DNA of 64,000 nt from Kalymmatonema hyalinum WJT4-NPBG1 (lineage in GTDB: Bacteria; Cyanobacteriota; Cyanobacteriia; Cyanobacteriales; Nostocaceae), in contig JAHHIB010000043.1 of assembly GCA_019359075.1 (NCBI GenBank), positions 1 to 64,000 of the forward strand, given 5' to 3'. The notes beneath the pieces are model-generated. The model saw nothing but the letters and a program-made list of their open reading frames with translations. It did not search any database and had not been told where the DNA came from. Position numbers and translations under genes: made by a program. Numbering within the stretch: the first letter of the stretch is position 1; each line of letters begins with the position of its first letter. Of this stretch, positions 1 through 64,000 are shown one piece after another.

Positions 1-1
1 A

Positions 2-100
2 GGAAAATTGCAGTCTATTCGTCACAAGCATTGTCAGCCAATCCATCGCAAAGATGGTTACTCGTACAGTTTTCACCCAATGTCCACTATTGTCCAGTAA
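2..100 (+). CDS. C-terminal end of an unrecognised protein, cut by the window edge
   Basis: An open frame runs from the window edge to a TAA at 98-100. The last 32 residues are rich in His, Arg, Tyr and Ser (GKLQSIRHKHCQPIHRKD, then GYSYSFHPMSTIVQ) and have a protein-like composition. I do not recognise the family. The His/Cys cluster could belong to an HNH-like or transposase tail, but that is only a guess. It shares a frame with the next gene, separated by two stop codons. Confidence 0.4.
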   Translation, partial: GKLQSIRHKHCQPIHRKDGYSYSFHPMSTIVQ

Positions 101-130
101 AACGTTGTTTAGAGGCGTCGCGATCGCTCC

Positions 131-487
131 TTGGAACAAAGAGATAGGGAGCATCGTAAAAGGGTTTCAGAAATCATTGCTACCCAAGAACTGAATGCTC
201 CTGAAGACTACTTTCATGCAGCGATGATATTTCAGCATGGAGAGACTGTAGAAGAGATTTGGCAAGCTCATACCTTGGCCAAGCAGGGAGCAGAGTTGGG
301 ATATGATCCAGCTCGATGGTTGGTTGCTGCTGCGTTAGACCGATGGCTCATGTATCAGGGGAAACCCCAAGAGTATGGCACTGAGTTTGTCTCGGATGGC
401 AACAGGTATTGGCTATGGGATGTTGATCCAACAACAACAGATGCTGAACGAAGTCAGTGGAACCTACCCTCATTACAGCAGCAGTAA
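131..487 (+). CDS. Conserved small protein resembling DUF6624; start uncertain
   Basis: A 118-residue soluble protein with the pattern AAMIFQHG, IWQAHTLAKQGAELGYDPARWL, then DRWLMYQGKPQEYGTEF. The RWLMYQGKPQ-YGT block resembles DUF6624-type bacterial proteins, whose function is unknown. The only in-frame start near the conserved region is TTG at 131, so either TTG is used or the 5' end has been lost. The TAA at 485 is followed in the same frame by AQAEEFNQTQ, which also looks protein-like, and another frame continues to 650. A late nonsense or frameshift change is therefore possible. No membrane segment is seen. The convergent DUF3153 gene begins its 3' end at 592. Confidence 0.55.
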   Translation: MEQRDREHRKRVSEIIATQELNAPEDYFHAAMIFQHGETVEEIWQAHTLAKQGAELGYDPARWLVAAALDRWLMYQGKPQEYGTEFVSDGNRYWLWDVDPTTTDAERSQWNLPSLQQQ

Positions 488-591
488 GCACAAGCAGAAG
501 AATTCAACCAAACACAGAGAGCCAATACCGCCCATAACGGATATACCCCAACGGCTCAAAGACGCAATCAAACGCTGGCAAGCTGAAGAGT

Positions 592-1431
592 CTACTGATT
601 CTCAATGGCTGCTGGTTGTGGAGCAAACTGAACCCTGGGATCAGGCATAAAAGTGTATCTCAGGTAAAACCCAGCCCAGACAAACAGAATAATCAACAAA
701 GTACCGATACCCAAAGGACTAGGGAGCCAGAAAACTACTTCTATATGATTTAACTCTCCCGGCTTGAGCTTCCATACCAACTGATGTCCATTCTTTTCTG
801 GAAGGATGACATTTTCGGTATTTTCTACACTTCGTGCGCCCCAAGGAGTGTTCAAGCTAAAGTCTAAATCGAGAATTGAACCAGGATTAGCCAAAACATT
901 TCCATTGCTGGAAATCAGAGCGAGCGATCGCAAATCCAAGTCATAAATCAATCGATTCCGTACTAAAAGTAAGAAATGATTCTGAAACACGAGTAAGTTA
1001 GAGTCAATTTTCGGCAGTTCTGAGTTAGATTCACTCTCAACCGACTCAGATGTTTGAGTTCCATTAGGGTGGAAAAATTCGTTAAACTTCGCTTGTAATT
1101 CTCGACCGCTACTGAAGGGAATCGAAACAATAACTTCTTGTTGAGAAAGCCGTCGTGTTTTACCTTCCAATTTATGGGCGCGACGTTCTATACTATTCAA
1201 CCATTCATATACAGAATCGCCACTAAAACTGGTTAGTTTTTCTTCCAACTTAATGTGCTGCACAAACTCGCCGCGATTCCCGCTGTCAAAATTAACGCCC
1301 GCATTATAGTTGACACAACCAGATAGCAGCAGAGACGTTAACAGCACAACCCACAAAATAGGATTTCGGATTGGAAAAACGCGGTTAAATTTCCCAAGCC
1401 CAAAATTTGACAAAGCCGATAAATTCACCAC
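592..1431 (-). CDS. DUF3153 family membrane-anchored lipoprotein
   Basis: A 279-residue protein typical of cyanobacterial DUF3153. An N-terminal hydrophobic stretch (about 25-38) ends in the lipobox LLSGC, with the lipidated Cys near residue 39. The extracytoplasmic region carries family-type blocks (FDSGNRGEFVQHIKLEEKL, LIYDLDLRSLALISSNG, FSLNTPWGARSVE). One transmembrane helix lies near residues 242-261 (GIGTLLIILFVWAGFYL), followed by a short tail. Role unknown; probably attached to the cytoplasmic or thylakoid membrane facing the lumen or periplasm. The adjacent TPR gene lies on the same strand upstream, with about 70 nt between them, so co-transcription is plausible. Confidence 0.8.
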   Translation of the reverse strand: MVNLSALSNFGLGKFNRVFPIRNPILWVVLLTSLLLSGCVNYNAGVNFDSGNRGEFVQHIKLEEKLTSFSGDSVYEWLNSIERRAHKLEGKTRRLSQQEVIVSIPFSSGRELQAKFNEFFHPNGTQTSESVESESNSELPKIDSNLLVFQNHFLLLVRNRLIYDLDLRSLALISSNGNVLANPGSILDLDFSLNTPWGARSVENTENVILPEKNGHQLVWKLKPGELNHIEVVFWLPSPLGIGTLLIILFVWAGFYLRYTFMPDPRVQFAPQPAAIENQ

Positions 1432-1500
1432 TATAAAACCCCCACAAAAGTCAACTCTTCTTTGTTTTTTCCTTCTCTGCGTCCTCAGCGCCTCTGCGCT

Positions 1501-2022
1501 TTAAAAACTAAACCAAACCAAGCTAGCCACCGTTAAACCAATGACAATTAACGCCATCCAAATAAATCGATTGTCTCTGGTATTTACCTGGTTGAGGTCA
1601 ACGAATTCCGGTTCAGGACGCATCTGCCGTTGGGAAGATTTAGTATTATTTGCACTCAAACGAATTTTAGCTTCATTGTCAGGTACTGCGCCTAAATCAG
1701 GAATTTCGGTCATCCATTCCTTTGGTCGGTTCAACCTGGGTGCTTTGAGAATGTAATGCACCTCCCTCGCTTGCTTACTAACTTCTAGATGGGGATGGCG
1801 TTTGAGTTGTTCACACAGGGCGAGAGCATCTTCTGTACGCCCTGCTGCTTCATAAGCTGTCACCAACCAAATTTGTACCTCCCCACCAAGGCGAGAATTA
1901 CGAGCCAAAAGGGCGCTTGCCTTTTCCAGTTCTTCAACAGCTTCTCGGTACTGCCCGTTTTCAAAGGCAGCTTTCCCACTTTGGTATTTAGCTTTGGCAA
2001 TTTCTAGACTTTCTGAACTCAC
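1501..2022 (-). CDS. TPR-containing protein with a C-terminal membrane anchor
   Basis: A 173-residue protein if it starts at the GTG at 2020-2022 (VSSESLEIAKAKYQ). An upstream in-frame ATG would add about 20 residues unlike the rest, so I prefer GTG, although no clear Shine-Dalgarno is visible. Residues 1-80 form TPR-like helices (AKYQSGKAAFENGQYREAVEELEKA, then VTAYEAAGRTEDALALCEQL). A proline-rich linker follows, ending in EPEFVDLNQVNTRDNRF, then a C-terminal transmembrane helix. Probably a cytoplasmic adaptor held at a membrane. No enzymatic motif is seen. Confidence 0.7.
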   Translation of the reverse strand: MSSESLEIAKAKYQSGKAAFENGQYREAVEELEKASALLARNSRLGGEVQIWLVTAYEAAGRTEDALALCEQLKRHPHLEVSKQAREVHYILKAPRLNRPKEWMTEIPDLGAVPDNEAKIRLSANNTKSSQRQMRPEPEFVDLNQVNTRDNRFIWMALIVIGLTVASLVWFSF

Positions 2023-2471
2023 GGTTTGCACAAAAATCAGCACTGTCTTCATTTTGCCAACAGCCGCTACCAATGGTCGCAATATTTTTGGAATCTTTTA
2101 CTTGAGCAGTAAAGTCAAGGGGCGATCTAACAAAATATCTACTTGCGCTTATTGAAGTCTGAAGCAATTACCAAATTCAATTGGATCCGTCAAACTCAGT
2201 TTCTGGGGCATATTACTGCGACTACTCCTTGGTCATAGTTTAGTATTGCCACCTATTTAAGTTCTCGCTTTGCAGCACGCACTTGTTGGAGTTCTTGTTT
2301 GATGATGGCTTTTCTAGCATCATCAGTTGCGATGTTAATGATTCACGGTATCGCGCATTTGTAAGGAAGCGCGTCATCATTACTCATCCCTGGTAAAGGG
2401 GGGATGAAGGGGATGAGGAGGTATTTGCTTCCCTATCTCCCCTTACTTCCTGCACTTTGCCACTTCCCCTA
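2023..2471. other. Intergenic stretch with a short coding-like relic
   Basis: No full gene between the TPR gene and argB. On the minus strand, 2253-2342 is open and reads IATDDARKAIIKQELQQVRA then AKRELK and stop, which looks like the tail of a real protein but has no start codon. Probably a decayed gene end. Pyrimidine-rich text with CTCCCC runs lies near 2430-2450, just beyond the argB 3' end. Confidence 0.35.
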
Positions 2472-3368
2472 CTAGAGTGTAAACTGCGAGCCAACGAGCA
2501 TTGTACCGATACCAATATCAGTAAAGATTTCCAACAGCAGTGCATGCGGGATGCGACCATCGACGATATGAGCTGCACGAACTCCTTGAGCAAGCGATCG
2601 CACACAACAATTGACTTTGGGAATCATCCCACCACTAACGATACCTGTCGTAATCAATTCGCGGGCTTCTTGAATGTCTACTCTGGGAATCAGGGTAGAA
2701 GGGTCTTTATAATCCTTAAGAATTCCCCTGGTGTCAGTCAGCAAAATCAATTTTTCTGCTCCGATTGCTGCTGCTATTTCTCCAGCTACGGTGTCGGCGT
2801 TAATGTTGTACGATTGTCCTGACTCGTCTGCTGCAACGCTGGAAACTACGGGAATGTAGCCATTGTTGACGAGTGTCTCTAAAATTTTGATATCAACACT
2901 GCTAACTTCCCCCACAAAGCCGATGCCTTCTTCACCTTGAGGACGAGCTGTGATTAAGTTACCATCTATGCCGCACAGTCCCACTGCTGAACCACCTGCT
3001 TGGTTAATCAAGGCGACTATTTCTTTATTGACTCGACCAACTAACACCATTTCCACCACATCCATTGTGGGGGCATCAGTCACTCGTAAACCATTTTTAA
3101 ATTGCGGTTCAATTCCCAGTTTATCCAACCAACTATTAATTTCCGGTCCACCACCATGTACCACAATTGGTCGTAAGCCAACGCATGATAAGAATACGAT
3201 GTCGCGGATGACTTTATCTTTGAGATTGCTATCTTTCATTGCCGCACCACCGTATTTGACAACAATGGTTCGACCAGTAAATTGTTGAATGTACGGTAGT
3301 GCTTCGCTTAGCACTTGTACACGGCTGGCGGCATCTTGCCTTATGTACTCAGTTTCGCTGACCATCAT
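2472..3368 (-). CDS. argB: Acetylglutamate kinase
   Basis: A 298-residue amino-acid kinase that phosphorylates N-acetyl-L-glutamate in the second step of arginine synthesis (cytosol). Visible signatures: [11 protein letters not shown] near residues 37-47, [18 protein letters not shown] near 69-86 for substrate binding, [25 protein letters not shown] for the nucleotide pocket, and [11 protein letters not shown] near the C-terminus. In cyanobacteria this enzyme is feedback-inhibited by arginine and relieved by PII (family knowledge). The N-terminal helix ([23 protein letters not shown]) is of the type found in arginine-sensitive hexameric NAGKs. It stands alone on the minus strand; start at ATG 3368 (MMVSETEY), with the second Met equally possible. 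Confidence 0.96.
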
Positions 3369-3606
3369 GAGGAGCTATTGATAGATATCTTGAGTTTTCG
3401 TCTGGATCAATGACAATTACGGAAAAGAAAAAGTGTATTATGTAACAGATGCCACTTAGGACTTAACCTTAGGGCAAAAAAGTGGATATCTATATTAATA
3501 ATCCCTTTAAGGAACTAAAAACTCATAAAATCTTCTCGGCAGCCCAAATCTCTTCCACCTACAAACTGGAAATTTTTAGTTTTTACTCTCGATTGTTATT
3601 TTCTTG

Positions 3607-4170
3607 TTAAGAAAGCTCAGGATGAGAAACTCTTGGTTTCAGGACGCTGGGAATCTCCTCAATAATGCGTGTGGCAACTTGTTCTGGTGTTTCTCCTTCA
3701 CCCAGGGTGATTCGCAGATCCGCTTGTGCATAAAGAGGTTGTCGCGCCTTGAGGAGCGATCGCAGCTTGGCTTCAAGATCAGTATCTTGCAGTAGTGGTC
3801 TTGTCGTATCCTCTGCTAATCGGGCGCAAAGTATTTCCACGGGTACATCCAGCCAGACAATCAAGCCGTGGTGCAGGTAACTCCAGTTTTCTCGCTGTAT
3901 GACAATACCCCCACCGGTTGCAATGACAAGTTTGGTGAAAGCACACACTTGTGACAGTACCTGACTTTCCAACTGGCGAAACGCTGCTTCCCCTTGTTCA
4001 CTAAAGAGTTGGGTTATCGGTTTATCACCCGCAGCTTTCTCAATTACGGTATCAGTATCAAGGAACCCGTAGCCCAAATGTTGTGCTAACAAGCGCCCTA
4101 CAGTGGTCTTGCCAACGCCCATCATGCCAATTAAGTACAGGTTGACTCCTTTCAACAAGTCATTAGTCAT
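3607..4170 (-). CDS. aroK: Shikimate kinase
   Basis: A 187-residue P-loop kinase that phosphorylates shikimate in the aromatic amino acid pathway. Walker A is GMMGVGKTT at about residues 15-23. The shikimate-binding region includes FLDTDTVIE, FRQLESQVL and the glycine motif ATGGGIV, and the lid has RPLLQDTD. Length is normal for the family plus a short tail. The start codon overlaps the beginning of a seven-base repeat tract (GTCATTA units) that fills the gap to the next gene. Probably monocistronic. Confidence 0.94.
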   Translation of the reverse strand: MTNDLLKGVNLYLIGMMGVGKTTVGRLLAQHLGYGFLDTDTVIEKAAGDKPITQLFSEQGEAAFRQLESQVLSQVCAFTKLVIATGGGIVIQRENWSYLHHGLIVWLDVPVEILCARLAEDTTRPLLQDTDLEAKLRSLLKARQPLYAQADLRITLGEGETPEQVATRIIEEIPSVLKPRVSHPELS

Positions 4171-4196
4171 TAGTCATTAGTTATTAGTCATTAAGC
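4171..4196. repeat. Heptanucleotide tandem repeat (AGTCATT type)
   Basis: About four imperfect copies of the seven-base unit AGTCATT/AGTTATT lie directly upstream of aroK. This matches the short tandemly repeated repetitive (STRR) class known from filamentous cyanobacteria. Confidence 0.7.
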
Positions 4197-4242
4197 TTGT
4201 AGTGAGGCTTAAGCACCACTACGAACCAATAACCAATTTACT

Positions 4243-5871
4243 TCAAATCTCGGTACCTAGACGTATATCTCTAATATAATTTTTCATTTGTGCTTCAAAA
4301 ATTGAATAGCTCATCACTAATGAGCTTGGTTTTTCTTGCATTAATTTAAAATTATCCTCAATGAATCGTTCCGCAACGTACTCTATCAAGACAGGGGTTT
4401 GACGAAAGCGAGATGCTTGCCGCTCAATCAGAGAGCGCTTGTGCAATAACTCTATTGCCTCTAATACTAATCTTTGCGGCACTCGTGGTATAATCTCCGT
4501 CTGCAATTTACGCATTGAACCTAAATCTTGATTTAGAGACAACCAGTACATAATTAGCTTTTCTAAGCTAGATAATCGACTAAACTGTTGGTCTAAAATC
4601 GCTCGAATGTCGCCAAAAACCCTAGTACCTTGCTCTAAAAATTCATAAATATTGCTTTCAAATAATTCTTGAATAGCGGTAGCAACTAATTTCATAAATA
4701 AGGGATTACCTGCATACCAATCTATTAATATTTTGCATTCTTCTTCTTTGAAACAAGGAAATCCTTTAAGTTTGAGAATTTCCATGCTTTCGGCATTGCT
4801 TAACCCAGTTAATTTTAAACAACGAACAGGTAGTTTTTCTCCTTGGAAAGCAGAAATTTCTGGAGGCTTTTCCCGAGTCGTTAAAACTAAGCAGCTTTGA
4901 TGTTGAGAGTCGCCCACTCGTCTAATCAATTCTCCATAACCTTCATATCCTCGACGATAACGAATTTGAGGGAGATGGAATACAGAAGAATTGTTGATGT
5001 TTGAGTGAGAGGCGCTAGAAGTAGGATATATGTCTGACTCGCTAGTATATTCGCTGCTCAAAATTGCATCAAAATTATCTAATACGATGAGACAACGTGA
5101 AGAACGTAAACAATCAATCAGTTGCGAAATACTACCATTTACAACTTCTAAATCTTTTGTCTGTTGTGTAGGTGACAAAATTTTTATGAGTTGATTCAAG
5201 AAGATATCTGGAGGAGGAGCAAGGTGTAGCGAGCGCCAAATCACATACTCAAACTTATCCTTGATTTGTTCTGTTAGCTTGACTGACAAAGCGGTTTTGC
5301 CAATTCCTCCCATACCTAAAAGGACAACAAGCCGACAGTGTTCTTGGACAATCCATTCTGTCATCTGAGCTAATTCTGTCGTCCTTCCGTAGAAAATACT
5401 AACATCAACGGCTTCACCCCAATCTTGCGTTTTGACTGATTTCATAGCGGCAAAATCGGTCTGTTTGATATTATTTGTCTTTATTTGGTTGATTTGGTTG
5501 CTGGTTGGCTCTATTTCGAGCAAAACTTTTTTATAACCTGCTTTTTCTAGTAAATGAGTCACCCGGCTCCAATTTTTCACTTTAATTGAGTATCCTGCTT
5601 GGTTACTCAACATTTCTTCTATATATTTATACAATCCATTAGAAAGATAAACTCTGACCGTACTGCTACTACGACTTTGATAGACTATATTGGCGATTTC
5701 CGCTGGACTAAACCCGCAAAGTAAACCTCGTAGGAATTTTTTTTCAACAGGTGTGAGACCTTTTCCTTTTGGAGAACTTAAATCAACGTATAATTTTTCT
5801 AGCTCCCAATTATTTTTAGCTTCTGTAAATTCCTCTTCTACCTTATTTGAATCAGATGCCGTCATTACCAT
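4243..5871 (-). CDS. Short STAND (NB-ARC) ATPase with vMAP-type N-terminal domain
   Basis: A 542-residue signal-transduction NTPase. Residues about 20-115 form a helical DNA-binding-like N-terminal domain of the kind found in cyanobacterial NB-ARC proteins (LTPVEKKFLRGLLCGFSPAE, then SSSTVRVYLSNGLYKYIEEML). NB-ARC follows: YGRTTEL near 161, Walker A GMGGIGKT with Lys near 192, Walker B CLIVLDNFD near 255-263, a sensor-1 region LVLTTREKP, and GNPLFMKLVATAI for the GxP motif. The protein ends after the winged-helix-like segment (RSLIERQ), with no WD40, TPR or other sensor repeats, unlike most cyanobacterial members. Neighbours are unrelated biosynthetic genes. It may be a regulator or a defence-type NTPase; the sequence alone does not decide. 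Confidence 0.8.
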   Translation of the reverse strand: MVMTASDSNKVEEEFTEAKNNWELEKLYVDLSSPKGKGLTPVEKKFLRGLLCGFSPAEIANIVYQSRSSSTVRVYLSNGLYKYIEEMLSNQAGYSIKVKNWSRVTHLLEKAGYKKVLLEIEPTSNQINQIKTNNIKQTDFAAMKSVKTQDWGEAVDVSIFYGRTTELAQMTEWIVQEHCRLVVLLGMGGIGKTALSVKLTEQIKDKFEYVIWRSLHLAPPPDIFLNQLIKILSPTQQTKDLEVVNGSISQLIDCLRSSRCLIVLDNFDAILSSEYTSESDIYPTSSASHSNINNSSVFHLPQIRYRRGYEGYGELIRRVGDSQHQSCLVLTTREKPPEISAFQGEKLPVRCLKLTGLSNAESMEILKLKGFPCFKEEECKILIDWYAGNPLFMKLVATAIQELFESNIYEFLEQGTRVFGDIRAILDQQFSRLSSLEKLIMYWLSLNQDLGSMRKLQTEIIPRVPQRLVLEAIELLHKRSLIERQASRFRQTPVLIEYVAERFIEDNFKLMQEKPSSLVMSYSIFEAQMKNYIRDIRLGTEI

Positions 5872-6343
5872 TATTTAGAATAATCCAAGGCAATATCATA
5901 GCTATTTTTATATAAAGTCAAATTAAATACACTATGAATTTATAACGAATTTCATAACATTTGTTAGGTGACTTATCTGTTCTGGGTTAGGTATGTTTAG
6001 GCTTAACAGAAACTTAATAAAACTTGGTTGAAACTTTATCCTGACGATATCGGTCAACATAGACAAGCGTAACTTACTATTTGCTGGGCTAATTCTATCT
6101 ATTAGACAACACTGTGTTTCTACCAACACTATGTTGATGTCCCAGTAATGAGTTCCAGTAAGCTGTAGTCAACAAGTCACTGTTTTTGTTCAAGGTGTAA
6201 AAGATGACTCGTTATCAGAAAAGGTGCAAAAAAGCTTTGCCAAGTAAGCGGTTCAGGCACAAAGCCAGTGCATATTTTATCTAAAAAACCCCGATTAAAT
6301 AAATATAAGTGTGCTCTAAGTATGGTCGTTTGAGGTTTTAACC
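5872..6343. other. AT-rich intergenic region with a decayed copy of the next gene's start
   Basis: An AT-rich divergent promoter region between the STAND gene (minus) and the 63-aa gene (plus). At 6204-6248, ATGACTCG...GTGCAAAAAAGCTTTGCCAAG closely resembles the first 45 bases of the gene at 6344 (ATGACTCG...GTGCAAAAAGCTTTAGCAAC). The frame there gives a 26-residue product ending at 6284 that loses similarity after about 13 codons, so it looks like a partial duplication. Confidence 0.45.
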
Positions 6344-6535
6344 ATGACTCGGATTCGAGACGTTGTGCAAAAAGCTTTAGCAACTGGCTATTTGACTGTT
6401 GAAGCAGAAAATCAACTGCGAGTGTTGCTGACAACCCGGTATGATGTGGAGGACTTAAATGCTTTCATGAACTTGCAGGACGCTGCCATGACTGGAAAAG
6501 TCAAGCAGGAGTCGCGTGAACGTTGTGGAATTTAG
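6344..6535 (+). CDS. Small conserved cyanobacterial protein (63 aa)
   Basis: A 63-residue, mostly helical soluble protein: MTRIRDVVQKALATGYLTVE, then AENQLRVLLTTRYDVEDLNA and FMNLQDAAMTGKVKQESRE. I recognise this as a type of small protein widespread in cyanobacteria, without a known function. No signal peptide or membrane segment. It converges with the LapA-like gene on the opposite strand, the stops being about 11 nt apart. A decayed copy of its start lies 140 bp upstream. Confidence 0.75.
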   Translation: MTRIRDVVQKALATGYLTVEAENQLRVLLTTRYDVEDLNAFMNLQDAAMTGKVKQESRERCGI

Positions 6536-6545
6536 TAGAAAACAC

Positions 6546-7256
6546 TCAACGACGAGGGCGCTTATCCTCATCCTCAAAATCCTCATCTAGAAACCCCCAA
6601 TCATCATTTTCAGCTTGATTGGTTTCGGCTTGATTAGTCGTCGGTGCTTGATAAGGGGGGATAATCACTCGATAATCAGCATCGTAAACGGATTCAGTTT
6701 TCCCCACTCCAGAATTTTTCGGTTCGCGGTAGCTGTAGGAGTAAACTGAATCTGATTTAGAGCTGCTTTTGGGTTCTTGTTGACGTTCGTAAGTGTTAGA
6801 GTCTCTGACTTGTGTATTTTGAGGATTAGGTATAGCCGCTTCTTTTTTTTCTTCAAAGTCCCAATCATCTGCGCTGTTATCTGTTTCCCAGTCATCATCG
6901 AAAGTATCACTGCTTCGCGTTGACTCAGTTTTACTACCTGACGATGAGGGAGAAGGAGGGGGTGTTGGTTCTTCCCTACGAGTTTGGGTTTGGCTTGTAC
7001 GCGTTGAACTTGCACGCTCCCTAAGCGGGTTTCGACGTTGCCCTGTAAAATAATTAGACAAATTGAATAAGCTTGTGACGAATACAGTTGTCAAACCACC
7101 AGCAGCAGTACTGAACAAAATCCAAATCGCCAGTGGAATTGGTTTGGATTTCATCCCCAAAAATACGAGCGAGAGGACAGGAGACCAGTTCTGCACTAGC
7201 AAAAGCGTTAGTCCTCCCAGCACTGCCACTAACAAAATTAAGCGAAATACAGCCAT
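6546..7256 (-). CDS. LapA-like two-helix membrane protein with acidic disordered tail
   Basis: A 236-residue protein. Helix 1 (residues 3-22, FRLILLVAVLGGLTLLLVQN) and helix 2 (about 40-62, IPLAIWILFSTAAGGLTTVFV) form the DUF1049/LapA-like hairpin with the characteristic QN-W-P between them. The remaining ~170 residues are low-complexity, Ser/Thr/Pro/Asp/Glu-rich and probably disordered and cytoplasmic, ending in WGFLDEDFEDEDKRPRR. The role of LapA-like proteins in cyanobacteria is unclear; E. coli LapA works with LapB in LPS assembly (family knowledge, not shown here). Heptamer repeats flank the start. Confidence 0.75.
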   Translation of the reverse strand: MAVFRLILLVAVLGGLTLLLVQNWSPVLSLVFLGMKSKPIPLAIWILFSTAAGGLTTVFVTSLFNLSNYFTGQRRNPLRERASSTRTSQTQTRREEPTPPPSPSSSGSKTESTRSSDTFDDDWETDNSADDWDFEEKKEAAIPNPQNTQVRDSNTYERQQEPKSSSKSDSVYSYSYREPKNSGVGKTESVYDADYRVIIPPYQAPTTNQAETNQAENDDWGFLDEDFEDEDKRPRR

Positions 7257-7257
7257 A

Positions 7258-7330
7258 GTTGTTAGTCATTAGTCATTAGTCAACACTCAAAAATTCTTAT
7301 CCCCTGCTCCCCTGCTCCCCTGCTCCCCTT
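7258..7330. repeat. Tandem short repeats (AGTCATT and CCCCTGCT units)
   Basis: The gap between ubiX and the LapA-like gene contains GTTAGTCATTAGTCATTAGTC followed by four copies of a seven-base CCCCTGCT-type unit near 7302-7330. Both are STRR-type heptamers. Confidence 0.7.
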
Positions 7331-7355
7331 CATTTCCCCATCACCCCTATTGTGA

Positions 7356-7979
7356 CTAATCTTGACGACCTTGCCATCTTTGAATTGGTATACAATCAAT
7401 ATCGAGTTGATCCAACGCACGGGCAACCACAAAATCAACTAAATCCTCAATGGTTTTGGGATTGTGATACCAAGCGGTAATAGCGGGAACAACTCTGACT
7501 CCGGCTTCTGCTAGGGTGGTTAAGTTGCGAAGGTGAATCAAGCTAAAGGGAGTTTCACGGGGAACCACAACCAGCTTTCGCCCTTCTTTGAGCTGGACAT
7601 CCGCCGCGCGTTCGAGTAAGTCGGAACTTAAACCAGCTGCTAACTTGGCTACAGTACTCATACTGCATGGAATAACAATCATCCCTAGGGTGCGAAAGGA
7701 ACCACTGGCAATATTTGCCCCGACATCGCTCCAAGGATGACAGCGTAGCTTACCCGATCCTTCAACGATCGCTTGCTGTCGCCAAAATTGCTCTTGTTGA
7801 GTGGGTTCTACTGGCATACGGATATTCTGCTCAGATTGCCAAACCATGTAAGTTGACTTGGAAGCAACCAATTCAATTTCATAGTTGGCTTCAAGCAGAA
7901 ATCTGAGAGCGCGAACGGCGTAAATTAGACCAGATGCGCCTGATACGCCTAAAATGAGTGGTTTTGTGTTATCAGACAC
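7356..7979 (-). CDS. ubiX: Flavin prenyltransferase UbiX
   Basis: A 207-residue flavoprotein that prenylates FMN to make the cofactor of UbiD-type decarboxylases. Signatures: LILGVSGASGLIYAVRALRFL at the N-terminus (FMN binding), LVASKSTYMVW, IVIPCSMSTVAKLAAGLS near the middle, and RKLVVVPRETPFSLIHLRN. I place the start at the GTG at 7977-7979 (VSDNTKPLILGVSG) because that matches the family N-terminus. An upstream ATG would add a hydrophobic 26-residue extension running through low-quality sequence. No ubiD is seen in the window. In cyanobacteria the pair serves plastoquinone synthesis (inference). Confidence 0.92.
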   Translation of the reverse strand: MSDNTKPLILGVSGASGLIYAVRALRFLLEANYEIELVASKSTYMVWQSEQNIRMPVEPTQQEQFWRQQAIVEGSGKLRCHPWSDVGANIASGSFRTLGMIVIPCSMSTVAKLAAGLSSDLLERAADVQLKEGRKLVVVPRETPFSLIHLRNLTTLAEAGVRVVPAITAWYHNPKTIEDLVDFVVARALDQLDIDCIPIQRWQGRQD

Positions 7980-8081
7980 GGTATTATATGTGGAAATTAC
8001 CAGGAATTGGAGATGAAAAATTGCGAGGAAGACGAGGGACAGAAGCCGCTTCCTCAAGGGTGGCGACTAGCGTGGGGAGGT

Positions 8082-8120
8082 GCGGGGACGCGGAGAGAGG
8101 AAATTTCCCCGCGTCCCCGC
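8082..8120. terminator. Perfect 12-bp GC-rich inverted repeat
   Basis: GCGGGGACGCGG at 8082-8093 is exactly complementary to CCGCGTCCCCGC at 8109-8120, with a 15-nt loop. It sits between the RNase gene's 3' end and ubiX (both minus strand), so it may end RNase transcription. No clear T run follows, so it could equally be a dispersed palindromic repeat. Confidence 0.5.
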
Positions 8121-8172
8121 GTCTGGGGTGTCTAGTGTATCCTCTTTCCTCAATCCCCAGTTTCTAATTGCT

Positions 8173-10533
8173 TCATTCATCCTCAGCATACTGTTCTAAG
8201 TCATCCGGTTCCATATCCTCGTCGTGTGCTAAGTACAGATCTGAGTCATCGCGATTGGGAATGCTGACATCCTTGCCAAAAACAGCGCCATCGCTACCAA
8301 CAGTGACTAAATCGATTTGCTGGCGGTAATAATCAACACTCTTAACCTGCACAGCGACGCGATCGCCTAGTCTATAGGAAGCGCGATTTTTGCGACCAAA
8401 CAATGCTTGTTGTCTGGCGCGATACTCATACCAATCGTCTTTAAGAGAACTGACGTGTACCAGTCCTTCCACCCGCAGTGGTACGCGAGGATTGCCAACT
8501 GTGTTTGACTCGGTTGGTGGAACTTCGATTTCTACAAAGAACCCGTAGGATTGGACTCCTGTGATCACACCAGTGAAAACCTCGCCGATGCGCTGTTTCA
8601 TCAGTGACGCTCTTTGCAATCCTGCCAAGTCCGCTTCTGCTTCTTGAACTTCTTTTTCTCTATCGTTGAGCTGGACAATCACCCTCATTAAATCGCTTTG
8701 AAGTTCTTGTTGCAATTCTGGCGGCAGGACGTTCCAGTTAATTTCACCGTGGCTGGAGGAGTGGCGCAGGTTGACACGTTCTTTGACACGGGTGTTGCGG
8801 CGATCGCGTCCGTGTTCAAGTAACGTATAAAATACCCTTTGCATCAGCAAATCTGGATAACGCCGTAAGGGGGCTGTAAATTGCGTATATTCTGCTAGTG
8901 CCAAGCCAAAGTGAGGTCCTTTGGTTATACTGTACGTTGCTGGCTTGAGTGTATCTTGCAACAAGTAGGTAAGAACTTGCTCGGATGGTGATTCTGCAAA
9001 AACTCTGGTCAACTGTTGATAATCTAGGGGTTGAATATCTATTTCCGGCTCTAGAGTCAATTCAATGCCGAGATTGATTGCTAATTTCAGCATCTCTTGA
9101 ACATCTTCGGTGTCGGGCGCGCCTTGGATTCGCCAAATGGCAGGGATAGCCAGGGCATTCAAATGGGTCGCCGTAAGTTGGTTAACCAGTAGCACAAACT
9201 CAGTTAATAGCGAGTGTACAGGTAAATCATTCGTCACCACACACCCCAAAGCGCCCTCATCATAGTATGGATTTTGGTTTGGTGGCAGATTTAACTGCAA
9301 GGAGCCACGACCCAAGCGTACCTGTCTTAACAGCTGCTGTAAACTAGCGAGTTGCTGGACTATCTCTACCACTTGCGCTGAGTTTTCGCTCTTTTGGTTG
9401 CTCAGAATTGCCTCTGCTTGTTGTTCGCTGAGTGAGAGGTCTACTTTGACGACGCTGGGTTGAATTTCCCACTCCAGCACAGCTCCCGATTTTGAATCAA
9501 CTGTTATTAAAAAAGATAGAGCCAAGCGATCGCTTCCGGGCAATAAACCACAGCGTTCGGCAACTACCTCTGGTAACATCGACAACACCAAGTCTCCCAG
9601 ATACACTGAGCGGCCCCGCTTGAGTGCTTCTCGGTCGAGGGCTTCGTCTGGTTGAATCAGGTGACAAATATCAGCAATATGAAAACCCAACCGCCAATTT
9701 CCAGCGCTTGTTTTCTCTAAGGTGAAAGCATTTTCTATCACCTTCGAGTCATTAACGTTGCCAATAATTGCCAACGTTAATGAGTGCCGCAAATCCAGGC
9801 GATTTTTCAAATCTGCCTTGAGCAGCTTTTTGGGCAATTTTGAGGCTGCTTCTTGTACGGCTTCTGGAAAAGCCCGCGAAAGGTCGTGCTTGCAGGTGAC
9901 TAAATCTATATCCGCCGCCGCTTCTGCATCGCTCCCAAGGATTTGCACAACCCGACCCAATGGTGGATATTGTGCTAATGGGTAACGCAAAATTTCCACA
10001 TGAGCGAGGTGGTCAACTGCTTGTTCCAACTTAATGCCTTCTGCTTGCACTTTGAGTTCAAACAGTAGCCTGTCGTCTAAGGGAACGGCACGATATCCAC
10101 TTTCTACTTGCTTAATCCGCGCTAGTAAGGTGTGATTCGAGCGTTCTAAGATTAACTTAACTTCTCCTTCTGGGGAGCGGCGACGACTACCTTCTTTAAG
10201 AACTCTAACTAAAACGCGATCGCCATTCCAAGCATTACTGAGATGGCTTTCGCGGATATAAATATCTTCAGCCCCTTCCACATCTTGAATTGCAAAGCAA
10301 AAGCCTTTACTGGAACAACGGAGTTTTGCTTCAATCAGCCCTTCTTCTGTGACTCGACGATACTTGCCACGTTCTTTGACTAAAACCCCGATTCTTTCCA
10401 GTATTTCCAAAGCGATATGAAGCTTTTGTAAACTTGCTTCATCTTCGCAACCAAGTTTCTTTTCCAAAAGTTTACGAGCCACTAATTTATCATCAGTGAA
10501 ATTTGCCAGAAGTGTAGCGATTGAAAATTCCAT
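8173..10533 (-). CDS. RNase II/R (RNB) family protein with altered active site
   Basis: A 786-residue protein. An N-terminal helical/winged segment and cold-shock-like region (CSSKGFCFAIQDVEGAEDIYI) precede the RNB domain (about 250-560) and a C-terminal S1 domain (about 640-735, GEVFTGVITGVQSYGFFVEI). RNB framework motifs are present: RLGFHIADICHLI, SVYLGDLVLSMLPE, and HFGLALAEYTQFTAPLRRYP. In the catalytic loop, where E. coli RNase II has four Asp (pattern D-x5-D-x-D-D-A), this protein reads NVNDSKVIENAF, so at least three acids look replaced. It resembles the Zam-type RNB homologues of cyanobacteria (from memory). Activity may be lost or changed. The acidic tail DDLEQYAEDE is disordered. 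Confidence 0.85.
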   Translation of the reverse strand: MEFSIATLLANFTDDKLVARKLLEKKLGCEDEASLQKLHIALEILERIGVLVKERGKYRRVTEEGLIEAKLRCSSKGFCFAIQDVEGAEDIYIRESHLSNAWNGDRVLVRVLKEGSRRRSPEGEVKLILERSNHTLLARIKQVESGYRAVPLDDRLLFELKVQAEGIKLEQAVDHLAHVEILRYPLAQYPPLGRVVQILGSDAEAAADIDLVTCKHDLSRAFPEAVQEAASKLPKKLLKADLKNRLDLRHSLTLAIIGNVNDSKVIENAFTLEKTSAGNWRLGFHIADICHLIQPDEALDREALKRGRSVYLGDLVLSMLPEVVAERCGLLPGSDRLALSFLITVDSKSGAVLEWEIQPSVVKVDLSLSEQQAEAILSNQKSENSAQVVEIVQQLASLQQLLRQVRLGRGSLQLNLPPNQNPYYDEGALGCVVTNDLPVHSLLTEFVLLVNQLTATHLNALAIPAIWRIQGAPDTEDVQEMLKLAINLGIELTLEPEIDIQPLDYQQLTRVFAESPSEQVLTYLLQDTLKPATYSITKGPHFGLALAEYTQFTAPLRRYPDLLMQRVFYTLLEHGRDRRNTRVKERVNLRHSSSHGEINWNVLPPELQQELQSDLMRVIVQLNDREKEVQEAEADLAGLQRASLMKQRIGEVFTGVITGVQSYGFFVEIEVPPTESNTVGNPRVPLRVEGLVHVSSLKDDWYEYRARQQALFGRKNRASYRLGDRVAVQVKSVDYYRQQIDLVTVGSDGAVFGKDVSIPNRDDSDLYLAHDEDMEPDDLEQYAEDE

Positions 10534-11681
10534 GCAGTGAACCGGCCTTTGGTCAAAACATCATTTTTATTTGAATCTGGTTCTGTGCTGTGTACCCTCA
10601 CGACTACAGACACTCTTCGGGAAACGAATTGCCCAACAATAGAGGGCACTGCACGAACATCTCAGAGCGTCAATACATTCAAGCTCCTTCTCTTAGACAA
10701 TCTTTCAATGTACGCCCGTTTGAGATTTTGCCCCCTCGGTAATTACGCAACGGGTGTTTGAGTTACGTATGTTGGAGAAGTCTCCACGCTGCCCAAAAGC
10801 ACTCTTTAGGGAAATCGCAGGTGTTGGATTGTCTGGTTTGAAGGTACTTTTACGCCATGTGACTCTGATTTTTAACTAGGAGAAACTGCCGACAAACCTA
10901 ATTGACCCATATGTAGGATCGGAAACAATTAGATCAGCAGCAAACAAGCTGTGAGGACGAACCATTCCTTCATTATTGTAGATACAGAGCGCACTTACAG
11001 AAAATAGTTCTACATTACTAATTAGGTAATTAGTATAGCAAGGACAACCAAACACTTTTGGTCAACAAGCAGTAGCCAAAAATTTGCCCGAAAAACCTCA
11101 TGCTACAATCAGGACACGGATTAAATCAGTCATCAGTCATCAGTCATCAGTGAACAGGCGGATGAAACTGATAACTGGTCATTGGTAACTGCTCATTGTT
11201 CAAGCGTTCTTCGTTGGCACTCATCAAGTCAGGGACTCCTAGTTGAGTGCAAACCCCACGAATAAATTCGGGGGCTTGTGGTTAACGCAACCTGACCAGA
11301 TGGCAGTCCTTTACTGGACTACGTTTAGAGCAAGTGCTAAAAGTCCCACCTATAAATGCTTGCCAGTTTGTAGCTCTGGAACCAGGCGATTAAACAAGTT
11401 TATAGGAGTTAAACTAGTGTCGCTTGGAGTCAGCCGACTCTAAACAGTCTTCGAGGCAAACTTTACCCAAAAGGGCTTCCCGGCAACGGGAGTTTAGGAA
11501 TAAGTTTGACTCTGAATTTATTCAGAGTCGAGCTTCATCCCCATAAATAGAATTTAGGGGCTTCCGCTCTTTGATACTGGTGAGAGTATGTTGTACATAA
11601 CCCAACGACGAGTCCAAGCTTAGACACACTTGTTAGCTAGCAAACCCTAGATTCAACAGACTTTCGATTGGTGGCAGTATT
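10534..11681. other. 1.15-kb gene-free stretch with repeats and three hairpins
   Basis: No convincing gene on either strand. Heptamer repeats (CAGTCAT) lie near 11131-11155. From 11254 to 11560 there are three hairpins: CCC-A-CGAAT/ATTCG-GGG (11254-11274), a perfect 10-bp stem GACTCTGAAT/ATTCAGAGTC (11508-11529), and CCCC-A-TAAAT/ATTTA-GGGG (11539-11560). The last two in sequence resemble the 3' end and guide-RNA scaffold of IS200/IS605 (tnpB) elements as I remember them, so this may be a relic. Confidence 0.4.
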
Positions 11682-12485
11682 ATGTTGGCTCAATTTCGGA
11701 GCAAATATCCCGAAGGCAATCTGATTTCTGAATTAGTGCAAATTTATCACGGTAAATATATTGTTCGGGCAAGTGTACAAATTGATGGTGTCACCCGCGC
11801 CACTGGAATGGCTGCAGCAGAAACACTCGAAGAGGCAGAAGACCAAGCTAGAAATCGGGCGCTGGTAGTTTTAGGAATCACCAGTTCGCCACAGGAGTCA
11901 GTAGCTGTTTCAGGAGAACCTGCTAACCAGGTAAAGCCAACCCCAACTTTTCCAGTAAACCAAGTCAACGATACATATTCCCCTGTCAACAGTTTTCCTC
12001 AAACAGAAGTAACTCCAACCCCCCCAGCAGTTTCATCTGTAATCGAGAAAAACGATACTAAAAACCAAGAGTTCATTGAACGCTTTCCTACTGATGACAA
12101 GCAGGAAACCCAATTCGACACCCCATTGGAAAACTTGGGAATGATCTCTGGTAACCAAGAAAATAGCACGATACCTGAAATTTCTCCAAGTAATGTGACA
12201 CCCTTTGGACCACGCAGTTACAGCAGTTCGCTAGAAGATCTCGGAACCCAAACAGCAACAGCGAAGAAAAAGAAGAAGAGCGAACCTGTGGATCAGTCCG
12301 ATGATATCGCTAAAATAGGCGTCGAAATGCAACGCCTAGGTTGGACAACAGACCAGGGGCGAGATTATCTGATTAAAACATATGGCAAGCGATCGCGTCA
12401 TTTACTGAGTGACGACGAATTGCACGATTTTCTCAGATACTTAGAATCTCAACCTACGCCCCTAGATCCATTGGCAGGATTTTGA
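11682..12485 (+). CDS. Conserved cyanobacterial protein, two small domains joined by a disordered linker
   Basis: A 267-residue protein. Residues 1-66 form a compact alpha/beta region (LVQIYHGKYIVRASVQIDGV, then TRATGMAAAETLEEAEDQAR) that recalls the Rad52/Rad22-like annealing proteins' RATG-xA-xT--EAED-AR motif. Residues 67-200 are Pro/Thr/Asn-rich linker. Residues 205-262 form a small helical domain (IGVEMQRLGWTTDQGRDYLI, then KTYGKRSRHLLSDDELHDFL). A KKKKK stretch precedes the C-terminal domain. A nucleic-acid-binding role is an inference; no enzymatic residues are evident. It is followed by a CAGTGAA repeat tract and the convergent clpP. Confidence 0.7.
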   Translation: MLAQFRSKYPEGNLISELVQIYHGKYIVRASVQIDGVTRATGMAAAETLEEAEDQARNRALVVLGITSSPQESVAVSGEPANQVKPTPTFPVNQVNDTYSPVNSFPQTEVTPTPPAVSSVIEKNDTKNQEFIERFPTDDKQETQFDTPLENLGMISGNQENSTIPEISPSNVTPFGPRSYSSSLEDLGTQTATAKKKKKSEPVDQSDDIAKIGVEMQRLGWTTDQGRDYLIKTYGKRSRHLLSDDELHDFLRYLESQPTPLDPLAGF

Positions 12486-12543
12486 AACAGTGAACAGTGA
12501 ACAGTGAACAGCTGATAACTGTTCACTGATAACTGATAACTGA
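12485..12543. repeat. Heptanucleotide tandem repeat (CAGTGAA/TAACTGA types)
   Basis: Tandem copies of AACAGTG units, then the inverted-sense GATAACT units, fill the whole gap between convergent genes. The two halves can pair (AACAGTGAACAG with CTGTTCACTG), so the tract may also act as a bidirectional terminator. Confidence 0.6.
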
Positions 12544-13149
12544 CTAGACCATAGCCATTGGACGGCTACCAGCAGCGTGACGATCAATCACTAAGTCGAT
12601 TAAGCCATAATCCTTTGCTTCCTCTGGCGACATAAAGAAGTCTCTTTCTGTATCCTCAGCAATTTTGTCGTATGGCTGACCAGTGTTCTCAGCTAAATAT
12701 TGATTGAGCTGCTGCTTGTGGTAAAGGATTTCGCGTGCCTGAATTTCGATATCAGTCGCTTGTCCTTGAGCGCCACCCAAAGGTTGGTGAATCATAATCC
12801 GAGAATGGGGTAAACTCATCCGCTTACCCTTGGTACCAGCAGTGAGGAGGAAAGCACCCATACTCGCTGCCAAACCGGTACATATTGTACAGATGTTTGG
12901 GCGGATGTGCCTCATAGTGTCGAATATCCCCATACCTGCCGTTACCGAACCACCAGGAGAGTTTATGTACATATAAATGTCTTTCTCCGAGTCTTCTGCA
13001 TCCAAAAACAGCAGCTGGGCAACAATCAAGTTAGCTACGTTGTTATCAATCGGCTGTCCCAAAAAAAGGATGCGCTCACGCAACAGCCGTGAGTAAATAT
13101 CAAAGGCGCGTTCGCCACGACCTGATTGTTCAATAACGATAGGAATCAT
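12544..13149 (-). CDS. clpP: ATP-dependent Clp protease proteolytic subunit
   Basis: A 201-residue serine peptidase of the Clp complex. The catalytic triad is intact: Ser96 in [10 protein letters not shown], His121 in MIHQPLGG, Asp170 in [13 protein letters not shown]. The Ser-His and His-Asp spacings equal those of E. coli ClpP. Cyanobacteria carry several ClpP paralogues plus the inactive ClpR; intact residues show this is a ClpP, not ClpR. Which paralogue is not decided, although the start [19 protein letters not shown] is of the ClpP1/ClpP2 type. No clpX follows. The upstream region (13150-13600) is long and AT-rich. Confidence 0.94.
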
Positions 13150-13621
13150 GCAGACTGTTTGTAACTAATTTACATACATTTTATCGATTGCAACGGCTGA
13201 TTGTTTTCCTGAACCCCGAACCCAATTTTGAAAAAAAACTCGTGCAAGAAGCCAGCAGCATCTGAAGCCACCGCGAGATGAAGGCTTTAATGCTCAAAAA
13301 ATCTACTTTTTTGTCTGTTTATACCTGTGTAGTACGTTATGCCGGAAATAAACATACCATTTAACAAAATGTCAAAAGCCATAAAACACAAGGGTTTTTG
13401 AATGCGTGAATTCGCCAAAGCGGTACTAGTTACTTCTACTGGGCTTGACTACTTTTGTCAGAAAGCTTTCCTCTTGTTACGTTTGTGTAAATTTGTCAGC
13501 TTTTTTACTAGGTCTTTTCCGGAATAGAAACACTTTGTTGGGTAGATGAATAATACAGGGAGCAATCGAAATAACAAATTGTACTCAAGATGTCACCCAC
13601 CTAAAGTTAGAGGAAGTTGCC
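13150..13621. promoter_or_regulatory. Divergent intergenic region between clpP and a small peptide gene
   Basis: No firm gene. A 42-codon open frame at 13402-13530 has no recognisable features and a weak start context. A GAGG Shine-Dalgarno sits just before the peptide gene at 13622. Promoters for both divergent genes should lie here. Confidence 0.4.
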
Positions 13622-13774
13622 ATGATCGAAAAACTTGTGCAAGCCGCCATCATCACCTTCTTACTCCACCTGATAGCAGGTCTTAGCCCAACGACAATTA
13701 AGACAGAGGCAACACCACCTTCAGGTACGATGTCAGCTCCAATTGCAAGAGCAGTACTTAAGTCAGTTGATTGA
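13622..13774 (+). CDS. Small membrane or secreted peptide (50 aa)
   Basis: ATG at 13622 is preceded by AGAGGAAG at a good Shine-Dalgarno distance. The product begins MIEKLVQAAIITFLLHLIAG: a short charged start followed by a hydrophobic segment (about residues 6-21), then SPTTIKTEATPPSGT and a polar tail ending AVLKSVD. It could be a single-pass membrane peptide or a secreted peptide. I do not know a family. The gene is isolated between long non-coding stretches. The ribosome site and clean hydrophobic profile are the main support. Confidence 0.5.
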   Translation: MIEKLVQAAIITFLLHLIAGLSPTTIKTEATPPSGTMSAPIARAVLKSVD

Positions 13775-14356
13775 CACTCTCCCTACTACCGAAATATCGC
13801 TATGCTCATTTCGGTAAAAAGTCGGGAGATTCTTGGTTCCACGAGTCCACTTAGATTAAACTCCTTGCGGTATCTAACCCAGAGGTGGTTCTCTCCCCAA
13901 GCGTTAACTTTCCGAGTGCCCCTCGGTAGTTGGATTGCCCCAAAATTTGTTTGAGTTTAATACTGTTCGTCTAGTTCCCATGAAGATTTTACCTATTCCT
14001 GGGTAAGAACTAGAACTATGGAATAGAACTGCATATCTTCAATTGTCAAGGTTCAGCGTCTGCATATTAGGCAGCAATTGGGTTTTTTAAGTGGTTGATT
14101 ACCCTTCCACGACAGGTATTTTATCATGTTGACGGCAATTAAAATTGCCGTTGGGGCTACATCTCCTATCTCAAAGATAAGGAGTTTTGCGCCTATCGCG
14201 TAGGGTGATAAAATTACCTTACCAAAGCGATAGGGTTTGGAAATCATCAGCCTGCTTATGTAATTCGCCCAACGATAAAGTTGTGAAAGGCGTTTGAATC
14301 AATATCTCTGTAACGAGCTAGACTAAGCAAAGAAGTCTGTCCACAGGCATCTTATC
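13775..14356. other. Gene-free stretch with three clustered hairpins
   Basis: Three inverted repeats lie close together: ACGGCAATT/AATTGCCGT (14132-14151, perfect 9-bp stem with a 2-nt loop), CTCCTATCT/AGATAAGGAG (14163-14184, one bulge), and CCTATCGC (14192-14199) with GCGATAGG (14227-14234). Such spacing suggests a structured RNA or the end of an IS200/IS605-like element. A 64-codon open frame on the minus strand (14053-14247) only traces this structured DNA. I see no true gene. Confidence 0.45.
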
Positions 14357-16423
14357 ATGACTAATCGTCTGGCTCAAGCTCAAAGTCTCTACCTCCGCAA
14401 ACACGCCGAAAACCCTATTGATTGGTGGTCTTGGTGTGACGAAGCACTCGCAACGGCAAAGGCACAGAATAAACCGATATTTCTTTCCATTGGCTACTCC
14501 AGTTGTCACTGGTGTACTGTTATGGAAGGTGAGGCTTTTTCCGACGCGGCTATTGCCCAGTACATGAACGGCAACTTTCTTCCTATAAAAGTAGATAGGG
14601 AAGAAAGACCAGACCTTGATAGCATTTATATGCAAGCTTTGCAAATGATGAGCGGTCAAGGGGGTTGGCCTTTAAACGTTTTTCTTACCCCAGATGATTT
14701 AGTACCATTCTACGCTGGTACCTACTTCCCAGTTGAACCGCGCTACGGTCGTCCTGGCTTTTTGCAAGTCCTGCAAGCAATTCGTCACTACTACGATACA
14801 GAAAAAGAAGATTTACGCGATCGCAAAGCAGTGATTCTTGAGTCACTCCTCACCTCCGCAGTGTTGCAACCCGATGGAGTTACAGAATCTCAAGATAGAG
14901 AATTGTTGCACAAAGGTTGGGAAACTTCTACAGGTATCATCACACGTAATCAAGCCGGTAATAGCTTCCCGATGATTCCTTACGCAGAACTTGCATTAAG
15001 GGGAAGCAGATTTGATTTTGAATCGCGGTATGATGGCAAGCAAGTTTGTACCCAACGGGGACTAGACCTCGCACTGGGCGGCATTTATGATCATGTGGCA
15101 GGTGGCTTTCACCGCTACACTGTAGACCATACTTGGACAGTGCCGCACTTTGAAAAGATGCTCTACGACAACGGTCAGATTGTAGAGTATCTCGCTAACT
15201 TGTGGAACGCAGGAGTCCAAGAGCCAGCTTTTGAGAGAGCGATCGCCGGAACTGTTCAATGGCTGAAGCGAGAAATGACTGCGCCAACTGGCTACTTCTA
15301 TGCAGCCCAAGATGCAGATAGTTTCACCACTCCCACAGAAGCAGAACCAGAAGAAGGCGCGTTTTACGTCTGGAGTTACAGCGAATTGCAGCAACTGCTT
15401 ACTCCTGAAGAACTAACAGAATTGCAACAGCAGTTTACAGTTACGCCTAATGGTAACTTTGAGGGTAAGAATGTGTTGCAAAGGCGTAGCCCAGGACAAC
15501 TGAGTGCAACCTTAGAAAGCGCACTTGCCAAGCTGTTTACTGTTCGCTATGGTGCAGCACCTGAGTCAGTAGAGACTTTCCCCCCCGCCCGCAACAACCA
15601 GGAAGCGAAAACCGAAAACTGGAAAGGACGCATTCCTGCGGTGACAGATACAAAGATGATTGTCGCCTGGAATAGCTTAATGATTTCTGGTTTAGCAAGG
15701 GCGTATGGAGTCTTTCAACAACCAGAGTATCTGGAACTAGCAGCAAAAGCAGCAAACTTTATCTTGGATCATCAGTTTGTCGATGGGCGGTTCCATCGAC
15801 TGAACTATGAAGGACAAGCTACTGTACTGGCTCAGTCTGAAGATTACGCCTTTTTTATCAAAGCGCTACTCGATTTACACCAAGTTTCACTGACTCACAA
15901 CTCATCTTCCTTGTGGCTGGAAAGAGCGATCGCCATCCAAGAGGAATTCCACGAACATCTTTGGAGCGTGGAACTAGGTGGATACTACAACACATCAAGT
16001 GACGCAAGTCAAGATTTAATTGTGCGAGAGCGAAGCTATGCAGATAATGCCACACCATCCGCCAATGGAGTTGCGATCGCCAACCTTGTCCGTCTCGCTC
16101 TTTTAACCGACAATCTTGATTACTTGGATTTAGCCGAGCAAGGGTTAAAAGCATTTAGAAGTGTGATGAGCCGCGCTCCCCAAGCTTGTCCCAGCTTGTT
16201 TATAGCCTTGGATTGGTATCGTAACTGTACCTTAATCCGTACCACGACAGAGCAGATACAGTCTCTCATCCCGAGGTATCTACCTAGTACTGGGTTGGTT
16301 GCGGTAGCTAAATTACCACAGGGAAGTGTTGGCTTAGTTTGCCAAGCCTTGAAGTGTCTTCCAGCAGCTGCGAATTTAGAGCAGTTGTTGCAGCAAGTGC
16401 AGCAGAGTCAGCTAAGGGGATGA
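14357..16423 (+). CDS. Thioredoxin-like plus glycosidase-fold protein (DUF255, YyaL family)
   Basis: A 688-residue protein of the YyaL/spermatogenesis-associated 20 family. Residues 1-160 form a thioredoxin-fold DUF255 domain with the CxxC-type motif SSCHWCTVM (Cys50, Cys53) and the family hallmark GGWPLNVFLTPD. The remainder is an alpha/alpha toroid similar to N-acylglucosamine epimerases (GGIYDHVAGGFHRYTVDHTW, HFEKMLYDNGQI, TDTKMIVAWNSLMISGLARA, YADNATPSANGVA). Enzymatic activity is not established for the family. Length is typical. No neighbour belongs to an obvious operon; a CAGTTAT-repeat region follows. Confidence 0.88.
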   Translation: MTNRLAQAQSLYLRKHAENPIDWWSWCDEALATAKAQNKPIFLSIGYSSCHWCTVMEGEAFSDAAIAQYMNGNFLPIKVDREERPDLDSIYMQALQMMSGQGGWPLNVFLTPDDLVPFYAGTYFPVEPRYGRPGFLQVLQAIRHYYDTEKEDLRDRKAVILESLLTSAVLQPDGVTESQDRELLHKGWETSTGIITRNQAGNSFPMIPYAELALRGSRFDFESRYDGKQVCTQRGLDLALGGIYDHVAGGFHRYTVDHTWTVPHFEKMLYDNGQIVEYLANLWNAGVQEPAFERAIAGTVQWLKREMTAPTGYFYAAQDADSFTTPTEAEPEEGAFYVWSYSELQQLLTPEELTELQQQFTVTPNGNFEGKNVLQRRSPGQLSATLESALAKLFTVRYGAAPESVETFPPARNNQEAKTENWKGRIPAVTDTKMIVAWNSLMISGLARAYGVFQQPEYLELAAKAANFILDHQFVDGRFHRLNYEGQATVLAQSEDYAFFIKALLDLHQVSLTHNSSSLWLERAIAIQEEFHEHLWSVELGGYYNTSSDASQDLIVRERSYADNATPSANGVAIANLVRLALLTDNLDYLDLAEQGLKAFRSVMSRAPQACPSLFIALDWYRNCTLIRTTTEQIQSLIPRYLPSTGLVAVAKLPQGSVGLVCQALKCLPAAANLEQLLQQVQQSQLRG

Positions 16424-16620
16424 TTAAAACAGCGAACAGTTATCAGTTATCAGTGACCAGGTTTCATCCTCCGGGGGAAACACCACACCAAGAGCACAGA
16501 AAGCGTTGGTGGCGGGTTTAAATCCCCCACCAGCCCGAGAAAGCGTCACTGCGGCTGGTACTGTTCACTGTTTACTGTTCACTGTTCACTGATTTAAACC
16601 CCACTTGAAACAATCCACTT
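16424..16620. repeat. Heptamer repeats carrying the left arm of a 57-bp inverted repeat
   Basis: CAGTTAT-type and CACTGTT-type heptamers surround a dispersed repeat whose core is 16473-16529 (GGGGGAAACACCACACC ... GGCGGGTTTAAATCCCCCA). The core is the exact reverse complement of 21627-21683. Together the copies bracket the NACHT-HEAT and DUF4062 genes. Confidence 0.85.
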
Positions 16621-16800
16621 GTATCCGTGGGGGACTCACGCCTCCCAAGCAACTGTATAGTCATAGCTCGGCACTGCGGCTGGTACGTGGTAACTGTGTT
16701 GAGAACCCCACCTGTAGCAAGACTATGTACAGACGTAGCATGCACTTTCATTACACGCATGGAATGTCATAAATAACCCTTAACTGAAGGTATTGCTTTA

Positions 16801-16952
16801 TATAGCGGTTCTCGCTTGGGTGCAGTACATTTTTAACCTCGCTTCCATTCCTCTCTCCTACAAGGAGAGAGGCTTTGAATCTTACTCCCCTTCCCTACGA
16901 GGGAAGGGGTTGGGGGTTAGGTCTGTATAGGACGAAACTGCAAACCGCTATA
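16801..16952. mobile_element. MITE-like element with TATAGCGGTT termini
   Basis: TATAGCGGTT at 16801-16810 and AACCGCTATA at 16943-16952 are perfect inverted ends of a 152-bp segment without coding capacity. The longer form TATAGCGGTTCTC pairs with GAGAACCGCTATA at 17165-17177, suggesting nested insertion. Another TATAGCGGTTCTC occurs at about 54540. The interior holds CTCTCTCCTACAAGGAGAGAG and CCCCTTCC/GGAAGGGG palindromes. Confidence 0.45.
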
Positions 16953-17010
16953 TTCGCCCGCGATTGTCGCTTCACCCCACCCCGGTTTTGTCTTGCGCCA
17001 AAACCTCGCC

Positions 17011-17043
17011 TCCCCGCTTGCGGGGAGGGGTAAGGGGTGGGGT
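17011..17043. repeat. Dispersed GC-rich palindrome (CTCCCCGC..GCGGGGAG)
   Basis: CTCCCCGCTTGCGGGGAGGG followed by GTAAGGGGTGGGGT. Related copies occur at about 27015-27048, 44022-44056 and 63500-63560. At this site and at 43979 the same flank GTGATTGTTGACAC occurs within about 70 bp, so a composite repeat unit has spread. Confidence 0.6.
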
Positions 17044-17228
17044 AAATCAACGTGGGATAAACGTTTGAACGTGATTGTTGACACCAATGACTTCTAGCCC
17101 GCCCGGATATAGGACGGGCAGGATGCCCATCCCACAAGAATCAAGAACTATGTTCTTTCCAATTGAGAACCGCTATAGTAGGCAATGCGCCACACTACAG
17201 AAAACTGATACTCGACAACAAGCTTCTG

Positions 17229-17648
17229 AAACTCAATGATGAGATTCCAATACTCGCCAACGACATATAAACACTCAACGCCGAGGTTCTGAAACTCGCC
17301 AAGGAGATATAAACACTCAACGCCGAGTCTCAAACACTCGCCAAGGAGATGTAAACACTCAACGCCGAGTCTCCAATACTCGCCAAGGAGATATAAACAC
17401 TCAACGCCGAGTCTCAAACACTCGCCCACGACATATAAACACTCAACGCCGAGTCTCAAACACTCGCCAACGACATATAAACACTCAACGCCGAGTCTCA
17501 AACACTCGCCAACGACATACAAACACTCGACGCCGAGTCTCAAACACTCGCCAACGAGATATCAACACTCAACGCCGAGTCTCAAACACTCACTGACGAG
17601 ATATAAACACTCAACGCCGAGTTGTCAATTCTCACTCACGAGGAAATT
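17229..17648. repeat. Tandem array, exact 42-bp period (two 21-bp half units), ten units
   Basis: The anchor ACACTCAACGCCGAG (or a one-base variant) starts at 17271, 17313, 17355, 17397, 17439, 17481, 17523, 17565 and 17607, always 42 bp apart without any indel. A degenerate unit precedes them. Each unit splits into two 21-bp halves that both begin ACACTC (for example 17313 and 17334). Minus-strand frames stay open for part of the array only because 42 is divisible by three; a TGA breaks that frame in the distal units, so I do not call a gene. The array ends about 66 bp before the NACHT-HEAT start codon. Confidence 0.9.
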
Positions 17649-17714
17649 ACTGAGATTAAGATAGAGGAAAGTCTCTCACCGCTAAAATAACACCCCCCTT
17701 ACCTCAAGCTCAAC

Positions 17715-20700
17715 ATGGTCGATTGGAGTGGCTATCTTAATTCAGTTTGCCAAGCTTACGCCCAATGGTGGCAAGTCTACACCTTCACAGATGTCCTTGG
17801 ACGCAACAAAGCAGAACCGCAACTGCACATTCCCCTGTTGGATTTGGGTTTGATGGTACAAACAGTTGAGCGTGATCAGCAAGGGGAGAAGCAGGAGAAA
17901 ATTGAGCGTTTCAGTGTTTTGGAAGGTTTGCGGCAATATGCACCTGAGCACGTATTATTAGTAGGACGCCCAGATTCAGGAAACTCCACAGCGTTAGCGC
18001 GGTTATTGCTAGAAGAAGCGGAGAAGGCGAAAGGGAGACAAGGAGATGATGGGGAAGTTTTACGAAAGTCTGTCATTGCGAGTGAAGCGCAGCCGAACGC
18101 AGCAATCTCCGCAACTCCTGTCATACCCGTCCTCGTAGAACTCCGCTACTACAAAAGATCGATCCTCGAACTTATTCAAGACTTCCTCCTCCGCCATGAT
18201 CCCAATTTAACCTTTGATAGCGAAACCCTCAAAACTTGGTTGCGACAGGGGCAATTGTTGCTGCTAGTCGATGGTGTCAACGAATTACCGTCAGAAGACG
18301 CAAGGCGAGACTTAAAAGCATTCCGCCAGAACCACCCCCAAACACAAATGATATTCACCACACGGGATTTGGGGGTAGGTGGTGACTTGGACATTGCCAA
18401 GAAACTGGAAATGCAACCCTTGACGGAAGAACAGATGCAGCAGTTTGTCCGCGCCTATCTGCCAGAACAGGGTGAGGAGATGCTGAGACAGTTGGGCGAT
18501 AGGTTGCAGGAGTTCGGGCAAACACCACTGCTGTTGTGGATGCTGTGTTCTGTTTTTGTTCAAAACCAGAACAAAGTGCCGTCAAATCTGGGTTCCGTGT
18601 TTCGCCTATTTACCCAGACATATGACCAAAAACTCAAACAAGATATCCCAACTTCTAGAGAGTTTCGCCTTTGGTGCCACAAGCTGTTGCAACATTTAGC
18701 TTGGGTGATGACTCAAGGGAAAGCGTTGACAGATTTGCAAGTTGCCATTCCCAGACAGCAAGCTGAAGCTGTGCTAACGGAATTTTTACGAGATAAGGTG
18801 GCTCATCCAGAGAATTGTGCTTTGGAATGGCTACAAGATTTACTCAATCATCACCTGATTCAACTAGGCGCAGACAATAAAATTGAATTTCGCCACCAAC
18901 TCATTCAGGAATACTACACCGCAGAATGTCTGCTGACGCGGTTAAGCAACCTAAGTGATGACAGCCTCAAACGCGAGTATCTCAATTATCTCAAATGGAC
19001 AGAACCTTTAGCACTGATGGTGGAGTTGCTGGATAATGAGGCGCAGGCGGTGCGAGTGGTGAAGTTAGCCTTAGAGGTAGATTGGCAACTAGGAGCGAGG
19101 TTGGCGGGTGCAGTTAAACCACAGTGGCAGGAAAAAACAGTTGATTTAATTGCTGATTTAAAACTTCCTCAATTACTTGAAATTAGATTTTTTGAAATCA
19201 GTAAATCTGAAAAAGCAATTCCTTTTCTTGGAAAAGCGACAGAAGATGAAGACTCTGATGTGCGTTATAGAGCGGCATCAGCCCTAGGAGAAATCAAATC
19301 AGAAGCGGCGATTCCACAGTTAATTAAACTCCTAGAAGATGAAGACTCTGATGTGCGTTATAGAGCGGCCTCAGCCCTAGGACAAATCAAATCAGAAGCG
19401 GCGATTCCACAGTTAATTAAACTCCTAGAAGATGAAGACTTTGATGTGCGTTATAGAGCGGCCTCAGCCCTAGGAGAAATCAAACCAGAAGCGGCGATTC
19501 CACAGTTAATTAAACTCCTAGAAGATGAAGACTCTGATGTGCGTTATAGTGCGGCATCAGCCCTAGGACAAATCAAATCAGAAACGCTGGTTCCACTGTT
19601 AATTAAACTTCTAGAAAATGAAAACTCTGATGTACGTTCTAGTGCGGTATATGCTTTAGGAGAAATCAAATCAGAAGCAGCGATTCCACTGTTAATTAAA
19701 CTCCTAGAAGATGAAAACTCTGATGTACGTTCTAGTGCAGTATATGCCATAGGAGAAATCAAATCAGAAACGCTGGTTCCACTGTTAATTAAACTCCTAG
19801 AAGATGAAAACTCTTCAGTGCGTTATAGAGCAGCAGATACCTTAGAAAAAATCAAATCAGAAACGGTGGTTCCACTGTTAACTAAACTTCTAGGACATGA
19901 AGACTCTTTAGTACGTTATAGAGCGGCAGATGCCTTAGGAAAAATCAAATCAGAAACGGCAGTTCCACTGTTAACTAAACTTCTAGAACATGAAGACTAT
20001 TTAGTGCGTTATAGAGCGGCAGATGCCTTAGGAAAAATTAAATCAGAAACGGTAGTTCCACTGTTAATCAAACTTCTAGAAGATGAAGACTCTTTAGTGC
20101 GTTCTACTGCGGCAGATGTCTTAGAAAAAATCAAATCAGAAACAGCGATTCCATTGTTAATTAAACAGCTAGAAGATGAAGAACCTTATGTGCGTTCTAG
20201 TGCGGCATCTGCTTTAGGAAAAATCAAATCAGAAACGGCAGTTCCACTGTTAATCAAACTTCTAGAAGATGAAGACTCCTATGTGCGTTCTAGTGCGGCA
20301 TCTGCTTTAGGAAAAATCAAATCAGAAACGGCACTTCCACTGTTAATTAAACTCTTAGAAGATGAATATTCTTCAGTACGTTCTAGTGCGGCATCTGCTT
20401 TAGGAAAAATCAAATCAGAAACGGCAGTTCCACTGTTAATTAAACTCTTACAAGATGAAGACTCTTCTGTGTTTTCTAGTGCGGCATCTGCTTTAGGAAA
20501 AATCAAATCAGAAACGGCAGTTCCACTGTTAATTAAACTCTTACAAGATGAAGACTCTTCTGTCCGTTATAGAGCAGCAGATGTCTTAGGAGAAATCAAA
20601 TCAGAAACCGCAGTTCCACTGTTAATTAAACTCTTACAAGATGAAGACTCTTCTGTCCGTTATAGAGCAGTATATGCCTTAGGAGAAATCAAATCAGAAA

Positions 20701-21005
20701 CCGCAGTTCCACTGTTAATTAAACTCCTAGAAGATGAAAACTCTTATGTGCGTTCTGGAGCGGTAGATGCCTTAGGAAAAATCAAATCAGAAACGGCAGT
20801 TCCACTGTTAATTAAACTCCTAGAAGATGAAAACTCTTATGTGCGTTCTATTGCGGCAGATGTATTAGGTGAAATTGGAGAACCTTCAATCCTACCTGGT
20901 ATCAAGGAATTTTTATTAAAATTGAACGGTTTACATTTATTAGATACTATCTCTTCAATTCAACAAAGCGCTCGATACTACGATTCAACCTTAATACAAT
21001 CATAA
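17715..21005 (+). CDS. NACHT-HEAT STAND NTPase with 18 near-identical HEAT units
   Basis: A 1096-residue protein. Residues 1-75 form an N-terminal helical domain; NACHT spans about 76-470. The P-loop reads GRPDSGNST (84-92): the invariant Lys is Asn90 and the usual Gly is Asp87. Walker B is LLLLVDGVNEL (181-191), sensor-1 is MIFTTRD, and the winged-helix part ends in FRHQLIQEYYTAE. From about 490 to 1070 there are 18 HEAT/PBS-type units of 31 residues (LLEDEDSDVRYRAASALGEI type), 93 bp each and very similar at DNA level. Residues 119-132 (VIASEAQPNAAIS) look like a translated dispersed repeat. Probably a sensor or scaffold ATPase of the STAND class, plausibly in phage defence; nucleotide binding may be weakened. 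The DUF4062 gene follows after 36 nt. Confidence 0.85.
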   Translation: MVDWSGYLNSVCQAYAQWWQVYTFTDVLGRNKAEPQLHIPLLDLGLMVQTVERDQQGEKQEKIERFSVLEGLRQYAPEHVLLVGRPDSGNSTALARLLLEEAEKAKGRQGDDGEVLRKSVIASEAQPNAAISATPVIPVLVELRYYKRSILELIQDFLLRHDPNLTFDSETLKTWLRQGQLLLLVDGVNELPSEDARRDLKAFRQNHPQTQMIFTTRDLGVGGDLDIAKKLEMQPLTEEQMQQFVRAYLPEQGEEMLRQLGDRLQEFGQTPLLLWMLCSVFVQNQNKVPSNLGSVFRLFTQTYDQKLKQDIPTSREFRLWCHKLLQHLAWVMTQGKALTDLQVAIPRQQAEAVLTEFLRDKVAHPENCALEWLQDLLNHHLIQLGADNKIEFRHQLIQEYYTAECLLTRLSNLSDDSLKREYLNYLKWTEPLALMVELLDNEAQAVRVVKLALEVDWQLGARLAGAVKPQWQEKTVDLIADLKLPQLLEIRFFEISKSEKAIPFLGKATEDEDSDVRYRAASALGEIKSEAAIPQLIKLLEDEDSDVRYRAASALGQIKSEAAIPQLIKLLEDEDFDVRYRAASALGEIKPEAAIPQLIKLLEDEDSDVRYSAASALGQIKSETLVPLLIKLLENENSDVRSSAVYALGEIKSEAAIPLLIKLLEDENSDVRSSAVYAIGEIKSETLVPLLIKLLEDENSSVRYRAADTLEKIKSETVVPLLTKLLGHEDSLVRYRAADALGKIKSETAVPLLTKLLEHEDYLVRYRAADALGKIKSETVVPLLIKLLEDEDSLVRSTAADVLEKIKSETAIPLLIKQLEDEEPYVRSSAASALGKIKSETAVPLLIKLLEDEDSYVRSSAASALGKIKSETALPLLIKLLEDEYSSVRSSAASALGKIKSETAVPLLIKLLQDEDSSVFSSAASALGKIKSETAVPLLIKLLQDEDSSVRYRAADVLGEIKSETAVPLLIKLLQDEDSSVRYRAVYALGEIKSETAVPLLIKLLEDENSYVRSGAVDALGKIKSETAVPLLIKLLEDENSYVRSIAADVLGEIGEPSILPGIKEFLLKLNGLHLLDTISSIQQSARYYDSTLIQS
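18072..18109. repeat. REP-like dispersed repeat inside the NACHT coding sequence
   Basis: GTCATTGCGAGTGAAGCGCA followed by GCCGAACGCAGCAATCTC matches the general GTCATTGCGAG..GAAGC..AGCAATCTC class of bacterial intergenic palindromes. It lies in frame between the P-loop and the next conserved strand (PVIPVLVELR) of the NACHT domain. Confidence 0.55.
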
Positions 21006-21041
21006 GCAACAATAAACGCTGACGAAAATAACAATCATTTC

Positions 21042-21584
21042 ATGGAACAAAAGCGTATTTTGCGAGTTGTTGTGGTATCATCTAATGATGTGAAGCCTGA
21101 GAGAGATATTCTACCCACTATAATTGATGAATTAAATCGTGGTATTGCCGCAGGCAAGCGTTTAATCCTAGAACTCTCCCGGTGGGAGACAGATACTTAC
21201 CCAGGATTTCATCCAGAGGGACCACAGGCTTTGATTGACCCTATATTAGATATTGAAAATTGCGACATCCTGATAGGAATTTTTTGGAAGCGATTTGGCA
21301 CACCAACCAAAGATGGTCAATCTGGTACAGAACATGAATTTCAATGTGCTTATGAATCTTGGAAAAAGCGCGGTAGTCCTCAGATTATGTTCTACTTCTG
21401 TCAGAAACCTCATACACCTCAATCAGTAGAAGAAACACAGCAGTGGGGCAAGGTTATAGAATTCAAGAAGCAATTTCCTCCAGAAGGCTTATCTTGGAAC
21501 TACAAAAACAAGAGTGAGTTTGAAAAGCTACTTCGTAACCATTTAACACAACTAATTCGACAAAATTGGGGCGATGGCAATTAA
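21042..21584 (+). CDS. DUF4062 domain protein
   Basis: A 180-residue single-domain DUF4062 protein. Family features: an N-terminal beta strand and VVVSSNDVKPERDILPTIID, then ELSRWETDTYPGF, the D/E-rich ENCDILIGIFWKRFGTP, and SGTEHEFQCAYESW. DUF4062 has a TIR/nucleoside-deoxyribosyltransferase-like fold and is usually the N-terminal effector or adaptor of STAND proteins (NACHT, NB-ARC, TPR). Here it is a separate gene 36 nt after the NACHT-HEAT gene, so the two products probably work together. The conserved Glu in GTEHEF is in the position of the putative catalytic acid; activity is unproven. The right arm of the 57-bp inverted repeat begins 43 nt after its stop. Confidence 0.85.
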   Translation: MEQKRILRVVVVSSNDVKPERDILPTIIDELNRGIAAGKRLILELSRWETDTYPGFHPEGPQALIDPILDIENCDILIGIFWKRFGTPTKDGQSGTEHEFQCAYESWKKRGSPQIMFYFCQKPHTPQSVEETQQWGKVIEFKKQFPPEGLSWNYKNKSEFEKLLRNHLTQLIRQNWGDGN

Positions 21585-21745
21585 AACAGTGAACAGTGAA
21601 CAGTGAACAGTGACGCCTGCGTATGATGGGGGATTTAAACCCGCCACCAACGCTTTCTGTGCTCTTGGTGTGGTGTTTCCCCCAATGATGAAACTGATAA
21701 CTGATAACTGATAACTGATAACTGGTAACTGTTAAAAACACCCCA
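21585..21745. repeat. Heptamer repeats carrying the right arm of the 57-bp inverted repeat
   Basis: CAGTGAA heptamers, then 21627-21683 (TGGGGGATTTAAACCCGCCA ... GTGGTGTTTCCCCC), exactly complementary to 16473-16529, then TGATAAC heptamers. The flanking GATGAAAC is also shared in inverted form with the left arm (GTTTCATC at 16461). Confidence 0.85.
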
Positions 21746-21794
21746 CCATGACAGCGTTAAAATAAACCCATAAATACCTGATGCCATACAAGCC

Positions 21795-22538
21795 ATGTCC
21801 CTCGCCAAAGAACTAGACTTTCCTCAAGATATCCCAGAAGATGTTATCCTTCCCCCAAGCGATTTATATAGTGACGAACCTCCCTTGGAAACTGAACTAC
21901 ATCTAGAGCAAATAATGCTCTTACTTAAATGTCTAAAGTGGTTGTGGCGAGACAGGACTGATTTTTACGCTGCTGGCAATCTGACTATTTATTACAGTCT
22001 CAGCAAACGCAAATCAGAAGACTTCCGAGGACCAGATTTTTTCGTCGTGCTAGACACAGAACGCAAAACCCGCAAAAGTTGGGTAGTCTGGGAAGAAGAA
22101 GGTAAATATCCTAATTTTATTCTAGAAATTCTTTCAGAATCAACTGCTAATACAGATAAAGAACTTAAGAAAAAACTTTACCAAAATACCTTCCGCACCC
22201 CCGATTACTTTTGGTTCGATCCATATACATTAGAATTTGCCGGTTTTCATTTACTAGATGGCAAGTATGAACCTTTAGAAGCAAATCATCAAGGGCATTT
22301 GTGGAGTCAGCAATTAGATTTATATCTAGGAATTCATCAAGGTTTATTGCGATTTTTCACACAATCAGGACAGTTAGTTCCAACGCCAGAAGAAGAGGCT
22401 GAATCTGAACGTCAACAAAAAGAATTAGCAGAACAAGAAGCTGAGTCTGAACGTCAGCAAAAAGAATTAGCACTTAGTAAAGCTGAAAGATTAGCTGCTA
22501 AATTGCGAGAATTAAACATTGACCCTGATACAATTTAG
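21795..22538 (+). CDS. Uma2 family (DUF820) PD-(D/E)xK nuclease-fold protein
   Basis: A 247-residue member of the family that is heavily expanded in cyanobacteria. The nuclease-fold core shows GNLTIYYSLSKRKSEDFRGPD with the active-site Asp, FFVVLDTERK, then NFILEILSESTANTD with the Glu, and YFWFDPYTLEFAGFHLLDGKY. The C-terminal 45 residues are a coiled coil with two copies of EAESERQQKELA. Function is unknown; many copies look like selfish or accessory genes. The start is ATG 21795 (MSLAKELDFPQD). It is separate from the bracketed NACHT module, 110 bp beyond the inverted repeat. Confidence 0.88.
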   Translation: MSLAKELDFPQDIPEDVILPPSDLYSDEPPLETELHLEQIMLLLKCLKWLWRDRTDFYAAGNLTIYYSLSKRKSEDFRGPDFFVVLDTERKTRKSWVVWEEEGKYPNFILEILSESTANTDKELKKKLYQNTFRTPDYFWFDPYTLEFAGFHLLDGKYEPLEANHQGHLWSQQLDLYLGIHQGLLRFFTQSGQLVPTPEEEAESERQQKELAEQEAESERQQKELALSKAERLAAKLRELNIDPDTI

Positions 22539-22563
22539 AGCATTTTCAATTAACTGTTACTAG

Positions 22564-22625
22564 AAACACACTACTTGCTTTGATAAAAGAGGACTAAAGT
22601 CCTCACTACGAACTTATGACTGATG
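22564..22625. repeat. Dispersed GAGGACTAAAGTCCTCACTACGAAC-type repeat
   Basis: The palindrome GAGGACTAAAGTCCTC followed by ACTACGAACTTATGACTGAT immediately precedes mobA, whose start codon overlaps the tail of the repeat. A related CACTACGAACCAAT lies near 4217. Confidence 0.6.
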
Positions 22626-23249
22626 ACTAATCACTTAACTGCCATAGTCTTAGCAGGCGGAAAAAGTTCTCGCATGGGACGCGATAAAGCCCTGATCCCC
22701 ATTCAAGGCGTACCGCTGTTGCAGTTGATTTGTCAAATTGCCGCAAGTTGTGCTGATACGGTTTACGTCGTCACTCCCTGGCAAGAACGCTATCAACACT
22801 TGTTATCACCCACAGTTCAGTTTATCCGCGAAGTGCCTTTCTCTGGTGAAACGAGCGGCGAATCATTACCGCAGGGACCACTTATTGGATTTGCCCAAGC
22901 ACTGGGGTATGTGCAAACAGATTGGGTGTTGCTGCTTGCCTGCGATTTACCAAAGTTGCGCGTTGAGGTGTTGCAAGAATGGGCGGCGGCGCTCGATGGT
23001 GTGGAGGATGAGGGGATCATCGCTGCTCTAGTTCATCATACTAAAGGATGGGAACCGCTGTGTGGTTTCTACCGCCGTCGTTGTTTACCAAGTTTGATGC
23101 AGTATATCAACGAAGGGGGACGGTCATTTCAGGAGTGGCTGAAGCAACATCCCGTGCAAGCATTACCTTTGCGAGATCCAGAAATGCTTTTTAACTGTAA
23201 TACACAAGACGACTTATTTCGATTCCAATTACCAGATCCGCTACAATAA
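22623..23249 (+). CDS. mobA: Molybdenum cofactor guanylyltransferase
   Basis: A 208-residue nucleotidyltransferase that transfers GMP to Mo-molybdopterin. The N-terminal signature VLAGGKSSRMGRDKALIPI (residues 9-27) binds GTP; WVLLLACDLPKLR (about 102-114) carries the metal-binding Asp; LCGFYRRRCLP and NCNTQDDL are typical of the C-terminal part. The bis-MGD product serves enzymes such as nitrate reductase (family knowledge). Monocistronic; the ATG lies within the tail of a dispersed repeat, so the start is the first Met of the conserved MTNHLTAIVLAGG. Confidence 0.9.
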   Translation: MTNHLTAIVLAGGKSSRMGRDKALIPIQGVPLLQLICQIAASCADTVYVVTPWQERYQHLLSPTVQFIREVPFSGETSGESLPQGPLIGFAQALGYVQTDWVLLLACDLPKLRVEVLQEWAAALDGVEDEGIIAALVHHTKGWEPLCGFYRRRCLPSLMQYINEGGRSFQEWLKQHPVQALPLRDPEMLFNCNTQDDLFRFQLPDPLQ

Positions 23250-23359
23250 GGGGTTACATTGCAATCTTGTGCAGCAGTCTGTCTAGCGCAGCTACATACT
23301 GCTACATACTTGTATCTTTGTTATTCATAACTTCCTCCCTCTAGCCTGTGTTGGCGACG

Positions 23360-23878
23360 ATGAAACATACCTTATCAGTGCTTGTAGAAGATGAAGCGGG
23401 AGTTCTTTCCCGTATTTCTAGCTTATTTGCTCGTCGCGGCTTCAACATCGAAAGCCTTGCCGTTGGTCCTGCTGAGCAACCAGGAATTTCTCGGATTACA
23501 ATGGTTGTCCCTGGCGATGACCGCATTATTGAACAACTCACCAAGCAACTATACAAGCTCATCAACGTTTTGAAAGTGCAGGATGTGACAGAAACTCCCT
23601 GCGTAGAGCGAGAATTAATGTTGCTTAAGGTGAATGCAACCAGCAGTACCCGTTCAGAAATTGTCGAAATCTCTCAGATTTTCCGGGCGAGAGTCGTAGA
23701 CGTGGCAGAAGATTCTGTGACGCTGGAAGTTGTGGGAGATCCAGGTAAAATGGTGGCAATTGTCCAAGTGCTGCAAAAATTTGGTCTCAGAGAAATCGCT
23801 CGCACTGGCAAAATTGCTTTAACGCGTGAGTCGGGCGTAAATACTGAATTGCTCAAGTCTTTGGAAGCAAAGGTTTAG
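23360..23878 (+). CDS. ilvN: Acetolactate synthase small (regulatory) subunit
   Basis: A 172-residue regulatory subunit of the first enzyme of branched-chain amino acid synthesis. An N-terminal ACT domain ([46 protein letters not shown]) gives valine feedback, followed by the C-terminal ALS_ss_C domain ([44 protein letters not shown]). I choose ATG 23360 (MKHTLS) rather than the GTG at 23348 because it matches the family N-terminus. The gene encoding the large subunit is not in the window. Two decayed genes follow. Confidence 0.93.
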
Positions 23879-23951
23879 TCACAAGCAATTGCAAGCTCAT
23901 TTTTGATAGATAACTTATGCGGCTATCCACCATACACCTTAAGAGTGTGGA

Positions 23952-24056
23952 ATGGATAGCTTTTTCAATGGGATGTTTGCGTTTGCGCTGTGGGACGTAG
24001 GCGAGCGGGTTTTGCATTTGGGACGCGATCGCTTGGGCGAAAAGGGATGCACCTAG
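23952..24056 (+). pseudogene. Fragment of asparagine synthase (glutamine-hydrolysing) N-terminal domain
   Basis: The frame gives SFFNGMFAFALWDVGERVLH then LGRDRLGEKGCT and stop. This matches the FNGMFAFALWD...LARDRLGEKPLYY block of the class II glutamine amidotransferase domain of asparagine synthases. Nothing before or after in any frame continues the enzyme, so only about 33 codons survive. The minus strand just beyond (about 24060-24140) reads AANRGAEDVLYSRYQVPKPE, another unidentified coding-like piece. The region looks like a junction of gene remnants. Confidence 0.7.
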
Positions 24057-24618
24057 TGCAAGTGTTTTTCCGTTGGTATTTTCCGGCTTTGGAACCTGGT
24101 AGCGTGAATACAATACATCTTCTGCACCTCTATTTGCAGCCCAGGAGTTAGCAAGCAAAAAGGCAACTCTTCCCAGCGTAAGTTCATGATTTCTCAGTAA
24201 AATTTCACCTGAAGCTTGACATTAATATTTTGAATTTTCTCTTCTAATCATTGCTCGAAAAGCTCCTCTTCTAGTTCTTGCTTCAACTGTTCTTCTAACG
24301 AAGCATCTAGGAATTTTTCAACGCGGACTAAATACCACAGCCCCTCAACTTCCACTGATCCTATCAACTCTCCAGGATTCGCTAAATTAATAACAGCCCT
24401 AAGTGCATCTGGCAATGTACCTTTACTAATTGCTCCCATTATGCCATTAAAAATCTGGTCATCTGCTAGAGAAATAGGCTGCTCGTCAGCGGTTAAAATG
24501 GGCAGGACTCAAGCATTGATAAAGTTATAAAATCTGACAAAAATGTTAATAGCCTGGGTTAATATCTTTAACGTTAGCGCTAGTATTAAAACTCGACAAC
24601 AATTTACTTAACAAAGTA
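24057..24618. other. Degenerate region between ilvN relics and the pentapeptide gene
   Basis: Apart from the isomerase fragment this stretch has no gene. 24530-24610 is AT-rich and lies beyond the 3' end of the pentapeptide-repeat gene. Confidence 0.4.
24248..24508 (-). pseudogene. Fragment of a parvulin-like peptidyl-prolyl isomerase
   Basis: Eighty-six codons are open between stops, reading PILTADEQPISLADDQIFNG, then IMGAISKGTLPDALRAVINL, ANPGELIGSVEVEGLWYLVR and VEKFLDASLEEQLKQELEEE. This is the C-terminal part of the PpiC-like isomerases found beside HlyD/ABC exporters in cyanobacterial peptide-secretion clusters. There is no start codon for the conserved part, and the terminal Q-stop (CAATGA) replaces what is normally Gln-Trp, consistent with a TGG to TGA change. 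It is a relic of a longer gene. Confidence 0.65.
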
Positions 24619-27060
24619 TTACTTCAGATAAATCAGCAAGTTCAATCCGGGAATTGTGCGGGAGAGAGTCCACAAAAGTAGGGTGATGTAAAGTATACCC
24701 AAAATCCATTGATACCAGGCAAGTGTGGTGATGATACCAGGAAGGTGTTCGTCTCGTAAGCGAATGTCATTAAAGCCTAATCTCAATAGGTTGTTGAGGC
24801 TAAAGTCGTAATAATTGAGCCAGTTCCAGCGGCAGTTTAACAACAGAGGCAAATATCGCTCACGAAACATTTGATACCTGGGTATCACTGGCAAACGTCC
24901 AATAAGTAATCGTAACTGCCGCAAAGTCCCATCTTCTGTGAAGTAGGAAACATCCATCAAGTTATGATAGCGACCTTGTTGGTAAAGTCGGAATAACAAT
25001 GCGATCGGTAAGGGGAAGATGATAACGAAAAGACACCCCAGTGTTAGCCAAGGCTGTTCTCCTGTCCGAAAAATAGCAAATAAGCCAAACAGTGTTAACA
25101 GGCTAAAACTCGTCAGCATCGAAGTGGTTTCGTAAGCTGTGGGAAGAATGGGTACTGGAAGCAGGCGGCGGAAACGATCAATAAGCCAAAACAGCAAACC
25201 GAAGAAGGCGATCGCAATCAACCCCACACCAATCACCAAGCAAAAATTCGTCCCGTATCCGGAAAGCAGCAGCAGTAAACTCAACGTCAACCAATTCCAT
25301 GCTTGCAGTAACCATCCAAATGGTGAGAGGGGTTCGCTCACAAATAACTGCGAACTGACTTGCGTGTATGTCTTATAATCTATGTATGGTACAATAAGTA
25401 GCTCAGTTTTATTGCGAAATAATTGTTGAACACGGCGGCGGGCGATCGCTTCTGCCTGAATTGCCGAAAAACCCAGATTCATCAAACGTTCTTGAGAAGC
25501 ACTATTTAAATTCGTACCAACCAGATGACGGCTGAAATCCTCCAATCGCAAGCGCTGCTTTGTGTACTCTAACTGATTCGCATCGCCAATTTGCTGCAAC
25601 TGACGGAAATTTTGCCCTAAATTCCGCAAGACGCTTTGATTGTTTTGCAACCTAGATACCACAAGCATTTTACCAATTTGACCTGGATTGCCTAAAATTT
25701 TGGCTTGGTTAGAGTTAAAAATCAGACCAGAGACATTCAAACAAGCATCCTTCGCAAATCCAGCATCGCTAAAATCTGCAGAATTGACAATACTAGCGCC
25801 TTGCAAATTCACAAGTTGGTTAAACTGTGCTTCCCGAAAGGTTACAGCTTGCTCAAATGTCGCCTCTGTGAGGAAGAGAAACTGATTGAAAATACCTTTA
25901 GTAAACTGTGCTTGCTCGAAAAAACGTACATTAGAAAAATCAGCATTTCCTTGCCATTGCACGCGAGTGAATTTAGCCAACTGCTTAAAATGAGCCTGAG
26001 TGAAATTGGCTGTATCCTCAAAAGTGCTGTCTTGGAAATGTGTGCTTTCCTGAAATTGGGTTTGCTTAAAATTAGCTTTATCAAAAAAGATACTGCCCAG
26101 AAACTGGCTTTCTTTCTTAAAAGTTGCACTGGTAAAGCTGGCTGCACGGCTGAATCTTGTTTCAGTCCAATTTGCCTGTTGAGTAAAAATAGCACCTTGG
26201 GCGTCCACAGGCTGAAGAAAAAATGTATTGGAAAACTGCACAGTCCCATTGAAGCGAGTTTCTACCAGCGTCAACGAACCACGGAAAACACTAATTTCGG
26301 TGGATGCAGTTGACTTTGCTAAAAGCGATTTACAGTCTTTGGAACTAGGTAATGCGACGACAAGTGACTGCAAGCAAACCTCGCGCAGACGTTCCAGTTG
26401 TTCTTGTTCAGTTGAAGTGAAAATAGGGGCGATCGCTTGAGCATACAGAGGTGTTCTCAAACCTAAATCACTGCCGAAAAAATCTCCCTGAATGACAGAA
26501 TAACTCAAGTCTAAACCTAAAGGTTTTGAGCCTGCTTTTTGCAGTTCCTTTCGCAACATTTGATAGAAAGCATCCCGAAAGCTCGCATTTTCCGGTTGTA
26601 AATCTATCACCATCTGGCGTAAATCTACTACGACATTGCCTTCACGAAGGATGGGCGTATGCAGTCGCTCTTGCAATAATTCTAGAGTTAAAGGAGTACG
26701 TTCTATTTGTGCAGGTGCGCCCCATGCGGGTAGGGGTTGTGAAAACAACAACAGCGCACATAAGATAATCAATAAGCCAGCTTGTTTTAACCAACCTACC
26801 CAAGATGAAAAAACCTCACCCCCCAACCCCCTCTCCGCAAGCAGAGAGGGGGAGGTATTTTTTCCCCTCCTGACTTGCACAGAAGGGGAGATATTTTTTC
26901 CCCTCCTTGCTTGCTCCAGAGGCGGAGGTATTTTTTTCCCTCCTCGCTTGCTCCAGAGGCGGAGGTATTTTTTTGCCTCCTCGCTTGCTCCAGAGGCGGA
27001 GGTATTTTTTCCCCTCCTCGCTTGCGGGGAGGGGTAAGGGGTGGGGTCATAATTTACCAA
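24619..27060 (-). CDS. Pentapeptide-repeat membrane protein; 5' end fused to repeat DNA
   Basis: The open frame is 813 codons, but the first ~85 translate GC-rich tandem repeat DNA (PYPSPQARRGK, PPPLEQARRGK). The real protein probably begins near 26810, just before a signal-like helix (AGLLIILCALLLFSQPLPAWG); no in-frame ATG or GTG is there, only a TTG in RGLGGE. The mature part has a region with LDLSYSVIQGDFFGSDLGL, then ~25 pentapeptide-like A(N/D)F-type units (ANWTETRFSRAASFTSATF, ANFTQAHFKQLAKF, ADFSNVRFFEQAQF), and at least four C-terminal transmembrane helices. Role unknown; probably an envelope protein with a right-handed beta-helix facing the periplasm. The start needs experimental support. 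Confidence 0.75.
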   Translation of the reverse strand: MVNYDPTPYPSPQARRGKNTSASGASEEAKKYLRLWSKRGGKKIPPPLEQARRGKNISPSVQVRRGKNTSPSLLAERGLGGEVFSSWVGWLKQAGLLIILCALLLFSQPLPAWGAPAQIERTPLTLELLQERLHTPILREGNVVVDLRQMVIDLQPENASFRDAFYQMLRKELQKAGSKPLGLDLSYSVIQGDFFGSDLGLRTPLYAQAIAPIFTSTEQEQLERLREVCLQSLVVALPSSKDCKSLLAKSTASTEISVFRGSLTLVETRFNGTVQFSNTFFLQPVDAQGAIFTQQANWTETRFSRAASFTSATFKKESQFLGSIFFDKANFKQTQFQESTHFQDSTFEDTANFTQAHFKQLAKFTRVQWQGNADFSNVRFFEQAQFTKGIFNQFLFLTEATFEQAVTFREAQFNQLVNLQGASIVNSADFSDAGFAKDACLNVSGLIFNSNQAKILGNPGQIGKMLVVSRLQNNQSVLRNLGQNFRQLQQIGDANQLEYTKQRLRLEDFSRHLVGTNLNSASQERLMNLGFSAIQAEAIARRRVQQLFRNKTELLIVPYIDYKTYTQVSSQLFVSEPLSPFGWLLQAWNWLTLSLLLLLSGYGTNFCLVIGVGLIAIAFFGLLFWLIDRFRRLLPVPILPTAYETTSMLTSFSLLTLFGLFAIFRTGEQPWLTLGCLFVIIFPLPIALLFRLYQQGRYHNLMDVSYFTEDGTLRQLRLLIGRLPVIPRYQMFRERYLPLLLNCRWNWLNYYDFSLNNLLRLGFNDIRLRDEHLPGIITTLAWYQWILGILYITLLLWTLSRTIPGLNLLIYLK
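26811..27048. repeat. Tandem ~45-bp GC-rich repeat joined to a dispersed palindrome
   Basis: Four to five copies of a unit like TCCTCGCTTGCTCCAGAGGC plus GGAGGTATTTTTTTCCC run from about 26860 to 27015, flanked by CCTCACCCCCCAACCCCCTC on one side and the GCTTGCGGGGAGGGGTAAGG palindrome on the other. The units differ by a few bases, showing recent amplification. They overlap the first 85 codons of the pentapeptide gene's open frame. Confidence 0.8.
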
Positions 27061-27073
27061 AATAGTTTTCGCA

Positions 27074-28081
27074 TCATTTATCTTCTATTAGCAGAACAAT
27101 TTTACCTGTCACTGACCCAGTTCCAAGCAAATGGTGAGCTTTCGCTGCTTCTTCTAGTGGGAATGTCTCGCTAACTTGAATTTTCAACTTCCCTGCATCA
27201 ATCCACTTAGCACACTGTTCTAAAATTTCTGCGTGATGCTGTTGCGCTTCCACAATTCCTTGCAACATTGGTGTCAGCATTAATTCCAAGCCAATGCGGA
27301 GATTACGCAATCTAGCAGCTTTCCAAATGGTGTTAGCGTCTGGTTCCAAAATCGTCACTATGTCGCCATAAATCCGCACTGCTGGGAAAGTTTTATGAAA
27401 AGTCTCTCCGCCTACGGTGTCAAAAGCTAAGTCTACACCTTCCCCACCAGTCCAATCGAGTGCTGCTTGCACAAAATCTGTTTCTTTATAATAGATGACA
27501 TGGTCAGCACCCAGTTTTTGGACGAACTCCGCTTTCTCCCGAGTACTGACGGTTGTGCAGACATCAGCACCTTTGAGCTTCGCCAGTTGAATTGCTACAT
27601 GACCGACGCCACCAGCACCTGCATGAATAAGTACTCGTTCCCCAGGTTCCAAACGTCCCCGTTCGTATAAAGCTTCCCAAGCAGTGATTAACACTAACGG
27701 CGCAGCTGCAGCTTCGGCAAAGGATACAGAAGCGGGTTTACGGGCAACAAACCGCTCGTCAACAGTGGTATATTCAGCATAATTGCCTTGGTGTGCGCCT
27801 AAGCCACCGTGACAAAAATACACTTCATCGCCTACGCGAAATTGCTGTACTGCTGCACCCACCGCCTCAACAACACCCGCACCATCACATCCCAAAATGG
27901 CAGGCATTTTGTCGGGGTAGAAAGTGCCACGTTGACGAAGTTTGGTGTCAATCGGATTAATGCCAGCTGCGCGTAAGTGTACCAAAAGTTCAGTTTCTCC
28001 TAGAGGAACGCCAGGGCTTTGCACATCCTGCACTTGCAGAACTTCGGGACTGCCTGCTGCTGTCATTAAGACTGCTTTCAT
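27074..28081 (-). CDS. Zinc-free MDR oxidoreductase (quinone oxidoreductase type)
   Basis: A 335-residue medium-chain dehydrogenase/reductase. GroES-like N-terminal part: VLQVQDVQSPGVP, GINPIDTKLRQRGTF, LGCDGAGVVEAVG, FRVGDEVYF. The Rossmann NADPH site is HAGAGGVGHVAIQLAKLKGA near residues 153-172. The structural-zinc cysteines of alcohol dehydrogenases are absent, which points to the quinone oxidoreductase/zeta-crystallin subgroup. Substrate unknown. The start ATG 28081 (MKAVLMTAAG) has AGGAGG a few bases upstream (28085-28090 on the minus strand), a strong ribosome site. Single gene. Confidence 0.88.
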   Translation of the reverse strand: MKAVLMTAAGSPEVLQVQDVQSPGVPLGETELLVHLRAAGINPIDTKLRQRGTFYPDKMPAILGCDGAGVVEAVGAAVQQFRVGDEVYFCHGGLGAHQGNYAEYTTVDERFVARKPASVSFAEAAAAPLVLITAWEALYERGRLEPGERVLIHAGAGGVGHVAIQLAKLKGADVCTTVSTREKAEFVQKLGADHVIYYKETDFVQAALDWTGGEGVDLAFDTVGGETFHKTFPAVRIYGDIVTILEPDANTIWKAARLRNLRIGLELMLTPMLQGIVEAQQHHAEILEQCAKWIDAGKLKIQVSETFPLEEAAKAHHLLGTGSVTGKIVLLIEDK

Positions 28082-28144
28082 GACTTCCTCCTGGTGTGAA
28101 TTCAGCTTGGTAATTGCATTTAAACTTTACCGTAAACAAGAGGG

Positions 28145-28207
28145 CGATCGCCTGCTTAATCAACTGCAAAACCTACATCGCCTGCTTAATCAACTGCAAA
28201 ACCTACC
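28145..28207. repeat. 31-bp tandem duplication
   Basis: ATCGCCTGCTTAATCAACTG plus CAAAACCTAC occurs twice head to tail upstream of the MDR gene, without base change. Confidence 0.8.
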
Positions 28208-28269
28208 CAGATCTGATACCTACGGGGTTGTGTTATGTAGGGTAAGTAAAAGCGTGTGAGCCTTGTAAA

Positions 28270-30039
28270 TCAGATGATAATTTTTACTAATCGAAAAACC
28301 CGGACTTTTTCCTTTAATTGCTGTTTAGTCAGATGTGTTTTAATTCCTGCTAACATTCCAATCTCTGCTTGGGCTACAGGTTGATTGTCAACTTCAAGAG
28401 ACTCAACCTCTTGCTCTTCAAATTCTACGGTAAGTTCAAATGCTATGCGGTCACCATGTTTCAGGTTGGCAGCTTCTATCTGCACACCCACCACCCCAAT
28501 TTTTGGAATGAAACGCTGCACAGTCCCAATGAACTCATAATGTTTTGGTACAGGCTGTATACGACCTTTCTGATAGAACAGCGGCTTGATATGCTCATGT
28601 TTCCATCTGTTCTTCAGATAGCTTCGTGTCAAGCGGAACAAATCCCAGGTGGTTAACAAACCAAAGCCATGCTCCTGTGCATTGATAAGATTGTCTTCCC
28701 GAAAGGGGTTCTCGTTCTCCCTATCCAGCGGAGGTATATTCCTTTGGTGATTGATTATTGATAGTGCCTGAATATCTGTACGGTTCCACTCTTTCATCCG
28801 AGGAGCTAGATACTTCAATGCCTGAAGAGACTCATTCATTGGTAAACCAGATATGCCTTTGACTTCGACAAGCAGGATTGGTGAACCATCTTTGATTTGC
28901 AAATCCTCACGTTTGGGTCTTGTGTCTCCAGCCTTTTCCATTTCCTTATCGACATCAATAACAGATTGAAAACCAAGGACTTCTAACGCCTTGTTAACCG
29001 CACTTACAAGTAGAGTACTATTTTCCCTAATTAAATCATACAAATAGGCATTTTCAGACTGTTCTTTCTCAATGGCTTCTTCAAGTTTAGCCACTTTTGT
29101 TTTTACTTCTTCCTCTATCTGCTGAATTTTCTTCTTGAATTCCAGAACCTGTGGTAGTTCATACTCAGACCGTTCTACCCAACGCCCTCCTTCTACATTA
29201 GGGAACAGGTGAGGTGATAAGTCGGGGAGGAAATCATTTAAGAATTCGACAATAAAGCGGCTTTTATCTTGAAGTTGTGGAAATATGAAAATTTGTCCTT
29301 TTGCGTCAGGCATCTGAATGACACCAGCAACTGGTTCACCATATTTATTTTCTGCTAACGTAACCCAGCGTTTACCCAACCCTATTGAATTAAAAGTACA
29401 GAGAAATTCTGCATTGGTGAAATGTTTTGAGAAAAACTTATTTAGCTCTAAGGATTTGACAACCACTGATATTTCTTCACCCTGAGCTGATATTGCTACA
29501 AGATTACTTGCCTTGAAGATGGAGAGAAAGCACCAGTTGTCGCAGGGTATATCTTCTATTTTACAAAAATCTAACCTTACAGGTGCATATGTATTATCTA
29601 TATGTCCCCATGCTATTTTCTGTAAATATCTAGCATCCGCAAATATAATAAATACTCCCCCATACGATAAAATTCTATCGAAGTCATTTTGGTATGCTGC
29701 CATTAGGCGAGGTCTTGGATCAATCTTTCCTCTACTACTACTTACCCACCAGTCGTTTTCACCCTGAGAAGTGTGTTTTTCTCCTTCGGGCTGATTTAAG
29801 ATATCACTAGCAACCAGATCAATTATCACTATTTCTTGTTCACTGGCATTTACAGGAAGCTTCCCATTGACAATGACCGGGAAAATATCATCCCTCTTAG
29901 GAACTTTGTAGGGAACGCCAAAACTGCCTACAGAAACGTTATGGCCTGCTGACTTTAGAACTACCTCCGTTTCGATTCCCATATCCACTAAGAGAATTTT
30001 CGGTCGAGGATATTTCAGTGAGGGTAAATTAGAAGTCAT
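28270..30039 (-). CDS. Putative PD-(D/E)xK nuclease-like protein with EF-Tu domain-II-like C-terminus
   Basis: A 589-residue protein I cannot assign to a named family. Residues 1-270 are an alpha/beta region (KILLVDMGIETEVVLKSAGH, IVIIDLVAS, YGGVFIIFADARYLQ), possibly Rossmann-like. Residues 290-345 form a coiled coil (FKKKIQQIEEEVKTKVAKLE). Residues 355-410 resemble a PD-(D/E)xK core: GFQSVIDVDKEM, RPKREDLQI, SPILLVEVKGISG, with Asp and Glu-x-Lys in position. The C-terminal ~85 residues (FIGTVQRFIPKIGVVGVQIE, LKHGDRIAFELT, VESLEVDNQPV, EIGMLAGIK, VRVFRLVK) strongly recall translation-factor domain II. No signal peptide. Monocistronic. A defence or repair role is an inference. Confidence 0.65.
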   Translation of the reverse strand: MTSNLPSLKYPRPKILLVDMGIETEVVLKSAGHNVSVGSFGVPYKVPKRDDIFPVIVNGKLPVNASEQEIVIIDLVASDILNQPEGEKHTSQGENDWWVSSSRGKIDPRPRLMAAYQNDFDRILSYGGVFIIFADARYLQKIAWGHIDNTYAPVRLDFCKIEDIPCDNWCFLSIFKASNLVAISAQGEEISVVVKSLELNKFFSKHFTNAEFLCTFNSIGLGKRWVTLAENKYGEPVAGVIQMPDAKGQIFIFPQLQDKSRFIVEFLNDFLPDLSPHLFPNVEGGRWVERSEYELPQVLEFKKKIQQIEEEVKTKVAKLEEAIEKEQSENAYLYDLIRENSTLLVSAVNKALEVLGFQSVIDVDKEMEKAGDTRPKREDLQIKDGSPILLVEVKGISGLPMNESLQALKYLAPRMKEWNRTDIQALSIINHQRNIPPLDRENENPFREDNLINAQEHGFGLLTTWDLFRLTRSYLKNRWKHEHIKPLFYQKGRIQPVPKHYEFIGTVQRFIPKIGVVGVQIEAANLKHGDRIAFELTVEFEEQEVESLEVDNQPVAQAEIGMLAGIKTHLTKQQLKEKVRVFRLVKIII

Positions 30040-30242
30040 AGATAGAATAAAAATTTACCAGCTATTGCGTATATTTCTCTCTGATAGTAGCAATAGTCTT
30101 ATGGGTGCTGTGTGTTTTTTTAGGATAATGCTTTGCAAAAGCTTTGCTTGGTTGGCAGATAACTAAAAGCGATCGCATTGTTTACCCCTCTTCACTGATA
30201 TCGCACCCCTTGCCACCTGTACTGCGCCCCTGCATCAGTTCC

Positions 30243-30325
30243 AAAAATAAAAGCCGTGAAACAAAAAGTTTCACGGCTATTGGTGTGGTGTGAGGAGCTT
30301 AACTTAATATCATCATAATGGTAAC
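30243..30325 (-). ncRNA. yfr1: Yfr1-like small RNA, copy 1 (downstream)
   Basis: The minus strand carries CTCCTCACACCACACC (motif at 30287-30297), the unpaired core known for cyanobacterial Yfr1 (ACUCCUCACAC in the literature; here preceded by G). It is followed by a strong terminator hairpin AAGCCGTGAAAC/GTTTCACGGCTT (30251-30278) and a T-rich run TTTTATTTTT. A TTACCA ... TATACT element with 19-nt spacing lies upstream. The 5' boundary is estimated. Yfr1 is a trans-acting antisense regulator of outer-membrane and stress mRNAs (family knowledge). Confidence 0.75.
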
Positions 30326-30460
30326 TGACCAGTATAAACACGCTCGTAACAATTTTGGTAACAAAAATTTTTTGGGCGTATTCACGCGCTTCCTCTCATA
30401 TAGCAGACTAGCGCCTTTGCGTAAGTTCCCTAGGCTTGCTAGTATCTGTTGACATTTGAT

Positions 30461-30546
30461 GAAAAAATAAAAAACCGTGGAAGCTCAATTGAGCCCACGG
30501 TTATAGGTGTGGTGTGAGGAGACTTAACTATGATTCATCATAAACC
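30461..30546 (-). ncRNA. yfr1: Yfr1-like small RNA, copy 2 (upstream)
   Basis: The same core CTCCTCACACCACACC (motif at 30511-30521) follows a 5' hairpin TATGAT-GA-ATCATA (30529-30542) and precedes a terminator hairpin AACCGTGG...CCACGGTT (30473-30502) with TTTTTTATTTTTTC. Terminator stems differ between the two copies but each is self-complementary. A TTACCA ... TATAGG promoter-like pair with 18-nt spacing is shared in outline with copy 1, as is GGTAAC flanking sequence. The two genes are about 220 bp apart in tandem. Confidence 0.78.
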
Positions 30547-30652
30547 TATACAAGCGTTAGTAAGGCGTTGGTAACAGTTTTGGTAACGACATTATTCTCA
30601 AGCAGCACAAGTAACTTGCTGAACGCCTTGCCCAGGAAATCATACAAGAACT

Positions 30653-31639
30653 TCACACCAAAGCGCCACCACAACTGGAACCACTACCCGCCGTACAACC
30701 ATAACAATAAGCTGCTGTTTGTACCTCACCTATCAAGTCCAAACGATCAGCTTGCAGCAATTTGGCAACAGTGATGTTTTCCCCGTCGCGAGTTTTCGCA
30801 GGTAAATTCATCATTTGGTTGAAGTCGCAGTCATACACATTACCCAGATAATCAATGGAAATCTCATCCCGACACATCAAATGTTCAACGGTACCCGTAT
30901 TGAAATGAGACTCTAAAAACTGCAAATAAGGAGCGTATAATTTCTTCCTTTCTAAATACAGTTTTGTTCTTCCAACTGGTATGTTGGTGATGGTGAAGAG
31001 GTTGTTAAAAGTAATATCAAAGCTTTCTTGCAAGTACTGTTGGTAATCTCTTTCTAGCTTGATTTGATCTGGCGTTTGGGAAAATTTCTCACTTGTAGGC
31101 AATTGTGGATTATAGACTAAATCCATGATTAAATCTGGCTCTTTGCCATAACCTAGTTGATTGAGCAATTGCAGCGCTTTTATGGAACCATCATACACGC
31201 CTGTACCACGCATTTTATCTACATTATCTTCTAAATAACAGGGTAGAGAAGCAACAACCCGAACTTTGTGTTTAGCGAAGTATTCTGGTAAGTCGCCAAA
31301 TCCCTCTTCAAAAAAGATGGTCAAATTAGACCGCACAATCACCTGTTTATCATTTGCTCTTGCTGCTTCTACCAGTGGCTTGAAACCATAATTCATTTCA
31401 GGTGCGCCGCCAGTTAAATCAACAATCTTAATTTCCGGGAATTTCTGAATTATCTCAATCAATTGTTGGCAAATTTCTGGAGAAAGTTCTTCTGTGCGTT
31501 TTGGTCCCGCTTCCACATGGCAATGGGAACACGCAAGGTTACAGCGCTTACCTAAATTAATTTGTAAAACAGTGATTCCTTTTTTTGTTAAAGGAGACGT
31601 AAGTTTTTGTTGGAAAGGTGTGATCGCTGTTTGAATCAT
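30653..31639 (-). CDS. arsS: Arsenosugar biosynthesis radical SAM protein ArsS
   Basis: A 328-residue radical SAM enzyme. The CxxxCxxC cluster motif is CNLACSHC (Cys33, Cys37, Cys40), followed by HVEAGPKR and a GGAPEMN SAM-contact motif. The C-terminal domain has conserved cysteines (MCRDEISIDYLGNVYDCDFN, AYCYGCTAGSGSSCGG), a hallmark of the ArsS/DUF3641 family. ArsS converts dimethylarsenate with SAM into an arsenosugar precursor; the partner methyltransferase arsM lies directly upstream on the same strand (168-bp gap). Together they form the known arsM-arsS arsenosugar unit. Downstream are the two Yfr1-like RNAs. Confidence 0.9.
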   Translation of the reverse strand: MIQTAITPFQQKLTSPLTKKGITVLQINLGKRCNLACSHCHVEAGPKRTEELSPEICQQLIEIIQKFPEIKIVDLTGGAPEMNYGFKPLVEAARANDKQVIVRSNLTIFFEEGFGDLPEYFAKHKVRVVASLPCYLEDNVDKMRGTGVYDGSIKALQLLNQLGYGKEPDLIMDLVYNPQLPTSEKFSQTPDQIKLERDYQQYLQESFDITFNNLFTITNIPVGRTKLYLERKKLYAPYLQFLESHFNTGTVEHLMCRDEISIDYLGNVYDCDFNQMMNLPAKTRDGENITVAKLLQADRLDLIGEVQTAAYCYGCTAGSGSSCGGALV

Positions 31640-31690
31640 TATCTAACTTGTGAAAATGCAAATTATAAGGTGTGTTTAGCACACATTGGA

Positions 31691-31759
31691 GGAGGCGAAG
31701 CCTCCAAACCCTCGTTACCAGGTTCAACCTGGTAACGAGATATTAGAGCCTCTGGCTCT
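31691..31759. repeat. Three adjacent palindromes between arsM and arsS
   Basis: GGAGGCGAAGCCTCC (31691-31705), CTCGTTACCAGG..CCTGGTAACGAG (31711-31739, 12-bp arms) and AGAGCCTCTGGCTCT (31745-31759) follow one another. This triple palindrome is of a dispersed-repeat type in filamentous cyanobacteria; in this position it could pause or terminate transcription. Confidence 0.7.
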
Positions 31760-31807
31760 TGTTGGGTGCAAGATCTGATTTAACGCAGTGTAACGCACCC
31801 TACAAGG

Positions 31808-32776
31808 TTAACAACAACCGCCGCCGTTGTAGTGCCAGGTTGAATCAGTGATCATGATTTGATCTGGCATGAAATCTGCAAGTTTTACGGCAGTTTTATC
31901 ACACACGGATGCTGGAATACCACGCGGAAGAACATGACCTGCTTCATCATCAAAAAATGGTTCGGAACCAGCGTAAATGGCTGTTTTTCCTGTGAACACA
32001 CAAGCACCATCTTCAGGAATGATAACTTTGAAAGCCACAGAATCTAGACTTTCTAAAAGTAGATTTTCTTCTAAGTTGTAAGTCTGGGAATCGAGCAAAC
32101 GGTAAGGACGGCGATCGCGAATTTCTACTTGACCAAATCCTGCACTTATGATACGTTGAATGTACTCTTCATATGTGAGTGCGCCTGATAAACACATTGC
32201 TCGCAGCTGCTCATCTTCTCGCAGATGTTGTGGAATGGGACGAGTCGCAATTGGATCACTCATCTGCAATCTTCCCCCTGGTTTTAACACCCGGTAAGCT
32301 TCTTGCAAAGCACGAGTTAAATCTTCTGGTTCAAAGATATTGAAAAGGCAATTTTGCGCCACGATATCAACAGAATCATCAGGAACAGGTAAGTTAAAAG
32401 CATCGCCTTCCCGAATTTCTACAAAGCTGGTATCAAACCAGGGGTTTTCTTTGGCAGCAATTTCCAGGTTACGTGCAGCAGCTTGACGCATTTCTGCCAC
32501 TGGATCAACAGCAATGACAGCACCAGGGCGGCGAGAAAAGTAGGCAAATTGCAAAGCTTCTAATCCACCACCTACTCCAACGTACAGCACTGTGGGTTGA
32601 TTTCCGAGTTCGGTGGCGTGAACAGTCGTACCGCAACCATAATTCATTTCCTGCATCTTAGAGGGAATGTTCAACCCTGGTAATTGCAGGGGTGTGCTTT
32701 GCACACAACAAAGTCCTACTTGGGGTGTTTGGGCGACTTCACTGTAAAACTGCGCCGCTGTTTCGAGATAACTCAT
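31808..32776 (-). CDS. arsM: Arsenosugar-type arsenite methyltransferase ArsM
   Basis: A 322-residue SAM-dependent methyltransferase. The class I SAM motif is LYVGVGGGLEALQFAYFSRR with the acidic loop AVDPVAEMRQAAARN, then DAFNLPVPDDSVDIVAQNCL and AYRVLKPGGRLQMSDP. Arsenic-binding cysteines are plausible in GLCCVQ near the N-terminus, in YGCG, and in the terminal GGGCC. The C-terminal extension (about 240-322) is characteristic of the arsenosugar-pathway form. It methylates arsenite; the product is used by ArsS. The start ATG 32776 is the first Met of MSYLETAAQFYSEVAQ. Its expression is probably its own promoter plus read-through into arsS. Confidence 0.88.
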   Translation of the reverse strand: MSYLETAAQFYSEVAQTPQVGLCCVQSTPLQLPGLNIPSKMQEMNYGCGTTVHATELGNQPTVLYVGVGGGLEALQFAYFSRRPGAVIAVDPVAEMRQAAARNLEIAAKENPWFDTSFVEIREGDAFNLPVPDDSVDIVAQNCLFNIFEPEDLTRALQEAYRVLKPGGRLQMSDPIATRPIPQHLREDEQLRAMCLSGALTYEEYIQRIISAGFGQVEIRDRRPYRLLDSQTYNLEENLLLESLDSVAFKVIIPEDGACVFTGKTAIYAGSEPFFDDEAGHVLPRGIPASVCDKTAVKLADFMPDQIMITDSTWHYNGGGCC

Positions 32777-33199
32777 CGCACTCCTGAAGTTGTCTACGGT
32801 TTTTAAGTGTAGCGGTAACTAAATGAGTGATTGAATACCAGATGGGTGATTTAATGATTCGCCTTTAGTTTGAGGTGCAAGTAGCGAATCTAAACCTCAA
32901 TAATGTTGGAGTCGTTTATAAAGCCGTAACCCCAAACTTGTTTTACAATCCAGTAGTGTGTCATGAGTTGTCCGGGATCAACGAGTAAATACTCCTTTGA
33001 CCGAAGCTAACCCAGCCCTTTTACTCTACAAAATCTTCTGGAACTGGGTTAGAACTTGTCCTTGTGAAACGGATTGCGGAAGTTCATGGTGGAAAGCTTT
33101 TGATAAAATCAAATTTTATGGAAGGTACTACGCTGAGCGTGCGATTACCTATAATTGCTGCCTATGATTGCAGTATGATATCACTATTATACTTAACTA
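32777..33199. promoter_or_regulatory. Intergenic region upstream of arsM
   Basis: No gene seen. It must contain the arsM promoter (minus strand) and the 3' end region of the 95-aa gene. No clear metalloregulator operator (ArsR-type palindrome) could be picked out by eye. Confidence 0.4.
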
Positions 33200-33487
33200 C
33201 TAGCAATAAGCTGTGACGTCTTCACCGCATTCGTCAGCAAGATAACACAAAGCTCTGAAACGCAGACTCACCACTTCTTCATACAAAGGATTTAACTTAC
33301 ACATAGGTGGAATGTGAAATAGCTTGCGACCAAACATTGTAATATCACGCTCGAAAGGACACTGTGCGGGGATCAGCTTGCACAAGGAATGAGCTAATTT
33401 GGCGTTATGAATTTCTATCGAGTCCAACCATTGACGAATCGGGTGGAGTAGGTTGTTTTGTGTCCGGATTTGAGTAAAGCTAGTCAT
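33200..33487 (-). CDS. Mo-dependent nitrogenase C-terminal family protein
   Basis: A 95-residue protein resembling the family annotated as Mo-dependent nitrogenase C-terminal (PF06967): LLHPIRQWLDSIEIHNAKLA, HSLCKLIPAQCPFERDITMF, FHIPPMCKLNPLYEEVVSLR, FRALCYLADECGED. Seven conserved cysteine or histidine positions are visible, suggesting metal or cluster contact. These small proteins are spread through diazotrophic and some other cyanobacteria; the true function is unknown. The gene stands alone, with about 940 bp of non-coding DNA upstream. I see no nif genes nearby, so involvement in nitrogen fixation is not shown by context. Confidence 0.82.
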   Translation of the reverse strand: MTSFTQIRTQNNLLHPIRQWLDSIEIHNAKLAHSLCKLIPAQCPFERDITMFGRKLFHIPPMCKLNPLYEEVVSLRFRALCYLADECGEDVTAYC

Positions 33488-34424
33488 AATTACTTACCTC
33501 TTCATGTAAAATTTCAAATTTGGTTTTTGTTTGTTAGGTTTGAACCTGTTTCTATGCATTTATTAGGGTCGGTTTGACTATCTTATGCAGTTGTGTCTGG
33601 TTTTTGTTCTCTTTTTTGGGAACACTTTTAACTACAAACACCAGTCCCGGTGTTCCGGATCATTCTCCAGATATTTTTGCTGTATGTACATTTTCTGTAC
33701 TCAAAAGGCGCAAGCAGGCTTGAGGGCTTGCATTCATGGGCTGTAGGGACGATTTTACAAAATTCCCCCTATCCCCTTAGCTTCCTCTTCTGGGGATTAG
33801 AAGGTGGAGTTGTACAAAAATTCTGGGCGCTATAACAACAATAGAATGGTGTAATTACAAGGTCTCCAGCTTAAGTTCGCACAGATGAGCAATGCTGTGC
33901 CCCTACATCTGTATTGCACTTACAGCGGTTTTCTGTAAGGTGTTCCTTGCTTAGTAATATCTCAAATGTGAACCATATAAGCTTTTATGGGCAAGGAACG
34001 CTCTACGATTTGTGGTCTAATTTTTTGGAAAAGGGCTGTAATTGAAAAAGGCAATACCTGAGGCTATGAGAATTTTAGTGCTAATTGCTACATTTGCACC
34101 CGCCAATTCCTCTCCAAAAATTTTTCTACTCAAAGATTTCTGGCTAAGAGCAGTAATTCCACCAAAGTAGTAGGACATTCAAAATTTAACATGGCAAACT
34201 AAGGGGGAGAAAGCATTTTGAGGACTGTAACCCTGTGATTTAAATATGGGACAACTTAAATTTTTGATTTACATTTTTCGCTGAAAAACCGCATATTTTA
34301 GAGCTTTCTTGAAAAAAGAAGGTAGATATACCAATTTCCTTTATCTTCTCAAGATATTAGATACCCTATTTCTGACCTTGGCGAGAGTGAAACGGCTGCT
34401 CTGGCAAAACTATATAATTTTCTT
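33488..34424. other. Long AT-rich gene-free stretch
   Basis: About 940 bp between divergent genes. Short frames here, including a 34-codon one at 34067-34171 and a 61-codon one at 33650-33835, lack ribosome sites and family likeness. Promoters for both neighbours should be within it. No repeats of note. Confidence 0.4.
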
Positions 34425-35624
34425 ATGAAGAATAGAAAAATTGACATTCTTCTAGTGGAAGACAGTTCTTCTGATGCTCGCCTGCTACGCCAGATATTCC
34501 CTCACAATGGTCATGAAGAATGGCAAATCGCACATGTGGAGCGGCTAAATGAGGCAATTGTTGCCTGTAAATCAGAACTTAGCCTCTCCTTAAAGGATTC
34601 TACCTCACAAACTATACATCAACGCAGATTTGATGTTGTCTTGTTAGACCTTAGCCTGCCAGATTCTACTGGATTGGACACGCTAAAAGAATTCCAAAAA
34701 GCAGTAACCGATATTCCTGTTGTGGCACTGTCAGAGCTTGATGATGAAGAATTAGCATTCCAAGCATTAGCACAAGGAGCGCAAGACTACATCGTCAAAG
34801 ACCAAATAACGACTCAAATGTTAGTGCGTGCCATTCGCTATGCTATTCAACGAGGACAAATTTTTAATCAATTACGGGCGAACGAGCAACGCATTCGTGA
34901 AGCGCTAGCCAAGGAACAAGAACTCAATGAATTAAAGTCGAACTTTGTGGCAATGGTTTCCCACGAGTTCCGCGCCCCTATGACTATCATTCGTACATCT
35001 GCCCAGCTACTCGAAAACTATAACCCTCAACTGACCGAAGAGCGTAGAGCCAAATACTTTCAGCGAATTCAAAGTTCTATCAACCAAATGGTTCAACTTT
35101 TAGATGAGGTTTTGTTCCTCAGTAAAACTGAAGTTGACAGAGTTGAATACCAACCTGCTCCCTTGGATCTCAAAAATTTCTGCCAGGAACTTACAGAAAT
35201 TTTTCAACTTAATACAGACGCTAAGCGCGATATTATCTTTAATCACCAGGGAGAATGCACGCTAGCCCAAATGGATGAAAACTTGTTAAGTTGCATTTTT
35301 ACCAATTTACTCTCTAATGCAATCAAATACTCTTTTCCAGAAAGCAAAATTTGGTTTGATTTGGTCTGCCAAGAGGATGTAGCAACTTTCCGGGTGCAAG
35401 ACCAAGGGATAGGCATTCCTTACAGAGACCAAACGCGTCTGTTTGAAACTTTCTACCGTGCCAGAAATGTAGGTAAAATTGAAGGCACAGGGCTAGGACT
35501 TGTGATTGTGAGAAAATGCGTGGATCTTCATGGAGGTGAGATCCGAATAATAAGTAAAGAGGGAGTGGGAACAACCATTACGGTGAGACTACCGATGCAC
35601 CCACCTGCGAAGAGTGAAGAGTGA
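34425..35624 (+). CDS. Response regulator-histidine kinase hybrid (REC-HisKA-HATPase)
   Basis: A 399-residue cytoplasmic kinase. The N-terminal receiver (about 1-130) has ILLVEDSSSDARLL, the phospho-acceptor Asp75 in VVLLDLSLPD, and VKDQ as the conserved Lys loop. A short coiled coil (REALAKEQELNELKSNF) leads to HisKA with His180 in VAMVSHEFRAPM. The ATPase domain carries NLLSNAIKYS (N box), DQGIGIP (G1), FYRARN and GTGLGLVIVRK (G2). No transmembrane segment, so the input is likely phosphorylation of the REC domain by another kinase. No cognate response regulator is adjacent. A heptamer repeat (AGAGTGA/AGAGTAA) begins at the stop codon. Confidence 0.9.
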   Translation: MKNRKIDILLVEDSSSDARLLRQIFPHNGHEEWQIAHVERLNEAIVACKSELSLSLKDSTSQTIHQRRFDVVLLDLSLPDSTGLDTLKEFQKAVTDIPVVALSELDDEELAFQALAQGAQDYIVKDQITTQMLVRAIRYAIQRGQIFNQLRANEQRIREALAKEQELNELKSNFVAMVSHEFRAPMTIIRTSAQLLENYNPQLTEERRAKYFQRIQSSINQMVQLLDEVLFLSKTEVDRVEYQPAPLDLKNFCQELTEIFQLNTDAKRDIIFNHQGECTLAQMDENLLSCIFTNLLSNAIKYSFPESKIWFDLVCQEDVATFRVQDQGIGIPYRDQTRLFETFYRARNVGKIEGTGLGLVIVRKCVDLHGGEIRIISKEGVGTTITVRLPMHPPAKSEE

Positions 35625-35659
35625 AGAGTAAAGAGTAAAGAGTAAAGAGTGAAGAAAAT
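35611..35659. repeat. Heptanucleotide repeat (AGAGTGA/AGAGTAA)
   Basis: Six to seven copies of GAAGAGT/AAAGAGT overlap the end of the kinase gene and extend downstream; an ACTCAT-type inverted tract follows and could pair with it. Confidence 0.75.
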
Positions 35660-35690
35660 TTTTTACTCATTACTCAGAACTCATAACTCT

Positions 35691-36407
35691 TTATTTAGGT
35701 TGAGGATTTGGTGTAGGACAAGCTTTCTTAACAAAATCACACTGATAAATGTAAGATTCCTGCCAATTCAGAGGAATTTCTAATAAATCTCTCGTTCCGG
35801 TCATTCCTTGTCCAATAAATAGTAACAAGGCGATGGTATTTAAAATTGTGTGGATGATGCGCCAGCGATTCGACCTATCTTTATAAATATCAGGAACAAT
35901 TGCTAGGGAAAAAATCATCAGCAAGGCTGCAGCAATACCAAAGTAATAATGCGACCAATACCACTCATTTGTGCGGCGAAATACTCCATCCTGGCAGCCG
36001 AGAATCACTAAACCTGCACCCGTTAAAGTGGCAAAAACTCCCCGCCACAGTGCCTCCTTAGCTCGATAAAGTAATACTAAAGAGGCAATAGTCACAGCAA
36101 ACATCAAAAGAATAAAAACGACTTGGAAAACCTCTTTATTCCACAATTGATTTTTGATAATATTTTTGCCAATTGGGTAGGATAACCCTACTAAAGCCAA
36201 TCCGACAACTGCACCCGTTAGCCAATTTCCTAATCGCCTGTGTTCTACGCCCACAACAGCCGGAATTTTACTTTTTCCAGAATCTAAGGTTTGCAGGCGA
36301 CGCTGGCGTGTAGTCCAAGCAAAATTAACCACCATTCCAATCAGGGGAAAGACAAAAAAGACTGCGATCGCTGGATGGATAAGACCAAGAAAATCTGCAA
36401 GTTCCAT
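35691..36407 (-). CDS. DUF4079 family multi-pass membrane protein
   Basis: A 238-residue protein with six or so hydrophobic helices: IHPAIAVFFVFPLIGMVVNF (about 10-29), then about 62-80, 93-113, 123-138, 152-170, 184-200. HPAIA and the paired His in WYWSHYYFG are features of the cytochrome b561-like DUF4079 proteins of cyanobacteria, where histidines may bind heme (inference). The C-terminal tail is hydrophilic with two Cys (YQCDFVKKACPTP). Role unknown. Convergent with the kinase gene. Monocistronic. Confidence 0.8.
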   Translation of the reverse strand: MELADFLGLIHPAIAVFFVFPLIGMVVNFAWTTRQRRLQTLDSGKSKIPAVVGVEHRRLGNWLTGAVVGLALVGLSYPIGKNIIKNQLWNKEVFQVVFILLMFAVTIASLVLLYRAKEALWRGVFATLTGAGLVILGCQDGVFRRTNEWYWSHYYFGIAAALLMIFSLAIVPDIYKDRSNRWRIIHTILNTIALLLFIGQGMTGTRDLLEIPLNWQESYIYQCDFVKKACPTPNPQPK

Positions 36408-36485
36408 AAAACACCTGTTTGCACAAACCTGGTTTGACTCAAAGAATTTCTGCGTTTTTACAGAAATACAAAAGCGAAAAAATTA

Positions 36486-36737
36486 TCATGAAAGACTCAA
36501 CTTTGCGTAGCCAAACGTAGCATTGAACGCACAACACCATATTGCTACAGACTTAAAATCAGCCAGTTTCACATTTTGAGGTATCGCATAACCTTGAGTA
36601 CCTCTGGTTTGTTGTAAGCAAGCAATACTTACGTAATCTTTCTCTTTTATACCGCATACTGCCGATGTTACATCTCTAGGACAGCGTAAGGTCAACACAG
36701 CGACAATACCAGGCAGTGCTAAATAGTTCAACTTCAT
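36486..36737 (-). pseudogene. Internally deleted DM13-domain lipoprotein gene
   Basis: The 83-codon frame joins a signal-like start (MKLNYLALPGIVAVLTLRC) directly to the last part of a DM13 domain (KEKDYVSIACLQQTRGTQGY, then AIPQNVKLADFKSVAIWCCA and FNATFGYAKLS). Full-length cyanobacterial DM13 proteins are about 150-170 residues, with a spacer and SG-F----HPT-G region that is missing here. The normally conserved Arg after IWC is Cys. It may still make a short protein, but it looks like the product of an internal deletion followed by drift. Confidence 0.65.
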
Positions 36738-37089
36738 CGGTTTGGAATCCTCACATCCATCTCTAAGGACAATTTAAACCGTCTTTCGGTGAAGCTAAAT
36801 GAATTTAGGCTGAGAATTTCTTAAAAACTGGCGCTGCTACGCCACGCAAATTTTTAATCGGATTTTCATCTTACAAGCACAATTTGCGTTTAACCTTAAT
36901 TCTAAAGGCGAAACACTATTTACCAAATCTTAACAATTTGATATAAGTGGTTGTGTAAACGTGTAAACTTCGCTAACTCTCCGCTGTTGAATGTTGTTTT
37001 TGAGAAACCATGCAACTGCCAAGCCTCAGGCAATGCAGGCAAGAATGAAGAATCATGAATGGTAGGTGTGGTTTTAAAGGAGTATAAAA
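36738..37089. promoter_or_regulatory. Divergent promoter region before the cellulose-synthase-like gene
   Basis: No gene. AAAGGAG at about 37076-37082 is a strong ribosome site for the ATG at 37090. I looked for a c-di-GMP riboswitch-like fold and did not see one. Confidence 0.45.
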
Positions 37090-39390
37090 ATGACCATTAC
37101 ACAGTTGAAAAAAAAGAATGTAAGCCGTCTTCGCCAACGGCGTTTGGTCAAGAAACTCCGCTATAGGTCTTGGTTTAAATTACGAAAAGCAACACTGTTT
37201 GTACTGAGCATCGTTTTTTTATTTAGCATTATCGTAGCAGCATGGTTTGCTGGTGAAGACACAATTAGTGGAATTTTTGCTCAGATTCATCTGTTCCAAG
37301 AAAACCCACCAATCTGGCTAGAAGTGCCAATGGTGAAGGGAAAATATTTACTAGCACCCACGGTAGCACTGTTGCTAACTGTGTTAGTGGTTATGAAAGT
37401 CTCTCCTCAGCCTCGTGTTTGGTCACAACGGCTCGTTGTCGGAATTTTAATTATCCTAACTTTAAGGTATATTTTGTGGCGATCGCTCTCTACCTTAAAT
37501 TTTGTCGATCCGCTAAATGGGGTTTTTAGTCTAAGTTTATTCTTGCTGGAAATGTTAATGCTCTTCGGTGGCACTATCCAGCTATTTCTGATGTTAAATG
37601 TCAAAGATCGTCGCCGCGAAGCAGATGAGAAATCAGTTGCTGTTATCAATGGTGATTTCGTTCCATCTGTTGATATCTTGATACCAACATACAATGAACC
37701 TGCTTTTATTCTCAAGCGTACAATTATCGGTTGTCAAGCTTTAGAGTATGCCAATAAGAAAATTTTTCTTCTCGATGATACAAGGCGTCCAGAAATCAAA
37801 AAAATGGCTTATGAGTTGGGGTGTGAGTATGTAGCCCGACCAGACAACAGCCATGCCAAAGCAGGAAATTTAAACCATGCTATTGCCAAAACTCATGGAG
37901 AGTTCATTGTTGTTTTCGATGCTGATTTTGTTCCTACTAAAAACTTTATAAGTCGCACAGTTGGTTTCTTTCAAGATGAAAAAGTAGCACTTGTACAAAC
38001 ACCCCAAAGCTTTTACAACGCTGATCCCGTAGCCCGTAACCTTGGCTTGGAAAATATTCTTACCCCAGACGAAGAAGTGTTTTATCGGCAAACTCAAGCT
38101 ATTAAAGATGGTGCAGGCAGCGTCGTTTGTTGTGGGACTTCCTTCGTTGTTCGACGCAGCGCACTCTTATCAGCAGGAGGTTTTGTTACCGAATCTTTGA
38201 GTGAGGATTACTTCACAGGAATTCGGTTGTCTGCCAAAGGTTATCGTTTGATTTATCTGAATGAAAAACTCAGCGCTGGTTTAGCAGCAGACAATATTGC
38301 TGCCTATGCAACTCAAAGACTACGATGGGGACAAGGCACACTTCAAGCATTTTTTATCAAATCCAATCCTTTAACAATTCCTGGATTGAGCCTGATTCAA
38401 AGATTGGCTCATTTAGAAGGATTGCTGCATTGGTTCGGCGCTATTTCCCGTGTTTATTTTCTCCTCATGCCTTTAGCTTATTCATTTTTAGGCGTGATTC
38501 CTGTTCGGTCAAACGTAGCAGAGTTGTTGTATTTCTTCCTGCCTTACTACCTCGTAAACTTAGCTGTATTTGCTTGGTTAAATTACAAATCACGGTCTGC
38601 TTTTTTATCTGATATTTATTCTATATTGCTCTGTGTTCCTACAGCATTGACTGTCATACAAGTCATGCTCAATCCTTTTTCTAAAGGATTTAAAGTGACA
38701 CCGAAAGGAACAGCAAGTGACCGATTTTATTTCAACTGGAACCTTGCCTTACCTCTGATAATTTTGTTTATCGCTAATGCCTTGAGTTTGTGGCAGAACG
38801 TGGAGATGTCCATGGACAAAGGTGCATGGTCTTCCACAGTCTCTTCAGAAGCTGCTCTACAAATTAAAGGTATCAGCATAGGTTGGTTATGGAGTGCCTA
38901 TAATTTGATTATGATTGGCATAGCTCTGCTAATTTTTCTGGATGCTCCCAAACCAGATGTTTATGAATGGTTTGACTTGCGGCGAGTCGTGCGCTTAAGT
39001 ATTGGCAAGCAGAGTTATTGGGGAGTGACTACAATCATTTCTGAGGTAGGTGCTGAAGTTGCTGTTACGCAGAATCCTCCTACTCATTTATCCAAAAATA
39101 CGCCTGTTAAACTAGAAATTGTAGAGGAAGATTTACAGCTTAAGGCACATATTGTTCGCACTGGTTTTAAAGATGAATTTCCTACAGTACGAATCAGGTT
39201 TGAATCAGTCAATTTGAGTCAACATCGTCGTCTCGTGAAAATGTTATTTTGTCGTCCTGGACAGTGGAAGCGCAACAACACACCAGGAGAATTTAGTTCC
39301 TTGTTGTTGATATTCAAAATTTTGCTGAAGCCACGAATTCTCTTTAATAGAAAGGTAGATGTGAATGCAGTTGCTGTTTCTCAGGTTTAA
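37090..39390 (+). CDS. Cellulose-synthase-like glycosyltransferase (GT2) with C-terminal PilZ domain
   Basis: A 766-residue integral membrane GT2 enzyme. Basic N-terminus, then TM helices near 34-54, 82-100, 110-128, 145-165, the catalytic loop (200-420) and further TMs (about 440-620). Catalytic motifs: Asp229-Asp230 (LLDDTRR), DAD 277-279 (VFDADF), SEDY 371-374 in place of TED, and Q409-x-x-R-W. C-terminal PilZ: RRVVR (RxxxR) near 636 followed by TIISEVGAEV; the D/N of the D/NxSxxG motif is absent, so c-di-GMP affinity may be reduced. No bcsB, bcsZ or hlyD-type partner lies beside it. Probably makes an exopolysaccharide; the product is unknown. Confidence 0.88.
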   Translation: MTITQLKKKNVSRLRQRRLVKKLRYRSWFKLRKATLFVLSIVFLFSIIVAAWFAGEDTISGIFAQIHLFQENPPIWLEVPMVKGKYLLAPTVALLLTVLVVMKVSPQPRVWSQRLVVGILIILTLRYILWRSLSTLNFVDPLNGVFSLSLFLLEMLMLFGGTIQLFLMLNVKDRRREADEKSVAVINGDFVPSVDILIPTYNEPAFILKRTIIGCQALEYANKKIFLLDDTRRPEIKKMAYELGCEYVARPDNSHAKAGNLNHAIAKTHGEFIVVFDADFVPTKNFISRTVGFFQDEKVALVQTPQSFYNADPVARNLGLENILTPDEEVFYRQTQAIKDGAGSVVCCGTSFVVRRSALLSAGGFVTESLSEDYFTGIRLSAKGYRLIYLNEKLSAGLAADNIAAYATQRLRWGQGTLQAFFIKSNPLTIPGLSLIQRLAHLEGLLHWFGAISRVYFLLMPLAYSFLGVIPVRSNVAELLYFFLPYYLVNLAVFAWLNYKSRSAFLSDIYSILLCVPTALTVIQVMLNPFSKGFKVTPKGTASDRFYFNWNLALPLIILFIANALSLWQNVEMSMDKGAWSSTVSSEAALQIKGISIGWLWSAYNLIMIGIALLIFLDAPKPDVYEWFDLRRVVRLSIGKQSYWGVTTIISEVGAEVAVTQNPPTHLSKNTPVKLEIVEEDLQLKAHIVRTGFKDEFPTVRIRFESVNLSQHRRLVKMLFCRPGQWKRNNTPGEFSSLLLIFKILLKPRILFNRKVDVNAVAVSQV

Positions 39391-39459
39391 AGCTATTTTG
39401 AACCGCAGCCTGTAGCAGATGGACGCAGATAAACACAGGTAGTTTATTGGCAAAGGCTT

Positions 39460-41058
39460 TCACTTGTTAATCTGCCAAAGTTTGCCAGATGGAAAGACTT
39501 GCACAAGCTGTCCTTGTTCTGGCTTCAGTTCCTCAATAAATTTTTTAGAGGGTCGAAACACAAAAGGTTCTATGCTATCTGGTAATAAAGATTTGACATT
39601 TTCTAATTGCGGGGGTTGACTTAGCAGCAACAGTGAGACATCGTCATGCAGCAGGTAACTCATGGAAATCAAGTCTCCTGTGTTTGTGTAGTCATCGCCA
39701 ATTTCACTAATGACTATTGCAGACGAAGTGGCATTATTTATGCGCCGAACAACTTCAGCATTGAAATAGCTCAAATCTCTGTTCCACCAAGAATCGGAGA
39801 AAGCGCTGGCTGTACAGGATGCGATCGCTCCACTCATAACCAGCAGCATAACACCGCGCCAGACTCGGCGTCCATCCAGAATTTTAGTTGCCAATAAGTA
39901 AGCAACAGCTAGTTGTATTCCTGGGTAGCAGGATATCAGGTAGCGGCTGACGCCAGAACGTTTTCCTCCTAAGAGCAAGTCTGGTAACATCAACATGAAA
40001 AAAGGCACAAAAATTGATGTCAGGATAAATAGCCAGGTTGCTCGACTCGTGCGACGGCATACTGTATATATTGCGATTCCAATGACTAGGATAACTGTCA
40101 ATCGCAGCAGATAAGTCCAGACACTGTCAAAGCCAAAGTCTAAGTCTAAAAACAGGGAACTAAAGCTGAGAATCCACAACTTTACAAGGTAGATGAATCC
40201 CACATCAATCCTAGTCCAATCTGTTGTAGCAGATGCACGCTGGTAATTAGTAACCAATACAATTATCCAGGGAAGATACAACAGAAGCGAACAGAAAACT
40301 GCCAGAAAAAATTTGATAACTGCTTGCAAAGCTTTTGGTGCTTCTTGCTTTTTTCCTGTAATTAGTAACAGCAGGACATAGACTCCCTCACCAACTACTG
40401 TTAAACCGAAAAAGGGATGAGTATACCAACCTATTGTATTTGCCAAGGTAAACAACCCCCAGTTTTGCCATGTTGGTAAGCGTAAAGCCCGAAGTAGCAA
40501 AAAACTACTGCCAATGACAGCAGCAGTTAATAAACTATACTGTCTTGCTGTTTGAGCAAACAGGATATCAAAGGGAGATATAGCTAAGAGCGCTGTTGCT
40601 AGTGTTGCTACTATACGTGAGGCAAAAAGTTCTCGTGCCAAACCGTACATTAAGGGCAATGCCAACAGGCTAAATAACACTGGCAAAGCACGCGATGCAG
40701 CGAGGGAACTGCCAAAAGCTTGCATCCACAACCTTGCTATGAAAAAGTACAAAGGTGGATGCTGTGGATCTTCTATTGCTAGGGACTTGATTGTATCTGC
40801 TGGAGTACTCCCTGGTTTTATGTTTTGATACTTCTGCAACAGTGGTGCTGAAACTATGCGATTTTGAAAAAGTTCTTGGTCTATTTCGTCACGTGTGAAA
40901 CCTGCTGCTCGCATCGATGTATAAACTTCATCGTGCCAGTAAACTTTTTTATCAAGATTAAAGAAGTGAAAAAATACACCTACGACTAATAGGAAGATAA
41001 TGATAAATCGTAACCATCTTGAAGCGAGTATCGAATACTTCATCAAAAGGTTCTCCAA
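39460..41058 (-). CDS. GT39-type membrane glycosyltransferase, paralogue A
   Basis: A 532-residue protein with ten or more hydrophobic helices and the PMT/ArnT-like pattern. After TM1 comes VYWHDEVYTSMRAAGFTRDE with the catalytic-type Asp-Glu, then SLAIEDPQHPPLYFFIARLW, a family hallmark. It transfers sugars from polyprenyl-phosphate donors in the periplasmic leaflet (family knowledge). The C-terminal domain is soluble (LLDDVSLLLLSQPPQLENV), possibly acceptor-binding. It is about 35-40 % similar by eye to the gene at 41422, so the two are a tandem duplication. Both lie convergent to the cellulose-synthase-like gene. Confidence 0.85.
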   Translation of the reverse strand: MENLLMKYSILASRWLRFIIIFLLVVGVFFHFFNLDKKVYWHDEVYTSMRAAGFTRDEIDQELFQNRIVSAPLLQKYQNIKPGSTPADTIKSLAIEDPQHPPLYFFIARLWMQAFGSSLAASRALPVLFSLLALPLMYGLARELFASRIVATLATALLAISPFDILFAQTARQYSLLTAAVIGSSFLLLRALRLPTWQNWGLFTLANTIGWYTHPFFGLTVVGEGVYVLLLLITGKKQEAPKALQAVIKFFLAVFCSLLLYLPWIIVLVTNYQRASATTDWTRIDVGFIYLVKLWILSFSSLFLDLDFGFDSVWTYLLRLTVILVIGIAIYTVCRRTSRATWLFILTSIFVPFFMLMLPDLLLGGKRSGVSRYLISCYPGIQLAVAYLLATKILDGRRVWRGVMLLVMSGAIASCTASAFSDSWWNRDLSYFNAEVVRRINNATSSAIVISEIGDDYTNTGDLISMSYLLHDDVSLLLLSQPPQLENVKSLLPDSIEPFVFRPSKKFIEELKPEQGQLVQVFPSGKLWQINK

Positions 41059-41421
41059 AAGCTTTTTAAAATTACATAATCATAAATAAAGTTAATCCAG
41101 TAACGAGACTCGAAAGATATAAGTCTATCTCATATCTAACCGTGGTTCATGATATCTCTTACCAAAGTCTATATTTAGTATTTAGAACCACAGATGGGCA
41201 CAGATAAACAGGGATAAATTATCTGTGTTCATCTGTCCCTTCGCTTCGCTCGAGGGCAAGGTTTATCTGTGGTTTCATTTTCATTTACTTGACTTTTACA
41301 AGAGGTTTATTATTGATAAATATGGGTTTGAAGGATTATACTACCATGAAAACTGGATTTATAAATAAAATTTTAAAGACGTAGGGTGCGTTAATGTGGT
41401 GGAACGCAACATCATAATTTT
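41059..41421. other. Intergenic stretch with a palindromic repeat
   Basis: No gene. ACCACAGATGGGCACAGATAA near 41188-41208 pairs imperfectly with TTATCTGTGGTTTC near 41262-41275; an internal TTATCTGTGTTCATCTGTCC also belongs to this repeat. A related tract (CAGATGGACGCAGATAAACA) lies at 39416. It is a dispersed hairpin-forming repeat. Confidence 0.5.
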
Positions 41422-43047
41422 TTAGGTATATTTTTTACTCACTGAAAGTTTTGCTACTTTCCATAGTGAGTAATATTTGTCACCGTAAACTCTATTAATT
41501 TTAGACTTATACTTCTTTTCGATTGCTTTACGTAAAGTGCTTGAAGGATTAAGCAAAAACACATCAGTGAAACCTTTGGGAACTGTGGGAATATTTTTGT
41601 CCTTCATCAACAAAAACCGCACTTTTGGCTCTACAAGGTAACTCAAAGAAAAGGCATTTCCATAATTAATGCCAAAAGAATCACTAATCAACAGTGGGCG
41701 AGAAGCCTGATTGACGATTGTGGCGACTTGTGTGTTACCAGAACTAACACCCTGACTTGACCAAGTTTCTGCTTGGGAACTCACTGCACAAGAAACTACA
41801 CCACCCATAATCACCAGCACTAATACCGTCTGCCAAATTCTCCGGAGTAAAATAATCCCATCATATAGCTGATAAGCAAACAGATAAGTAACTGCTAGTT
41901 GAATACCTAAAAAAGAAGGTATTAAATACTCCTCTGCTGTTGACCGCGTCCCTCTAAAAATCAAATCTGGCAGCATTAAAGGTATTGCTGGCACAGTAAT
42001 TAATAACACGATAAATAACCATATTTTTGGGTGGGTTGTACGACAAAGAATATAAATTGAGTATCCCACTAAGATTAAAAAAATATAGGAAATTGAATAG
42101 CTGAGGGGATTTTGTGAGCCAAAGTTTAAATCAACAAAAATATGGCTTAAGCTGATTAGCCAAGATTGAATTAAAGCGAATGGTGGTAATTTTCCTGTTG
42201 TCTGGGCTATTTTACGATGAAATTGCAACAGGTTGGTAAGAATAACTAAAATCCACGGTGTAAAAGCTAAAAAACCTGCAAGCGATGCTAGTGTATAAAC
42301 TTTGACTGTTTTAGTCCAACGAAATTTTGTCGTTGTGATCACATAAATTCCATGAGCAACCGCTACGAATCCACTTAACAAAGATGTATAAAGACTGAGT
42401 GCTAAAGTGAGTGTATAAATTCCCCATGCCAAGGTGCGATCTGGTAATCGCTGTTGTGATTCTAGCCGCAAAGCTCGCAGCAAAGAAGCGCTGGAAAGTA
42501 ATATCGTGAGTACCCAAAGAATATATTCCCGTGCTTGTTGGGCGTAGATGAGATGAATGGGGGAAATTACTATAAGTGCGATCGCCAAAAAAGGTACTGA
42601 GAACGGCACGTTAAATAATTCTCGGCACAGCCAATAAAAGCAGGGAAAGACTAGCAAGCTAATAATCACAGACAAACTTCTAACAGCTGTCACCGAAGTG
42701 CCAAAGATTTGCGCCCACAATCGTGCTATAACGTAATAAAGCGGAGGATGGTGAGGGTCTTCTATTGCTAAAGATTTAACTGTATCACCTAAATTTTTAT
42801 CAGGATTAGGACGCTGGAACTTAGCAAAAGCTTCCTTATTAACGACACGACCATTAAAGATTTGCCGCCTGACTTCTGTCGTTGTATAACCAGAAATCCG
42901 CAATGAGGTGTAAGTTTCATCGTGTCCATAAACTTTGTTGTCAAGGTTGAAGAAGCGAAAAAAGATACCTAGCACCAACACTACGACAATTAGAAACCGC
43001 AACCAATTCGGAGCGAGTTTGATATGCCGCATAATTAGGTTTCTCAA
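41422..43047 (-). CDS. GT39-type membrane glycosyltransferase, paralogue B
   Basis: A 541-residue multi-pass protein with the same design as its neighbour: an N-terminal TM, VYGHDETYTSLRISGYTTTE with the Asp-Glu pair, SLAIEDPHHPPLYYVIARLW, and a soluble C-terminus rich in Lys/Arg (KAIEKKYKSKINRVYGDKYY). Ten to eleven hydrophobic helices. It lies 363 bp upstream of paralogue A on the same strand. The two may act on different acceptors or sugars in one surface-polysaccharide route. Confidence 0.85.
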   Translation of the reverse strand: MRNLIMRHIKLAPNWLRFLIVVVLVLGIFFRFFNLDNKVYGHDETYTSLRISGYTTTEVRRQIFNGRVVNKEAFAKFQRPNPDKNLGDTVKSLAIEDPHHPPLYYVIARLWAQIFGTSVTAVRSLSVIISLLVFPCFYWLCRELFNVPFSVPFLAIALIVISPIHLIYAQQAREYILWVLTILLSSASLLRALRLESQQRLPDRTLAWGIYTLTLALSLYTSLLSGFVAVAHGIYVITTTKFRWTKTVKVYTLASLAGFLAFTPWILVILTNLLQFHRKIAQTTGKLPPFALIQSWLISLSHIFVDLNFGSQNPLSYSISYIFLILVGYSIYILCRTTHPKIWLFIVLLITVPAIPLMLPDLIFRGTRSTAEEYLIPSFLGIQLAVTYLFAYQLYDGIILLRRIWQTVLVLVIMGGVVSCAVSSQAETWSSQGVSSGNTQVATIVNQASRPLLISDSFGINYGNAFSLSYLVEPKVRFLLMKDKNIPTVPKGFTDVFLLNPSSTLRKAIEKKYKSKINRVYGDKYYSLWKVAKLSVSKKYT

Positions 43048-43403
43048 GAAGTTTTAGAAAATCACCCACTCAAGCGATCAAACTACCTGTCTTAGTTCGT
43101 AAGCTCAAATGCGAATCGGAATTGAGCAACGCTATTATAGGTGAAATTTGCATGAAAAACTGCTCATTCTCACAAAAACCAGCTAACACAACAGCGTAAC
43201 GCCAAGCTCAAACCTCTGCTACTCATCCTTAAGCCAATGGTTGTGAAGACCACGGTAGACTGTGATTAGCTCTGAGCTTTTGGGTTAATTCATTCTATGC
43301 TGAAATTCCAAAAATTAATATTGAGGCGATATCTATGCCGATGTTGGAATTGACAGTTGAGCAGATAATTGAATTGGTGAATCTTTAGCTCTAGCACACC
43401 ATC
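43048..43403. other. Intergenic stretch with an antitoxin-like gene stub
   Basis: At 43335-43388 an ATG-started frame gives MPMLELTVEQIIELVNL and stop. The MLELTVEQIIELV start matches the N-terminus of small cyanobacterial proteins that often continue as -KQLP-E-K and pair with toxins. Only the first 17 codons remain. No other feature is seen. Confidence 0.4.
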
Positions 43404-43796
43404 ATGCCAGTCATGCGAACTTTTTCCGGTGCTTCCTGGGAATCAAAAGTAGGCTATTGTCGAGCTATCAGAGTCGGAAACCAAATTTATGTTTCTGGTA
43501 CAGCACCAGTCAATGAAGCGGGAGGAGTGTTTGCTCCTAGCGATGCTTACGCGCAAGCAAAACGCTGTTTTGAAATTATCCACAAGGCTTTGCAAGACTT
43601 AGGTGCAGACACAAGCTGTGTGGTACGGACTCGTATGTTTGTTACAGATATTAGCCGTTGGGTTGAGTTTGGACAGGCGCATCAAGAATTTTTTGGTGAG
43701 AATCCGCCTGCTACAACAATGGTGGAAGTCAAATCCCTAATAAATGCGGAGATGTTGATAGAGGTAGAAGCAGATGCAGTGTGTGGCGACGTGTAG
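43404..43796 (+). CDS. RidA family protein (enamine/imine deaminase-like)
   Basis: A 130-residue YjgF/YER057c/UK114-fold protein: YCRAIRVGNQIYVSGTAPV, AYAQAKRCFEIIHKALQDLG, CVVRTRMFVTDISRWVEFGQ, and PPATTMVEVKSLINAEMLIE, where the conserved Glu is in VEADAV. Classical RidA has Arg105 in the TxR or RxxV motif that binds the carboxylate; here the equivalent VEVKSL has Lys. It may thus be of a Rid subfamily other than RidA with a different substrate. Trimeric, cytosolic. Single gene. Confidence 0.85.
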   Translation: MPVMRTFSGASWESKVGYCRAIRVGNQIYVSGTAPVNEAGGVFAPSDAYAQAKRCFEIIHKALQDLGADTSCVVRTRMFVTDISRWVEFGQAHQEFFGENPPATTMVEVKSLINAEMLIEVEADAVCGDV

Positions 43797-43887
43797 CGCT
43801 TCTGTTTGCATTGGTGTCAACTTAAGCCAAAAGTCATTATTGACAAGCGTTTGAACATTTTTCGATGTACCATCTAGATTTTCGATC

Positions 43888-44056
43888 CCCCCTTAATCCC
43901 CCCTTAAAAAGGGGGGAAATAAAATTTTAGCCCCCTTTTTAACTCTGTTGGGGGATCTAAAACGACGCGGAAATTGAGTGTTTGAGCGTGATTGTTGACA
44001 CGCATGTTCTGTTTGCATCCCCTCCCCGCAAGCGGGGAGGGGTTAGGGGTGGGGTC
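43888..44056. repeat. Cluster of dispersed GC-rich palindromes
   Basis: GATCCCCCCTTAATCCCCCC with TTAAAAAGGGGGGAAATAAA, the inverted AGCCCCCTTTTTAACTCTGT, then the CTCCCCGCAAGCGGGGAGGG palindrome before the nadK 3' end. The flank GTGATTGTTGACACGCATG also occurs near 17070. Confidence 0.7.
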
Positions 44057-44071
44057 ATGCGGATCTATGAT

Positions 44072-44995
44072 TCAATTAGCATGACTGGCGCTACTGTAGC
44101 GAATCCTTGTTCCTGCCCACAGCAACTTCTCTCGCAGCGTCTGATAATACGAGTTGTTCTCTCGTAAAACAATAAACTTAGCTCGACAATCCGCCATCCG
44201 CACATCAACACGGTGTCCGGGCCAAATGGAAGTCGATAAGACCCCATCCATCCACAACTTGGTACTCAAATCGTAATCCCCCAACGGCCAAATACTGACA
44301 ACAGAACCAGGGGGTAGGACGAGGGGGCGACTGGAAAGACTCATCGGACAAATGGGAGTGATGGTAATAGCTTCCATACCATCATGTATTATCGGACCAT
44401 TTGCAGACACGGTGTAACCTGTGGAACCAGTGGGAGTAGAAATAATCAACCCGTCTCCCTGATATTGATCGACCACCTCACCATCAATTTCCATCTCTAG
44501 AACTGAGGTAATCATGCGGTCAGCAGAAGCGGGTCTGACAGACATTTCATTTAAAGCGAGGTAACGTTCAGAAACTGGTTCCAAATTCGTGCTACTTCCC
44601 TCGAACACTGCGGCTTGTAACATCATGCGCCGCTGAATAGCATAACGGTCTTCAAACAGCCGATCCCAAACGAGTTCAGTATCCTGAAACTCTTCTACAG
44701 ACTCAGTTAAAAACCCCAGATGACCTCCCACGTTCACTGCTAGTATTGGGATGCCAGCTGGGGCTAGGTGTCTTGCACCAGTTAAAACGGTACCATCACC
44801 GCCAAGTACCAAAGCCAGATCAATTGGTTGTCCTGCTGAAGCCAAAAATACCGGATATGGGTTATCTTTTGGTCCACTTGGCCCCATCAAAACGTGGCAT
44901 TGGCGATGTTCGAGTTGCTTAGCACAGATTTCTGCCCAGCGTTTACTTTGGGAATCTCGTGCTTTATAAGCAATAATGACTTGCTTGAGATCCAC
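44072..44995 (-). CDS. nadK: NAD kinase
   Basis: A 307-residue enzyme phosphorylating NAD to NADP with ATP. The GGDGT motif is residues 65-69 (LVLGGDGTVL), NE-type motif ALNEMSV near 146, and the glycine-rich GDGLIISTPTGSTGYTVSANGP near 177-198. Cyanobacteria have two NAD kinases; this copy downstream of ndhE is the one in the ndhA-I-G-E-nadK string. The start ATG 44995 lies 4 nt after the ndhE stop, so translation is likely coupled. It supplies NADP for photosynthetic electron transfer (inference). Confidence 0.94.
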   Translation of the reverse strand: MDLKQVIIAYKARDSQSKRWAEICAKQLEHRQCHVLMGPSGPKDNPYPVFLASAGQPIDLALVLGGDGTVLTGARHLAPAGIPILAVNVGGHLGFLTESVEEFQDTELVWDRLFEDRYAIQRRMMLQAAVFEGSSTNLEPVSERYLALNEMSVRPASADRMITSVLEMEIDGEVVDQYQGDGLIISTPTGSTGYTVSANGPIIHDGMEAITITPICPMSLSSRPLVLPPGSVVSIWPLGDYDLSTKLWMDGVLSTSIWPGHRVDVRMADCRAKFIVLRENNSYYQTLREKLLWAGTRIRYSSASHAN

Positions 44996-44999
44996 AGAA

Positions 45000-45305
45000 T
45001 TACCACTTCAGGAGATTAAACTGCTCCATATCAACAGTATCGCGGTTGCGATAGATGGCAAGGACGATCGCCAAACCTACCGCCGCCTCAGCTGCTGCTA
45101 CGGTGATCACGAATACGGTGAATACCTGACCCTTAATTGCTGTTGAGTCTAGAAAGTTAGAAAACGCCATTAAATTCAGATTAACGGCATTGAGCAGCAA
45201 CTCAATTGACATCAGCACTCTTACGGCGTTGCGGCTGGTAATTAAGCCATAGATGCCGATGCAAAATAAAGCTGCTGCAAGTAATAAAAAGTACTGGATT
45301 GGCAT
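45000..45305 (-). CDS. ndhE: NDH-1 subunit 4L (NuoK-type)
   Basis: A 101-residue membrane subunit with three transmembrane helices (about 2-20, 28-48, 60-85). The proton-pathway Glu is in the second helix ([18 protein letters not shown]), with a second conserved Glu in [12 protein letters not shown]. Part of the cyanobacterial NDH-1 complex (respiration, cyclic electron flow, CO2 uptake). Fourth gene in ndhA-I-G-E. Confidence 0.96.
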
Positions 45306-45328
45306 GAATCTTGCTGTCCCCCATTGTC

Positions 45329-45380
45329 AGTCATCAGTTATCAGTTATCAGTTATCAGTTATCAGTTATCAGTTATCACT
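45329..45380. repeat. Heptanucleotide repeat (AGTTATC) inside the ndh operon
   Basis: Seven tandem copies of CAGTTAT lie in the 98-nt gap between ndhG and ndhE, and the flanking AGTGATAACTG forms an inverted partner. Its presence inside an operon suggests it is tolerated or used in transcript processing. Confidence 0.8.
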
Positions 45381-45403
45381 TTGCGGTGTTTAGTGATAAC
45401 TGT

Positions 45404-46015
45404 TCACTGAATATTGCGGCTCGATTCACCGATTGATACCAGTTCTCTGGAACGTTCTGGTAACGTCAAAACTTGCTGTTGTTCTGTAGAAATGACCTGT
45501 TCAGGCAGATACTCGCGACGTGCCAAAATGATCGCGCCCACCATCGCTATCAACAGCAAAATGGAAGCTAGTTCAAAAGGCAGTAAAAAGTCACTGAATA
45601 AATGTAGACCAATTAAAACAATAGTGTTGTCTGCAGGCGTAGCAGTAGACAGTGACCAAGGAGTTGTCAACACCATCGTACTTAAAAGAGCAAACAATCC
45701 CAGACTGACTACACCCGTAAGTGCTTTGCGTACCCAAGCGGTGGGGAAGGGTGTAAAAGCTTGCCGCTTGTTTACCAGCATAATGGCAAACAAAATCAAT
45801 ACGTTCACTGCACCAACATAAATGAGCAATTGCGCTGCTGCTACAAAGTCAGCATTTAGCAACAGGTACAGCCCAGAAATGCTAGCAAATACGCCTGCCA
45901 GCGTAAAGGCAGAATAGACGACGTTGTCAAACAACACCACACCCAGCGCTGTTGCAATCAACATCACTGCCAGTATGCCAAAACAAACAACCTGTACTCC
46001 TTCCGCTAGATTCAC
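45404..46015 (-). CDS. ndhG: NDH-1 subunit 6 (NuoJ-type)
   Basis: A 203-residue membrane subunit with five hydrophobic helices (about 8-27, 34-52, 61-83, 95-115, 143-165). The family motif AAQLLIYVGAVNVLILFAIM is present in the third helix, with the preceding ADFV. Length is typical. Part of the proton-pumping arm beside NdhE. Gap of 98 nt to ndhE. Confidence 0.96.
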   Translation of the reverse strand: MNLAEGVQVVCFGILAVMLIATALGVVLFDNVVYSAFTLAGVFASISGLYLLLNADFVAAAQLLIYVGAVNVLILFAIMLVNKRQAFTPFPTAWVRKALTGVVSLGLFALLSTMVLTTPWSLSTATPADNTIVLIGLHLFSDFLLPFELASILLLIAMVGAIILARREYLPEQVISTEQQQVLTLPERSRELVSIGESSRNIQ

Positions 46016-46023
46016 TGTTTTTT

Positions 46024-46110
46024 ATCCTTAGTCAAAAGTTAAGAGTCAAGAGTTAAGAGTCAAGAGTCAAGAGTCAAAAACTATGGACTATTGACTCTTG
46101 ACTAATTAGG
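46024..46110. repeat. Heptanucleotide repeat (AGAGTCA/AGAGTTA)
   Basis: The ndhI-ndhG gap holds about seven copies of GAGTCAA/GAGTTAA and the inverted TTGACTCTTGACTA. The tracts between ndh genes all differ in unit (CAGTTAT, GAGTCAA, CATTTGT). Confidence 0.75.
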
Positions 46111-46111
46111 T

Positions 46112-46693
46112 TTAGTTTTCCTGTTCCACAAGGTCTTCTGGACGCGCACCTGGGCGAGGTGCATCAGCAGGCAGACCGTGGGGATCCATGACGCCCTTGG
46201 GTAGGTAAACGAGTTCGCGCAACGGCGTGACCATTGGATCGTTAGTCACCTTATAAGGCAAACGACCAAGCGCCACGCTATCATAGTTCAATTCATGGCG
46301 ATCGTAGGTGGAAAGCTCGTAATCTTCTGTCATTGATAAACAGTTAGTTGGGCAGTATTCCACGCAGTTACCGCAGAAGATACAAACTCCAAAGTCGATG
46401 CTATAGTGATTGAGCTTTTTCTTTTTGCTTGCCTTGTCGAATTCCCAATCCACTACAGGCAGGTTGATCGGACAAACCCGAACACAAACTTCGCAGGCAA
46501 TGCACTTATCAAACTCAAAGTGAATCCTACCGCGAAACCGCTCACTAGGAATCAGTTTCTCGTAAGGGTACTGCACGGTGACTGGACGCCGCTGCATATG
46601 GTCGAAGGTAACAGACAAACCCTGACCAATGTAACGGCCAGCTTGCACCGCTTCTTTGGCGTAATCACCAACTTGTTTGAGGAACTTTAACAT
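46112..46693 (-). CDS. ndhI: NDH-1 subunit I, two [4Fe-4S] ferredoxin-type subunit
   Basis: A 193-residue peripheral-arm subunit. Two ferredoxin motifs are visible: [16 protein letters not shown] and [16 protein letters not shown], which bind two [4Fe-4S] clusters. The N-terminal amphipathic stretch and [20 protein letters not shown] are typical. The C-terminal extension ([20 protein letters not shown]) is characteristic of cyanobacterial NdhI. Lies between ndhA and ndhG in the operon. Confidence 0.97.
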
Positions 46694-46717
46694 TTTTCGT
46701 GTCTCTCTCTCTTTTTT

Positions 46718-46789
46718 GTCCTTTGTCCTTTGTCATTTGTCATTTGTGTGAGTTCTCGTGACTAATCACTCATGACCAATGACGAATGA
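46718..46789. repeat. Short tandem repeats between ndhA and ndhI
   Basis: TTTGTCCTTTGTCCTTTGTCATTTGTCATTTGT units are followed by CACTCATGACCAATGACGAATGAC. These are seven-base STRR-type repeats in the operon gap. Confidence 0.7.
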
Positions 46790-47908
46790 CTATCCGCCGA
46801 ACGCAACGGGAAAGGCAAGTTTCAGGGCTGCAGTGAGTAGCAAGTTAACCAAACCAACAGGCAGCAAAAACTTCCATCCTAAATCTAGCAATTGGTCAAT
46901 CCGAACCCGTGGCACTGTCCAACGCAACAGGATTGCCAGAAAGACGAGGAAGTATGCTTTGAGTACGGTCATCGTGATTCCCAAGGCGGCGGTAACAATC
47001 TGCAAAACAGGATTTATTTCGCTGACTCCCAACCAACCCGCTATCAAGTTAATGGGAATCGGAAAGTCCCAACCGCCTAGGTATAAAACTGATACCAGCA
47101 GGGCAGAAAGTACTAGGTTAACGTAGGAACTCAGGTAGAACAGAGCGAATTTCATGCCAGAGTATTCGGTTTGATAACCGGCAACCAGTTCCTCTTCAGC
47201 TTCGGGCAAGTCGAAGGGCAATCGTTCGCATTCAGCAAGGGCGGCTATCCAAAAGATAATGAAACCGACTGGCTGCCGCCAAACGTTCCAGCCAATAATG
47301 CCGTAGCCAGATTGCTGATTGACGATGTCAATGGTGCTGAGGCTATTCGACATCATGACGATCGCCAGCACCGCTAGTGCCAAAGGAATTTCATAGCTAA
47401 TCGACTGTGCTGCTGCCCGCAACCCTCCTAAGAGAGAGTATTTGTTGTTAGATGCATAACCAGCCATCAACAAGCCAATCGGTGCAACGCTAGACAAGGC
47501 AATCCACAACAACACCCCCATCCCAACATCTGTAATCACCAGATTCTGCCCAAACGGCACAATCAAATATGACAGAAATACTGGAATCGTCACGATGATT
47601 GGACCAAGGGTAAACAGCCAGCGGTCAGACTGAGCTGGCACCACATCTTCTTTAAAAACGAGCTTGAGACCATCGGCCACAGGAGCCAGCAAACCCAAAG
47701 GACCAATATATTCAGGACCAATCCGCTGCTGTGCTGCTGCCGAAATCTTCCGTTCTAACCAAACACAGGTCAGCACCCCCACAGTGGCACCAATAATCAT
47801 CAAAATCATTGGCAGTGGCATCCAAATCGCCTTGGCTATGCCAGCGCTCAATCCTAAATCCCTAAGGGATTCAATAAAAGTTCCTTGCAGATCAATTCCT
47901 GAATTCAT
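46790..47908 (-). CDS. ndhA: NDH-1 subunit 1 (NuoH-type)
   Basis: A 372-residue membrane subunit with eight helices. Quinone-tunnel motifs: [37 protein letters not shown] (split: [16 protein letters not shown] and [17 protein letters not shown]), [32 protein letters not shown] and [13 protein letters not shown]. First gene of the ndhA-I-G-E cluster. The promoter should lie in 47909-48345. Confidence 0.97.
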
Positions 47909-48345
47909 GTGCTTTTGCTCTTCAAGTCATCAGAACATTGTCATTTACAACTATCCACGCTTGTTAATAACTGTAAATTTGCTCATAAAACCTTGGGGGA
48001 AGTGTGGAAACCCGGGCCATGACGGCACGGGACAAAATTTAAGATTTTTTGCAATTCCCATGCCTAGTATATCGTTGCATGGTTTTTGCCCCTTTAGCTA
48101 GACGAGAATTTCTACCTATGGTAAGGATTAGAATTCCCTAATAAAGGGACTGGGACTGGCGATTGGGGACTGGCGACAGTTATCAGTTATCAGTTATCAG
48201 TTATCAGTTACCAGTTACCAGTTTTCAGTTATCAGTTACCAGTTTTTTGGTCACTGTTCACTGTTCACTGTTCACTGTTGACTATCCCCTATCCCTAATC
48301 CCCTATCCCTAATCCCCTATCCCTAATCCCTAATCCCCTATCTTT
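47909..48345. promoter_or_regulatory. ndhA upstream region, then a long block of heptamer repeats
   Basis: The first ~230 bp should carry the ndhA promoter; CCCGGGCCATGACGGCACGGG is a small inverted repeat at about 48011-48031. From 48175 to 48345 there are heptamer repeats in three families: CAGTTAT/CAGTTAC, CACTGTT, and CCCTAAT/CCCCTAT, running up to the gltA stop. This is one of the longest STRR tracts in the window. Confidence 0.6.
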
Positions 48346-49482
48346 CTAACGCTGCTCGATGGGAATGTAAGGAACGGCATGCTTACCGTCGTAAACCTGG
48401 GTTGGACGGAAAATTCGGTTTTCTTCTAGCTGTTCTTTCCAATGTGCTAACCAACCGGCAACACGGGCGATCGCAAATATTGGTGTAAACAAGTCTGTAG
48501 GAATTCCCAATTTTCTATACACCAAACCCGAGTAAAAGTCAACATTGGGATAAATTCCTTTGTGACCCAGTTTTTCCTCCACCACCCTTTCCATTTCTTG
48601 GGCAATGTCATAGTACTTGTCATGCCCAAACTTGGCAAACAGCTGTTCCGCCAAGTCCTGCAAAATTGTAGCGCGTGGGTCTTTCACCTTGTACACACGA
48701 TGTCCAAAGCCCATAATTTTGGATTTGCGTTCCAGACAGTCCTCAATGTAAGGACGCACATTTTCCACAGAGCCAATTTCTTCCAACACCTGAATCACTT
48801 CTTCGTTGGCTCCACCATGCAGCGGTCCTCCTAACGTTCCCACAGCACTTGCTACCACTGCGTATGGATCAGTGAGAGTAGACGCCGTTACCCTGGCACT
48901 GAAGGTGGAGGCGTTCATTGTGTGTTCAGCATGAAGTATCAAGCAGATATCAAAAATCCGCGCCGCCAGTGCATCAGGTTCTTTCTCATTGAGCATGTAC
49001 AGAAAGTTGGCGGAATAGTCCAAGTCATCACGGGGACGTACCGCATCGTTGCCATTTCGCATCAACTGGAACGCCGCCACCATCGTCGGAATCTTTGCTA
49101 TCAGGCGAACAACTGCATCCCGAATGTAAATGGGGTTATTCAAGTCACGCCGCGAATAAAACAAGCCCAACGCAGCTGCAGAGGCTTGCAAAGCATCCAT
49201 TGGGTGACCGCTTTCGGGAAAGCATTTCATCATATCGCTGATGCGATATTTTATCCGCCTGTGTTCGCAAACTTCATACTCAAATGCTGCCAGTTCTTCC
49301 GTTGTGGGCAACTCACCCCAAATTAGGAGATAAGCAGTTTCCAAAAATGTACTTTTTTCTGCTAATTCCTCAATCCGGATGCCACGATATTCTAGTATTC
49401 CCTTTTGCCCATCAACATTGCTAATACTGGATTGAGCGGCGGCAATACCATCCAAACCAGGCTTGAATTCGCACACCATCAT
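48346..49482 (-). CDS. gltA: Citrate synthase
   Basis: A 378-residue enzyme that condenses oxaloacetate and acetyl-CoA. Catalytic residues sit in LHAEHTMNASTFSARVTAST (His), GFGHRVYKVKDPRA (His with the neighbouring Arg) and NVDFYSG (Asp). KQ/GGPLHGGANEEV is the second conserved His loop. Length is that of the short bacterial type. It is the entry enzyme of the cyanobacterial TCA pathway, feeding 2-oxoglutarate for nitrogen assimilation. Start is ATG 49482 (MMVCEFKPGLDG). Monocistronic. Confidence 0.95.
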   Translation of the reverse strand: MMVCEFKPGLDGIAAAQSSISNVDGQKGILEYRGIRIEELAEKSTFLETAYLLIWGELPTTEELAAFEYEVCEHRRIKYRISDMMKCFPESGHPMDALQASAAALGLFYSRRDLNNPIYIRDAVVRLIAKIPTMVAAFQLMRNGNDAVRPRDDLDYSANFLYMLNEKEPDALAARIFDICLILHAEHTMNASTFSARVTASTLTDPYAVVASAVGTLGGPLHGGANEEVIQVLEEIGSVENVRPYIEDCLERKSKIMGFGHRVYKVKDPRATILQDLAEQLFAKFGHDKYYDIAQEMERVVEEKLGHKGIYPNVDFYSGLVYRKLGIPTDLFTPIFAIARVAGWLAHWKEQLEENRIFRPTQVYDGKHAVPYIPIEQR

Positions 49483-49597
49483 GGCAACACCATCTGCTTT
49501 TTTGTGAAAGATTTTTTCAGGCTAACTTACCAGAAATTTTTGTTGCCATAACAGTATCCGTTCTCCCAGAAATTCTTTCAAAAACGTTACACTACTG

Positions 49598-50092
49598 TTA
49601 AAGCAAGTACTTGGGTGGTGTCAACCAAAACATCTGACTACGACCAAGAGGGGAGCCTTTTTCTGGTAGTTTTACCCCAATCATACCTGCTTTTTTCAGG
49701 ACTAACGTTGCTTTCGCTTGTCCCCATAGGAGAATTTCTGCCCAAGCGCTCAAATCTGGTTCATGTCCTACTAGGGCAAGTTGGGTTTGGGGTGAATAAT
49801 TTCTTGCTTCCAACCAGTCTACAACCCAACTATCAATACGACCATCAGGAGCAAGGTAGGTACATTCCTCTAGTTTAGAACTCAATCCAGCAGCTATGAG
49901 GATTTCTGCTGTTTGGCAAGCACGCACTAAGGGACTAGTCGCAATCAAATCGAAATGCAAACCCAACTTTTCCAGTCGCTGGGCTACTTTCTCTGTTTTT
50001 TGCCGTCCTTCTTTCGTGAGCGATCGCTCTTCATCTTTGATATCTGGTCGCCTTTCTTCAGCAATACCATGACGAATTAAATAAAGTTCCAC
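49598..50092 (-). CDS. sixA: Phosphohistidine phosphatase SixA
   Basis: A 164-residue histidine phosphatase of the phosphoglycerate-mutase superfamily. The catalytic RHG is at residues 7-9 (LIRHGIAEER) and the second His in LVGHEPDLSAWAEILLWG. SixA acts on phospho-His proteins such as the HPt domain of ArcB or the PTS in E. coli; here the substrate is unknown. Length is normal. Confidence 0.9.
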   Translation of the reverse strand: MELYLIRHGIAEERRPDIKDEERSLTKEGRQKTEKVAQRLEKLGLHFDLIATSPLVRACQTAEILIAAGLSSKLEECTYLAPDGRIDSWVVDWLEARNYSPQTQLALVGHEPDLSAWAEILLWGQAKATLVLKKAGMIGVKLPEKGSPLGRSQMFWLTPPKYLL

Positions 50093-50157
50093 AATTTGAG
50101 TCCTAAGTCCTGAGTTCTAACTAGGAGTCAGGAAGTCAGAGTTATTTTCCCTCTTAT

Positions 50158-50210
50158 CTGCCTTATCTCCCTTATCTCCCTTGTCCCCCTTGTCCCCCTT
50201 GTGTTGTTCT
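50158..50210. repeat. Tandem TTATCTCCC / TTGTCCCCC repeats
   Basis: Between sixA and the DHH gene, units TTATCTCCC (two to three) and TTGTCCCCC (three) follow each other head to tail: a nine-base repeat, unlike the usual heptamers. Confidence 0.6.
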
Positions 50211-50213
50211 CCT

Positions 50214-51497
50214 CTACTCCGACTGTATCGGGTTATCTCTCGGATTGACCAATCTCAGCAGCTTCTGCTTAATCTGAGAATCGAAAACTTCCCATTTCAT
50301 TTTCGCATAAGCAGAATTTTCATTACCTCCAGATAAGAAACCCATTGGAATTTCAAATCCACCTGCGCTTGTTCTTCCACCACCGAAAAAGCGTCCACTG
50401 CTATCTTGTCCAAAAGCTTCTTTGATGAACTCATCTGGATCAAGGGTGAGTTTGGTGGTTCTTAAAGAACCAATCACCACTTCTAGTTCTTCATCTTCAT
50501 CGTGAACAATACCATACACCACAGCAGTGTGAACGTTTTCTTCTGTCACTAGAAAATCTGCCGCTTGAGGGATGGCATCGCGGTCGTCATAGCGTAAATA
50601 ACCTACACCAGCAATCGAAAAGTTATTTTGCACGATGCGGTTTTTGAGCGATCGCTCTATAACGTCCATGACTCGCTTAGAACGATTCGCGAGTAGTACC
50701 GCGTTCAGCAACTGGGCATCATAAAATCTGCTCAGATAAGCTGCTGCCATAAAGTCTTCTTCCTGTGCTTGCATCAGTCTATTAGTATCCGATCGCAAGC
50801 CGTGCATCAAGGCAGTCGCGCATTTGACGTGTTGATTTATACTGCTATCTAGAGTTAGTAACCCCGCTTGTAGGTATTGGGTAAAAATCGTTGCTGTCGC
50901 CCGTACAAAGGGACGGACATCAAAAAATTCCGATTTCAGGTCAGTTTGTAAACTGTGGTGGTCGATCACCGCCACTAATGGTATTTTTGCCTGTTGCACT
51001 ACAGGTAATAACTGAGAAGTGGTTCCTTGGTTATCAATCAGTACGAAACCTTGGTAGGATGATAAATCCTTGCTTTTCAGTGTTTGTAGTGTCCAACGCT
51101 GCACGGGTAAGCCAGTCAGCTTTACTAATGCAATATTTTCTTGGTGACTCAATGCACCAGCGTAAACGATGTCACATTTTATATCGTATTGCTGAGCAAT
51201 TAACTGGTAAGCCCAAGCAGAGGATAAGGCATCAGGGTCAGGAAAATCTTGAAGAATTAACAACTGGCGTTCTTGTCTGTGTGCAAGAAACGTATTGCGC
51301 AGCTCTTCTGATTTGTGATTTACCAATGAATTGTTACGCTGACTCAGAGAATTGCCCGATTCACCCGTCAATCCCGTGCCTGACTGCTTAGTGAGTGGAA
51401 CTTCAACTGAATCTTTGTCTCTTTCTGCATCGTCTGGAATTGGGTCAGCTATCAACGGCAAACTCTCAATCTGAGTAAGGGAAGAATTAAAGTGCAT
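50214..51497 (-). CDS. DHH family phosphoesterase (NrnA/RecJ-like)
   Basis: A 427-residue protein. An N-terminal disordered stretch of ~75 residues precedes the DHH domain: LQDFPDPDALSSAWAYQL (DxD metal site), LIDNQGTT, and VAVIDHHSLQTDLKSE (DHH motif). The C-terminal DHHA1 domain has FGGGRTSAGGFEIPMGFL. Such proteins hydrolyse nanoRNAs, pAp or cyclic di-nucleotide products; which substrate this one uses is not decided. Metal ligands are all in place. The neighbour sixA is on the same strand downstream, with a gap of about 120 bp. Confidence 0.88.
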   Translation of the reverse strand: MHFNSSLTQIESLPLIADPIPDDAERDKDSVEVPLTKQSGTGLTGESGNSLSQRNNSLVNHKSEELRNTFLAHRQERQLLILQDFPDPDALSSAWAYQLIAQQYDIKCDIVYAGALSHQENIALVKLTGLPVQRWTLQTLKSKDLSSYQGFVLIDNQGTTSQLLPVVQQAKIPLVAVIDHHSLQTDLKSEFFDVRPFVRATATIFTQYLQAGLLTLDSSINQHVKCATALMHGLRSDTNRLMQAQEEDFMAAAYLSRFYDAQLLNAVLLANRSKRVMDVIERSLKNRIVQNNFSIAGVGYLRYDDRDAIPQAADFLVTEENVHTAVVYGIVHDEDEELEVVIGSLRTTKLTLDPDEFIKEAFGQDSSGRFFGGGRTSAGGFEIPMGFLSGGNENSAYAKMKWEVFDSQIKQKLLRLVNPRDNPIQSE

Positions 51498-51744
51498 ACG
51501 AAACGTTTTTATAAGTGTGAGGCTCCTTTTTTGTTCAGAAAGACTACCTGCTTGTCATTCACTACTTCAGCCACACTTTATGATCTTCGCAAAAATTTCA
51601 GATCTTGGCTCTATATCTGCCAGTCTATTTTTTGTCAACAATCTATGATCAATAGCTAGCAAGGAAAACCCCTTTAGCATTGACCCTAATTTTTTTGGCA
51701 GATTTAAACGCACCCTGCTTGTTTTGGCGTTGATTTGTGCTATA
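51498..51744. other. Intergenic stretch upstream of the DHH gene
   Basis: No gene. It should carry the DHH promoter; GAGGCTCC at 51521 is near the start codon. Confidence 0.35.
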
Positions 51745-51885
51745 TTAGCGAAGTTGCTCCAAGCGGGTATGCATTTTCTCCGGTTCTATCAGCTTCCAGT
51801 TAAGTCCTAGGTAAGCCGTAGACCAGCCAAAATCACCAAGCAAAGGCAATAACGCAAAAAACTGACAACTGCGAGGCTTTTTCAA
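51745..51885 (-). CDS. Short coding-like frame directly downstream of the HNH gene, same frame
   Basis: From 51900 down to a TAA at 51745 the minus strand is open and reads KKPRSCQFFALLPLLGDFGW, then STAYLGLNWKLIEPEKMHTR and LEQLR. The composition is clearly protein-like, with one hydrophobic stretch (FFALLPLLGDFG). It is in the same frame as the HNH gene, which stops at 51901. The only start-type codon is a TTG at 51883-51885, with no Shine-Dalgarno. It could be a small gene with a rare start, a stop-codon read-through extension of the HNH protein, or the tail of a lost gene. Confidence 0.4.
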   Translation of the reverse strand: MKKPRSCQFFALLPLLGDFGWSTAYLGLNWKLIEPEKMHTRLEQLR

Positions 51886-51900
51886 ACAACGCTGAAATTG

Positions 51901-52398
51901 TCAGAGTCCAATAACATATTTTTGCCACTCTTGATGCATACCACTCTTGAGATGTTTGCTGACCTCAAAGTATAAACTGCTGTAAGGTCGGCGTGGAGGA
52001 TGACGCAACATCATGTGAGCTTCACTAGGCGTGCGATTTCCCTTCTTCACATTACAGCGGACACAGGCTGTAACGATGTTTTCCCAAGTATCGCCCCCAC
52101 CACGCGATCGCGGAAACACATGATCCAAAGTTAAATCATCTCCTGTGTAACCGCAATACTGGCAAGTATGGCCATCGCGATGCAAAAGATTCCGACGAGT
52201 CAGAGGAATCTCCTTATAGGGAACGCGCACGTAGTGGCGCAACCTAATAACAGTCGGAAGCGGAAAGTCCGAGTAGAGTTGCTTATTATTGAACTCTACT
52301 CGTTCAGCTTTGCCTTTGATCAGTAAGACCACAGCTCGCCGCCAGCTCGTGATATTGAGCGGTTCGTAAGAAGCGTTTAGAACTAAAACCTTCCCCAT
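51901..52398 (-). CDS. HNH endonuclease family protein
   Basis: A 165-residue cyanobacterial HNH protein. N-terminus: MGKVLVLNASYEPLNITSWR. HNH/zinc core: HTCQYCGYTGDDLTLDHVFP then RSRGGGDTWENIVTACVRCN, with two CxxC pairs for structural zinc and the catalytic LDHV. Length is typical. Such stand-alone HNH proteins are conserved across cyanobacteria and are not obviously restriction enzymes. The gene lies opposite alr (divergent), 300 bp away. Confidence 0.88.
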   Translation of the reverse strand: MGKVLVLNASYEPLNITSWRRAVVLLIKGKAERVEFNNKQLYSDFPLPTVIRLRHYVRVPYKEIPLTRRNLLHRDGHTCQYCGYTGDDLTLDHVFPRSRGGGDTWENIVTACVRCNVKKGNRTPSEAHMMLRHPPRRPYSSLYFEVSKHLKSGMHQEWQKYVIGL

Positions 52399-52695
52399 TG
52401 ATTAGCGCTCAAGCTATTATTTTTACATATATTAACACGATTACATTCATCTTTGGTGATGAAAAAAAATTATACATCTTGCAATACTAAGAAATACAAA
52501 GAGTCAAAACTTAAGACTTAACACTTCATTAGTTATTCTCTCCTGCTCTTTTGCTCTCCACTCCTTCCTAATCATCTTGTGCCGATTTTAGAATGAAATG
52601 TAAACTTCCAGATTAATCAAGATTGGGCTTCTAGCCATGCGAATAATTTAGATGACCTAGAAGCAAAAAGAGTGGTGTGATAGGAGTAAGTCAAG
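52399..52695. promoter_or_regulatory. Divergent promoter region between HNH gene and alr
   Basis: AT-rich, no gene. AGGAG at 52682-52686 is the alr ribosome site, with a spacing of 9 nt to the ATG at 52696. Confidence 0.5.
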
Positions 52696-53883
52696 ATGTT
52701 GAGCCAAGAGCAAACCGACCGTGTCAGCTTTAATGGGCAGTGTGACACCTACGCTTGGTTATCCCAACGTGCTTGGGTAGAAATTGATTCATCAGCATTG
52801 TCGTACAATGTCAAGCAGCTTTTAAAGATACTGTCACCGCGCACTCAACTGATGGCGGTGGTCAAAGCAGATGCCTATGGACATGGAGCAGTTACAGTCG
52901 CCCAAACAGTGTTAGAATCAGGGGCGAGTTGGCTGGGAGTCGCTACAGTTCCAGAAGCAATCCAATTGCGAGAAGCCGGAATAAAAGCTCCAATTTTGAT
53001 TTTAGGTGCAAGCCACACGAGCGAGCAAATTCAGGCGATCGCCCAATGGAAACTTCAGCCAACAATTACAAGCCCCAAGCAAGCCTTGGTATTTTCTGAC
53101 ACGCTCTTAACCATCAATAACAAGACTCCCGTACCTGTACACATCAAATTAGATACGGGGATGTCCAGGTTAGGAACTAATTTCCGGGAGGCGGCTGAGT
53201 TCGTTCAGCTTGTGCAACGCTTACCTCATCTTGCCATTGCTAGCATATATTCTCACTTGGCAACGGCAGATAGTCGCGATTCTACAATCATGAAACAACA
53301 GCAACAACGCTTTGAGCAAGCAATTGCCCAACTCAGGACAATAGGTATAGAACCGCCTTGTCTGCACTTGGCAAATTCAGCTGCTACACTTACCGACAAA
53401 GCATTACACTATGATATAGCGCGTGTAGGTTTAGCTCTATACGGGCTCTACCCAGCAGATCATTTGCGTTCATGCATTGACCTGAGACCTGTTCTGCAAG
53501 TAAAAGCGCGAGTCACGCAAGTAAAAACCATCGCCCCTGGAACTGGCGTCAGCTACGGTCATCAATTTATTGCAAAGCGTGAACTTCGCCTTGCCGTAGT
53601 AGGGATTGGTTACGCAGATGGAATTCCTCGCAATCTTTCCAACAAAATGCAAGTGTTAATTCGCGGTCAACGGGTGCCACAGATTGGCACAATTACAATG
53701 GATCAGTTGATGCTAGATGTGAGTGCATTACCAGATGTAGGAGAAGGTGAAGTCGTCACCTTACTTGGAATAGAGGGAAAAGAACAAATCTCTGCTGAAG
53801 ATTGGGCAAATCAATTAAATACAATTTCTTGGGAAATTCTCTGCGGCTTCAAGCACCGCTTGCCTCGTGTTGCTGTACCTTAG
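52696..53883 (+). CDS. alr: Alanine racemase
   Basis: A 395-residue PLP enzyme making D-alanine for peptidoglycan. The PLP Lys is Lys57 in VVKADAYGHG, and the second catalytic base is Tyr287 in GTGVSYGHQ. Other signatures: VPVHIKLDTGMSRLGTNF, IASIYSHLATADSRDS, GTITMDQLMLDVS. The N-terminal 25 residues before WVEIDSSALSYNV are an extra extension of a type that varies among cyanobacteria. A strong AGGAG precedes the start. Followed 120 bp later by the tRNA-Leu gene. Confidence 0.95.
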   Translation: MLSQEQTDRVSFNGQCDTYAWLSQRAWVEIDSSALSYNVKQLLKILSPRTQLMAVVKADAYGHGAVTVAQTVLESGASWLGVATVPEAIQLREAGIKAPILILGASHTSEQIQAIAQWKLQPTITSPKQALVFSDTLLTINNKTPVPVHIKLDTGMSRLGTNFREAAEFVQLVQRLPHLAIASIYSHLATADSRDSTIMKQQQQRFEQAIAQLRTIGIEPPCLHLANSAATLTDKALHYDIARVGLALYGLYPADHLRSCIDLRPVLQVKARVTQVKTIAPGTGVSYGHQFIAKRELRLAVVGIGYADGIPRNLSNKMQVLIRGQRVPQIGTITMDQLMLDVSALPDVGEGEVVTLLGIEGKEQISAEDWANQLNTISWEILCGFKHRLPRVAVP

Positions 53884-54003
53884 TCAAAACTGGTTATCGG
53901 TCTGGGGTTGGTGGTTAGTAGGTACGAGAAACAACTGACCACTAACAACTAACCGATTGATATTGCAAGAAATAAGTTTATTATGATACTATAAGAAGCT
54001 GAT

Positions 54004-54085
54004 GCGGATGTGGCGGAATTGGCAGACGCGCTAGATTTAGGTTCTAGTACCGCAAGGTGTGAAGGTTCAAGTCCTTTCATCCGCA
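54004..54085 (+). tRNA. tRNA-Leu (anticodon UAG)
   Basis: Acceptor arms GCGGATG (54004-54010) and CATCCGC (54078-54084) pair fully, with discriminator A at 54085. The anticodon stem CTAGA/TCTAG encloses loop TTTAGGT with anticodon TAG (54038-54040). A long variable arm (TACCGCAAGGTGT) marks a class II tRNA. The T arm has GTTCAAGTC. No CCA is encoded. It reads CUN leucine codons. Confidence 0.95.
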
Positions 54086-54866
54086 CTTATATATCATATG
54101 GGGAGACAGAGGGTTTGCGTGTGCAGCCTTCTGTTGCAAACAGGTAAACGTTAAACCCGCCTGGATTGAGTTATCACTGTTTTAGGTAAGTTTGAGTAGG
54201 TTTTCCAGAACATCTGCTAGTCTTTTCCACAGAGAAAGCGAATTTGTATAAAAAGCGAGAAACGTATAGGCTGCAACCTAAAAATCATTAATCTTTTTTT
54301 TCAATAAAATAATTATCAATTGAATTCACAAATGAGACAAATATAACGTCTTCTTCGTAGAGAGATAACTATAATTTTTGATAAATTCAAGATGTCATGG
54401 CTTGTAGTTGCCTTTTAGCACTGTTGGCATAGAATCATAATGGACTTGATTATTAAGTAGCAAATTAACTGGAGCAATCCTGACTAGTGCGATGTGTTGC
54501 TTGTATAGGTCTGTCTTAAAAAGCACTAGTTTCAGCAATATAGCGGTTCTCATCCAGTAAAGTACAGGTTCATCTGCTACAGGCTGCGGTTCCTTAATTA
54601 TTTGATGTATTGAACCAATTGAAAGCCCCTATAGCGATACTGTAGGATGATCTCAAGCAAGACAAGTTGCTAAGAAGACAATTGCTACACTATCTATACA
54701 AATGCAACGGTAGTCAAAATTCTATTGCCATTGATAGTGTTAAAATTTCTTTCGTATAAAGTTAAACTTTTTAACTTTCAAAGATTGTATTAATAACATA
54801 ACTGGCAGATTTAGCTTGTAAGGTATATAACAGACAGTGGCACTATTCTGTCATCAGGAAGTTTTT
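54086..54866. other. Gene-free AT-rich stretch
   Basis: No gene. TATAGCGGTTCTCATCCAG at about 54540 is another copy of the repeat whose inverted ends bound the MITE-like element at 16801. AT-rich DNA at 54720-54830 may hold a promoter for the short gene at 54867. Confidence 0.4.
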
Positions 54867-55063
54867 ATGTTAACTTTACATAATGGACAAGTAATAATAC
54901 TGATGTCCTAGCAAATTTTACCTTAGATTTCCCCCAGCCCGAAAAACCGTATTATACTGAAGTACGAGTACTGAAAATAGCAGGGTCGAACTTGCCTGTC
55001 AAAGCAGTATTGTATCGGTTGCCATCACGCAAGGTTTACTCTAAGGTAAGTGGCTTCATCTAG
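54867..55063 (+). pseudogene. Small gene of unknown function broken by one frameshift
   Basis: ATG at 54867 follows AGGAAG (54856-54861), a good ribosome site, and reads MLTLHNGQVIILMS before TAG. From 54896 the -1 frame reads NTDVLANFTLDFPQPEKPYY then TEVRVLKIAGSNLPVKAVLY and RLPSRKVYSKVSGFI, ending TAG at 55061-55063. The second part has strong protein-like composition and is preceded by a stop in its own frame at 54881. A single lost base in GTAATAATACTG would join the two parts into a ~65-residue product. Either a recent frameshift or programmed slippage; I do not recognise the family. Confidence 0.45.
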
Positions 55064-55323
55064 TCTTTACATTTTTTTGACTTGTCGTGTAAAGATGTCT
55101 GCTAATCTCAGTAGGAGTTAGTAAATTGAACTTTAATTAACGAATTAACTGAGATTTTTCGTCTGAAGAGAAGGGTGCTACCGCTGGCTTTTACCCCAAA
55201 CCTTAAAGTTAGACTTTTGTATTTTTTGCAACAAAAGCTCTGATTGAGTTTCATAGGACTTGTGGAAAAGCTTTGCAGAAATTTAGCTCACACTAGCAAG
55301 AATTTAGCCTAAGTAAAAGCAAA
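55064..55323. promoter_or_regulatory. Upstream region of the chemosensory operon
   Basis: About 260 AT-rich bases without a gene. It should contain the operon promoter. No sigma-factor box could be assigned with confidence. Confidence 0.4.
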
Positions 55324-56397
55324 ATGAGCACAACTCCTATAGGTAGCTACAAGTTTTTCCAGAAACTACACCCGCTATCTCTACTAGCACAATTAACCAG
55401 CAGACGTGCTACAGGCTGCTTACAAGTATTTACAGAGCCGGTTTCTTGGTCAATCTATCTAGAGGACGGTAAACTAGTTTATGCCTCTTCGGATAAAATG
55501 TTTGAGCGGCTTGAGAATGTCTTAGAACGCTTAAGTCAGGAAACACAGGCACTCAACAGTACAGCTGTTATGCAGGTAAGACTGATATTTGAGCAAAATC
55601 GAGAGAATCAGTCAATACCACAACTAGATTATCAAGCTATTTGCTGGTTAGTAAATCAAGAATACATTACGCCTGCGCAAGCAGCAGTCGTGATAGACGA
55701 ATTAGCTAAAGAAGTGCTGGAGTCATTTCTTGCAATCAAACAAGGAAGTTATGAATTTAAGAGTGAAACTCCCTTAGATGAACTACCAAAGTTCTGTCGT
55801 TTGGACTTGCGATTACTTGTAGAACATTGTCAAAAGCAGTTACGGAATCGGCAACATACCGAATCAACGCTTGAGCAGCAAGTTACCCCCCAATTTATGT
55901 CAACCACCAAGGTTTCGTCAACGCAGCAGAATTCTCAAGTCAAATTAGGGGAACAATTGCCAAGACCGAATAATTTTGATACTTCTCATCTTAACAGTAA
56001 CAAAGGTCTCCAGCAAAGTGTTAGTAAAAATACATATACGGTTGCCTGCATAGATGACAGTCCAACAGTGTTGAATTCTATCAAACACTTTTTGGACGAA
56101 AGTACATTTTCAGTTGTGATGATCAACGATCCAGTAAAAGCTTTGATGCAAATCCTCCGCAGCAAGCCAGATATCATTTTACTAGATGTAGAAATGCCAA
56201 ATTTAGATGGCTATGAACTATGTTCTTTGCTGCGGAGGCATTCAGCTTTTAAGAATATCCCGATTATTATGGTAACTGGCAGAACAGGATTTATAGATAG
56301 GGCAAAGGCAAAAATGGTTAGAGCTTCAGGCTATTTGACCAAGCCTTTTTCACAATCGGACTTGTTAAAAATGGTGTTTAAACATATTGGTAATTGA
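55324..56397 (+). CDS. hmpA: PATAN-REC response regulator (PatA/PilG type), first gene of a chemosensory operon
   Basis: A 357-residue protein. Residues 1-180 are a PATAN (DUF4388-like) domain: LHPLSLLAQLTSRRATGCLQ, WSIYLEDGKLVYASS and ELAKEVLESFLAIKQGSYEF. A linker leads to a C-terminal receiver (about 238-357): VACIDDSPTVL, phospho-acceptor Asp in IILLDVEMPNLDGY, MVTGRT and YLTKPF. PATAN-REC proteins control pilus motor placement and heterocyst pattern (PatA). Gene order PATAN-REC, CheY, CheW, MCP, CheA matches Synechocystis pilG-H-I-J-L and Nostoc hmpA-E (from memory), hence the symbol. Start is ATG 55324. Confidence 0.88.
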   Translation: MSTTPIGSYKFFQKLHPLSLLAQLTSRRATGCLQVFTEPVSWSIYLEDGKLVYASSDKMFERLENVLERLSQETQALNSTAVMQVRLIFEQNRENQSIPQLDYQAICWLVNQEYITPAQAAVVIDELAKEVLESFLAIKQGSYEFKSETPLDELPKFCRLDLRLLVEHCQKQLRNRQHTESTLEQQVTPQFMSTTKVSSTQQNSQVKLGEQLPRPNNFDTSHLNSNKGLQQSVSKNTYTVACIDDSPTVLNSIKHFLDESTFSVVMINDPVKALMQILRSKPDIILLDVEMPNLDGYELCSLLRRHSAFKNIPIIMVTGRTGFIDRAKAKMVRASGYLTKPFSQSDLLKMVFKHIGN

Positions 56398-56463
56398 GGG
56401 AAAGAGGAAAAGAACAGTAAGGCAGTTTAATAAAGTACATTTAGTTATATAGGAGATGTAGCG

Positions 56464-56841
56464 GTGAGTATTACTTTGCTTGGCACAATTTTGATTGTTG
56501 AAGATTCTCCCAGTGAATTGCAACTGATGAGCCATTATCTAGAAGAAAGCGGTTATAACGTTATTCAAGCGACTGGTGCAAAAGAAGCTCTAGAAAAAGC
56601 ACAATTACAAAACCCAGATGTAATTGTGACTGATGTGGTTATGCCAGGAATGAGCGGTTTTGAGTTATGTCGTTCTCTCAAGAGAAACCCGGCGACTCAA
56701 AAAGTGCCGATTGTGATTTGCAGTTCAAAAAATCAGGAGATTGATCGCTTGTGGGCAATGAGACAAGGTGCTGATGCCTATGTCACCAAGCCTTACACCC
56801 GCGATCAGCTGCTACGGGCTATTAAATCAGTGGTGATTTGA
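56464..56841 (+). CDS. hmpB: CheY-like response regulator
   Basis: A 125-residue stand-alone receiver: ILIVEDSPSELQLM with the acidic pair, phospho-acceptor Asp in VIVTDVVMPGMSGF, Ser/Thr in VICSSKNQ, and the conserved Lys in AYVTKPYTR. The start is a GTG at 56464, 8 nt after AGGAG (56451-56455). PilH-type partner to the PATAN regulator. The stop overlaps the region of the next gene's start. Confidence 0.9.
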   Translation: MSITLLGTILIVEDSPSELQLMSHYLEESGYNVIQATGAKEALEKAQLQNPDVIVTDVVMPGMSGFELCRSLKRNPATQKVPIVICSSKNQEIDRLWAMRQGADAYVTKPYTRDQLLRAIKSVVI

Positions 56842-56846
56842 ATCGA

Positions 56847-57341
56847 ATGAATAGTTCAAAACTCGCGTCTTTAAAACAAAATCAAAATAGCTTGGGGGAT
56901 GGTTATCTCAAGTTTCAGCTCAATAGACACACATCTGCCACCTTACCAATGAGGCACACCCAAGAAGCTGTTGTTGTGCCGGTTGAGACGATATCATCCA
57001 TGCCCAATATGCCCGGTTGTATCCTAGGATTGATGAACTGGCGGAGCCGTATCATTTGGGCAGTCGATTTGCCAAAGATGTTGAATCTTGAATATCTAGA
57101 TAGTAGGCAACGCCAGTATAACGTCATCATTATTCGGGTGGATTCAGTACTTCTAGGCTTGGTTGTACAAGAGATACAAGGTACGACTAAGTTTATGCCT
57201 GAAGATATTCGCTCTCCTGTGGGACAAGTCGCATCCAGTTTAGTCCCCTATCTACGCGGTTGCGTTGTTCAACGAAAAGAAATATTGCTTGTATTAGATG
57301 CACAAGCGATCGTCCAGTCTTCTATTCTCCGCAGTGATTAG
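56847..57341 (+). CDS. hmpC: CheW-like adaptor
   Basis: A 164-residue scaffold that links the chemoreceptor to CheA. CheW-fold features: VVVPVETISSMPNMPGCILGL, MNWRSRIIWAVDLPKML, VIIIRVDSVLLGLVVQEIQG, SLVPYLRGCVVQRKEILLVL. ATG 56847 is preferred over TTG 56838; the two genes are nearly overlapping (TGA of cheY at 56839-56841), so translation is probably coupled. Confidence 0.88.
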   Translation: MNSSKLASLKQNQNSLGDGYLKFQLNRHTSATLPMRHTQEAVVVPVETISSMPNMPGCILGLMNWRSRIIWAVDLPKMLNLEYLDSRQRQYNVIIIRVDSVLLGLVVQEIQGTTKFMPEDIRSPVGQVASSLVPYLRGCVVQRKEILLVLDAQAIVQSSILRSD

Positions 57342-57404
57342 GGTGTACTCCAAAGAAAAACTTATTTTTCGTGTTTTCATTCACCACCTCAGGAGAATGC
57401 CTTT

Positions 57405-60215
57405 ATGTTTAATAAAACTAATGCAGCTAAAAGTATTGATGATCAAAATGGAGCATCTGTATCTGAATTTACAGATAATCATGTCGTAAAACTGCCTGAC
57501 GAGGTCAGTACTGACACTGTTCCTGATAATCAGGCGAATCGTGGATCTAGAACCTTGAAGCGACTAAAGTTAAGTACCAAAGCCACATTACTCGCGATCG
57601 CTCTGGGGACGATACCAGTTTTGGCAATTGGAATGCTTGGGTACTTAGTTGCCAGTAATTCCTTAACCAATAAAGTTTCCCAACTTCAACAAGGCGAAGC
57701 CAAAGGTCTGGCAGACAAAGTAAACCGTTTCATGATAGAACGGTACAACGATATTCAACTCATATCTAGTCTACCAATTATCACAAATTCCCAAGGTGAT
57801 GTTTCTCAAAAGGAAAAGCAGGCATTGCTCAATAAGTTTGTTGATACTTATAAAGTATATGACAGCATTGCAGTACTCAACTTAAACGGCGATGTCCTTG
57901 CCCAATCCCAAGGAGATGCAATTTCTAATCAAAGCAGTAGTAATTATTTTCAAAAAGTTAAGCAGGGCGATCGCCCTTACATCAGTCAACCACAGGTAAT
58001 AAATAATACAGGTAGTTCTAGCATTCATATTGCAGCGCCTGTCAAAAACAGCGCCGGACAGACGCTTGCTATAGTGAGAGCTAGGATGCCCGCAAAAACT
58101 CTAGACCAGATACTTAAAAATTATACAGAATCAGGGCATAAATACTATTTGATTGATGGGTCGGGAAAATTTTTCTTGGCGACGGACAGAAAACATATAG
58201 GTAGAAATGCGAGACGAGATTTTCCTGGTTTAGCTCGACAGCAAGCACAAACAAAAGACAATACTTTTATTACTGTTAATCAAACTGAAAAACAAGAGCA
58301 ACTTGTCAGCTACACATCCATAACCCCAGAAGGATTGCCTTCTTTGAACTGGCAATCCATTCTGGCTACAGATACAGCTACGGCATTTGAACCCCGAAGA
58401 CAACTGTTGCTAACAGTCGCCTTCGGTGCAGGATTAACAGCATTAATTGTGGCTTTGATTGCAGTATGGTTAGCCAAACGTACCACAGAACCAATTGCGA
58501 AAGCGACCGCAGCAGTAGCAAAACTTGGCAAGGGAGAACTCGATACTCGTCTGGAGGTGCACTCAGAAGACGAGTTTGGTGTTTTGAGTGCCAACATCAA
58601 CCAAATGGCGTCGCAATTTCAAACCCTAGTTGAACAACAAGAACTGGACACGCAAAGGGCAAAGTTACTCGCAGATATTACCCTGCAAACTCGTAGAAGC
58701 CTGAAAGTCGAAGACATCTATAAAACAGCCGTCAGAGAAGTTCGTCAGGCGATGAAAACAGATAGGGTTGTCATTTATACATTCAATCCCGAAACCTTGG
58801 ATGGAGATGTCGTTGCTGAATCAGTTACGGCTGGGCTACCAAGGATGTTGGGAGTGCAAATCGATGATCCCTGTTTTCGAGAACGCCATGTAGAAACTTA
58901 TAAAGATGGTCGAGTGCGGGCAATTTCCAACATCTATGAAGACCCGAATCTCAGCAATGCAGCTTGTTACATCAAAATGTTAGAGAAATTTGCCGTCAAA
59001 GCAAATTTGGTAGCACCAATTATTATTAGTGGGGATCTGGTGGGCTTGATGATTGCTCATCATTGTGACAGTCCTCGGAATTGGCAACAAGCTGAAATAG
59101 ATTTGTTTAAACAACTGGCGATTCAAGTCGGCTTTGCCCTAGAACAAGCACAGCTTCTTGAGGAGGTCGAAAAAGCAAGGGCGATCGCCGAAAAAGTTTC
59201 ACAAGAGGAACGCGAACAGAAAGAAGCCCTGCAAATGCAACTTTTGGAACTCCTTTCTGAGGTTGAAGGTGCAGCGGCTGGTGACTTAACAGTGCGTGCA
59301 GAAGTGACAGCGGGAGAAATTGGCACAGTAGCCGACTTTTTCAACTCGATTATTGAAAGTTTGCGCGATATCGTCACTCAAGTCAAGGAAACTGCAACTT
59401 CTGTGAATGTGGCGATCGGTTCCAACGAAGGCGCGATCCGTGAACTGACAAACTCAGCACTCACTCAAGCTGCAGAAATCAACAGCACTCTTGATGCTGT
59501 TGACGACATGGCTCAATCAATCCAACAAGTCGCCGTCAGCGCCCAGCAAGCGGCCTCAGTTGCCAACACCGCCGCCCAAACTGCTAAAAAAAGTGGCATG
59601 GCAATGGATATGACGGTGCAAAATATTTTGCATTTGCGAGAAACTGTTGGCGAAACCGCCAAGAAAGTCAAGCGCTTAGGAGAATCGACACAACAAATTT
59701 CGCGTGTAGTTGCCTTGATTAATCAGATTTCTATGCAAACCAACTTACTCGCCATCAACGCTGGTATTGAAGCCGCGCGTGCGGGTGAGGAAGGTCAAGG
59801 TTTTGCTGTCGTCGCTGAGGAAGTCGGGGAACTCGCAGCCCGAAGTGCAGCGGCGACCAAAGAAATTGAACAAATTGTGGAAAACATCCAACGCGAAACA
59901 ACAGAAGTTGTGCAAGCGATGGAACTAGGAACCACTCAGGTTGTGGAAGGAACGCGGATTGTGGAAGATGCCAAGCAAAATCTTGGTCAAATTTTAGAGA
60001 TTTCGCGCCAGATTGACTTGCTGGTGCAGTCGATTTCAATCGCCACAGCATCGCAGGCTCAAACATCGCAAACAGTCAGCTCTTTAATGAAAGACATTGC
60101 TGCTTCCTCCCAGCGCACCAGCGATTCTTCTAAAAAGGTTTCCGAGTCTTTGCAACAAACTGTGGAGATTTCGCAGCAATTGCAAGCGACTGTCGGTACA
60201 TTCAAGGTGAATTAG
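57405..60215 (+). CDS. hmpD: Methyl-accepting chemotaxis protein with GAF domain
   Basis: A 936-residue receptor. TM1 at about 57-77 ([20 protein letters not shown]), a periplasmic sensor of ~245 residues (Cache-like: [20 protein letters not shown]), TM2 near 325-350, HAMP (about 350-400), GAF (about 420-590: [40 protein letters not shown]), coiled coil, and the conserved signalling hairpin ([20 protein letters not shown], then [20 protein letters not shown]). In the GAF domain Cys521 followed by Tyr sits where cyanobacteriochromes have their bilin Cys. PilJ-type receptor. AGGAG precedes ATG 57405. Confidence 0.92.
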
Positions 60216-60235
60216 TTCTTGGTCGTTTGTTTTTT

Positions 60236-60300
60236 GTCATTCTCGGTGACCAATGACCAATGACTCATGACTAATGACTAATGACTCATGACTGACTGAT
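60236..60300. repeat. Heptanucleotide repeat (TGACTAA/TGACCAA/TGACTCA)
   Basis: About seven tandem copies of a seven-base unit fill the 95-nt gap between the receptor and cheA genes. Confidence 0.8.
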
Positions 60301-60310
60301 AGCAAAGATT

Positions 60311-63300
60311 ATGTCACAGGACAAAGAATTAGAAATCCAGATGCAGTTTCTGGAGGAAGCGACTGATTACCTGAATACCCTGGAAGGGGTATTGCTGGAA
60401 CTTAACACTAACAATCGCATCTCTCCAGAAAAAATCAACGCCGCACTGCGAGCTGCCCACTCAATTAAAGGTGGCGCAGGCATGATGGGGTTTCGCGCCC
60501 TGAGTGATTTGGCTCACCGTTTAGAAGATTCATTTAAAGTTTTAAAAACTAGAAAAAATTCTTTAGAAATTGATACAGAATTGCAAAGTTTATTGCTATC
60601 TGGAGTCGATTGGCTACGTCAGATAGTGGAATTGCTATCAGAAGGCAATAGTGTAGACGAAGAGTGGTTATCGACTTTCTGTTATCCAGTTTTTCAAGAA
60701 CTCCATGCGCGTTTGGGCGACCCATCCCCGGAAGATGCAGCTAGTATGCTGTCTCCAGAAGATGGGCAAGACATCATCCCTTTGTTGTTTGAAACAGAGG
60801 TAGAAGGGTGTTTGCAACGCCTAGAATCTGTGTTGGCAGATAGCGCGCAGCCCTGTTTGAAAGAAGAAGTTGCGATTATGGCAGCTGAGTTGGGCGGTTT
60901 GGGTGAAATGCTGCAGTTGCCAGCTTTTACTCAACTTTGCGAATCAGTGACAAACCACTTGGAAGCTGGTGAACCCTCGCAGATAGAAACAATTGCCCGT
61001 GCTGCATTGGAAGCATGGCGGCGATCGCAAGCTTTGGTGATCACACATCAAGTCGATAGATTACCGACAGCGATCGAACTCGAGGATTTGGCACATGAAG
61101 CCGCAGCATATACTCCAACAGAACTGCCCCAAGCACAAGCAGCACCCACGCTAGACCCAGAAACAGAAGTTGCACCAGAAATTCTGCTATCAGAAGAAAC
61201 TGAAGAAACTTGGCTGGATCGTGAAATCATTGCCGCTGACTTTGAAGCTTTAGAGGCAGCTTTTGCTGAGGAGAGTAACGCTGAAGTTGAAGTGCAACCA
61301 GAAACAGTCGTTGAGAAAGAAATTCCGACAACAAATTACAAATTTGTTGAACGTAAAGTCGAACAAACTGTTGGTAGCAATAAGAGCGAACCTCAGGAAA
61401 ATACAGTCCGAGTTCCTAGTAAGCAACTCGAACAAATTAATGATTTGTTTGGGGAATTGATTATTCAGCGAAACGGATTGAATTTGCAACTTGAGAGGTT
61501 ACGCAAACTTATTCGCAATTTGAACCACCGAGTGCAAAGTCTGGAGCGAGAAAATCAGCAATTACGGACAGCTTACGACAGAATAGCAACTGGTGGCGTA
61601 CAGCCAACGGGTGTTCCATTGCTAGCGTTGCCACCGAGTGACAAAGTAGATCATATTATAGCATTTGACGATGGCAACCAGACCCAAGGCGGGTTTGATT
61701 CGTTAGAAATGGATAGCTATAACGAATTAAACTTGCTCTCTCAGGAAGTCATGGAAACTATCGTTCAGGTGCAAGAAGTTACCACTGACATTCAACTCAG
61801 TATTGACGATACTGACCAATTTGCCCGCAAACTCACCAAAACATCCAAGCAGTTGCAAAGAAAGCTGACTCAAGTACGGATGCGTCCACTGTCCGATATT
61901 GTTGACCGCTTTCCAAGAGCTTTGCGCGACCTGTCTGTAGAGTACGGCAAAAATGTGCAGCTGAAAATAGAGGGTGCTGGTATTTTAGTTGAACGTAGCA
62001 TTTTGGAGGCTTTAAATGAGCCTTTGATGCATATGTTGCGAAATGCCTTCGACCATGGAATTGAAGACCCAGCAACACGCCAAGCCTGCGGTAAGCCAGA
62101 GCAAGGATTGATTGAAATTAAAGCCACGCATCAAGGTAATCGCACGATTATTACCCTCAAAGATGATGGACGCGGAATTGCGTTAGACAAAATCCGCGCC
62201 CGTGCTATAGCTATGGGGTTAGAACCAACTCTGATAGCCCAAGCTACCAATGAAGAATTGCTATCACTGATTTTTGAACCAGGATTTACCACCTCTGACC
62301 AAGTGACAGCATTATCCGGTCGCGGTGTCGGTATGGATGTGGTTCGCAGTAACTTGAAACAAGTGCGGGGAGAGGTCAAAGTTGATACCGTAGCCGGAAA
62401 GGGTACGACTTATACGCTGTCAGTACCATTTACACTCTCAGTTGCAAGAGTCCTTCTGATAGAAAGCAATCGAATGCTTCTAGCATTTCCCACAGATGTG
62501 GTTTCAGAAATATTCTTGCTTGATAACGAACAGGTGTTTCCACTCGCTACCAGCGAAGTCCTGAATTGGCAAGGAACCATGCTACCGTTGGTTCGTCTGA
62601 GTCGGCATTTAGAGTTTAATTGCCCCCGCTACGATAACCCGAACCAGGAAAGTCCCCCTGCAATCAATGCTGCAAGCGTAATCATAATCAACCAAGGCAA
62701 TCAAGTCATGGCGGTGCAGGTAGACCGTTGTTGGGGTGAACAAGAAGTTGCTATCCGTCGAGTTGAAGGAAACATACCTTTGCCCAGTGGTTTTAGCAAC
62801 TGTACGATTTTAGGTGATGGTCGGGTCGTACCACTGGTGAATGCCAACGAGTTACTTTATTGGATTACTACCAATGAGCGCACGCCTAGAACCAATCAAC
62901 TACCATCAGCAAGGTTAAAGAAGGTTTTCCTGACGCCAGCTGACGACACAGTCGTGTCGATGAATCAGAAAGGCACAATTTTGATTGTAGACGACTCAAT
63001 TAATGTCCGGCGCTTCTTAGCTTTAACTTTAGAAAAAGGAGGGTATCAAGTCGAACAAGCTAAAGATGGTCAAGATGCGCTAGATAAACTTCAAAATGGT
63101 TTGAGAGTTCAGGCTGTCATTTGTGATATTGAAATGCCTCGTGTTGATGGATACGGCTTTTTAGGTCGTATCAAATCAAATAATGATTTTAAAGATTTAC
63201 CGATTGCTATGCTCACCTCTCGTAGTAGCGATAAACATCGTCAACTGGCAATACAATTGGGTGCGAGAGCTTACTTTTCTAAACCTTACAACGAGCAAGA

Positions 63301-63358
63301 ATTACTGAAAACTTTGGATGAAATCATTTTTCCTTTAGCAGAAGCCTCCAAAGGATAA
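60311..63358 (+). CDS. hmpE: CheA-type histidine kinase with C-terminal receiver
   Basis: A 1015-residue hybrid kinase. HPt at the N-terminus with His50 in RAAHSIKGGAGMMGF. A long Glu-rich linker (about 140-370). Dimerisation region, then HATPase: EPLMHMLRNAFDHGIEDPAT (N box), LKDDGRGIAL (G1), EPGFTTSDQVTALSGRGVGMD (F and G2). CheW-like domain (VLLIESNRMLLAFPTDVVSE), then REC with Asp in VICDIEMPRVDGYG and Lys in AYFSKPYNE. PilL-type. Together with the four upstream genes it forms the phosphorelay for type IV pilus motility. The operon appears to end here. Confidence 0.94.
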   Translation: MSQDKELEIQMQFLEEATDYLNTLEGVLLELNTNNRISPEKINAALRAAHSIKGGAGMMGFRALSDLAHRLEDSFKVLKTRKNSLEIDTELQSLLLSGVDWLRQIVELLSEGNSVDEEWLSTFCYPVFQELHARLGDPSPEDAASMLSPEDGQDIIPLLFETEVEGCLQRLESVLADSAQPCLKEEVAIMAAELGGLGEMLQLPAFTQLCESVTNHLEAGEPSQIETIARAALEAWRRSQALVITHQVDRLPTAIELEDLAHEAAAYTPTELPQAQAAPTLDPETEVAPEILLSEETEETWLDREIIAADFEALEAAFAEESNAEVEVQPETVVEKEIPTTNYKFVERKVEQTVGSNKSEPQENTVRVPSKQLEQINDLFGELIIQRNGLNLQLERLRKLIRNLNHRVQSLERENQQLRTAYDRIATGGVQPTGVPLLALPPSDKVDHIIAFDDGNQTQGGFDSLEMDSYNELNLLSQEVMETIVQVQEVTTDIQLSIDDTDQFARKLTKTSKQLQRKLTQVRMRPLSDIVDRFPRALRDLSVEYGKNVQLKIEGAGILVERSILEALNEPLMHMLRNAFDHGIEDPATRQACGKPEQGLIEIKATHQGNRTIITLKDDGRGIALDKIRARAIAMGLEPTLIAQATNEELLSLIFEPGFTTSDQVTALSGRGVGMDVVRSNLKQVRGEVKVDTVAGKGTTYTLSVPFTLSVARVLLIESNRMLLAFPTDVVSEIFLLDNEQVFPLATSEVLNWQGTMLPLVRLSRHLEFNCPRYDNPNQESPPAINAASVIIINQGNQVMAVQVDRCWGEQEVAIRRVEGNIPLPSGFSNCTILGDGRVVPLVNANELLYWITTNERTPRTNQLPSARLKKVFLTPADDTVVSMNQKGTILIVDDSINVRRFLALTLEKGGYQVEQAKDGQDALDKLQNGLRVQAVICDIEMPRVDGYGFLGRIKSNNDFKDLPIAMLTSRSSDKHRQLAIQLGARAYFSKPYNEQELLKTLDEIIFPLAEASKG

Positions 63359-64000
63359 TGTTGGAAGTTATGAGTTATGAGTTATGAGTTTTATCCTCGT
63401 AACTCATGAATTTTGTACAATTTTTATTATGAATTGGTATTAAGCTGTTATACAAATAAACTTGTACATTAAACAAGATTGCATAAGTCCCTAGAACCCC
63501 ACCCTAACCCTCCCCGTAAACAGGGAGGGAAAAAGATTTTTATTGCTTCCCGAAGCTTGCGGGGGGACTCTTAGGGGGTGCTTCTTTTTAATGAATGCAA
63601 TAGGTCATTGACAAGGATTGGGCTGTTGATCCTTAAGTGTTAACACTCAACATTTTTCTTTAAACTTCTTCAACTCAGCATTGCTGGCTCATTTTTCATG
63701 TCTTAGTCTAAAGTCCAGTAGTTTAAAATTTAAGAAAAAATTTTGAATTGACAGTTGGGATACAAGCCCCTGGCTGCGCGACATGGAAAACAAAAAAAAG
63801 CGCAGCATCCTTGCTTCAAGCCCCTGGATACGCGTCATGGGGTATTATTTTTGAATTTTGAATTTTGAATTGTTTTGACCTCCACTCCAACGTTTATGCA
63901 ATTTATGTCCGCATGAGTTTATTACATTTTTTATTTTAATTTGGAAAAAAATCTAGAGAATTTGGCGTCTTCTAATCAAGCCGTGCAAATTTATGTATAA
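63359..64000. other. Gene-free end of the window
   Basis: No gene seen on either strand. TATGAGT heptamers occur at 63366-63390. GC-rich palindromes (CTCCCCGTAAACAGGGAGGG) are near 63511-63530. CAAGCCCCTGGCTGCGCGAC (63763-63786 with ATGG) and CAAGCCCCTGGATACGCGTC (63817-63840 with ATGG) are two copies of a 24-bp direct repeat. Confidence 0.5.

Follow-up and report, generated by a model that had tools for sequence, protein, structure and literature searches.

The locus studied here raises the question of what holds a tandem repeat in strict register directly upstream of a NACHT-HEAT gene, and whether that gene has any claim on it. The window that we analysed is a 64,000-nucleotide stretch of the Kalymmatonema hyalinum WJT4-NPBG1 genome, in which the original prediction had placed an array at 17229-17648 and had proposed that selection for spacing, as in an array of protein-binding sites, was at work. 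Our analysis points to a dispersed, mostly non-coding minisatellite family whose half-sites may be kept as helically phased sites for a putative dimeric DNA-binding protein, a tentative reading that could well be right and that we stop just short of calling probable. A phase scan resolved the window array into 21 of 21 consecutive head-to-tail 21-bp units in a single phase at 17210-17650 on the plus strand, so that an array does lie where it was predicted but starts 19 bp further left, and TRF reported 17252-17622 with a period of 42, 8.8 copies, 91% matches and 0% indels. The 42-bp period arises because two types of 21-bp unit alternate, ACTCAACGCCGAGTCTCAAAC and ACTCGCCAACGA[CG]ATATAAAC, together with variants of them. 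The nine predicted anchors, exactly 42 bp apart and free of indels, were confirmed: ACTCAACGCCGAG stands at 17273, 17315, 17357, 17399, 17441, 17483, 17567 and 17609, the variant ACTCGACGCCGAG at 17525, and the first of these ACTC[AG]ACGCCGAG anchors occupies 17273-17285 on the plus strand. The description of each unit as two 21-bp halves beginning ACACTC held as far as the true unit of 21 bp, but ACACTC occurs at 15 places in the array rather than in every half, the other units reading AATACTC, GAAACTC, GATACTC or AATTCTC. The run score of the array is 61 against 3 in the remaining window, of which 20 block-shuffled copies scored 3-6.

The window holds further tandem repeats of other kinds. 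Heptamer (STRR-like) arrays are many, for example at 45327-45378, 48177-48342 and 60247-60293, and most of them are free of indels. A 37-bp tandem array of 4.9 copies occupies 26845-27025 at the 5' end of a minus-strand ORF (24619-27060) whose real start is probably downstream of that array, and a two-copy 42-bp repeat at 22387-22472 within a Uma2 gene codes for 14-residue repeats in letters unlike those of the 21-bp family.

Across 1157 internal units from 126 arrays, a set that includes four arrays duplicating others, the consensus is ACTC-RTYSR-CGAGT-ATCAAAG, in which two inverted half-sites (ACTC-N6-GAGT) are followed by a 7-bp linker like ATCAAAG/C. The starts of ACTC and GAGT alternate 10 and 11 bp apart, about one helical turn. 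The central hexamer is tolerant and its vocabulary is small, with ATTCAC found in 58 of 115 arrays, while the linker carries a conserved AA, and T16 and A18-A20 are conserved though absent from the search pattern. The half-sites were themselves part of the pattern by which arrays were detected, and their conservation is therefore inflated; in 249 non-seed units, which were selected for failing the exact half-site pattern, positions 13 and 14 were kept in 66% and 76% of cases versus 83-90% at linker positions 16 and 18-20. Arrays showed neither a defined end nor a leader, base preference fading within about one unit beyond 105 arrays, and in-place inversion of the central hexamer within its arms was not supported, exact reverse complements making up 0.3% within arrays against 0.4% between them. 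The consensus, hexamer, strand-folding, half-site-change and off-phase counts leave out three arrays from bins labelled as other bacteria (L036, L048, L092) and two off-phase or partial arrays (L052, L122), all five of which are included in the reading-frame counts (131 arrays); six duplicates or single-unit matches (L009, L010, L011, L013, L014, L015) were kept out of all array statistics, and the double counting of four arrays (L017/L087, L020/L090, L025/L112, L027/L053) reflects the presence of the same genome in two collections.

The gene beside the window array, at 17715-21005 on the plus strand with 1096 codons, lies outside the repeat family and encodes NACHT (PF05729) and HEAT repeats; the NACHT match reached 27.6 bits against a Pfam cut-off of 26.7 (E 3.1e-6) with the N-terminal part scanned alone, and NACHT was not listed at 1e-5 in a scan of the whole protein. 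That the array is a cis-regulatory element of this gene is suggested by its position, its 3' end lying 64 bp upstream of the ATG at 17715, and by adjacency kept in the window (21 units), G001 (13), G104 (12) and G059 (7). Against this, two relatives (G012, G058) have three units at the same locus with no NACHT gene adjacent, and in two others (G072, G073) the upstream gene and the NACHT gene are neighbours as in the window with no array between them; at other loci, arrays occur upstream or downstream of genes or within them, in either orientation. In G002 both the array and the 5' part of the NACHT gene are gone, and the upstream gene, Thioredox_DsbH (PF03190; 14357-16423, plus strand), is present at the locus in relatives that carry the array and in others that lack it. 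Between array and start codon, the first 57 bp of the spacer (17651-17714, plus strand) recur as right flank of a second array at an unrelated place in G104. The array is thus independent of the NACHT gene and no dedicated control element of it, contrary to the tie that had been proposed, and its moving independently of that gene had been named beforehand as one ground for giving the proposal up; we find the cis-regulatory explanation scarcely credible, and the window array should not count as evidence on NACHT gene control. Promoter and terminator scans gave counts no different from shuffle expectation. STAND or solenoid-repeat genes next to arrays, a conspicuous pattern by eye in the home genus, were not significantly enriched in the wider set: among the 25 commonest families of each scan, TPR_2 occurred in 12 of 143 neighbour proteins versus 2 of 76 controls (p 0.15), and nSTAND1, in 5 of the 143, fell outside the 25 commonest control families. 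The neighbours derive from 101 arrays of many genomes (150 non-redundant proteins, 143 scanned), while the controls all come from two genomes of the home genus, G001 and G002 (38 of 40 regions).

Some features of these genes were recorded in their own right. The NACHT gene carries at 17715-18250 a degenerate Walker A stretch, GRPDSGNST, without lysine, and its product may therefore not hydrolyse ATP normally. In G001 (L171 6034-8592, compared with 17715-21584 of the window) the NACHT-HEAT ORF has 852 codons rather than 1096 and fewer 93-bp HEAT units, and it continues into DUF4062, which is a separate gene in the window. The second window-type array of G104, with its right flank, lies between unrelated genes (L260 3489-3776), next to a histidine-kinase-like gene, by duplication or move.

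Arrays of this family stand beside many kinds of gene in filamentous cyanobacteria. The home genome has ten further arrays of the same 21-bp unit, on contigs C46, C51, C80, C104, C134, C138, C165, C168 and C174 and, with four units, on C128. A three-unit pattern with up to three mismatches was found in 104 of 217 genomes of the family, spread over 19 of 56 genera, compared with 3 of 217 genomes for the same pattern read backwards, and in a class-wide sample with up to two mismatches it was found in 15 of 291 genomes from three families, the home family and two others. An exact-pattern scan of named genomes gave at least 105 stretches, three bins labelled as other bacteria being set aside, and among the 80 titles listed most were Nostoc, Scytonema, Tolypothrix, Brasilonema, Westiellopsis, Fischerella and relatives. 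A strict pattern marked 6-8 array places per genome in four genomes, in which by eye no two-block (replichore-like) orientation was seen; the home genome has 11 arrays, the window array included. The places, like the neighbouring genes, are varied. Presence is patchy even inside genera (none in G040, many in G041), which argues that the family is not essential. The window array had no blastn match in plasmids or phages. Some of the 21-bp arrays run directly into heptamer arrays.

The spacing is strict well beyond the window. Among 39 genomes of a single genus, no two adjacent exact cores start 16-20 bp or 22-26 bp apart, while a search at 16-21 bp returned 2,037 matches over both strands, spread across 37 of the 39; all 2,037 therefore fall at 21 bp, and the proposal of strict spacing holds for a large number of arrays and genomes. 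Relatives are largely free of random spacing and of frameshifting indels, either of which had been named beforehand as grounds for giving up selection on spacing: the 126 fetched loci contain 1,069 in-phase neighbour steps and 5 off-phase ones, at four distinct loci (L025 = L112, 41 bp; L099, 37; L123, 23; L137, 38), each flanked on both sides by in-phase units. Off-phase steps thus do arise and persist, but rarely. Indel-free tandem repeats are common in these genomes, however: among the heptamer arrays (43 period-7 arrays in the window and 40 control loci), 27 of 35 imperfect ones are likewise free of indels, so that the absence of indels alone does not establish selection on spacing and is partly how tandem repeats evolve here.

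Comparison of relatives, which the original prediction had proposed, shows how the arrays change. At the window locus they carry 13, 12, 7 or 3 units where the window has 21. Orthologous loci of G000, G001 and G002 were paired by their flanks, giving 11 array comparisons that reuse three arrays in three pairs and are not independent. Eleven of 20 indel events in these arrays are multiples of 21, and the remaining nine, all except one of 20 bp, cancel or add up to 21. Elsewhere, two arrays of 12 and 5 units (L168/L184) have 200-bp flanks that differ at only 1 and 2 bases. Gain and loss of whole units account for most changes in array length, and whole-unit differences of this kind between relatives, in head-to-tail units longer than about 9 bp, mark a bacterial minisatellite. 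Across the 11 comparisons, positions 1-4, 11-13 and 19-20 changed at 35 of 1041 aligned positions, positions 5-10, 15-18 and 21 at 251 of 1271, and position 14 at 9 of 115; the position classes were compared by a Fisher test whose cells are not independent. Between species the half-sites are thus 2-4% changed against about 20% in the central hexamer and linker, part of the high rate at variable positions stemming from unit turnover, which aligns unlike units. At the L161 locus the arrays differ by 11.5% (L178) and 13.4% (L175), the left flanks by 3.0% and 5.5% and the right flanks by 6.3% and 9.5%, respectively.

Constraint of this kind might in principle reflect a protein-coding frame. Twenty-one base pairs are seven codons, and the frame CTC NNN NNC GAG TAT CAA ANA would give LxxEYQ[RT], a heptad with L at d, as expected of a remnant or working piece of coiled-coil coding sequence; some strings from another family (G323) look protein-like by eye, a few arrays do lie in frame within genes, and two other frames are often open (minus frame 2 in 90 of 131 arrays, plus frame 2 in 81 of 131). 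In the window array, however, the heptad frame has 7 stops and every one of the six frames has at least two, so that none is open and coding is largely refuted there. Over the whole set the heptad frame is open in just 44 of 131 arrays, the third codon positions 1, 4 and 13 are among the most conserved, and 6 of 131 arrays are flanked on each side by over 60 open codons, in differing frames, one of the six coming from a non-cyanobacterial bin, one standing beside masked bases (L070) and one containing them (L108). We regard a coiled-coil origin as very improbable. In one of the six, in a gene of nSTAND-WD40 type, the array fills the loop that separates the Walker A motif from FDQFEEF, and this loop is length-tolerant: in a comparison covering 11 of 20 fetched loci, the offset between the two motifs is 169 residues in two array-bearing genes versus 83-108 in six repeat-free homologues, and three more homologues carry other 7-residue repeats in the loop. 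Another in-frame array sits in a gene that we take, by eye, to resemble a GH38 alpha-mannosidase. In the nSTAND NTPases L272, L275 and L283 this loop holds other in-frame 7-codon (21-bp) repeats in different letters, such as STSEAQR and LEHERPS-SEHDTPS, and in the home genome a mismatch-repair-like gene, MutL-type by eye (L166 9295-9462), has in-frame 7-codon repeats (NSxLTTE...) that match the unit scan weakly.

Alternatively, the array could be transcribed and its minus-strand RNA, as oriented here, be active as a long self-paired molecule. The folding bias is real: for the window array, the minus strand gives -189.8 kcal/mol and z -10.6 against shuffles and the plus strand z -3.0; in 78 of 95 arrays the minus strand has the greater stability, since A-C mismatches on the plus strand turn into G-U on the minus strand at pairs 5-10 (35% versus 6%) and 17-19 (61% versus 2%). 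Pair 6-9, however, lacks this bias (16% versus 19%), shuffling columns among units barely alters stability (real arrays exceed the shuffle mean in 55 of 95 on the minus strand and 61 of 95 on the plus strand), 16400-17800 has no Rfam match at gathering score, and the strand bias could come from one ancestral unit. Nor do the half-sites show an excess of compensatory changes: 654 changes are one-sided and 23 double, 10 of the latter pair-restoring, where base frequencies alone predict 20.5 double and 8.9 pair-restoring changes. We give little credence to an active self-paired RNA, which is a lead rather than a demonstration. With no open frame in the window array and paired changes at chance level, readings built on coding or on hairpin structure alone are weak, and the dominance of one-sided changes, with double changes at chance, argues for recognition of sequence rather than pairing.

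As judged from the sequences, constraint on half-sites one helical turn apart is better explained by an array of protein-binding sites than by coding or hairpin structure, and of the earlier proposal of a spacing-selected binding array, the strict spacing and the half-site constraint have stood while the tie to the NACHT gene has not. The half-sites and their spacing would be held by sequence-specific recognition, most likely by a putative dimeric DNA-binding protein on each unit; the 21-bp step, two turns of the helix, would place every dimer on the same face of the helix and could allow cooperative binding, and a bound array might serve in chromosome organisation, silencing or anchoring. The observed pattern fits half-site constraint at helical spacing, but the arrays were found by those half-sites and the other tandem repeats here are poor in indels. 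Counted against dimer sites are thus the half-site-based detection, the commonness of indel-free tandem arrays, the patchy presence and the off-phase steps, and, to our knowledge, a cognate binding protein is neither known nor found. The leading alternative is a minisatellite that propagates itself and has no function for the host, in which small inverted half-sites favour strand slippage or template switching, so that arrays retaining them are amplified and dispersed, and spacing is fixed mainly because duplication and loss proceed in whole units. Such an element would account for fast changes in unit number (21, 13, 12, 7 and 3 at one locus; 12 versus 5 between nearly identical flanks at L168/L184), for the lack of defined ends or leader (105 arrays), for arrays that abut heptamer repeats or lie in frame in genes, once in a length-tolerant loop, for the copying of array and flank to an unrelated place in G104, and for the patchy distribution; the heptamer arrays, too, are mostly indel-free. 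A structural need alone, however, would permit other complementary half-sites, whereas pair-restoring changes are near expectation (10 against 8.9) beside 654 one-sided ones, the same letters recur in three families of the class sample (though these were searched by those letters), and the window array has no plasmid or phage match. The absence of alternative complementary half-sites speaks against self-propagation, but the arrays were found by the half-site letters themselves, and we keep it as a genuine possibility, if on balance a doubtful one. A further variant extends dimer binding to a chromosome-wide site system, in which the several phased ACTC-N6-GAGT ladders of a genome would seat a putative protein filament or bridge that organises or tags chromosomes; the patchy distribution would follow if lineages that lose the protein lose the arrays too, and we consider this extension unlikely.

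Should a protein read the arrays, as we tentatively favour, then 104 of the 217 family genomes, about half, carry an unstudied site system, whose natural variants in unit number and spacer letters would constitute a test of two-turn phasing in cooperative binding. Should they have no reader at all, the family would be an unusually clean example of a repeat in which period and inverted half-sites persist as other positions drift.

Within the open literature covered by our search, we found no description of the 21-bp repeat; one related report mentions heptamer abundance in bacteria (PMC4692102), and another appears to bear on small dispersed repeats (SDR) of Nostoc or on REP/REPIN elements (PMC3116915). 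A mobile element on a phage or plasmid was considered and rejected, the window array having no blastn match there and the two stretches of the exact pattern in viral contigs being, by eye, coding repeats of another kind. CRISPR arrays and LTRR resemble the family in their regularly spaced repeats, but the 21-bp units abut head to tail, and a spacer would be far longer than the variable hexamer; a CRISPR array, with unique spacers of ~30 bp and a leader, was rejected on hexamers common to many arrays (the same ATTCAC count) and the lack of a conserved flank. Iterons, plasmid centromeres and operator-like arrays, including 434-type 14-bp operators, have inverted half-sites about one turn apart, and like the 21-bp arrays they repeat at whole turns; by contrast, the 21-bp family has no plasmid match and no known protein, and it occurs several times per chromosome, in varied places and with variable unit number. 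STRR, the short tandemly repeated repetitive heptamers of heterocystous cyanobacteria, are likewise tandem, scattered through the same genomes and mostly indel-free. The 21-bp unit is nevertheless not three like heptamers: a 7-bp STRR unit was rejected on the TRF period of 42, the unit of 21 and three consensus heptamers that are mutually unlike, and the family differs further in its inverted half-sites and in keeping the same letters across 19 of 56 family genera. The SDR of Nostoc and REP/REPIN elements are also short, partly palindromic, dispersed and non-coding, but they are single or paired elements, whereas the 21-bp family forms long phased arrays.
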